From an uncultured Clostridium sp. (GTDB taxonomy: Bacteria > Bacillota > Clostridia > TANB77 > CAG-508): a DNA stretch of 32,280 nucleotides. The notes beneath the pieces were generated by a model that saw only the letters and a list, made by a program, of their open reading frames with translations, was not told the origin of the DNA and made no database searches. The stretch is from the NCBI GenBank assembly GCA_946409935.1, contig CAMJYG010000026.1, forward strand, positions 1-32,280. The letters run 5' to 3'. Made by a program: the position numbers and the translations under genes. This document shows positions 1 to 32,280 of this stretch, piece by piece (position 1 is the first letter of the stretch; each line of letters begins with the position of its first letter).

Positions 1-234
1 TACTTTTTGACAATTTGCATTATTTTTTCTAAATATTTGAACATTTGCTCCCGAATCTGTTTTTGCATCAATTACTTCTACTACTTTTCCATTATCTATT
101 CCCACTTCTATTTCATATATACCATCTAAAACTTGTTGGATATCATCTGCTTGTACAGTCGATCTAAAAATAAAAAATGACAATATAATTGAAAAAATTG
201 TTATTCCTATCTTTGCTAAATAATTTTTTTTCAT
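1..234 (-). CDS. Exported ricin-B-lectin-like protein, N-terminal part
   Basis: The reading frame opens at an ATG at 234 behind a strong ribosome binding site (GGGGAGGAAC, positions 241-250 read on the minus strand) and runs off the left edge after 78 residues. The first ~28 residues are a signal peptide: a lysine-rich start, a hydrophobic stretch of about 16 residues, and a cut site near VQA-DD. The next part (GIYEIEVGIDNGKVVEV, then SGANVQIFRKNNANCQKV) has the spacing of a ricin-type beta-trefoil repeat. Such domains bind carbohydrate, and this gene ends a glycan-synthesis locus, so a secreted or wall-bound sugar-binding protein or hydrolase is likely. The catalytic part, if any, is outside the window. 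Confidence 0.7.
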   Translation of the reverse strand, partial: MKKNYLAKIGITIFSIILSFFIFRSTVQADDIQQVLDGIYEIEVGIDNGKVVEVIDAKTDSGANVQIFRKNNANCQKV

Positions 235-333
235 TTTTTTGTTCCTCCCCTTACTATTTTACCACTACTTATCAAAAATTTAAATAAAAAATATTATTTT
301 CTAAAAATTAACCTTTTTTGAATATTTTTACAT

Positions 334-1221
334 TCAAAAACTTCTTTTAGTTTTAATACTTCCTGGAATATATAAAATCATATATAATATTTTGTTTTTT
401 ACTGATTTAATATATTTTAACGACTTATTTTTATTTATCAAACAACCAAATAAAATAAAATGTTTTATAGCATAAAGTCTTTTTTTAAACCTAACACCCT
501 TAAAATCACGTTGTAAAATTTCCTTAAAATACTCATAATATCCATAAGGATTTTCTTTAAATTGCTTTATAATATTTTGGGTATATCCTTCGTTTTGGTA
601 TTCACAAATCATAATAGGTTTATTTACACAAATCATTTTATAATCTTCATCCATTTTATGATACATTCTAGCTTCAGTAATAAACTTCTCACCGTGCTCT
701 AATTCATGTTTATATTTTTTTCTAATATCTGCAAAAAAAACAAGAGCTTTTTCCCCATCTTCACCTTCTTTAAAATACAAATCAAACATTGTTGTTATTT
801 TATTTTTAAACTCTTGCCCCATATTTTTTCCTTCTGTATCATATTTTAAGAAACAAAGTGCATAAATTTTTTCTACATTTTTATTTTTGTCATACTCTTC
901 TTTTATAATTTTGAAAGCATCATTTGAAAAATAATCATCTGAATCGCACTCAATTATTAAGTCTCCCTCTGCTTGTCCTACTAATTTATTAATTGCAACC
1001 ATCTTCCCTTGATTTTGTTGATAATAATATTTAATTTCTATTTTATTATCCTTTTTAAATTCATCTACAACATTTTTCGTATTATCTTCAGAACCATCAT
1101 CCATAATAAGCCATTCTAATTTAACATTATATTTAGAATTTTGGATTAAACTATCATACAATCTTTTAATTAAATTTGCTCTATTATATGTTGGCGTTAA
1201 TACTGAAATCTTCAAACTCAT
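334..1221 (-). CDS. GT2 family (GT-A fold) glycosyltransferase
   Basis: This 295-residue protein starts ISVLTPTYNR and carries the GT-A nucleotide-sugar motifs MDDGSEDNT (residues 40-48) and ECDSDDYF (91-98), the latter containing the metal-binding DxD. It has no signal peptide. Family members move a sugar from a nucleotide donor to a growing lipid-linked glycan on the cytoplasmic face of the membrane. The donor and acceptor cannot be read from sequence. The start is supported by AGAAGGGA about 10 nt upstream. It lies 15 bp downstream of a GT4 gene in the same direction, so the two are probably co-transcribed as part of the surface polysaccharide locus. Confidence 0.88.
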   Translation of the reverse strand: MSLKISVLTPTYNRANLIKRLYDSLIQNSKYNVKLEWLIMDDGSEDNTKNVVDEFKKDNKIEIKYYYQQNQGKMVAINKLVGQAEGDLIIECDSDDYFSNDAFKIIKEEYDKNKNVEKIYALCFLKYDTEGKNMGQEFKNKITTMFDLYFKEGEDGEKALVFFADIRKKYKHELEHGEKFITEARMYHKMDEDYKMICVNKPIMICEYQNEGYTQNIIKQFKENPYGYYEYFKEILQRDFKGVRFKKRLYAIKHFILFGCLINKNKSLKYIKSVKNKILYMILYIPGSIKTKRSF

Positions 1222-1236
1222 TATTTTCCCTTCTTT

Positions 1237-2356
1237 TCAAACCAATATTTCCTTTATTTTTTTTATAATATTACCATTATAATATTCCATTTTCTGTTCA
1301 TTTTTTTGTATTTTTCCTTTTAAGATAATATCTTTCAATCCATTATAAATTCCCTCTTGAGTATTTTCTAATATTTGTGCTTCATTATATTTTTCCACCG
1401 CTTCTCTTGCAGCTGTATCTGTTATAATTATAGGCTTTTCTAATATTTTAGCCTCTTCTAATACCATCCCATATCCTTCAAATTCTGAAAGTAAGCAGAA
1501 AAAATCCGCATTTTTTATATATGGATATGGATTTTCCCTTTTTCCTAATAAATGAAAAGTCTGTTCTATTTGTTCTGAATTAATCAATTTTTCTAAATTT
1601 TCTTTTTCTGGTCCATCGCCTATAACATAAAAATTATGGTTAAATCCATTATCTATTAGTTTTTTATGTACTTTTATTAATCTATCTATCGCTTTTTGTG
1701 GTACTAATCTTGCAACTGTTACAAAATTTAGAACTTCTTTGTTAAAAGCTTCTTTGATATTTTCATTTGATTTATTTTTGACTCTTTCTTTGTCAATATA
1801 ATTATATATTATTTCTTTTTTTACTGGTTCTAGATATTCATTTCTTATTTCACTATATAATTCATTAAATTTTCTAAAATTATCTTTGCTTACAAATACT
1901 AATGTTTCATATTTAGAATATATTTTTTTATCTAATACTTTTTTTATTTTAGCTTTTAATCCACTTCCAAATACTTTTGTAATATCATTATGTATCCACG
2001 CAATTTTTCGCGTTTTTTTATTTTTAACACTAAACAATCTAGTTATTGGTCCTTCTAAAAAAGCAACTTCTACATCATAATTTTCTTTTATATATTTGTT
2101 GTAGATTTTGTTTTTGAAAAAAAGTATTTTTAGTGGTATTACTTTTCTTTTCCAAGTATTAAAATCTGTATATTTTTGATTATATAATGATTTTAATTTA
2201 ATTTTACTTGATAATTGTTTTTCCAATTCACCTTTAGAATAAATAGTAAAAATTGTTATATCATATTCCTTGCACAGCTCATTTACAATATCTACTAAAA
2301 CTCTTTCTGCTCCACCGAATTGTTAGCCCTGTAATTCCAAATAACAGCTTTTTCAT
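1237..2356 (-). CDS. GT4 family (GT-B fold) glycosyltransferase, frameshifted near the N-terminus
   Basis: The uninterrupted frame (1237-2226, nominal TTG start) lacks the family's N-terminus. The missing part lies upstream in another frame. From ATG 2356 one reads MKKLLFGITGLTI, then one extra base near 2317 (G on the plus strand), then GGAERVLVDIVNELCKEYDI running into the main frame. Removing that base gives 372 residues, matching the GT4 paralogue at 6188-7270, which has GGIEKAL at the same place. The C-terminal donor-site motif SEFEGYGMVLEEA (E-x7-E type) is intact. An AGAAAGGAA site precedes ATG 2356. The shift is either an assembly error or a recent inactivation. Role: sugar transfer in surface glycan assembly; substrate unknown. 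Confidence 0.8.
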
Positions 2357-2378
2357 TTTTGATACTATTCCTTTCTAA

Positions 2379-3827
2379 TTATTTTTCAAGCATAAACTTC
2401 TGCATTTTAGTATATAAAGCGGTATTCAATACTATTATTACCATCATAGTTGATGAATTAAAAAAAGTATAACCTGAAAAGAATGATAATGCAAATGAAA
2501 ATCCACATCCTAATAATAAGAAAATATATTCATCATTAACCATTTTTCTCTTTTTTATTCCTATATATAATCCTTTAATAAGAATTACTATAAAAGGTCC
2601 TAAATATAAAATAAATCCTAGTATACCAAAATTTAGTAATATTGCAGGAACTTCCATTTCAAAAACCAATTCTCTAAAATTTGCCATATAACCATTTCCG
2701 AATAATATTAAAAAAATGTTTTTTTGATTTTTAACCAATGCAATATTATAAATTAATTGCTGTGTTCGTTGATCATTATTTTTTACATTTAATCTATTTG
2801 CAATATTATACAAATCTATTACAGACTTTTTCTGCTCTTCTGACATATAATTATTTTCTAATTCATTTTTTTCTATTTTTTCTTTTATTGCCAGTAAATC
2901 TCCTGTTATATGTGAATTTTCTTGTTTGTTTTCATCTATAATATTAGACTCAATATCTGCTAAATGTTTTCTCCTCTGAATTGTGTTAGAGCCAAACACT
3001 ATAACAATTAATGAAATTGTTAGTAAAGTTCCTACTCCAATAAAGACTGTCTTTTTGTTTAGCTTATTTTTGTTAATTATATTATATAATACTTCTATAA
3101 AAATGTATAACACTATTATTAGGCTAAATCCAAATAAACCTGCTCTAGTACCAATTAATAAACTTAAAAATATACCAACTAAAATTACAATTGGAATTAT
3201 TATTTTTCTATATTTTTTGTTCTTTACATAAGGTAAATAAATAAACATGGTTAAAAGTAATATTGAACTTATGCTATTTCCAGATTCAAACCACCCCTTA
3301 TACCCTATTTTTTCTTCTAAATATGTATTAGATGATGTACCTGTAAATATAGCAATAAATATTGAAGAAATATAAATTCCTGTAGCTATTATAATACTTT
3401 TTTGCAGTTTTTCAACATTATTTTGTTTAAATATATAAGTATATAGAAATAAATTTAAAATCATAAATGAATAATTTACAAGATATTGCATTTCGTGAAG
3501 CTCATTACTATAACTAAATTCTGTTTTAACCTTTGTAAATAAAAACAGATGTATAGCTGCATAAATTGCATAAACAAGACCAGCCATAAATATATGTAAT
3601 TTAAATTTTTTATCTTTTTTAAAAAATAAATATAATATAATAATTGCTGGTATTAGCGGTCTTAATACAGTTGAAGGAGAAAAATTGGTATTAAATGCAT
3701 TTCTAAACAAAAAACTTACCATATCAAGTATTGGACACAATACAATAAATATACACAATATATCTTCTATTTTTATTTTTTTAATCATGAATTTTAAATT
3801 ATTTTTTAGTTCTAATAATTTGTTCAT
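2379..3827 (-). CDS. O-antigen ligase/polymerase-like membrane protein (Wzy/WaaL type)
   Basis: This 482-residue protein has about ten hydrophobic segments and a large non-membrane loop (roughly residues 285-365, rich in K, E and N) before the last few helices. That layout is typical of the Wzy_C/O-antigen ligase family. The segment GTRAGLFGFSLIIVLYIF in the middle resembles the family's conserved region. Members join glycan repeat units or transfer a finished glycan to its carrier on the outer face of the membrane. Neighbouring glycosyltransferases on both sides support a polymerase or ligase for an exported polysaccharide. Sequence similarity in this family is low, so polymerase versus ligase is not decided here. 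The ATG is preceded by AAGAAAGGAAA. Confidence 0.75.
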   Translation of the reverse strand: MNKLLELKNNLKFMIKKIKIEDILCIFIVLCPILDMVSFLFRNAFNTNFSPSTVLRPLIPAIIILYLFFKKDKKFKLHIFMAGLVYAIYAAIHLFLFTKVKTEFSYSNELHEMQYLVNYSFMILNLFLYTYIFKQNNVEKLQKSIIIATGIYISSIFIAIFTGTSSNTYLEEKIGYKGWFESGNSISSILLLTMFIYLPYVKNKKYRKIIIPIVILVGIFLSLLIGTRAGLFGFSLIIVLYIFIEVLYNIINKNKLNKKTVFIGVGTLLTISLIVIVFGSNTIQRRKHLADIESNIIDENKQENSHITGDLLAIKEKIEKNELENNYMSEEQKKSVIDLYNIANRLNVKNNDQRTQQLIYNIALVKNQKNIFLILFGNGYMANFRELVFEMEVPAILLNFGILGFILYLGPFIVILIKGLYIGIKKRKMVNDEYIFLLLGCGFSFALSFFSGYTFFNSSTMMVIIVLNTALYTKMQKFMLEK

Positions 3828-3916
3828 TTTCTTAGCATTTTTCCTTTCTTTCTCTTAATCTAATCTTATTAAAATCTCTTTACAATTAATATATTTAGAA
3901 AAATAGAGATACCTGC

Positions 3917-4120
3917 GTTACAGTTCAGTAACAATATATCTAGAAGTCCGCGCCAGTGATTAGTTATAAAAATTTTGTAATGGCTCGGGGGAACCGTTCA
4001 ATGATTTACAAAAGTTTGAAGAACTTTTGGCTAAATCATTAGAATGGGGAGAATGAAAAAATTTTTATAACTAATCACGATTAAGCAGGACAATGAATTT
4101 TTAAGTTACTGAACTGTAAC
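3917..4120. repeat. Dispersed palindromic element, copy 1
   Basis: A 204-bp non-coding element lies between two glycan genes and fills this gap. It has perfect 16-bp terminal inverted repeats, GTTACAGTTCAGTAAC at 3917-3932 and its complement at 4105-4120. Inside there is a 20-bp perfect stem (GTGATTAGTTATAAAAATTT, 3954-3973, with its complement ending near 4079). This is flanked by an asymmetric loop and a short GTCC/GGAC helix. In the apical part a further hairpin pairs AATGATTTA with TAAATCATT and contains AAAAGTT/AACTTTT. The interior is nearly identical to the element at 8934-9136. No target duplication is visible here. Confidence 0.85.
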
Positions 4121-4136
4121 ACAACTGTAGTGCGAG

Positions 4137-5093
4137 TTATACCATCGAAAATATCACAGCATAAATTCCAAACATAGTTTTATTTATTGTTTTTAAATAT
4201 AAATCTTTTAATGTCTTATTTTTCTTTAGCACCTCATTCTTTTTCCAATTAGGAAATGTTGTATTTACTTTTTCCCAAGTTTCAGTTAATAATTTATCTT
4301 TTAATTCTTCATTTGATATTTTTATTATTCTCAAAAAAGAGCTACAAAAAGCATATCTTACATATACATATTCCAACTGCTGTTTAAATTCTTCATATAT
4401 ATTTTTTTCTTTATAGAAATTAACTACATGTTCCAAAACATCAAATATTTCTCTTGTCCTTTCATTTTGTAAATTTGAAATAGAGCCTTCTCTTTGTATA
4501 TAATGAATACATGCTTTTTTACAAAAAGAAACTTTTTCTATAAATGGTATTAATTTATATGTAAACTCCACATCTTCATATCTATAACCTTTTGGAAATT
4601 CAATATTTGATTTTTCTAAAATTTCTCTTTTTATTAATTTATTCCATGCAACAACTCTTATTTTTTCTAGCATTTCTTTTTTTCCATCGTAATATTTACC
4701 AACATCTATTTTCTTTTTATTTGGATACTCCCATATAAAGTCACATTCAACTAAGTCACTATCTTCTTTTTTAGCTAATTCATACATAATTTCATACATG
4801 TCTTTTTCTACATAATCATCTGAATCTAAAAAAGCAATATATTCGCCTTTTGCGTATTTCATTCCAAAGTTTCTTGCATCTGAAAGACCACCATTTTCTT
4901 TTTCTACATATACTATTTTATTAGGATATTGTTCTATAAATCTCTTAACAATGTCTATACTTCTATCTTTAGATCCATCATTTACTAATATTATCTCAAT
5001 TTGATCTAGTGTCTGGTTTACTAATGTTTCTAAACATTTTTCTATATAACCTTCTACATTATAAAACGGCACTATTACACTTACCTTAGGCAT
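4137..5093 (-). CDS. GT2 family glycosyltransferase
   Basis: A 318-residue GT-A glycosyltransferase. The N-terminus VSVIVPFYNVEGYIEKCLETL is followed by VNDGSKD (37-43), NGGLSDARNFG (about 68-78), and the metal-binding FLDSDDY (about 88-94). Farther on, WNKLIKREIL and YRYEDVEF match the acceptor-side region of WaaB/EpsJ-like GT2 enzymes, where the ED pair is the likely general base. It is expected to work at the inner membrane face on a lipid-linked glycan; the sugar is not predictable. AGAAGGGAA precedes the ATG. It lies 74 bp below the next GT2 gene in the same direction; the palindromic element at 3917-4120 follows its stop codon. Confidence 0.9.
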   Translation of the reverse strand: MPKVSVIVPFYNVEGYIEKCLETLVNQTLDQIEIILVNDGSKDRSIDIVKRFIEQYPNKIVYVEKENGGLSDARNFGMKYAKGEYIAFLDSDDYVEKDMYEIMYELAKKEDSDLVECDFIWEYPNKKKIDVGKYYDGKKEMLEKIRVVAWNKLIKREILEKSNIEFPKGYRYEDVEFTYKLIPFIEKVSFCKKACIHYIQREGSISNLQNERTREIFDVLEHVVNFYKEKNIYEEFKQQLEYVYVRYAFCSSFLRIIKISNEELKDKLLTETWEKVNTTFPNWKKNEVLKKNKTLKDLYLKTINKTMFGIYAVIFSMV

Positions 5094-5129
5094 TTAAAAT
5101 CTCATTCCCTTCTCATTTGACTATTTAAA

Positions 5130-5143
5130 GTTACAAGTCAGCC
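5130..5143. repeat. Isolated end of the palindromic element
   Basis: GTTACAAGTCAGCC lies between two GT2 genes. It matches the terminal repeat of the 8934, 13107 and 24152 elements (GTTACTRGTCAGCC) at all but one or two positions. No matching right end or core follows, so this looks like a remnant or a chance partial match. Confidence 0.35.
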
Positions 5144-5167
5144 AGATTTAGTTGTATAACCCTAAAC

Positions 5168-6112
5168 CTACCTCATTTTTAAATAAAGTTTAATATTTAA
5201 CTTTAAAATTATCTTTTTAAATAACTGTTTAATATTTCTAGCTTTTATATTTTTTGATATATTTCTTTGTTTTAATTGTTTGATATATTTATCTCTGTCT
5301 TCATTTTTTAAATCATACCATTTTAATATTATAACATTTGTATAATATATTATAGCATTTTCCTTCGTTTTTTTACTTAAATTCATTTTGTCAATTTCTT
5401 TTATAGCATTATCATAATGCCATAAAGTATCTTCTATTTTTTTTAGTGTTTTATTATAATCCTCATTTCTTGTAATGCTATTTTCAACTTGTATATAATT
5501 ATACAAATAAAAAGGTGTTGATATAAAAGTTTTTGATTTCAAAATCAACAATGGCATTAAGCCATAATCTTCATGATATGTTCTTTGAAATTTAAAATTA
5601 TTTTCTAAGAATAAATTTCTTTTTATTAAATAAATACATGGCGAATCAATTAATATATCTGTATAATATAATTTATTAAATGCCTCTTCTCCGCTACACT
5701 TTTCGAAAACGGGACCTTCATTTTTTTCTATAAATTGACCATTTTCTGCTTTTTTTTGTAGTTTAAATTTAATCATATCAATATTTTCATTAATATATGG
5801 CATCAATTTTTCAACCAGGTTGCTTTCTATATAATCATCTGAATCTACAAATAAGACATAATCCGCTTGCGCTTTTTCAATTCCAAAATTTCTTGTTGCC
5901 GCTACTCCTTCATTTTCTTTAGAGTAATATTTAATCAAATCTTTGTATTTTTCTTTATATTCATATATTATTTTTTCAGAATTATCTGTTGAACCATCAT
6001 TAACTATAATTATTTCAATATCTTTTATTGTTTGATTTACTAAAGAATCTAAACATTTCTTTATTTCTTTTTCCGTATTATATACTGGAACTATAATACT
6101 AATTTTACTCAA
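5168..6112 (-). CDS. GT2 family glycosyltransferase
   Basis: A 314-residue GT-A enzyme starting at TTG 6112, chosen because AGAAAGGA lies 8 nt upstream and the frame opens directly into ISIIVPVYNTEKEIKKCLDSL. Motifs: VNDGSTDNS (about 37-45), NEGVAATRNFG, and the metal-binding FVDSDDYIE. An acceptor-side YHEDYGLMP gives the usual ED pair. The C-terminal ~60 residues are lysine-rich and basic, consistent with peripheral membrane attachment. It is a close paralogue of the neighbouring GT2 at 4137-5093. Donor and acceptor are unknown. Confidence 0.9.
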   Translation of the reverse strand: MSKISIIVPVYNTEKEIKKCLDSLVNQTIKDIEIIIVNDGSTDNSEKIIYEYKEKYKDLIKYYSKENEGVAATRNFGIEKAQADYVLFVDSDDYIESNLVEKLMPYINENIDMIKFKLQKKAENGQFIEKNEGPVFEKCSGEEAFNKLYYTDILIDSPCIYLIKRNLFLENNFKFQRTYHEDYGLMPLLILKSKTFISTPFYLYNYIQVENSITRNEDYNKTLKKIEDTLWHYDNAIKEIDKMNLSKKTKENAIIYYTNVIILKWYDLKNEDRDKYIKQLKQRNISKNIKARNIKQLFKKIILKLNIKLYLKMR

Positions 6113-6187
6113 TTTTACTGTCCTTTCTTCCTTACTTTGTTATGGATTAGTCATAATTAATTTGAAGTCGTTTCATTTACTTTCACT

Positions 6188-7270
6188 TTAGTCAAGGATA
6201 ATTTTTTCTAATTTTTCTATTATTGCATTATTATACTCTTCTGAATTAAAATAATTTTTTATTTGATATCCTTCTTTAATAAACAGTTTCATCTTTTCAT
6301 AAATATCCTCAACTTCTTTTGTTGTTACATATCCATACTTTCCTTCTACTTCTTGATAATCAGATACTTTTGTGGTTATTATTGGTTTGTTTAATACAAA
6401 ACATTCTAAAAAAAACACAGGATATCCTTCATAGTCTGATGTTGAAATTGCACAATCTGATATTTTAAAATAAGGATATGGATTTTTTTGCTTTCCTAAG
6501 AATATAATATCTTCCATCAAATTATAGTCATTTACCATATTTTTATATTTTAATGTGTCTTCACCATCTCCAATTAGTAATACTTTAAAATTAAAACCAT
6601 CATCTTTTAGTTTTTTAGCTGCTTCTATAATTCTACTTATTTTCTTTTGCTTTTCATCATGCCTAGATACATTCAAAAAAGTGATTCTATTATCTTTCTT
6701 TAATTCAATTTTTTCATTAGACATTTTTAGTATTTTATCATTATCAATTATATTATTACATACTTTAGTTTTTTCTTTCATCTCTGGAAAAACCTTTATA
6801 AAACTTTCTTTTCCCTCATTTGAAACAAAAATAATATGCCTAAATTTATTATATCTTCTTTCTTCAAAAAAACTTTTCATCTTTTCTTCATTATTTTCAA
6901 ACAATGTCAAATAGTCTGCATGTCCCCATAATGCCGTATTTTTTGAAGCAACTCTACTTACAAAAGACGATGGTAATGAATATGTTGCAAAACATGCTGA
7001 AAAATCAAATTTATTTTTATATTGTAATATGAATTTAATTCTTTTATATAAATTTACAATTTTTCTTTTTAAGATATTTGTGCTTTCATTTGGTGCATAT
7101 TCAATAACCTTAATTTTATTATTTAACTCTTTTAGAAAAATTCCTTGTTTTTTTTCAAGTACAATTGTTATATCATATCCTTTTTCTTGCAATGTATTTG
7201 TTAATGTAATTAATGCTTTTTCTATTCCCCCTAAGTCTAAGGAATATGCAGCAAATAATAATTTTTTCAA
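6188..7270 (-). CDS. GT4 family (GT-B fold) glycosyltransferase
   Basis: A 360-residue GT-B enzyme, MKKLLFAAYSLDLGGIEKAL at the N-terminus. It has a Rossmann-type donor domain in the second half (IGDGEDTLKYKNMV, LGKQKNPYPYFKISD) and the E-x7-E motif SDYEGYPVFFLE. The start is set at TTG 7270. A perfect GGAGG sits 5 nt upstream of this TTG, and it is formed by the last two glycine codons of cmk. An upstream TTG at 7282 would place that ribosome binding site inside the gene. Translation is therefore probably coupled to cmk. It is the intact paralogue of the frameshifted gene at 1237-2356. Confidence 0.88.
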   Translation of the reverse strand: MKKLLFAAYSLDLGGIEKALITLTNTLQEKGYDITIVLEKKQGIFLKELNNKIKVIEYAPNESTNILKRKIVNLYKRIKFILQYKNKFDFSACFATYSLPSSFVSRVASKNTALWGHADYLTLFENNEEKMKSFFEERRYNKFRHIIFVSNEGKESFIKVFPEMKEKTKVCNNIIDNDKILKMSNEKIELKKDNRITFLNVSRHDEKQKKISRIIEAAKKLKDDGFNFKVLLIGDGEDTLKYKNMVNDYNLMEDIIFLGKQKNPYPYFKISDCAISTSDYEGYPVFFLECFVLNKPIITTKVSDYQEVEGKYGYVTTKEVEDIYEKMKLFIKEGYQIKNYFNSEEYNNAIIEKLEKIILD

Positions 7271-7271
7271 A

Positions 7272-7928
7272 TTAACCTCCAATTTGTATTATACTAATAA
7301 TTTTATTTTTTACTTCTTCAATTGTCATATTGCTTGAATCTATATATATAGCATCTTCTGCTTTCTTTAGTGGTGCTATTTCTCTGCTAGAATCTCTTTT
7401 ATCCCTATCTATTATATTTTTTAAAACTTCTTCATACGATGTTTCTATTCCTTTCTCTTCATTTTGCTTTACCCTTCTTTTAGCTCTTTCTTCTGGAGTA
7501 GCATCTAAATATATTTTTACATCCGCATTAGGAAACACTACTGTTCCAATATCTCTTCCTTCCATAATAACTTTTTTTCCTTTTGCTATGTTTCTTTGAA
7601 TCTCTAACAGTTTATCTCTTACAACTTTCAATACAGAAATTGGAGAAACTAAATTATTTACATCATTTTCTCTAATTCTTTTAGTTACTTCTTCTCCATT
7701 TAAAAATATTTTTCCATCTTCTCGCATCTCTATATTTATTTTTTTCAATATTTCCTCTATCTTATCTTCTTCTTCGATTTTTATATTTTCTTGAATCATA
7801 TTTAAAGCAACACATCTAAAAGTTGCTCCTGTATCTATATATACTAACCCTAATTCTTCTCCAACAAGTTTTGTTATAGTTCCTTTACCACTACCTGCTG
7901 GTCCATCTATTGCAACAACAAATGACAT
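7272..7928 (-). CDS. cmk: Cytidylate kinase
   Basis: It phosphorylates CMP and dCMP to the diphosphates in pyrimidine nucleotide salvage and supply. The 218-residue protein has the P-loop GPAGSGKGT (residues 9-17), ITKLVGEELGLVYIDTGATFR, the LID-side EGRDIGTVVFP, arginine-rich ATPEERAKRRVKQ, and the late RDSSREIAPLKKAEDAIYIDSS typical of Cmk. The ATG at 7928 is chosen over an upstream in-frame ATG at 7961 because AGAAAGGGAG lies 7 nt before it and family members begin at this point. The gene sits between a P-loop/Asp23-like gene and a glycosyltransferase whose ribosome binding site overlaps its 3' end. Confidence 0.95.
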   Translation of the reverse strand: MSFVVAIDGPAGSGKGTITKLVGEELGLVYIDTGATFRCVALNMIQENIKIEEEDKIEEILKKINIEMREDGKIFLNGEEVTKRIRENDVNNLVSPISVLKVVRDKLLEIQRNIAKGKKVIMEGRDIGTVVFPNADVKIYLDATPEERAKRRVKQNEEKGIETSYEEVLKNIIDRDKRDSSREIAPLKKAEDAIYIDSSNMTIEEVKNKIISIIQIGG

Positions 7929-7968
7929 AATAAAACTCCCTTTCTCTCTGAAATTTGCCAATTATCTT

Positions 7969-8838
7969 TCAAACTTTCTCTGGCACATAAATATTCTTAG
8001 CAACCACTTCCAATTCCACAACATTCATTGCAGTAAGCTTTTCTATTTCTTTTTTCGATTTTTCCTTAAAAGATTTTAAGCCGTCTACAACATTATATCC
8101 ATACACAATTGTTACTTCCATATACAAATTTACGCCATCACCATAATTTTCAACTCTTGTTTTTACTATTTTATAAATTGCTGGTGTTTGAGCTGCTAAA
8201 TATTCTAATATTTGTCTAAATACTTGATCTGAAATTGTAAAATTCCCCATATAACTAAATGTTGGACGTATAATAGATTTTTCTGATATGTATGGTTTTT
8301 GACCTTTTCCTTTTGATTTAAAAATTTGTAAAGGGTCTAATAAATACCCTGAAAAATCTTTTTTTATTTCAAAAGTTGGCACAGGTATTACATGCTTTCC
8401 CTCTGTTACCCTTATTCTTCTTGCTGTTTCCATTTCTTGAGGTGTTGCAACATCTGTTATATATACTGTTTCTGATATTTCTGGTAATCCCAAATTTGCA
8501 GCAATCTTTTGAACCATTCCATCAGATGTACCTAAAATTAAAATACTTTGTGGTTTATACTTTTTAAAGGCCTTAATTATTTCCTCTTTTTCATTATCAT
8601 CATAAAAAAGTGCATGCTTTACAGTAGCCACCTTTGTTGGTGCTTTTTTAGCAGATGACCCTGCAATAACTTCATTATCTTTTATTAATAATCCATCATC
8701 AATAATAAAATGCGTATCTTTTTCTCCTGCAACCATTTGAGCTCTGTAACTCTTGCCAGTTCCAGAAGGTCCTACAAAAGCATATACTTTAATTTTATTT
8801 GCAAATGGTAAAATATCTTTAATGTCTTTTAATAACAC
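7969..8838 (-). CDS. P-loop ATPase with Asp23/Gls24-like C-terminal domain
   Basis: A 289-residue protein from a GTG start with AAGGAGG upstream. Residues ~18-31 are a Walker A strand and loop (VYAFVGPSGTGKSYR). FIIDDGLLIKDNEV gives a following acidic pair, and SILILGTSDGMVQKIA looks like a second nucleotide-binding strand. The last ~75 residues (VKTRVENYGDGVNLYMEVTI, then YGYNVVDGLKSFKEKSKKEI) have the pattern of the Asp23/Gls24 envelope-stress domain, including VVELEVVAKNIYVP at the end. The fusion of an ATPase with an Asp23-like domain suggests a membrane- or envelope-associated role. The exact function is unknown to me. Confidence 0.65.
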   Translation of the reverse strand: MLLKDIKDILPFANKIKVYAFVGPSGTGKSYRAQMVAGEKDTHFIIDDGLLIKDNEVIAGSSAKKAPTKVATVKHALFYDDNEKEEIIKAFKKYKPQSILILGTSDGMVQKIAANLGLPEISETVYITDVATPQEMETARRIRVTEGKHVIPVPTFEIKKDFSGYLLDPLQIFKSKGKGQKPYISEKSIIRPTFSYMGNFTISDQVFRQILEYLAAQTPAIYKIVKTRVENYGDGVNLYMEVTIVYGYNVVDGLKSFKEKSKKEIEKLTAMNVVELEVVAKNIYVPEKV

Positions 8839-8877
8839 TTTTTTATTCGCCTCCTTTTAAAAAAAACTTTCTTATTC

Positions 8878-9175
8878 AAAACCTAATATATAAATAATTT
8901 ATGAAATGATCAAATCTGTGCATTAAACCGAGGGGTACTGGTCAGCCATGAATAATTAGAAGTCCGCGCGAGTGATTAGTTATAAAAAATTTTGTAATGG
9001 CTCGGGGGGACCGTTCAATGATTTACAAAAGTTCGGAGAACTTTTGGCTAAATCATTAGAATGGGGAGAATGAAAAAAATTTTTATAACTAATCACGGTT
9101 AAGCAGGACAACGGAATTATAAGGCTGACTAGTAACAACCGAGGAATAATATAAATTATTTATATATTAGGTTTT
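8878..9175. other. Large AT-rich palindrome interrupted by an inserted element
   Basis: Positions 8878-8902 and 9151-9175 are perfect 25-bp inverted complements. Between them sit short spacers and the palindromic element at 8934-9136. Without the insert the two arms would form one strong hairpin in the gap between rlmN and the P-loop gene, and the last bases (TTTT) make it terminator-like. The gap of about 360 bp holds nothing else. The element therefore landed in the loop of a pre-existing terminator-like hairpin. Confidence 0.75.
8934..9136. mobile_element. Dispersed palindromic element, copy 2, with target duplication
   Basis: A 203-bp element with imperfect 14-bp terminal inverted repeats (GGTACTGGTCAGCC on the left, GGCTGACTAGTAAC on the right). 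It is flanked by an 8-bp direct repeat, AACCGAGG, at 8926-8933 and 9137-9144. The interior matches copy 1 almost base for base, including the GTGATTAGTTATAAAA stem, the GTCCGCGCGA/GGTTAAGCAGGAC internal loop and the apical AAAAGTTC/GAACTTTT hairpin. It has no coding capacity. The direct repeat is what a transposase-mobilised non-autonomous element (MITE) would leave. The complex conserved fold is more than a MITE normally needs. Confidence 0.8.
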
Positions 9176-9198
9176 TAATACAAATTATTTTTCAAATT

Positions 9199-10221
9199 TC
9201 AAATTAAATTCTTTCTTCGTAATTGCCCACACGCAGCATCAATATCTGAACCTAATTCTCTTCTTATTGTTGCAACAATTCCATGTTCATTTAAATAATC
9301 TCTAAACTTCATAATATTCTCATTTGAGCTTTTATCAAACTGCCCATTTTCTATTTTATTAATAGGTATTAAATTAACATGGCAAAGCATTCCACGTAGC
9401 AATTTTACTAATTGCTTTGCATCTTCTAAGTTATCATTATTATCTTTGGCTAATGCATATTCAAATGATATTCTACGGTGTGTTTTTTCTATATAATCTT
9501 TACATGCTTGCAAAAGTTCTTCTATTGGATATGTATTATTAACTGGCATCATACTACTTCTTTTTTGATTGTCTGTAGCATGTAATGAAATAGAAAGTGT
9601 ACATTGAATATTTTCTTCTGCTAGCTTATAAATTTTAGGTACTAAACCACTTGTCGATACACTAATATGTCGAGCGCCTATATTTAGTCCTTTAGGATTA
9701 TTTATAATTCTTATTGCATTTACAACATTATCATAATTATCTAATGGTTCTCCTATCCCCATAAACACTACATTAGATATTTTTTCACCTGTATCTTGTT
9801 CTACTGCTATAATTTGCTCTACAATTTCCCCACTTGTTAGACTTCTAATAAAATTTATCCCTGTTGATGCACAAAATTTGCATCCCATTTTACAACCAAT
9901 TTGAGAAGATACACAAATACTATTTCCATGATGATATCTCATTAACACTGTTTCAATTGCATTTCCATCTAAAACATCAAATAAGTATTTAATTGTTCCA
10001 TCTTTTGATTCTTGTTTTTTTAAAATATTAAAATTACATATTGTATAATTTTCTTTTAATTTCTCTCTCAATTCTTTTGATAAATTTGTCATTTCATCAA
10101 AAGATTTTACCTTTTCATCATATAGCCATTTCATTATTTGTTCTGCTCTAAACGGTTTTTCACCTATATTTTTCAATTCTTCTCTTAACTCTTCTATGTC
10201 ATAATCTTTTATATTTTTCAC
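9199..10221 (-). CDS. rlmN: 23S rRNA (A2503-C2)/tRNA (A37) methyltransferase RlmN
   Basis: A radical-SAM dual-specificity methyltransferase that puts a methyl on C2 of A2503 in 23S rRNA, tuning the peptidyl-transferase tunnel. The 340-residue protein has the CxxxCxxC iron-sulfur motif as C110, C114 and C117 (IGCKMGCKFCASTG), VFMGIGEPLDNYDNV as the SAM-binding GGE-like segment, SISLHA, and the C-terminal AACGQLRRK that carries the cysteine forming the methyl intermediate. It starts at GTG 10221 with AAGGAAG upstream. The family does not include the Cfr resistance signature as far as can be judged by eye, so ordinary RlmN is favoured. Confidence 0.95.
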   Translation of the reverse strand: MKNIKDYDIEELREELKNIGEKPFRAEQIMKWLYDEKVKSFDEMTNLSKELREKLKENYTICNFNILKKQESKDGTIKYLFDVLDGNAIETVLMRYHHGNSICVSSQIGCKMGCKFCASTGINFIRSLTSGEIVEQIIAVEQDTGEKISNVVFMGIGEPLDNYDNVVNAIRIINNPKGLNIGARHISVSTSGLVPKIYKLAEENIQCTLSISLHATDNQKRSSMMPVNNTYPIEELLQACKDYIEKTHRRISFEYALAKDNNDNLEDAKQLVKLLRGMLCHVNLIPINKIENGQFDKSSNENIMKFRDYLNEHGIVATIRRELGSDIDAACGQLRRKNLI

Positions 10222-10236
10222 TCTAAATTCACTTCC

Positions 10237-10800
10237 TTATAAATGGAATTTTCTAATTATTTCTTCTTTTACATCTTTTGAGCATAACACAAGACTAAGT
10301 AAAAAGTTTATAACACATATAATACACGCAAATATACTCAAAGTTTTATTATGAACTACATTTTCTACTATCAATACAATTGGCGCCATACTCAAAAATA
10401 CTATTATTAATTGGTATATAGCATATTTTAAGTATTTTTTATAACTTACAATTGTTAATATTAACATTGTAATATTGGCAATAATAATCATAATAGGTAT
10501 TGCAATATCTGTAGACCATCCTTTAAAACCTGTTTTGTAATCTATATATAGTGTTAACATAGATAATGCAATTGCTTGAAGTAATACATGTGCAGCAATA
10601 TTTGTATTTCTTTTTATAGAATAAATTACAGTTACCCAGGCATATATAATTCCACAATTACAAAGTGCTGCCCATCTAATTTTGGGTGTTACAAGCCTAT
10701 TTATTATTACTAAACCTATACCTATTATTATAGATATTAAAGTTAAAATTTTTACAATTCTATCACTTTTCTTACTATTCAATTTCTGAGGATATATCAT
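10237..10800 (-). CDS. DUF6320-like integral membrane protein
   Basis: A 187-residue protein with five or six hydrophobic helices (for example ILTLISIIIGIGLVIINRLV, DIAIPIMIIIANITMLILTI, LSIFACIICVINFLLSLVL) and short basic ends. From memory of clostridial genomes it resembles DUF6320 proteins, which sit beside an acyltransferase and an alpha/beta hydrolase. It lacks the N-terminal zinc ribbon I associate with longer members. Its ATG lies 26 bp inside the end of the upstream acyltransferase gene, so the two are translationally coupled. Function unknown; a partner of the acyltransferase at the membrane is an inference. Confidence 0.55.
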   Translation of the reverse strand: MIYPQKLNSKKSDRIVKILTLISIIIGIGLVIINRLVTPKIRWAALCNCGIIYAWVTVIYSIKRNTNIAAHVLLQAIALSMLTLYIDYKTGFKGWSTDIAIPIMIIIANITMLILTIVSYKKYLKYAIYQLIIVFLSMAPIVLIVENVVHNKTLSIFACIICVINFLLSLVLCSKDVKEEIIRKFHL

Positions 10801-12067
10801 CTAAAACACCATTACTTTCTATTTCTACTTTTATTCCTTTATTTGTCAAAAATTTATAAAATCTTCTTTCAATACAATTACTATGTAAAATTGATGTAAA
10901 TGTAAATGCCATTTTATTTTCAAAAGTACAGCTTGAGCATTTTATTTTTTCCACTGGTTCTGGTGCAATAAGCATTAGAAAATAATTAATATAATCTTTA
11001 TACTTTCCAATAATTCCTATTCTACCTATATTTGAATATGTTATTGTAGTATATTTTCTAATTTCAATATAGCCTAATCGTACAACAGCTTTTTTTATAA
11101 ATAGCGGAATTGCTCTTATAAAAACATTGTTTCCCAACTTAACATTTGCTGACATTGTTTTTAGAATTTCTTCTTCATTTAGTTTTTCTTTAAAATCTTT
11201 TTTTACAAATTCTATAATTTTATCAAAAGTATTCAAATTTTGCATTTGCGCTTCAACAGTAATATACGAGAAGAAATTTGACATTGTTTTTGATTGAAAA
11301 TATTTTTTTAAGTTTACAGGTATACATACTTTTATTGGCTTTTTAGACTTATTTTTTTGCTTATTATAATTTTCTTCATAAATAGCATATATCAAAACTG
11401 CTGTAAGATATTGTGTTATTGTTGTATCATATTTTTTGCTTTCTTTTTTTAAACTCTCTAAATCTATTATTTCATGTATAGCACTTACAGCACCCAATTT
11501 CATCTTTTTTCCTTTTAATACGTACGCTTTTTTAGTAGATGCATTTGACTTGGCTTTTTTATCATAATTTTTTATATAACTATCTTCTGTGTCATATTCT
11601 ATTTTTCTTATTTGCCTTTCTTCATCATTTAAAATTTCCGGATACATCAGTTCTAAATATGTATATATAATCTCTCTAAAAAATGTTGTTCCACTATTTC
11701 CATCTGTTAAAGAATGGAAAATATCTATATTTATTTTATTTTCAAAATATGTAACCTTAAATAAATAATTATTATTTTTCCTTGGTTCAATATATTTGCA
11801 TGGGTAATCCTCTTCTTCTGTAACTATAGGAAGTTTAGGATTATGCTCTAAATAATACCAGAAAAAACCTGGCTTCATTCTCACTTGAAAAGATTGATAT
11901 TTCTCCAAAGTTTGATTTACTGCTTCTTGCAATATATTAGGTTCTATTTTTTCATTTAATACTGCTGATAATCTGAAAACTGTACTATACTTTTTTCCTG
12001 CAGAAATAGGAAAAATTTTTGCAGAATTATCTAACTTTCTCCAGTAAAGCTTGTTATCTTTTTTCAT
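10775..12067 (-). CDS. Condensation-domain-type acyltransferase (alcohol acetyltransferase-like)
   Basis: A 430-residue protein with the chloramphenicol-acetyltransferase/condensation fold signature HSLTDG at residues 118-123 (HxxxDG, with histidine as catalytic base). The N-terminus LDNSAKIFPISAGKKYSTVFRL and the mid-protein KVCIPVNLKKYFQSKTMSNFFSYI match what I know of alcohol acetyltransferase-like proteins in Firmicutes. The acyl donor and acceptor cannot be read. It lies in a three-gene set: alpha/beta hydrolase (upstream, 47 bp away), this gene, then the overlapping DUF6320-like membrane protein. Such a set could modify a lipid or glycan, but this is inference. Confidence 0.65.
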   Translation of the reverse strand: MKKDNKLYWRKLDNSAKIFPISAGKKYSTVFRLSAVLNEKIEPNILQEAVNQTLEKYQSFQVRMKPGFFWYYLEHNPKLPIVTEEEDYPCKYIEPRKNNNYLFKVTYFENKINIDIFHSLTDGNSGTTFFREIIYTYLELMYPEILNDEERQIRKIEYDTEDSYIKNYDKKAKSNASTKKAYVLKGKKMKLGAVSAIHEIIDLESLKKESKKYDTTITQYLTAVLIYAIYEENYNKQKNKSKKPIKVCIPVNLKKYFQSKTMSNFFSYITVEAQMQNLNTFDKIIEFVKKDFKEKLNEEEILKTMSANVKLGNNVFIRAIPLFIKKAVVRLGYIEIRKYTTITYSNIGRIGIIGKYKDYINYFLMLIAPEPVEKIKCSSCTFENKMAFTFTSILHSNCIERRFYKFLTNKGIKVEIESNGVLDDISSEIE

Positions 12068-12114
12068 TTTTAATCACATTCCTTTCTCAAGGCACAAATC
12101 CGGTTGGAAAAGAA

Positions 12115-13005
12115 TTAAATTTTGACAAGGCATATTATATCCTTATATCCATTTTCTATTAAATCTTCACTACTATTTTTTTCTATCATCCATATATGAG
12201 CAGCTTTTTCATATTCTTTTATTTGGATATCTACTCCAACACTTTTTGCTTTTTGCTTTAATATGTGAACATCTGGATTTAAAATATCATAAGTTCCTGT
12301 TAAAATTGTAATATTATTTAATTTGGATAAGTTTCCTTCAATCGGATTAACTAAATAGCTATTTATTCCGTCTTCTCCAGCATATGCAATTCCTGCAAGC
12401 TTTAATTTTTCTTTATTTAATTGCTTATCATTTTTTTGTACCTCATCAATTTTCGGGTTATTTAATCTTACATCTAGCCATGGTGAAATTAAAATTGTTT
12501 TATATGGCAATGGTAAAAATTCTTCAGATATTCTTTCTTCTAAAGCAAGACCTAAGCCCCCACCTGCAGAATCTCCCATGAGTATCAAATTATTAGTGTC
12601 TACTTTATCTATTATTTCTTTGTATAATGGAACTACCATTTGAAATACATCTTTATAATTATATTTAGGTGTTAATGGATAATCTGGTAAAATTACAGTT
12701 GCACCTGTATCATTTACTATATTTTCCAGAAAGTCCCAATGCTGTTTTGTCGCTTCTGCTACATAAGCACCACCATGAAAATATAATATTACCTGATTAT
12801 TTTCATTTTCTTTTATATTTTTAGGTTTTATAATAAATATCTTTCTTCCCATGAATTGTTTTGTTTCTATTTCAATTTTTCGCTCATCTTTTTTTGGTAT
12901 TTGTGTTTCTATATCTGCTATAAGGAAGTATGCTGATATTGTTAATGCTATTAATATTATTACAAGTATTACTCTTGAAAACCATTTTAATATTTTTACT
13001 TTCAT
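12115..13005 (-). CDS. Membrane-anchored alpha/beta hydrolase (HSL-type esterase/lipase)
   Basis: A 296-residue protein. Residues ~9-31 form one hydrophobic helix (VILVIILIALTISAYFLIA) that anchors the enzyme. The oxyanion motif HGG is at 77-79 (YFHGGAYVAE) and the nucleophile elbow GDSAGGG puts Ser at 146. An aspartate follows in LTGTYDILNPDV, and the catalytic histidine is in AAHIWMI near 271. This is the hormone-sensitive-lipase/acetyl-hydrolase arrangement. It probably de-esterifies an acylated substrate on the outer face of the membrane, next to an acyltransferase gene that could make the ester. A promoter at 13037-13065 lies directly upstream. Confidence 0.8.
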   Translation of the reverse strand: MKVKILKWFSRVILVIILIALTISAYFLIADIETQIPKKDERKIEIETKQFMGRKIFIIKPKNIKENENNQVILYFHGGAYVAEATKQHWDFLENIVNDTGATVILPDYPLTPKYNYKDVFQMVVPLYKEIIDKVDTNNLILMGDSAGGGLGLALEERISEEFLPLPYKTILISPWLDVRLNNPKIDEVQKNDKQLNKEKLKLAGIAYAGEDGINSYLVNPIEGNLSKLNNITILTGTYDILNPDVHILKQKAKSVGVDIQIKEYEKAAHIWMIEKNSSEDLIENGYKDIICLVKI

Positions 13006-13024
13006 TTTTAATCATATTCCTTTT

Positions 13025-13104
13025 TTTATTGCCTACATTTTACTATAAAAATAATAAAAAGGCAAGACGTAAATCTTGCCTTTTGTTATTCGTATATTTG
13101 TAGG
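13025..13104 (-). repeat. Terminator-promoter module, copy 1
   Basis: About 80 bp nearly identical to 14962-15040. It consists of a terminator hairpin (AAAAGGCAAG-acgtaaat-CTTGCCTTTT, 13057-13084) whose arm supplies the -35 box of a promoter. Just before the hairpin on the minus strand one reads L-Q-I-Y-E-stop, close to the P-Q-I-L-E-stop that ends the surface-protein fragment at 15022. So this copy carries the last codons of a lost paralogue. Confidence 0.7.
13037..13065 (-). promoter_or_regulatory. SigA-type promoter for the hydrolase-acyltransferase-DUF6320 set
   Basis: On the minus strand TTGCCT (13065-13060), a 17-nt spacer and TAAAAT (13042-13037) form a good vegetative promoter. The -35 box is built from the 3' arm of the preceding terminator hairpin, so termination and re-initiation are fused. 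The first ATG downstream is the alpha/beta hydrolase at 13005. Confidence 0.6.
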
Positions 13105-13106
13105 TT

Positions 13107-13176
13107 GTTACTGGTCAGCCATTTATAACTAATCACGGTTAAGCAGGACAATGAAATTTTAAGGCTGACTAGTGAC
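13107..13176. repeat. Dispersed palindromic element, copy 3 (internal deletion)
   Basis: The left end GTTACTGGTCAGCC (13107-13120) is followed at once by the right half of the core (TTATAACTAATCACGG, then TTAAGCAGGACAATG) and the right end GGCTGACTAGTGAC (13163-13176). The left arm of the main stem and the apical hairpin seen in copies 1 and 2 are missing. It sits between the AAA-ATPase stop codon and the terminator-promoter module. Confidence 0.8.
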
Positions 13177-13178
13177 AA

Positions 13179-14867
13179 TTATTCTCCTATTATTTCAGAA
13201 TAAATATTATCTACAACTGCTACTATACTATATTTTTTTAAATTATCTACATTTTTTATTTCTTCATATTCACAATATCTTTTAATTTGCTCTCTAGCTT
13301 CTTTTTGTCTTTCTTTTAATTTGTCTGCTTCATCTTTCTTTAAATATTTAAATTCTATCATTATTGAATAATATCCTTTGCCTTGTTGTCTTGGTATTAG
13401 TAATAAATCTGGATATTCTCTTTCAACTTCATATTCTGATTTTATCCAATATGCATTTTTTAAATTCATTACTATTGAATAAAATAGCACTTTTACATAT
13501 TTCTCATCAAATTTTTGGTAATCTCTATTTGATAAATTTTTTAAATATTCTTTTAACACTTCTATTACTTTATCTATTTTTCCTTCAAAAGCCAATTCTT
13601 GTGCCATTATACTATAATTTATTCTGTCTATTCTAAATTCTATATTCTTTTCTACACTTTCTAGAAAATACTCTGCATATAATTCTTTCATTACTTTATT
13701 TGGAATTTTTAATTCCGGTGTTCCTAATACTTCGTTTGATATTGTTAAATATCCTAAATAGAATAACATTGATATTAATTCTTGGTCTCCAAATTCTATT
13801 TCTGGATTAAATTTATCTATTATAGGCATTACTATTCCTTTTCCTAAAATTGTTTGTTCAATTATGTTCTTTGATTGCTCTCCTTGACATATTTGTAGCA
13901 TTTTTGATAGTTTAGCATAATCACTTGCTATATTTACATCTATTAAACTTTCTGGAAGCCTACCTATTCCTATATAATCTGATAATAAATATAAGCACAT
14001 ATTAGCATTATACATATGTATTTTACTTCCGATTGAAAACTTATATCCATCATAGTTTTCTTGCATTGTTGGTAATAGCTTATCTTGTTCCTCTTTTGAA
14101 ATTTCTTGTTCATCCATTAGTTCTATAACTTCATCTTTTGTAAATCCTGCCATTTCGTTAAATCTTTGATCTCTTGTTATGTCTTTCGATATATTAAATC
14201 CAGATGTTAAGCTATCTAATGTTATTGGTGCTACTCCTGTTATAAATATTCTATTTACTACTGTTTCTGTTCCTTTTTTTAGAATTTCATACCATTTACG
14301 TACTTTACCATTTTTTGATACTAAATTTTTAAATTGCTCTGTATGAAAACTTAATAGTTCATTTGCGAAATGGTCATATTCATCTATTATTACATATATT
14401 TTTTGATTTGGTTTTTGAAGTGAAAATGCCGTAAATATACTATTTAATATCTCTTCTGCTTCTTGTGATTCATTTATATAAAAATCAATATTATATTTTC
14501 CTACAAAATATTTTATAGATTCTATTACAGTTGCCTTAAATCCACCTATTGTTTTTTCTAATGAATTTGTATCTATCCCTGAAAAATTGAATTTCAATAT
14601 GTGATAACTATTTTTTTGTTCTGTTGGATTTTTACCTATATACGTATCTTTAAAAAGTTTATCAAATTTTTCCGTCTTTAATATATCATAATAATTTTCA
14701 AGAACGCTTGTAAATAATGTTTTTCCAAATTTTCGTGGTCTTAAAAACATTATTCTTTTATCATCTAAGCTTTCTAGTTTTTCTATATATTTAGTTTTAT
14801 CTACATAGTAATACCCTTCTTCTACTAACTCTTCATAATTACTTATTCCTTTTGGCAATCTCTTCAT
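13179..14867 (-). CDS. AAA-ATPase/PD-(D/E)XK nuclease-like protein (PF09820/PF08011 type)
   Basis: A 562-residue protein starting MKRLPKGISNYEELVEEGYYYVDKT in this start choice. The N-terminal AAA-ATPase_like domain shows the diagnostic Walker A variant FLRPRKFGKTLF, Walker B VIIDEYDHF and the sensor region FITGVAPITLD. The C-terminal ~120 residues (EVEREYPDLLLIPRQ, YYSIMIEFKYLKK) match the DUF1703 PD-(D/E)XK nuclease core, with D and E-x-K in place. These proteins are common in gut anaerobes, often in multiple copies; their role is not settled. The start at 14867 is chosen because GAGAGGA lies 12 nt before it, the same spacing as murI and ychF. An ATG at 14879 is too close to the site. Confidence 0.85.
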   Translation of the reverse strand: MKRLPKGISNYEELVEEGYYYVDKTKYIEKLESLDDKRIMFLRPRKFGKTLFTSVLENYYDILKTEKFDKLFKDTYIGKNPTEQKNSYHILKFNFSGIDTNSLEKTIGGFKATVIESIKYFVGKYNIDFYINESQEAEEILNSIFTAFSLQKPNQKIYVIIDEYDHFANELLSFHTEQFKNLVSKNGKVRKWYEILKKGTETVVNRIFITGVAPITLDSLTSGFNISKDITRDQRFNEMAGFTKDEVIELMDEQEISKEEQDKLLPTMQENYDGYKFSIGSKIHMYNANMCLYLLSDYIGIGRLPESLIDVNIASDYAKLSKMLQICQGEQSKNIIEQTILGKGIVMPIIDKFNPEIEFGDQELISMLFYLGYLTISNEVLGTPELKIPNKVMKELYAEYFLESVEKNIEFRIDRINYSIMAQELAFEGKIDKVIEVLKEYLKNLSNRDYQKFDEKYVKVLFYSIVMNLKNAYWIKSEYEVEREYPDLLLIPRQQGKGYYSIMIEFKYLKKDEADKLKERQKEAREQIKRYCEYEEIKNVDNLKKYSIVAVVDNIYSEIIGE

Positions 14868-14961
14868 TTTTACCATCATTCCTCTCTAAAATGAATAAAT
14901 CTAGATAAAAAAAAATAAAATTTTAACGATGCTATATTTAAAAATGCTTGGTCTCTTTTAT

Positions 14962-15040
14962 TTATTGCCTATATTCTACTATAAAAAAAATAAAAAGGCA
15001 AGACGTAAATCTTGCCTTTTGTTATTCTAATATTTGAGGT
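14962..15040 (-). repeat. Terminator-promoter module, copy 2
   Basis: The second copy of the module at 13025-13104. The hairpin AAAAGGCAAG-acgtaaat-CTTGCCTTTT (14993-15020) directly follows the stop codon of the surface-protein fragment at 15022. On the minus strand it is followed by TTGCCT (15001-14996), 17 nt, TAGAAT (14978-14973), which probably drives the AAA-ATPase gene at 14867. Confidence 0.7.
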
Positions 15041-15555
15041 AGAAAATCAGATTTTAGGCATACTATCGGACAAATACCCCAATTTGAAGAAACAGGATAA
15101 TTTCCTCCCGAAGTTAATCGTCCATAACAATCTAACGCACCACTCTTACACCTACACAATGAATTATTTTCTCCCGCATTGGGTGACGCAAACCACATAA
15201 AAAACAAATTTCCCGTGTATTCTCCTGGTCCATACATTCTATTATACCCCATATTATCAACTGTTTTCCAGTTTGTCGAATTACCCGGAGCATAGATACC
15301 TTCGACTAATTCTCCTCCGATTGTATAAATGTATCCTCTTCCTCCTTGCCAATTCCAGCTACCATTACTATACTGCTCATTACTATAATCAATATATATT
15401 GCTTCTAGCTTTTCTCCATTATTATTATTAACTGTATGAGTAACTTGATTATATGATTCTAGAAACATTTCTATACTTGGTGTTGCAATTGCATACTCAG
15501 CAAGTATATATCTTAAAGATAAATTTTCTATTTTTTTACCAAAAATACTGTGCAA
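15022..15555 (-). pseudogene. C-terminal fragment of a surface/pilin-like protein
   Basis: 177 residues can be read, but only from a TTG (15555) with no ribosome binding site and no signal peptide. The sequence is glycine-, asparagine- and tyrosine-rich (NGSWNWQGGRGYIYTIGGEL) and ends MWFASPNAGENN ... WGICPIVCLKSDFLPQILE. That ending is the (L)ASP...RPIVCLKSD pattern found at the C-termini of clostridial surface and prepilin-type proteins. The N-terminal helix and signal are missing. The break coincides with the left end of a 65-bp structured repeat (15548-15613), suggesting truncation at that repeat. A terminator follows the stop directly. Confidence 0.55.
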
Positions 15556-15613
15556 CGCTTAAGGCAAAATCCTTTTTATATAATAAGGAAGTCATCCTTT
15601 CCTATTGTATAAA
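15548..15613. repeat. Two-hairpin structured repeat, copy A
   Basis: The order is CTGTGCAACGC, then AAGG-caaaat-CCTT plus a T tract, then a hairpin pairing TATATAATAAGG with CCTATTGTATA. The same order occurs at 22159-22223 and, inverted, at 22980-23040, with different but still pairing stems. It fills the gap between dnaJ and the surface-protein fragment. Confidence 0.6.
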
Positions 15614-15668
15614 AATTATATATTAACTTGAAGCAATGCAAAATTAGCTGTGAATTGTAACAAAATTT

Positions 15669-16823
15669 TTATCCAAATAATCCTCTCTTTTTTACAGGTG
15701 GTTGTTCATTCATAGTTTTTGCAAGTTGCATTAATAAATCTCTTTGCTCTTTTGTCAATCTCTTTGGCGTTTGAACAATTACTGTAAATATAAAATCCCC
15801 TACATTACTTGAATTTATTGATTTAAATCCTTTATTTCTTATAGTAAATTTTGCTCCTGTTTGAGTTCCTTCTGGTATTTTATATTTCTCTTTCGTTCCA
15901 TCTACCATTGGTATTTCTAACTCTGCACCTAATGTAGCTTGAGTAATTGTAATTGGAATTTCACACATAACTTGATTTCCTTTTCTTGTATAAATACTAT
16001 GTCTTTTTATTCTTACTGTTATGTATAAATCTCCTCTTGGACCACCTTTTTCTCCACTTTCACCTTCGCTTCTTAATACTACTGTTTGATTATCATCAAT
16101 TCCAGCAGGTATTTTCACTTTTATTTTTGGCTGTTTTCTAATCTTTCCTGAGCCATGACATTTTTCGCATGGTTCTTTTATAACTTCTCCTGTTCCATGG
16201 CATGTTGTACATGTTCTTCTTGTTTGCATTTGCCCTAAAATAGTATTTTGAACAGCAGTTACTTGACCAGTTCCATTACAAGTTGGACATTTTGTTACAG
16301 ATGTTCCAGGTTTAGCACCATTTCCATGGCAGGCATCACAAGTTTCATTTCTAGTAACTATAATTTCTTTTTCTACTCCTAAAAATGCTTGTTCAAATGT
16401 TATATCCATAGAAAAATTTAAATCTGCACCTTTTCTAGGTCCTGTCTGTTTTCTACTAGAACTTCTACTACCAAATCCACCACCAAAAAATGATGAGAAT
16501 ATATCTCCTAAGTCACCAAAATCATCAAAATCAGATGTTGAATATGAATAATATCCACCACCTCCAAATGGTCCTCCTGCTCCACCAAATCCTTGTGGAC
16601 CGTCATGTCCAAATTGGTCATACATTTTTCTTTTTTGTGGATCAGATAAATTTTCATAAGCTTCATTTACTTCCTTAAATTTAGCTTCTGCTTCTGCTTT
16701 ATTATCTGGATTAGCATCTGGATGATATTTCTTTGCTAGTTTACGATAAGCTTTTTTTAATTCATCATCTGTTGCATTTTTATTAACTCCCAATACTTCA
16801 TAATAATCTCTTTTTGTAGCCAT
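15669..16823 (-). CDS. dnaJ: Chaperone DnaJ (Hsp40)
   Basis: The co-chaperone that delivers unfolded clients to DnaK and stimulates its ATPase. The 384-residue protein has a J domain with HPD at 34-36, a Gly/Phe-rich linker (about 73-120: [26 protein letters not shown]), four zinc-binding CxxCxGxG repeats ([32 protein letters not shown]), and the C-terminal substrate domain. It is a full-length type I DnaJ. The gene is last in the hrcA-grpE-dnaK-orf-dnaJ order. Its ATG lacks a close ribosome binding site; a strong GGGAGG lies about 37 nt upstream, in front of a five-codon ATG frame. Confidence 0.97.
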
Positions 16824-16904
16824 TTTTAGTCTATGCTATATTCCTATTAACATAGTTTCCTCCCTTCCTTATCATCTTTTAGTTATTATTTACTTTTAAA
16901 AATT

Positions 16905-16936
16905 CAGGCGGAATAATTTAATATCATCCCGCCAAA
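16905..16936 (-). terminator. Hairpin between the 146-residue gene and dnaJ
   Basis: On the minus strand GGCGG-(gatgatattaaattatt)-CCGCC is followed by TGAATTTTT. It lies just after the stop at 16941 and before dnaJ, so it may partly terminate or protect the upstream heat-shock mRNA and reduce dnaJ expression. Confidence 0.6.
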
Positions 16937-16940
16937 TTAT

Positions 16941-17381
16941 TTAATATTCTCTTTGGTCATCTGTTAATTTTGGGTTCTTCTCTTTTCTTTGATGTTCTTC
17001 ACAATCAACTTTAATGTAATTAAATCTTATTCTTTCTTCGCCCTCATATAAAGCATACTCTTGCATTTTAAGTAAATAACCATCTAAAACTACTCCTAAA
17101 GTTTTATAATTATTCCTTATTAATAATAGACTAATTTCCAATCCATCCCTAGGAGTTAACCCTTCTAGATTATCGTCAGTTTCTTCATTTAATTTTATAA
17201 CATAAGATTTAATTTTCCTCTTAGTCATGCCACAAATTAATTTTTTAAAAACATTTTCTAAATTTAAATCAGGATATCTATTCATTAGTTTATTAATATC
17301 TTCCATTGAAAGTATACTTTCGGCATTCTGTTCATAACTTCTTAATCTTTCCACAAATTCAGGATGACCATATTTTCCCAT
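16941..17381 (-). CDS. Unrecognised 146-residue cytosolic protein in the dnaK operon
   Basis: I do not recognise this protein. It has no signal peptide or membrane helix and is highly charged, with a mostly helical pattern. Readable blocks are MGKYGHPEFVERLRSYEQ, ILSMEDINKLMNRYPDLNLENVFKKL, EGLTPRDGLEISLLLIRNNY, and an acidic/basic tail ending KLTDDQREY. It sits 70 bp after dnaK and before dnaJ on the same strand, with AGGAAAG before the ATG. The conserved heat-shock gene order is thus interrupted by this gene. A chaperone-linked role is inference from position only. Confidence 0.7.
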   Translation of the reverse strand: MGKYGHPEFVERLRSYEQNAESILSMEDINKLMNRYPDLNLENVFKKLICGMTKRKIKSYVIKLNEETDDNLEGLTPRDGLEISLLLIRNNYKTLGVVLDGYLLKMQEYALYEGEERIRFNYIKVDCEEHQRKEKNPKLTDDQREY

Positions 17382-17451
17382 AACAACTTTCCAACTTTCC
17401 TACTACATTTTTTATACATATATTAGTTCATTTACTTTAAAGTGCTTCATT

Positions 17452-19308
<1,857 letters not shown>

Positions 19309-19380
19309 TTACTTCCTTTCTCGAGGTTTAACCTCTTTTATATATTTTTAAAATTAAAAACAAAATAATATAATTTTTCT

Positions 19381-19424
19381 AAAACAAATTAGAATTAGTA
19401 TGATGCTTATTATAATTTGTTTTA
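19381..19424. other. Perfect-stem hairpin upstream of dnaK
   Basis: AAAACAAATT (19381-19390) pairs with AATTTGTTTT (19415-19424), and the pairing continues inward as AGAAT/ATTAT. On the minus strand it lies between grpE and dnaK, next to the larger palindrome at 19435-19559. It may be an mRNA-processing or stabilising hairpin giving dnaK its own 5' end. Confidence 0.5.
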
Positions 19425-19434
19425 CATATTTTTT

Positions 19435-19559
19435 AAAATTGATGAAAAGTGATGAGATGTGCATTTTGATGAAATTAGGCAAACTGAAGGCGTACGTTGG
19501 TACGTCGAAGTTTGAATCATTTCATCAAAATGTGCAGATTGTTGCTTTTCATCAATTTT
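19435..19559. repeat. 125-bp nested palindrome between grpE and dnaK
   Basis: The outer arms AAAATTGATGAAAAG (19435-19449) and CTTTTCATCAATTTT (19545-19559) are perfect complements. A second pair follows inside (GCATTTTGATGAAAT with ATTTCATCAAAATG), then CAAACT/AGTTTG, then CGTAC-gttg-GTACG at the tip. The right arm abuts the grpE stop codon. Loops on the two sides are unequal, so this is a long bulged hairpin rather than a simple terminator. It has no coding content of its own. Confidence 0.8.
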
Positions 19560-20061
19560 AGTTTGCCACAACAACCATTGAATGCCTAATAACTCTCGTA
19601 CCAATTTTGTAACCTTTTCTATATTCTTGTGCTATTTCTTTTTCACCTAAATTTTCATCTTGAATACTGCTTACAGCTTCATGTAATTCAGGATCAAAAG
19701 TTTCACCAATTGTTTTAATTTCTTCAATTCCCTTTGATTTTAATACATCCTTTAATTGTTTTAGTACAAGTTCAACTCCTTGCTTGTAATTTGCATCTTT
19801 TGTTTCAACTTTAGCTGCATTTTCTAAATTATCAACAACTGGAAGTATTACTTCTACGATATCTGAAAGTATAGAATTATATAAACTTTCTCTTTCTTTA
19901 GAGCTTCTTTTTTTGAAATTTTCGAACTCAGCAAGTATTCTTTTATATCTATCTTCTAATTCATCATAATCTTGCTTTGAAACCATTTCTTGTTCTTCAT
20001 TTTCTTCTGGCTGTTGATCTTTTGATTCTTTTTCTATGATTTCTTCATCTTCTTTTTTCAC
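19558..20061 (-). CDS. grpE: Nucleotide exchange factor GrpE
   Basis: GrpE releases ADP from DnaK to reset its cycle. The 167-residue protein has an acidic N-terminus (KKEDEEIIEKESKDQQPEENEEQ), a long coiled-coil (EDRYKRILAEFENFKKRSSKERESLYNSI region) that forms the dimer stalk, and the beta-wing end FDPELHEAVSSIQDE with YKIGTRVIRHSMVVVAN, the family signature. It starts at GTG 20061 behind GAAAGGAAGG. It lies between hrcA (54 bp upstream) and dnaK. Its stop codon touches the 125-bp palindrome. Confidence 0.96.
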   Translation of the reverse strand: MKKEDEEIIEKESKDQQPEENEEQEMVSKQDYDELEDRYKRILAEFENFKKRSSKERESLYNSILSDIVEVILPVVDNLENAAKVETKDANYKQGVELVLKQLKDVLKSKGIEEIKTIGETFDPELHEAVSSIQDENLGEKEIAQEYRKGYKIGTRVIRHSMVVVAN

Positions 20062-20115
20062 TTTTTATATCCTTCCTTTCTAAGGCATAAATCTGGTTGC
20101 CTCTTTATATTTTAT

Positions 20116-21126
20116 TTAATCTTTGTCTTCATTTAATTTTTTACTAATATATTTCATAACAGAAATTACTTTTGAATAATCCATTCTTTTTGGTCCTATT
20201 ATTCCAATTGTCCCTAACTCTTTTCCATTTACCTTATGTTTAAAAGTAACTATACTAAAATCTTTTAATTCTTCTTTTTGATTTTCTTCGCCAATATAAA
20301 CATTTATATCTTCGGCAAATCCAGAATTTAGCATATCTGATACTAATTCTTTTGTATCTAATACATTTATAAAATTTTTTGCAACTTGTAAACTATTAAA
20401 TTCTGGTAAATCAAAAGATTTATTAGTACCTTCTAAATAGATTTTCTCTTCTTCTGCTAATACTCTTTTTATTTGCTCTATAATAGGTTTTATAACATTT
20501 ACACTATATGTCATTTCATCATATAAATATTCTTCTAGTGGTCTATCTATTGTTTCTATGGGTTGATGTTTCAATTTATTATTAAACATATAATTCATTG
20601 TTTCAACTTGTTTTTCATTAATATCTTCATCAAATTTTATTATAGTTTCTTTTACTAGTCCAGAATCTGTTAATATAACAGCCATAATCATTCGGCTTCC
20701 TAGTAATACGAATTTAATTTCTTCTATTAATTGTTCTTCTGTCTTAGGTCCTATTGAAACTGTTGTGTAATGCGTTATTTCTGAAATTGTATTTGCTGTA
20801 ATTTTTGTTAACTCTTCAATTTCATTTACTTTAGTTTCAAGCTTTGAGCTTATATATTTTATCTCTTCTATGCTAATATTGTCTTCTTTTAGAAGTTCAT
20901 CTACATAATACCTATAACCTTTTTCAGACGGAACTCTACCGCTTGATGTATGAGTTTTATCTAAAAAACCGCTTTTTTCTAAATCTGCCATTTCATTTCT
21001 AATTGTTGCACTACTATAATCTAATCCATGATTTTTTGTTAATGCATTTGAACTAACTGGTTCTGCGGTGTTTATATATTCTTCTACAATAGCTTGTAAA
21101 ACTTTCTTTTTCCTATCATCTAACAA
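20116..21126 (-). CDS. hrcA: Heat-inducible transcription repressor HrcA
   Basis: HrcA binds CIRCE operators and represses the class I heat-shock genes until GroE is titrated away. The 336-residue protein has the N-terminal winged helix (VLQAIVEEYINTAEPVSSNALTK, DYSSATIRNEMADLEKSGFLDKTHTSSGRVPSEKGYRYYVD, the family signature) and a GAF-like middle domain. The C-terminus contains LGTIGIIGPKRMDYSKVISVMKYI. It starts at TTG 21126, with GAAGGTG upstream. A CIRCE operator lies at 21143-21169, so it controls itself and the downstream grpE-dnaK-dnaJ genes. Confidence 0.96.
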   Translation of the reverse strand: MLDDRKKKVLQAIVEEYINTAEPVSSNALTKNHGLDYSSATIRNEMADLEKSGFLDKTHTSSGRVPSEKGYRYYVDELLKEDNISIEEIKYISSKLETKVNEIEELTKITANTISEITHYTTVSIGPKTEEQLIEEIKFVLLGSRMIMAVILTDSGLVKETIIKFDEDINEKQVETMNYMFNNKLKHQPIETIDRPLEEYLYDEMTYSVNVIKPIIEQIKRVLAEEEKIYLEGTNKSFDLPEFNSLQVAKNFINVLDTKELVSDMLNSGFAEDINVYIGEENQKEELKDFSIVTFKHKVNGKELGTIGIIGPKRMDYSKVISVMKYISKKLNEDKD

Positions 21127-21142
21127 ATTGTTTCACCTTCTT

Positions 21143-21169
21143 TTAGCACTCCTTTATCGTGATTGCTAA
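21143..21169. promoter_or_regulatory. CIRCE operator (HrcA site)
   Basis: TTAGCACTC (21143-21151), a 9-bp spacer, then GATTGCTAA (21161-21169). The consensus is TTAGCACTC-N9-GAGTGCTAA, so only one base differs. It lies between the promoter and the hrcA start. Confidence 0.92.
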
Positions 21170-21177
21170 CTTTCTAT

Positions 21178-21206
21178 ATATTATACCCATTTTTAGCACT
21201 TGTCAA
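21178..21206 (-). promoter_or_regulatory. SigA promoter of the hrcA operon
   Basis: On the minus strand TTGACA (21206-21201), a 17-nt spacer, and TAATAT (21183-21178). TATAAT two bases earlier gives a 15-nt spacer. The -35 region overlaps a second CIRCE-like sequence, and the CIRCE operator lies just downstream of the -10 box. Confidence 0.75.
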
Positions 21207-21219
21207 TACTTTTTGCTAA
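21193..21219. promoter_or_regulatory. Degenerate second CIRCE-like site
   Basis: TTAGCACTT (21193-21201), 9 bp, TTTTGCTAA (21211-21219). The left arm matches the consensus at 8 of 9 positions and the right at 6 of 9. It spans the -35 box, where a bound repressor would block RNA polymerase. Confidence 0.45.
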
Positions 21220-21241
21220 TTTTTTCAAAAATTCAAAAAAT

Positions 21242-21964
21242 CTATCTTTTTTCTTTTTTGAACATCCGAGAATCTATAAATTCTACGTTTCCTTTTTGTT
21301 TTTCTAATAAATCTTTTTGCCTTAAGATATTTTTTAAATTTTTGGCTAAGCTTGGTGAACCATCAAAAAAATTCACATCTCCCAATACTTCTTTAATTTC
21401 TTTTTTAATTAAAGGATAATGTGTACAACCTAAAACAACATTTTTTATCTTTCCTTTATATATTTCCAAATTGTTCTTTAAATAATATCTTACTTGTTCT
21501 TTATCTCCATTTTCTATTTTTTCAGCTAGTCCTATACATGGTAAAAGGTATGTTTTACCATTATCGTATTTTTTATATAATATATTAAATTTTTCACTTT
21601 CAATTGTTCCTTTTGTAGCCATTACAAGTGTGGTTTCTTTATATGCATAATCATATATCATTTTATATGCTGGTTCGATTGCTATAATGGGTATTGAAGA
21701 ATATTTTTTTCTTAGGTAATCTGCTGCCTTTGCACTTGCAGTATTACATGCTATTACTATTGCTTTACAATTATTATCTAATAGAAATTGCACAATATTA
21801 TCACATATTTTTATAATTTCATCAGTATTTTTGTCACCATAAGGGTTATTTTTCGAGTCACTATAATAAATATAATCCTCTTCTGGTAATTCTTTTAATA
21901 TCTCTTTTAGTACTGTTACTCCACCTATTCCCGAGTCAAAAACTCCTATTTTTCCATTTTTCAT
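21242..21964 (-). CDS. murI: Glutamate racemase
   Basis: MurI makes D-glutamate for peptidoglycan by a two-cysteine mechanism in the cytoplasm. The protein (240 residues from this start) has GVFDSGIGGVTVLKEI at the N-terminus, the first catalytic cysteine in VIACNTASA (C73), and the second in VVLGCTHYPLIKKEI. These are the signatures of the Asp/Glu racemase family. The start at ATG 21964 puts AAAAGGA 13 nt upstream; an ATG at 21976 overlaps that site and is unlikely. The C-terminus ends KEKR after a short phenylalanine/lysine-rich tail. The gene is upstream of the hrcA operon on the same strand. Confidence 0.94.
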   Translation of the reverse strand: MKNGKIGVFDSGIGGVTVLKEILKELPEEDYIYYSDSKNNPYGDKNTDEIIKICDNIVQFLLDNNCKAIVIACNTASAKAADYLRKKYSSIPIIAIEPAYKMIYDYAYKETTLVMATKGTIESEKFNILYKKYDNGKTYLLPCIGLAEKIENGDKEQVRYYLKNNLEIYKGKIKNVVLGCTHYPLIKKEIKEVLGDVNFFDGSPSLAKNLKNILRQKDLLEKQKGNVEFIDSRMFKKEKR

Positions 21965-22031
21965 TTTTACTACCATTCCTTTTCAATTTTTATTTTTGTC
22001 CATTATACTTTAAATTTCTTTTTTACTCAAG

Positions 22032-22250
22032 AACAAATCGGAAAGTTAATAAACTTGTAGTATGTTATTTTAAACTATAAATTCTAATTAATAACAAATT
22101 ATAAATAGTAAAACTTTCCGTAAATTTGTTCTGTGCGAATTTTTTTGCAAAAAAAATTCTGTGCAACGCATAGAGCGAAGCTCTTTTTATACAATAGGGA
22201 AGTATAACTTTCCTATTGTATAACAAATCGGAAAGTTAATAAAATTGTAG
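22032..22250. repeat. Direct and inverted repeat block upstream of murI
   Basis: This block occupies most of the 21977-22309 gap. AACAAATCGGAAAGTTAATA begins both at 22032 and at 22222 (direct repeat of about 28 bp, then TTGTAG). Its inverted form AACTTTCCG-TAAATTTGTT lies at 22112-22130. Between them are a GAATTTTTTTGC/GCAAAAAAAATTC hairpin and the two-hairpin repeat copy B. No gene is visible. Confidence 0.6.
22159..22223. repeat. Two-hairpin structured repeat, copy B
   Basis: CTGTGCAACGC, then AGAGC-gaa-GCTCT followed by TTTTTA, then TATACAATAGG ... CCTATTGTATA with GAAGT/ACTTT inside. Both stems pair perfectly although their sequences differ from copies A and C. Confidence 0.6.
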
Positions 22251-22254
22251 AAAC

Positions 22255-22307
22255 AAAAATGTAACTTTTAGAATGCTTTTTTATATAATCCTAAAAGTTA
22301 CATTTTT
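22255..22307. terminator. Bidirectional terminator hairpin after the flavodoxin-type gene
   Basis: AAAAATGTAACTTTTAG (22255-22271) and CTAAAAGTTACATTTTT (22291-22307) form a perfect 17-bp stem with T runs at both ends. It lies 2 bp beyond the stop of the gene at 22310. Confidence 0.8.
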
Positions 22308-22309
22308 AT

Positions 22310-22930
22310 TTATCTTATAAAATTAGTTAATATTACATCTTCATTTGCAGGTGTTTGTATACCATTATTTCTTCCTGCTTCCAAACACTTTAATAGCCAT
22401 GCCATATTATTTCCTAAAGTTCTCATTGTTTGCATTCCTTCTTCATCTTTTAATACCTCTTCTGGCTTACTTCCATGTACCATATTCCAATATTGAGAAG
22501 AAACTATTGGCATATTATTAATTCCAAAGTATTTATTAATTTCGTCTAAAGCTGCTGTTGCCCCTCCTCTTCTACAACTAACAACCGCTGCTCCTAGTTT
22601 GTTAGAAAACATTGTTCTTCTTCCATAAAAAATTCTGTCCATAAACGAAGATAAAGCTCCAGACGACGCTGCAAAATGAACTGGACTTCCAAATACAAAT
22701 CCATCAGTTTCTGGCACTTTAATTAAAAACTCGTTTACTTTATCTTCAATGAAACATTTTCCATTTTTTATACAACTCCCACAACCTATACAACCTGCAA
22801 TTGGTTTTAACCCTAGCCAAAAGATTTCTGTTTCAATATCATTTCTATTTAAACTTTTTTCCACTTCTCTTAATGCTGTATATGTGCATCCTTTTTCATG
22901 AGAACTTCCATTTACCAATATTACTTTCAT
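22310..22930 (-). CDS. Flavodoxin-fold NAD(P)H-dependent FMN reductase (iron-sulfur flavoprotein-like)
   Basis: A 206-residue flavodoxin-like protein. VILVNGSSHEKGCTYTAL at residues 3-20 is the FMN phosphate loop, PVHFAASSGALSSFMDR is the second FMN-contact segment, and CIGCGSCIKNGKC (47-59) is the cysteine cluster of this oxidoreductase family. The cysteines may hold an iron-sulfur cluster or act in redox chemistry. Such proteins transfer electrons or reduce quinone-like substrates in anaerobes; the physiological substrate is unknown. It starts at ATG 22930 with AGAAAGGAA upstream. It is a monocistronic unit ended by a strong hairpin. Confidence 0.85.
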   Translation of the reverse strand: MKVILVNGSSHEKGCTYTALREVEKSLNRNDIETEIFWLGLKPIAGCIGCGSCIKNGKCFIEDKVNEFLIKVPETDGFVFGSPVHFAASSGALSSFMDRIFYGRRTMFSNKLGAAVVSCRRGGATAALDEINKYFGINNMPIVSSQYWNMVHGSKPEEVLKDEEGMQTMRTLGNNMAWLLKCLEAGRNNGIQTPANEDVILTNFIR

Positions 22931-22979
22931 AAAAAAATCATTCCTTTCTTACCTTAATCTGATATAAAAGCCTTACATT

Positions 22980-23040
22980 TTTTATAAAATAGGAACATGA
23001 TTCTTTCCCATTTTATAAAAAGATCTTCGCTCTATGCAAT
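22980..23040. repeat. Two-hairpin structured repeat, copy C (inverted)
   Basis: Read on the minus strand: TTGCATAGAGCGAAGATCTT, a T tract, then TTTTATAAAATGGGAA ... TTCCTATTTTATAAAA. This is the same order of parts as copies A and B, with the long stem kept by paired changes. The 5' CTGTGC part is lost. Confidence 0.55.
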
Positions 23041-23126
23041 ATAATATATATTATTATTCCAATCACTTTTTGACATATAATTTTATATTTTTATTAAATA
23101 TTAGTTATAGTATAGACTTAGCAATT

Positions 23127-23615
23127 CTAATTATGAAATCTCATTTTTTTACATTCATTTAATACAAAGTCTTCTAAGTATTTTGAATTTTCTTCATAAT
23201 TATTTCTTATTTTTTTTGCGTTTATAGGTATATTTCTTCTTTCCAAATCTACAATTCTATTTTTAATATTCAAATATTCAGCAACCTTTTCACCATATAA
23301 TTCACTACTATAAAAATGCGTTACAGGAATATTTTTTATTAATTTAGATAAATATTCCATTTGTATTTTTACACTTTTTTCATCTAAGCCATATTCTTGT
23401 GGACTATTATATGCATAAATAATATGCAATTGGGGATATAATCTTTTTAGCCACTTTGCTCTTTCTTTAACATCAATTTTTATAATATCTGTATCATAAA
23501 TTACAGCATATACTTCATCCATCTCTTTAATAGCAGTTTCAATTAAAAATTGATGTCCTTTATGTAATGGTGCAAATTTTCCTATTGTAAGCCCTATCTT
23601 TTTTTCCAAATGCAT
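23127..23615 (-). CDS. NadR/NadM-like nicotinamide-nucleotide adenylyltransferase
   Basis: A 162-residue cytidylyltransferase-like protein with the nucleotide-binding H-x-G-H motif in GKFAPLHKGHQFLI (residues 11-24). YAVIYDTDIIKIDVKERAKWL follows, where NadR-type enzymes contact substrate, and the C-terminal NIPINAKKIRNNYEEN is a variant of the ISATKIR-type signature. It would join NMN (or nicotinate mononucleotide) and ATP to make NAD. The ATG overlaps the stop of an upstream Nudix-like remnant (TAATG), so the two were once translated together. It lacks the DNA-binding and kinase domains of full NadR. Confidence 0.75.
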   Translation of the reverse strand: MHLEKKIGLTIGKFAPLHKGHQFLIETAIKEMDEVYAVIYDTDIIKIDVKERAKWLKRLYPQLHIIYAYNSPQEYGLDEKSVKIQMEYLSKLIKNIPVTHFYSSELYGEKVAEYLNIKNRIVDLERRNIPINAKKIRNNYEENSKYLEDFVLNECKKMRFHN

Positions 23616-23803
23616 TATTTATCACTCCATTTTTTGTATTTTATTTTGGAATTTAATTTTTCATATATTGTTCTCATTTTTTCTTCATTAGTAACTTTTG
23701 TTGCATCATTTATATCAATCCATTTTATGCTACTTTTTTCATCTGGCTTTCTCACTTTTCTTATTTTTATTGTTAGTATATAAAAAAAGCTTATGAAATT
23801 CAA
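23615..23803 (-). pseudogene. C-terminal remnant of a Nudix hydrolase
   Basis: The 62-residue frame contains SSIKWIDINDATKVTNEEKMRTIYEKL, which resembles the C-terminal segment of Nudix hydrolases that sit beside NadR-like adenylyltransferases. The Nudix box (G-x5-E-x7-REUxEE) is absent, and the first ~20 residues look like unrelated sequence. No ribosome binding site is evident. It is probably a 5'-truncated gene; its stop overlaps the start of the gene at 23127-23615. Confidence 0.5.
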
Positions 23804-23877
23804 CTAAAGTTTATTAAAACTCATTGAACGAATATGATATTTTAACAATAAGAAAGTAACTCTTCCTCATTGTACAA

Positions 23878-23987
23878 AAAAAAAGCCGTTTAAATCGACT
23901 TATATAGTGTTAAAAATGATATTCACTCTTGTTTTCTTCAGGCTCACTAGTATCAATGATTACATACAGTTAGACGAAAACACATTT
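23878..23987 (-). ncRNA. Conserved structured trailer downstream of tRNA-Gly
   Basis: It starts directly after the CCA of tRNA-Gly and is about 80% identical to the sequence after tRNA-Thr (28015-28124). GTTTTC pairs with GAAAAC around an inner variable stem. A conserved GTGAATATCATTT block follows, then a terminator (AAGTCG-atttaaa-CGGCTT, T run). It would be transcribed with the tRNA and released when the tRNA 3' end is cut. Confidence 0.65.
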
Positions 23988-24061
<74 letters not shown>

Positions 24062-24084
24062 ATTATTTCTCCTAACAGTTATAA

Positions 24085-24113
24085 ATTATAATGTCATTCT
24101 TTATATTTGTCAA
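24085..24113 (-). promoter_or_regulatory. Promoter of tRNA-Gly
   Basis: On the minus strand TTGACA (24113-24108), a 17-nt spacer and TATAAT (24090-24085): a perfect SigA promoter. The start site is predicted near 24078, giving a short leader before the tRNA. Confidence 0.85.
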
Positions 24114-24151
24114 TACTTTTTTAAAATTTTTTATTTTCATAGTTACTGTTC

Positions 24152-24414
24152 GGTTACTAGTCAGCCATATCAAATTATAAGTCTGCACAAGCGATTACTA
24201 TATAAATATCTTGAGAATTAATCGAATGCGACTGGAATAACTTAAGAAATCTTAATAATTTCGAAAGGGAATCTCAAAGCTTGTCTTTGAGGGTGCTTTC
24301 GAAATTAATTAGATTTTTTTAGGGTTAAATGTAAGGTAGCCGAGATTATTCGAAAAATATTTATATAGTAATCACATTAAGCGAGACAACAGTATTTTAA
24401 GGCTGACTAGTAAC
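24152..24414. repeat. Dispersed palindromic element, copy 4 (divergent core)
   Basis: A 263-bp element with terminal repeats GTTACTAGTCAGCC (from 24153) and GGCTGACTAGTAAC (24401-24414). Outside these is a further perfect pair, GTTACTGTT (24142-24150) and AACAGTAAC (24423-24431). Inside, GATTACTATATAAATAT pairs with ATATTTATATAGTAATC. It is bordered by the same asymmetric loop type (GTCTGCACAAG / CATTAAGCGAGAC) as copies 1 and 2. An apical hairpin (TTTCGAAAG, CTCAAAG-cttgt-CTTTGAG, CTTTCGAAA) has a different sequence but the same position. No gene is present between ychF and tRNA-Gly. Confidence 0.8.
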
Positions 24415-24432
24415 ATTGTGTAAACAGTAACA

Positions 24433-25524
24433 CTAAACATTAAATTTAAATAAAACTATATCTCCATCTTGCATTATATATTCTTTTCCCTCTGCTCTAA
24501 CTAAACCTTTTTCTTTTGCCAAGACCATAGAACCAGTATTAACTAAATCATTAAAAGAAATTACTTCAGCCTTTATAAATCCTCTTTCTATATCTGAATG
24601 AATTTTTCCTGCAGCTTGTGGAGCCTTAGTGCCTTTTTTAATTGTCCACGCTCTTACTTCTGGTTCTCCTGCAGTTAAAAATGACATCAAACCAAGTAAA
24701 TCGTAGCTTTTTTTAATAACTTTATCTAATCCTGATTGTTCTAATCCTAATGCCTCTAGCATTTCTTTTTTATCATTTTCTTCTAATCCAGACAATTCTT
24801 CTTCGATTTTGACACATAATGGTATAACTTCAGCTTTTTCCTTACTAGCATATTCTTTTACTTTTTGGACCATTTCGTCATCTTCCATATTTTCAATTTG
24901 TTCTTCTGATATATTTGCTATATATAAAATTGGTTTTGTAGTCAGTAAAAACATATCTTTAACAAGTAATTGCTCGTCTTCATTAAAATCGATTGCTCTT
25001 GCTGAAATTCCATTTTCTAAACTTTCTTTTATTTTTTCTAGAACATCTATTTCATCTTGATATTTTTTATCTGCTTTTAAATTTTTTCTGGCTTTATCTA
25101 ATCTTTTATTAACAGTTTCTATGTCTGCAAAAATTAATTCTAAATTTATTGTTTCTATATCTCTAATTGGGTCAACACTACCATCAACATGAACTACATT
25201 TGAATCATTAAAGCATCTAACTACTTCACAAATTGCATCTGTTTCACGTATATGTGACAAAAATTTATTTCCTAACCCTTCTCCTTTGCTTGCTCCTTTT
25301 ACTAAACCAGCAATATCTACAAATTCAATCACAGCATGAGTTATTTTTTGTGGATTATACATCTGTGCTAATTTGTCCAATCTTTCGTCAGGAACTGGAA
25401 CAACTCCAACATTAGGTTCAATTGTACAAAATGGATAATTTGCACATTCTGCTCCTGCTTTTGTTATACTATTAAACAAAGTACTTTTTCCTACATTTGG
25501 TAGACCAACAATTCCAAGTTTCAT
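24433..25524 (-). CDS. ychF: Redox-regulated ATPase YchF (Obg-family GTPase-like)
   Basis: A universally conserved TRAFAC P-loop protein that hydrolyses ATP and associates with ribosomes. The 363-residue protein begins MKLGIVGLPNVGKSTLFNSI (G1), then NYPFCTIEPNVGVVPVPD, FVDIAGLVKGASKGEGLGNKFLSHIRE (G3 and the family hallmark), and ends in a TGS domain (VRAWTIKKGTKAPQAAGKIHSDIERGFIKAEVI). The start at ATG 25524 gives the normal family length and places GAAAGGA 12 nt upstream; an ATG 12 nt earlier overlaps that site. It is 18 bp downstream of thrS. Confidence 0.95.
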   Translation of the reverse strand: MKLGIVGLPNVGKSTLFNSITKAGAECANYPFCTIEPNVGVVPVPDERLDKLAQMYNPQKITHAVIEFVDIAGLVKGASKGEGLGNKFLSHIRETDAICEVVRCFNDSNVVHVDGSVDPIRDIETINLELIFADIETVNKRLDKARKNLKADKKYQDEIDVLEKIKESLENGISARAIDFNEDEQLLVKDMFLLTTKPILYIANISEEQIENMEDDEMVQKVKEYASKEKAEVIPLCVKIEEELSGLEENDKKEMLEALGLEQSGLDKVIKKSYDLLGLMSFLTAGEPEVRAWTIKKGTKAPQAAGKIHSDIERGFIKAEVISFNDLVNTGSMVLAKEKGLVRAEGKEYIMQDGDIVLFKFNV

Positions 25525-25542
25525 TTCAAATTTCATTCCTTT

Positions 25543-27477
25543 CTATTTTTTATTTTTAATTTCGTCTAATATTTTATTTTTAAATTCTATAAAACTAATA
25601 GCTCCTAAATCTCCTTCTTTATAAGAACGAACAGAAACTAAATTTCCATCTACCTCTTTTGGACCAACTACTAGCATATAAGGAACTTTTGCAAGCTCTG
25701 CTTCACGGATTTTGTATCCTGTTTTTTCATTTCTATCATCTACTTCTACTCTTATTCCATCTTTTAATAATTCTTCTTTTAATTTAAAACTATATTCATG
25801 TTGTTTATCTGTTATTGGTAATATTCTTACTTGCTTTGGAGATACCCATAAAGGCAAAACTCCTTTTGTTTCTTCAAGTAAGAAAGAAATAAACCTATCT
25901 GATGAACCTAAAATAGCTCTATGAATTACAACTGGTCTATGTTCATTTCCATCTTCTCCAATATATGTTAATTCAAATCTTTCAGGCAACGCAAAATCTA
26001 ATTGACAAGTTGGTATTGTTACATCATGTCCAAGAGCTGTTTTTATTTGGATGTCGATTTTAGGTCCATAAAATGCCGCTTCTCCTTCTGCTTCATAAAA
26101 ATCAATCTTTAATTCTTTTAAAATTTCTCTTAATTGTTCCTCTGCAGTTTCCCACATTTCGTCATTATCAATATATTTTTCTTTATTGGCTTTATCTCTT
26201 AAAGACAATCTAAATGCAAATCTATCTCTTTCGAATCCAAAATCTTTCATATAAACTTCAAATATTAAGTTTATAACTTTTCCAACTTCATCTTTTATTT
26301 GATCTGGTCTAACAAATAAATGAGCATCATTTTGACACATTTGACGTACTCTCTCTAATCCACAAACAGCACCACTATTTTCATATCTAAAATCATGTGC
26401 TAATTCTCCTATTTTTATTGGCAAATCTCTATATGAATGTAGTTCACTTTTATATATTAACATGTGATGAGGACAATTCATTGGTCTTAAAACTAGTTCT
26501 TCATTATCCATTTTCATAATTGGAAACATATCTTCTTTGTAATGATCCCAATGTCCACTTGTTTTATAAAGTTCTGTTGTTGCTATACTTGGAGTATAAA
26601 CATGACTATATCCTAATTGTAATTCTTTATCTTGAATATATCTTTCTAATATTCTTCTAATTGTTGCTCCATCTGGCAAATACATTGGAAGTCCTGAGCC
26701 AACTAATTTATGTGTCATAAATAGTTTTAAATCTTTACCTATTTTTCTATGATCTCTTTGTTTAGCATCTTCCAATTTTTGCATATATTCTTCTAATTCA
26801 CTTGCTTTTGGAAATGCAACAGCATAAATTCTTTGTAACATTTTATTCTTTTCGCTACCTCTCCAATATGCACCAGAAGATGATAAAATTTTTACAATTT
26901 TAACTTTTCCTGTACTTTCTAAATGAGGTCCTGCACACAAATCTGTAAAATCACCTTGTTTATAAAAACTAATTTCTTCTCCGTCTGGTAAATCATTTAT
27001 TAACTCTTGCTTATATGGTTGCTCATTCATTAATTTTAGTGCTTCATTTTTAGGTAAAGTAAATCTTTCAATAGCTATATTTTCTTTTATTATTTTTTTC
27101 ATTTCAGCTTCAATTTTTTCTTTATCTTCATCTGTAAAAGGCTTTTCTACATCAAAATCGTAATAAAAACCTTCATCAATAGCTGGTCCAATTGCAAATT
27201 TAGTATTAGGAAATAACCTTTGCACAGCTTGTGCCATAATATGAGAAGCTGTATGCCAATATGCCTTTTTTCCTTCTAAATCATCTTCTTTAAATGTATG
27301 TATAACTAAATTGCAATCTTCATTAATTGTAAATCTTAAATCTTTAACCTCTCCATTAATTTCTCCACAAGTTGCAACTCTAGCTAATCCTTCACTTATT
27401 TTTTTTGCAACGTCTAATATAGAAACACCTTTTTCAACTTCTATAATAGAGCCATCCTTTAATGTAATTTTAATCAT
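25543..27477 (-). CDS. thrS: Threonyl-tRNA synthetase
   Basis: A class II synthetase that charges tRNA-Thr. The 644-residue protein has an N-terminal TGS domain (1-60) and the editing domain with the zinc-type residues HTASH (H75, H79) and DLCAGPH (C181, H185). The catalytic core follows with motif 2 (LAHDFRYENSGAVCGLERVR), PMNCPHHMLIYKSELHSYRDLPI and motif 3 (HRAILGSSDRFISFLLEE). The anticodon-binding domain closes the protein (WVSPKQVRILPIT, GYKIREAELAKVPYMLVVG). A GGGAGGA site precedes the ATG. The 285-nt leader is a T-box, so expression rises when tRNA-Thr is uncharged. Confidence 0.97.
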   Translation of the reverse strand: MIKITLKDGSIIEVEKGVSILDVAKKISEGLARVATCGEINGEVKDLRFTINEDCNLVIHTFKEDDLEGKKAYWHTASHIMAQAVQRLFPNTKFAIGPAIDEGFYYDFDVEKPFTDEDKEKIEAEMKKIIKENIAIERFTLPKNEALKLMNEQPYKQELINDLPDGEEISFYKQGDFTDLCAGPHLESTGKVKIVKILSSSGAYWRGSEKNKMLQRIYAVAFPKASELEEYMQKLEDAKQRDHRKIGKDLKLFMTHKLVGSGLPMYLPDGATIRRILERYIQDKELQLGYSHVYTPSIATTELYKTSGHWDHYKEDMFPIMKMDNEELVLRPMNCPHHMLIYKSELHSYRDLPIKIGELAHDFRYENSGAVCGLERVRQMCQNDAHLFVRPDQIKDEVGKVINLIFEVYMKDFGFERDRFAFRLSLRDKANKEKYIDNDEMWETAEEQLREILKELKIDFYEAEGEAAFYGPKIDIQIKTALGHDVTIPTCQLDFALPERFELTYIGEDGNEHRPVVIHRAILGSSDRFISFLLEETKGVLPLWVSPKQVRILPITDKQHEYSFKLKEELLKDGIRVEVDDRNEKTGYKIREAELAKVPYMLVVGPKEVDGNLVSVRSYKEGDLGAISFIEFKNKILDEIKNKK

Positions 27478-27526
27478 AAAAAATTCCTCCCTGTTTACTC
27501 CATTAAGAAATTATTATATCAATTCA

Positions 27527-27762
27527 AAAGCACTCCTTAATGGATAAAATATAATATCCATAGGAGTGCTTAATTACACGGTTCCATCCTACTTTTAACT
27601 TAATTTAAGATTATAACGGTTCTTTTCCGTCTAGCTTATTCACTAGAAACTTTGAAGAGTTAGTTTTCAAATATGTTTTCTTAAATTGGCTTTCAGCCTA
27701 GTGACCAATTTTCTCTATAAGTAACCTTTATTTTACTTTTCTCTTACTCGTTTTTATCTATA
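27527..27762 (-). promoter_or_regulatory. T-box riboswitch controlling thrS
   Basis: The minus-strand leader contains the T-box core AGGATGGAACCGTG (about 27590-27577), which pairs with the tRNA acceptor end and forms the antiterminator. A stem III-like hairpin, ACGGAAAAGAACCGT, precedes it. A terminator follows (AAGCACTCCT ... AGGAGTGCTT, 27571-27528, then TTTT). In the stem I region GAG pairs with CTC around a loop whose 3' side reads GAAAACTAACTC, so the likely specifier codon is ACU (27664-27662), encoding threonine. Without charged tRNA-Thr binding, the antiterminator forms and thrS is read. Confidence 0.93.
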
Positions 27763-27768
27763 GATACA

Positions 27769-27797
27769 ATTCTAATACTTTTCATAAAAAAAGTCAA
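27769..27797 (-). promoter_or_regulatory. Promoter of the thrS T-box leader
   Basis: On the minus strand TTGACT (27797-27792), 17 nt, TAGAAT (27774-27769), placing the transcription start at about 27762, just before stem I of the T-box. Confidence 0.75.
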
Positions 27798-27834
27798 TAG
27801 AAATATTTACTTTTAGATTTTATTGTTATATAAT

Positions 27835-27908
27835 TGTTACAATTCATAGACACAATAACTTTATCATACTACAATAAATTACATATATTAAAGCTGTGAA
27901 TTATAACA
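27835..27908. repeat. Small inverted-repeat element upstream of tRNA-Thr
   Basis: TGTTACAATTCATAG (27835-27849) and GCTGTGAATTATAACA (27893-27908) are inverted copies with about two mismatches, enclosing 43 AT-rich bases. A lone copy of the right arm (GCTGTGAATTGTAACA) occurs near 15646-15661. The GTTACAATTCA end resembles the ends of the larger palindromic elements. The right arm supplies a possible tRNA-Thr -10 box (TATAAC). Confidence 0.45.
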
Positions 27909-27938
27909 TGTAATTATTAATTTTTTTATATTTTATCT

Positions 27939-28014
27939 GCTTCCATAGCTCAGTAGGTAGAGTGCAGCCTTGGTAAGGCTGAGGTCACGGGTTCGATTCC
28001 CGTTGGAAGCTCCA
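27939..28014 (+). tRNA. tRNA-Thr (GGT anticodon)
   Basis: A 76-nt cloverleaf with encoded CCA: acceptor GCTTCCA pairs with TGGAAGC, the D arm reads GCTCAGTAGGTAGAGT, the anticodon loop TTGGTAA has GGT, and the T arm is CGGGTTCGATTCCCG. A plausible promoter is TTACAT, 17 nt, TATAAC about 30 nt upstream. It faces away from thrS, whose T-box senses this amino acid. Confidence 0.97.
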
Positions 28015-28124
28015 TAATGCGTTTTCGTCGAACTGCTTGTAATTATTGATACAAGCAAGTTTTAAGAAAACAAAGTGAATATCATTTCACAATATATAAG
28101 TCGATTTAGTCGGCTTATTTTTTT
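28015..28124 (+). ncRNA. Conserved structured trailer downstream of tRNA-Thr
   Basis: The same ~110-nt sequence type as after tRNA-Gly (23987-23878 on the minus strand): a 6-nt spacer, GTTTTCGTC ... AAGAAAAC closing a helix, inner GCTTGTA/TACAAGC, GTGAA-tatca-TTTCAC, then the terminator AAGTCG-atttagt-CGGCTT with a T run at 28117-28124. It contains no open frame of note. Confidence 0.65.
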
Positions 28125-28198
28125 GCTTTTATCCATAAAAATTGGAAATAAAAGTAAGAAATAGCCTCAAAATATTGAAAAAAGGAGGTTTTTGTGAT

Positions 28199-28361
28199 AT
28201 GATATCTACAGTTAAAAGAGAAATAGCAATAAGTAAAGAATTACATTCTAAGATTGAATGGGCTTAAGACTTATGGAAAACCCAAGTCCTATGCTTCGAA
28301 GAAATTTCAAGGAGGTGCTTTTGATGGAGCAAGAGTTAGCATATTTGTTTCACTTGGGTAG
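28199..28361 (+). pseudogene. Small mobile-element protein, frameshifted
   Basis: An AAAGGAGG site precedes ATG 28199, which reads MISTVKREIAISKELHSKIEWA and stops at 28265-28267. Skipping one T at 28265 restores a frame that continues KTYGKPKSYASKKFQGGAFDGARVSIFVSLG and stops at 28361. The joined ~54-residue peptide is coherent, basic and helical, and resembles small proteins I associate with integrative elements. It is therefore probably a decayed gene with one inserted base. The following gene overlaps its second half in another frame. Confidence 0.5.
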
Positions 28362-28662
28362 TGATAAAAACAAAAGTAAATTAGCCAAAAAATTTGCTAA
28401 AGAAAATGTATCTGGAACTACTTCTCTATCAAATAATGCTATTCAATCTGCAAAAGATTTATCAAAAGTGAATAAGCACAACTTAAGAGATTACGATAAT
28501 TGTAGAGAATTAATTTTAACAATATATGGAACAAACGATATTGTAGAAGATGTGAAACAAGTATATTTAGATGAATTTGAAGAAGCTCGTATAGAATATA
28601 ATAATAAACAAACTAAAAAGGATAGAATAATAAATAATTATTTCCAAACAGAAAAAATATAG
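28324..28662 (+). CDS. Truncated mobile-element protein (possibly plasmid-recombination/relaxase-type N-terminus)
   Basis: A 112-residue frame from ATG 28324, which has AAGGAGGTG 6 nt upstream. The C-terminal half, VNKHNLRDYDNCRELILTIY then DEFEEARIEYNNKQTKKDR, resembles the first part of proteins encoded on Firmicute plasmids and integrative elements. I recall these as Mob_Pre/plasmid-recombination-type, with moderate certainty. It stops after NNYFQTEKI, far short of such proteins, and the next frame begins without its own start. The pair looks like an internally deleted remnant. No catalytic residues can be assigned. Confidence 0.4.
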   Translation: MEQELAYLFHLGSDKNKSKLAKKFAKENVSGTTSLSNNAIQSAKDLSKVNKHNLRDYDNCRELILTIYGTNDIVEDVKQVYLDEFEEARIEYNNKQTKKDRIINNYFQTEKI

Positions 28663-28681
28663 TATTCCTTTAAATGAATTA

Positions 28682-29407
28682 TTGTATATTTTAGGCATAA
28701 CTAAACATGCTTATAATTTTATAAAAAGTAATAGAAGATATAGTGCTATTGTTAAAGATATGGATACATACTTAATTACTCAAATTTTATCAGAAACTAT
28801 GGAAAAAGAAAGATATTATACTAAAGCTGAAATAAAACAGATTTGTGAAGCTAATAATATTTCATTACAAGACTTTTTTGATTATATTTTTGGAAAAGCA
28901 GTATATTTTGGACGCGATGACTATGAAAGATTATTAAATAATAAAGGGAAAATATGGATTGGTAATAGAAGTAAACTATCTAATGAATTTGTTAATAATC
29001 ATTTAGAGCAAATTAGAGAAATTGCAAGGAAAGTAAGCAATTATATTTATTATAAATATAAAAGTGAAAAAAGAAAATTAGAAAAAGAAGATCTAGAACA
29101 AGATGCTTGTATATTAATACTTGAAACTTGTGGAGATTTAGAAAAAAATTTTACTGATGATGAACTTTCAAGAATGATTTATTTAAGAACTAGAATTAAT
29201 ATGTTAAAGCATATTGGTACAGAATCAAAAGTTGTAAGTATATCTGGATATTATAAAAAAGCTCAAGATAGAAGTACTAAAGGAAATGGTAAGAATATTG
29301 ATTTAGTAATAAAAGATGAAAATGCTGATACTGAAAAAGATGCTTTAGGTAACTGTGAAAGTGAAATTGAAGAAAACTCTATTATAGGTTATTATATAGG
29401 TGGTTGA
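28682..29407 (+). CDS. Sigma-70-region-like protein of a mobile element (tentative)
   Basis: A 241-residue frame from TTG 28682 with no good ribosome binding site; the frame is open back to 28634 and reads KKYSIPLNELLYILGITKHA, so the true N-terminus is probably lost upstream. The middle, KLEKEDLEQDACILILETCG then ELSRMIYLRTRINMLKHI, has the look of sigma-70 region 2 (the DLxQEA-type core helix). The last third is polar and acidic with no evident region 4. I do not recognise a precise family. It ends at a strong terminator and follows the truncated gene at 28324. Confidence 0.4.
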   Translation: MYILGITKHAYNFIKSNRRYSAIVKDMDTYLITQILSETMEKERYYTKAEIKQICEANNISLQDFFDYIFGKAVYFGRDDYERLLNNKGKIWIGNRSKLSNEFVNNHLEQIREIARKVSNYIYYKYKSEKRKLEKEDLEQDACILILETCGDLEKNFTDDELSRMIYLRTRINMLKHIGTESKVVSISGYYKKAQDRSTKGNGKNIDLVIKDENADTEKDALGNCESEIEENSIIGYYIGG

Positions 29408-29442
29408 AAGAGAATGCTTATTTCTATTCGCATTCTCTTTCA
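29403..29442. terminator. Strong hairpin terminator after the sigma-like gene
   Basis: TTGAAAGAGAATGC (29403-29416) and GCATTCTCTTTCAA (29429-29442) form a perfect 14-bp stem that begins inside the stop codon of the upstream frame. There is no long T run, so it may act as an mRNA end-stabiliser as well. Confidence 0.65.
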
Positions 29443-29523
29443 ATTATGGCGAATTTGCCATAATTAGATTTATTATCAAGATAATGTGACTAACTCAAAT
29501 GCGACAACATTGTTGTCGCATTT
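29441..29523. other. Two further perfect hairpins in tandem
   Basis: AATTATGGC (29441-29449) pairs with GCCATAATT (29456-29464). Then AAATGCGACAAC (29497-29508) pairs with GTTGTCGCATTT (29512-29523) around a 3-nt loop. They form a run of three hairpins with the terminator just before and separate the mobile-element remnant from the Abi array. No gene is seen in 29408-29690 apart from the small RNA. Confidence 0.6.
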
Positions 29524-29595
29524 GGAAAGTAAATATAAAATTTTCTGGTTATTTGCTAATACTATTAAAGTTATTAGATTTTTTAATAAAATCGT

Positions 29596-29624
29596 TTGCT
29601 TTTTGGGTAAAAATATGCTAATAT
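29596..29624 (+). promoter_or_regulatory. Promoter of Abi small RNA 1
   Basis: TTGCTT (29596-29601), 17 nt, TAATAT (29619-29624), with TGC directly before the -10 (extended -10). The same arrangement occurs at 30988-31016. Confidence 0.75.
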
Positions 29625-29630
29625 ATATAT

Positions 29631-29675
29631 GAGTGGTGCTCAAGAAACTTTCGAAGCCTTGAGTCATTTTTTATA
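29631..29675 (+). ncRNA. Abi-associated small hairpin RNA, copy 1
   Basis: The predicted start is G29631. A stem GCTCAAG/CTTGAGT encloses AAACTTTCGAAGC, which itself can fold as CTT-tcg-AAG. It ends in TCATTTTTTATA, a terminator-like T run, 16 nt before the ATG of the Abi_2-type pseudogene. It is nearly identical to copy 2 apart from paired stem changes. Confidence 0.65.
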
Positions 29676-29690
29676 CTATTTGGAGGTATA

Positions 29691-30317
29691 ATGAAAGAAT
29701 ACAAGAATAATAAAGATCTTATAGATTATCTAATATCTAAAAATGTAATTATAAATGATAGAGAAAGAGCTTTAAAGAATATAGAAAAATATTCTTATTA
29801 TTAAATTGTAAATGGATATAAAGCTGTTTTTAAAGAAGAAGATAATAATTATATAGAAAATACCTCATTTGAAGAAATATTTGCATTATATGAATTTGAT
29901 AAAAATATAAAAGCAATATTCTTAAAGTATATTTTGGAAATAGAAGTTATAATAAAATCACTTATGTCAAATATTTTAGCAGAAAAATATGGTGTTGAAG
30001 ATTATTTAAAAGTAGAAAATCTTGATGCAGAAGCTGATGAAGATTTGGTAAAAGATTTTATATCAAAAATAGAAAAAGAGATTGATGACAATTATATCAA
30101 GCATCCTGCTATTAAGCATTACAAGGATACTTATAATTTTGTTCCACCTTTTGTATTGACTAAAATTTTGACTTTTGATGCTATTAGTAGGTATTACAGT
30201 TTACTAAAACAAAGTGATAGACAAAAAATAAGTAAATACTTTAAATTATCGGATAAATTATTAAGACAAATTTTAATAAATTTAACTATTATTAAAAAAG
30301 GATTTATACGAACTTAA
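29691..30317 (+). pseudogene. Abi_2 (AbiD/AbiF-type) HEPN protein, inactivated
   Basis: ATG 29691 follows GGAGG and reads MKEYKNNKDLIDYLISKNVI in parallel with the intact gene at 31087. A TAA at 29802-29804 replaces the serine codon of the intact copy. The frame then continues in register (IVNGYKAVFKEEDNNYIENT ... FVPPFVLTKILTFDAIS). It ends at 30317 as NLTIIKKGFIRT, exactly where the intact copy has NLTTIRNVAAHSDRL. So both a nonsense mutation and loss of the R-N-x3-H catalytic motif have occurred. The products would be non-catalytic even if translated. Confidence 0.85.
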
Positions 30318-30456
30318 AGAAGCTTGCAAAAGCAAAAATAATACTTTTAATGTAAAAAATATGAAAATAGTTTTAGCAAAATTTTTCTTATCACTTATAT
30401 CAAGAGTTAATGAAATAGAAGAATCATTAATCGCAAAAGGATATAGTAATGAATAG
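30298..30456 (+). pseudogene. Unrecognised C-terminal remnant
   Basis: An open frame shifted against the Abi pseudogene reads KDLYELKEACKSKNNTFNV and NMKIVLAKFFLSLISRVNEI and ends EESLIAKGYSNE at 30456. It is amphipathic, helical and without a start, so it looks like the end of another gene joined to the Abi remnant by deletion. I do not recognise it. It could also be a strongly diverged Abi C-terminus. Confidence 0.35.
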
Positions 30457-30469
30457 GAGTTGATAGTCT

Positions 30470-30910
30470 ATGAAGAATAATTTTAAAGAAATAATACAAC
30501 AAATATGCAATGAAAATGGTATAAAATATAAATTATTATCAAAAGATTGGATTATAATGCTAGAAAAAGATGGAAAAACAAGATATATTTGTGGATTTAA
30601 GTTTGACTTGAATGGGCATGGGATAGGTCTTATAGCAGATGATAAGTTTGCCTTATATGAAGTTTTAAAAGCAAAAGGAATTCCAATAATAGAACATAAA
30701 ATTGTTTATAATAAAGATAATCACTGTGATTATGCTATAACTTGTAATACATATGAATATGTAAAAGATTATTTTCTTAAACAAAATCAAAATATTGTAA
30801 TTAAACCAAATAACGGAAAGTGTGGATTTGATGTATTTAATATAACTGACATAAATGAAATAGATAAAGTTTTAGATAAATTATTTAATAATGAATATCT
30901 ATTTGTCTAA
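30470..30910 (+). CDS. Truncated ATP-grasp-domain protein
   Basis: A 146-residue frame with GGAG 8 nt before the ATG. It begins with FKEIIQQICNENGIKYKLLSKDWIIML. The sequence DDKFALYEVLKAKGIPIIEH then QNIVIKPNNGKCGFDVFNIT matches the N-terminal half of ATP-grasp ligases: the entry strand, and the nucleotide-binding lysine and glycine-rich loop in VIKPNNGKCG. It stops at NNEYLFV, before the large-loop and magnesium-binding residues of the C-terminal half. So it is a 3'-truncated gene with no predicted ligase activity. It lies between the two Abi copies. Confidence 0.6.
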   Translation: MKNNFKEIIQQICNENGIKYKLLSKDWIIMLEKDGKTRYICGFKFDLNGHGIGLIADDKFALYEVLKAKGIPIIEHKIVYNKDNHCDYAITCNTYEYVKDYFLKQNQNIVIKPNNGKCGFDVFNITDINEIDKVLDKLFNNEYLFV

Positions 30911-30987
30911 GAATTATGAAATTTTGTTTTTTGATGTAAAATTATGTGACTGGAAAGTGAAAATGTCTTAAAAAATTTAAAAAACAC

Positions 30988-31016
30988 TTGTTTTTTTATC
31001 AGAATTATGCTAATAT
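30988..31016 (+). promoter_or_regulatory. Promoter of Abi small RNA 2
   Basis: TTGTTT (30988-30993), 17 nt ending TGC, TAATAT (31011-31016). Spacer length and extended -10 match the promoter at 29596. Confidence 0.75.
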
Positions 31017-31022
31017 ATATAT

Positions 31023-31066
31023 GAGCGGTATCCAAGAAACTTTCGAAGCCTTGGGTCATTTTTTAT
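31023..31066 (+). ncRNA. Abi-associated small hairpin RNA, copy 2
   Basis: The predicted start is G31023. The stem ATCCAAG/CTTGGGT encloses the same loop AAACTTTCGAAGC as copy 1 and is followed by CATTTTTTATA. The stem differs from copy 1 at paired positions (TC..GA to CC..GG), so base pairing is kept. It ends about 20 nt before the intact Abi_2 gene. Confidence 0.7.
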
Positions 31067-31086
31067 ATAAGAGGTGAGTTCGGTTA

Positions 31087-31962
31087 ATGAAAGAGTATAT
31101 GACTAATAATGAATTAATTGATTATTTATCTTCAAAAGGTGTAATTATTGAAAATAAAGACAATGCTATACAAAAAATTGAAAGATATACATATTATTCA
31201 ATAGTTAATACATATAAATTGATTTTCAAGGATAAAAATGGTAATTATATTGATAATGTAACATTTGATGAAATATATGCTTTGTTTGAATTTGATAAAA
31301 ATCTAAAAAATATAATATTAAAAAACTGTTTAGAAATAGAAACCGTAATAAAATCAATTATGGCAAATCAAATTTCAAAAGTATATGGTGTAAAAGGATA
31401 TTTGAAAACTTCTAATTGGGATAGTAGCATTGATAATGATATAAAAGAAAACTTATTTGAGAAAATTAATAATGAAATTCAAAAAGATTATAATACTCAT
31501 ACAGCTGTAACTCATTATATAGACAAATATGGATTTGTTCCACCATTTGTTTTAGTTAAGATTCTGACATTTGGTGTTGCAAGTAGTTATTATGGTTTAC
31601 TTAGGCAAAGTGATAGACAGGCTATTGCAAAGTATTTTAAGATATCAGATAAGTTATTAAAACAAATATTAAAGAATTTAACAACAATAAGGAATGTAGC
31701 AGCTCATTCAGATAGATTATATAATTATACAAGTAAATTTTATCTTTCTTTTAAATTAATAGATAAAAACTATGTAAAATCTGATAATATAACTAATTTA
31801 TATATGGTAATAAGATGTATGGAAAAATTATTAACTAAAGAACAATATGAGGATTTATATAATTCTATACTAAAAGAAGTAGAAGTATTGAACAAAAAAC
31901 TAAAGTCTATAAATATATCTAAAGTTTTAAAAATAATGGGCTTTCCAATGAATAATGATTAG
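31087..31962 (+). CDS. Abi_2 family (AbiD/AbiF-type) abortive-infection HEPN protein
   Basis: A 291-residue protein behind GAGGTGAG. It opens MKEYMTNNELIDYLSSKGVII, typical of Abi_2 proteins. It continues with IERYTYYSIVNTYKLIF and IYALFEFDKNLKNIILKNCLEIETVIKSIMA, and carries the HEPN ribonuclease motif RNVAAH in LTTIRNVAAHSDRLYNY (about residues 204-209). Family members abort phage infection by cleaving RNA; AbiF-type proteins have been linked to an adjacent noncoding RNA and to the ancestry of Cas13. Here a small RNA with its own promoter lies directly upstream and could act as antitoxin. The gene appears complete and is followed by a third RNA copy and a terminator. Confidence 0.85.
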   Translation: MKEYMTNNELIDYLSSKGVIIENKDNAIQKIERYTYYSIVNTYKLIFKDKNGNYIDNVTFDEIYALFEFDKNLKNIILKNCLEIETVIKSIMANQISKVYGVKGYLKTSNWDSSIDNDIKENLFEKINNEIQKDYNTHTAVTHYIDKYGFVPPFVLVKILTFGVASSYYGLLRQSDRQAIAKYFKISDKLLKQILKNLTTIRNVAAHSDRLYNYTSKFYLSFKLIDKNYVKSDNITNLYMVIRCMEKLLTKEQYEDLYNSILKEVEVLNKKLKSINISKVLKIMGFPMNND

Positions 31963-31983
31963 AAATATGAATATAATAATTAT

Positions 31984-32020
31984 GAACTGTACTTAGAAAA
32001 CTTTAGAAGCTCTAAGTCAT
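31984..32020 (+). ncRNA. Abi-associated small hairpin RNA, copy 3 (orphan)
   Basis: ACTTAGA (31991-31997) pairs with TCTAAGT (32011-32017) around AAACTTTAGAAGC, one base from the loop of copies 1 and 2, and is followed by CATT. A TATAAT at 31972-31977 lies at the same distance from the hairpin as in the other copies, but there is no good -35 box. No Abi gene follows; it sits 22 bp beyond the intact gene. Confidence 0.55.
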
Positions 32021-32027
32021 TCAAATA

Positions 32028-32060
32028 ACCTAGAGTCAATAAATGATTCTAGGTGTTTTT
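32028..32060 (+). terminator. Terminator after the Abi array
   Basis: ACCTAGA (32028-32034) pairs with TCTAGGT (32048-32054), followed by GTTTTT. Confidence 0.75.
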
Positions 32061-32134
32061 ATTATTTTGTTTGTAAAATATTGATAATTATTAAAATTTA
32101 TGTTAAAGTATAAACAATAAATCATTTACAAAAT

Positions 32135-32178
32135 TGGAGAATCTTCTATAACTACCTAGAAAATTCTCCATTTTTTTT
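32135..32178. terminator. Bidirectional terminator between convergent genes
   Basis: TGGAGAAT (32135-32142) pairs with ATTCTCCA (32163-32170), with an eight-T run on the plus strand and TTTT on the minus strand. It separates the plus-strand Abi array from the partial minus-strand gene. Confidence 0.7.
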
Positions 32179-32191
32179 GTAACTTTTAAAT

Positions 32192-32280
32192 TTACCTTAT
32201 GTTATTCATATAATGTTTTCTTTCGGCCAGTTTATCTTGTACTCCACGAAGTGCTTCTCCAAATCTTTGGAAATGGACTA
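32192..32280 (-). CDS. C-terminal end of an unrecognised protein
   Basis: An open minus-strand frame enters from the right edge and ends at 32192: VHFQRFGEALRGVQDKLAER, then KHYMNNIR. It is helical and charged, and GC content is higher than in the neighbouring accessory DNA, which suggests a conserved core gene. The family cannot be named from 28 residues. The bidirectional terminator follows. Confidence 0.5.
   Translation of the reverse strand, partial: VHFQRFGEALRGVQDKLAERKHYMNNIR

What the first reader, a model, noticed from the sequence alone, without database searches (positions are those of the whole stretch)
3917..9136. Dispersed palindromic element family with an RNA-like conserved fold
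Elements at 3917-4120 and 8934-9136 (relatives at 13107 and 24152) share more than terminal repeats. They keep an outer stem whose sequence differs between copies while pairing is kept: GTTACAGTTCAG in one, GTTACTGGTCAGCC in others, each matched by its own right end. Next comes a GTC(C/T)GC/GC(R)GGAC helix, an asymmetric loop (about 4 versus 5-6 nt, right side NTTAA), a 15-20 bp stem beginning GATTA, and an apical hairpin. A plain MITE needs only its ends. Conserved internal loops and compensatory change suggest a functional structured RNA or a hairpin DNA substrate that moves between genes. I cannot match it to a named family.
Basis: partly seen in the sequence, partly recalled or inferred. 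Interest (0 to 1): 0.82.

Follow-up and report, generated by a model that had tools for sequence, protein, structure and literature searches.

The report
Mobile, flipping DNA hairpins in Clostridia
A family of short mobile DNA palindromes in uncultured gut Clostridia keeps a conserved folded centre while its arms change in matched pairs and the centre flips in place, probably because the DNA is copied across its own hairpin, so the matched changes need not mean a working RNA.

Summary
The elements at 3917-4120 and 8934-9136 belong to a multicopy family with ordinary MITE ends: 8-bp target duplications are perfect in 11 of 36 copies examined and 7/8 in 8 more. The inside is unusual. A roughly 75-nt centre recurs in other species and a second genus, while the arms around it differ between copies yet pair. 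Covariation is extreme: 34 of 46 pairs change on both sides. No Rfam family reaches its threshold. But the inner stems lack wobble: 7 G.T and 5 A.C in 3151 cells, against 24 and 0 in 297 for tRNAs on the same loci. At orthologous sites arms change in matched pairs and the centre is inverted in 8 of 20 comparisons. Both are reported signatures of polymerase template switching between inverted repeats. Best reading: a mobile palindrome whose arms are copied from each other during replication. The conserved asymmetric centre, a second centre in the same ends, and a look-alike in phage contigs remain unexplained; a folded DNA or RNA signal is possible. New variant of a known kind.

The parts
3917..4120 (+). 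full element, type B ends (GTTACAGTTCAGTAAC ... GTTACTGAACTGTAAC), centre 1; no target duplication seen (5 of 8 bases match)
3949..4083 (+). centre 1 with inner stem (covariance model R1, 123.4 bits)
8926..8933 (.). left target duplication AACCGAGG
8934..9136 (+). full element, type A ends (GGTACTGGTCAGCC ... GGCTGACTAGTAAC), centre 1
8966..9100 (+). centre 1 with inner stem (R1, 119.7 bits; the opposite strand scores 30.9; the copy is among the sequences R1 was built from)
9137..9144 (.). right target duplication AACCGAGG
13107..13176 (+). short copy: type A ends and right half, centre absent; read as a deletion derivative (inference); no target duplication seen (2 of 8)
24153..24414 (+). element with type A ends and a different structured centre (centre 2); no target duplication seen (4 of 8)

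Best explanation
A family of non-autonomous mobile DNA palindromes (MITE type). Shown: in this genome many copies carry terminal inverted repeats and 8-bp target duplications; in the empty sites printed no matching hairpin is present; the centre is conserved in sequence and asymmetric fold while arms differ and pair; arms change in matched pairs and the centre is inverted at orthologous sites; copies without the centre are common. Inferred: after insertion the single-stranded palindrome folds during replication and the polymerase switches template between the arms. That copies one arm onto the other (matched changes with few wobble intermediates), sometimes inverts the spacer, and sometimes deletes it between short repeats. 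Inferred, less sure: the unpaired parts of the centre are kept because moving copies need them as a folded DNA (or RNA) signal; at a given site they drift about as fast as the surroundings.
For: MITE ends: 8-bp flanking repeat perfect in 11 and 7/8 in 8 of 36 copies, against 1 and 6 of 1260 mismatched pairs. Empty sites: 9 of 24 candidate pairs were printed; none has a matching hairpin by eye, L119/L132 being the cleanest. Conserved centre: 12 of 287 genomes of the order, reversed control 0. Inner stems: WC 3057, GT 7, AC 5 of 3151 cells in 136 elements, against tRNA GT 24, AC 0 of 297 (14 tRNAs). Orthologous sites: 8 of 20 clostridial comparisons (7 sites) have the centre inverted, exact reverse complement of the 62-nt core in L027/L176 and L037/L172, plus G706 at one more site. 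In 17 of those comparisons, 385 stem pairs: 342 unchanged, 24 changed on both arms (22 WC to WC), 19 on one arm; independent arms would give about 3 doubles (my arithmetic). G731 holds a core-less hairpin with a matched A-T to G-C difference. Of 14 short copies, 12 join at TATAAC-like repeats, at slightly different points. Template switching homogenises inverted-repeat arms and inverts spacers (PMC8604942, start of abstract in the listing; PMC8794818, passages).
Against: Internal loops and a recurrent G.U in the centre persist, although template switching could erase them; this needs selection that I did not show directly. A looser count that runs on through the internal loops gave GT 89, AC 61 (112 elements), a mild wobble excess; the strict count stops at double mismatches, which favours clean helices, and its commonest mismatches are A.G 42 and C.T 20. 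TIR-less copies show no target duplication at the stem base (46 copies: 7 repeats of 5-6 nt, about 4.9 of 5 nt or more expected), so how they move is unknown. No partner end was found in 20 one-sided stretches beside type B ends (ORFs not scanned). The strand is biased: 68 antisense versus 26 sense to both neighbouring genes, which simple flipping does not explain. The core-less matched change rests on one site. The genomes are metagenome assemblies (the own one 8% contaminated), so flips lack read-level proof.
Confidence: 0.66

Rival explanations
1. A functional structured RNA (small RNA, ribozyme or protein-binding RNA) carried by a mobile element; selection on base pairing makes the covariation.
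For: Extreme covariation; asymmetric internal loops, a bulged A and a 2-nt bulge kept across two genera; a G.U in 56 of 63 sequences at one pair (its T is partly fixed by the search pattern); a mild GT excess in the loose count (89 to 61); R1 scores the G-rich strand 120 bits and the other 31; a similar hairpin in a conserved stretch of phage contigs.
Against: Inner stems have no wobble excess (7 GT, 5 AC of 3151; tRNA control 24 and 0 of 297). The centre is inverted or missing at orthologous sites. The G-rich strand is more often antisense to neighbouring genes. Loops at a site drift like the flanks: 266 of 289 positions identical, mean flank identity about 91%.
Confidence: 0.2
2. A plain MITE: the centre has no function and looks conserved only because each genome's copies are young relatives of one source.
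For: TIRs with 8-bp duplications; copies of 66-112 nt without the centre have perfect duplications (L233, L234, L236, L240, L243); two different centres occur in the same ends. The exact search pattern inflates apparent loop conservation.
Against: The centre recurs in a second genus without these ends, with different apical stems but similar loops. Short copies look like separate in-place deletions rather than one moving short form.
Confidence: 0.25
3. A hairpin moved as single-stranded DNA (IS200/IS605-, REP- or integron-like), the folded centre being the enzyme's substrate.
For: Asymmetric bulged hairpin conserved on one strand; strand bias, 62 to 27 against the majority gene strand of the locus; no target duplication at the stem base of 46 TIR-less copies.
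Against: Many copies with intact ends have 8-bp duplications, as DDE transposases make (recalled); no partner enzyme identified.
Confidence: 0.12
4. The centre inserts into the tips of pre-existing hairpins such as terminators.
For: The same centre sits in many unrelated stems; a core-less hairpin lies at one orthologous site (G731).
Against: Empty sites printed have no matching hairpin (L119/L132 and eight others; G249 at site 3 and G731 at site 1); core-less copies in this genome fit deletion.
Confidence: 0.06

Closest known systems
MITEs (non-autonomous DDE transposon derivatives)
   Same: Short, no ORF, multicopy, terminal inverted repeats, 8-bp target duplication in this genome.
   Different: Conserved folded centre found with other ends in other genomes; whole-length palindrome; arms change in matched pairs; centre inverted in place; no autonomous partner found.
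bcr repeats of the Bacillus cereus group and other stem-loop repeat families (Efa-1, ERIC, Rpe)
   Same: Intergenic repeats that fold; PMC3446304 calls bcr1-3 MITE-like and bcr10/18 predicted RNA elements (passages); PMC2267715 lists such families, including Bcr1 and families in two Clostridium species (passages).
   Different: No sequence comparison with these families was made. The conserved-centre, variable-arm layout and in-place inversion were not in the passages I saw.
Repetitive hairpin-forming elements of mitochondria (double-hairpin elements, sponge RHE)
   Same: Mobile hairpins in intergenic DNA; PMC2800124 notes 'few complementary substitutions' in the sponge elements (passages).
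   Different: Organelle elements; for the sponge elements described there the stems are conserved and the loops differ, the reverse of here.
Template-switch mutation at hairpins
   Same: Arm homogenisation and spacer inversion (PMC8604942, start of abstract; PMC8794818, passages).
   Different: In PMC8794818 Table 1 compensatory change with loop inversion is counted 6 times in rRNA histories; here several sites of one family show both, with spacers of 60 nt or more.

Membership tests
MITE | terminal inverted repeats | tested here: met
   type A and B ends, many copies
MITE | target-site duplication | tested here: met
   8 bp, 11 perfect and 8 at 7/8 of 36; the other 17 match at 6 or fewer of 8. 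No excess in 46 TIR-less copies elsewhere
MITE | ends shared with an autonomous element | tested here: inconclusive
   no convincing partner end in 20 one-sided stretches of 3-4.5 kb; ORFs not scanned
MITE | no own transposase | tested here: met
   no listed ORF of 80 aa or more overlaps the four window copies
Known Rfam family | match at the family's threshold | tested here: not met
   only two tRNAs in the window at gathering scores. In 20 loci at E up to 5, one element (L024) matches a microRNA model on both strands at 40 and 38 bits against a threshold of 90
Structured RNA with pairing kept by selection on RNA | G.U pairs tolerated well above A.C | tested here: not met
   inner stems 7 GT and 5 AC of 3151; tRNA 24 and 0 of 297. 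A looser count gave 89 and 61
Structured RNA with pairing kept by selection on RNA | significant covariation | tested here: met
Structured RNA with pairing kept by selection on RNA | discrete transcript | not testable with these tools
   no RNA-seq
Template-switch (quasipalindrome) mutation | matched changes in both arms | tested here: met
   24 of 43 changed pairs in 17 comparisons
Template-switch (quasipalindrome) mutation | spacer inversion | tested here: met
   8 of 20 comparisons
IS200/IS605 or REP-type hairpin | no target duplication (recalled) | tested here: not met
   8-bp duplications in copies with TIRs
bcr1 | sequence relation | not tested
   named from papers only

The most novel reading that the evidence does not exclude
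The centre is a new class of folded RNA (or single-stranded DNA) module, perhaps a ribozyme or protein-binding hairpin. It travels in mobile palindromes of gut Clostridia and also sits inside a large (about 700-nt) apparently non-coding region of podophage-like contigs, while DNA template switching, not RNA selection, keeps its stems paired.
Probability: 0.18. Interest if true: 0.85.

Novelty: new variant of a known kind. Interest (0 to 1): 0.62.

Why it matters
Covariation is widely taken as proof that an RNA structure is functional. Here a very strong covariation signal comes with stems nearly free of wobble, matched in-place changes and loop inversions, which points to a DNA copying process. 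If confirmed, this family is a natural laboratory for template switching in bacteria and a warning for covariation-based RNA discovery, with a simple check (G.U against A.C, and spacer inversion). The conserved centre that survives this process is a separate, open puzzle.

Tried and rejected
Rfam at gathering and E-value thresholds: nothing at threshold for the element. R1 over 398 genomes of the phylum: only the own genome (strict filters). BLAST of the phage stretch against INPHARED: no match. Search for an autonomous partner by paired type B ends: none. Target duplication at the stem base of TIR-less copies: near control. Insertion at the tip of existing hairpins: disfavoured by empty sites.

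Selections and rows dropped. Of 77 non-redundant sequences, 63 went into A1. The 14 left out were near-duplicates (L002, L012, L082, L092, L106, L116, L150, L164, L168, L172), two whose right arm does not pair (L015, L159; leaving them out raises the percentage paired) and two phage sequences (L183, L184). Loci were fetched by patterns that fix GGGGACC, TTC and (T)AGAATGGGG, so invariance there is partly built in; BLAST-found loci are free of that. One search tested the empty sites for the centre on one strand only, so its list of 24 holds at least one inverted copy (L036/L118); the 9 printed were judged by eye. One search used a wrong motif and was redone; the pair list was spoiled by element-only matches and redone with elements masked. 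Three of the 20 orthologous comparisons (with L148, L178) may be independent insertions; with them the totals are 46 double (44 WC to WC) and 19 single of 455 pairs. L037 appears in two of the eight flips. The 36 elements were chosen for having both ends visible.
Full report
What is there. The own genome, a 2.1-Mb assembly in 88 contigs (97% complete, 8% contaminated), has 63 BLAST matches, 14 of them near full length. Two kinds of ends occur: type A (GTTACTRGTCAGCC; 92 sites within 2 mismatches, reversed control 0) and type B (GTTACAGTTCAGT; 81 sites within 1 mismatch, control 1). Of 36 copies with both ends visible, 11 have a perfect 8-bp flanking repeat and 8 have 7 of 8; mismatched pairs gave 1 and 6 of 1260. 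The 8934 copy is flanked by AACCGAGG on both sides; the other three window copies show no duplication. So the ends are those of a MITE.

What is unusual. The 203-nt query matched 5 of 35 relatives besides the own genome, almost only in its middle, roughly positions 40-160. There the middle sits in long stems of different sequence. A pattern for the centre occurs in 12 of 287 genomes of the order, in 2 of 45 genera, up to 18 places per genome (overlapping matches included), with 0 in the reversed control. An R1 search of 398 genomes of the phylum found only the own genome. The family is therefore patchy and, as far as sampled, narrow.

Anatomy. Over 63 sequences (alignment A1) the centre reads: stem, TTTTG, a loop with a 2-bp helix, GTGGGGA, CCGTTC, an apical stem with a 2-nt 3' bulge, a bulged A, GAATGG, GGATAACG, stem. 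RNAalifold gives 46 pairs, 34 with double-sided changes. Observed 94.2% of cells paired and covariation 0.430, against 76.3% and 0.121 in shuffles (0 of 500 reach it) and at most 54.7% and 0.099 when slid. Even one pair of the 2-bp helix alternates G-C (27) and A-U (25). Pattern-fetched loci fix part of the core letters, as told in Tried and rejected.

RNA or DNA. If pairing were selected in an RNA, G.U intermediates should be common and A.C rare on that strand. In 136 elements the inner stem (mean 23 bp) has 3057 Watson-Crick cells, 7 G.T and 5 A.C of 3151; other mismatches are A.G 42, C.T 20 and fewer of the rest; the apical stem has 1330 Watson-Crick cells and 5 mismatches, none G.T. Fourteen distinct tRNAs on the same loci have 273 Watson-Crick, 24 G.T and 0 A.C. 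In the stem columns of A1, G.U and A.C are about equal (my sum: 22 and 20). A looser count through the internal loops gave G.T 89 and A.C 61, a mild excess that I attribute to the loops. The finder stops at double mismatches, so absolute rates are low by design, but G.T and A.C are treated alike. On balance the inner stems behave like a DNA palindrome.

In-place evolution. With elements masked, flank BLAST found 20 clostridial comparisons of elements at the same site; in 8, at 7 sites, the centre is inverted relative to the flanks. In L027/L176 and L037/L172 the 62-nt core is the exact reverse complement while flanks run through. In 17 comparisons (three possibly independent insertions set aside) 342 of 385 stem pairs are unchanged, 24 changed on both arms (22 from one Watson-Crick pair to another) and 19 on one arm. 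About 3 doubles would be expected if arms changed independently (my arithmetic). Loop positions outside the search pattern are 266 of 289 identical, close to the flanks (about 91%, my mean), so there is no clear constraint at the site. In a second genus, one site has the centre inverted in G706, another has a core-less hairpin in G731 with a matched A-T to G-C difference from G298, and G725 (site 1) and G706 (site 2) look like deletions.

Insertion and loss. Empty sites such as L132 for L119 lack the whole palindrome; 9 of 24 candidate pairs were printed and none has a matching hairpin by eye, so the hairpin moves as a unit. Of 14 short copies (66-79 nt, including 13107-13176), 12 join a left end to the right half at TATAAC-like repeats at slightly different points and 2 elsewhere. 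That is what deletion across a hairpin would give, so they do not prove that a short form moves.

Mechanism. Template switching between inverted-repeat arms is reported to homogenise arms and invert the spacer (PMC8604942, start of abstract seen in the listing). PMC8794818 (passages) proposes it as a maker and keeper of RNA hairpins, and counts compensatory change with loop inversion 6 times in rRNA histories. The present family shows arm matching, inversion and apparent deletion together. I therefore infer replication across a folded palindrome as the process that keeps the arms paired. What keeps the asymmetric centre conserved between species is not shown; since sites lose or invert it, I place the selection on the moving lineage, with the centre as a folded signal for mobility (inference).

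Open ends. (1) A second centre, at 24153-24414, shares the same ends and recurs in 7 of 238 genomes of the order (own included) and 3 of 40 genera; how two centres come to sit in the same ends is not known. (2) The G-rich strand is antisense to both neighbouring genes in 68 cases, sense in 26, divergent 21, convergent 10; 4 lie in predicted ORFs and 17 at edges; the antisense majority appears in all six groups of loci. (3) Three IMG/VR contigs of two lineages carry the motif in a conserved, apparently non-coding stretch (short ORFs overlap it). L184 has terminase and head-tail adaptor genes by PHROGs and L183 similar ORFs by eye. R1 scores are 41.7 and 32.7 bits. They were picked by the pattern; if the collection is of the order of 5e10 bases (assumed), about one chance match is expected, so this is a lead only. 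(4) The transposase is unknown.

Known or new. Stem-loop repeat families and MITE-like bcr repeats are known (PMC2267715, PMC3446304, passages), as are mobile hairpins of mitochondria (PMC2800124, passages). The results listed by my searches did not show this family, or a mobile element described by arm homogenisation plus spacer inversion; the lists were short (1-14 rows each, three of them cut) and cover open-licence papers only. I rate it a new variant of a known kind.

Noticed in passing
L183:7700-8750 and L184 (same stretch, minus strand): About 700 nt between divergent gene blocks is conserved between two podophage-like lineages; apparently non-coding (short ORFs overlap it); no Rfam match at threshold; it contains the GGGGACCGTTC...GAATGGGG hairpin. 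Possibly a large phage RNA.
   Followed up: partly
window 24190-24380: Second structured centre (centre 2) in the same MITE ends; found in 7 of 238 genomes of the order, 3 of 40 genera.
   Followed up: partly
window 8861-8902 and 9151-9192: 42-nt inverted arms, 86% complementary, enclose the 8934 element and its target duplication: it seems to have inserted inside an older palindrome.
   Followed up: no
window 24142-24152 and 24425-24431: Further GTTACTGTTCG / CAGTAAC-like ends lie just outside the 24153 element, as if one element were nested in another.
   Followed up: no
window 29588-29675 and 30980-31067: Two 88-nt copies (83% identical), each upstream of an Abi_2 gene (about 29.7-30.3 kb, apparently interrupted, and 31087-31962; Pfam PF07751). 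May be leader RNAs of an AbiF-like system; no convincing Rfam match.
   Followed up: partly
window 13018-13100 and 14954-15036: 83-nt direct repeats (92%) with a terminator-like hairpin flank an AAA-ATPase_like/PDDEXK_9 gene (13179-14879).
   Followed up: no
window 15531-15615, 22142-22226, 22977-23037: Another dispersed repeat family with inverted copies (D7, I2, I5).
   Followed up: no
L223 (G725, site 3): An orthologous element keeps the centre's base but has a different apical hairpin, as if the tip had been replaced.
   Followed up: no
L057:322-422: Another near-perfect palindrome that matches microRNA models, on both strands for one of them, below threshold.
   Followed up: no
loci: The G-rich strand of the centre is antisense to both flanking genes 68 times and sense 26 times, in all six groups of loci; cause unknown.
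   Followed up: partly
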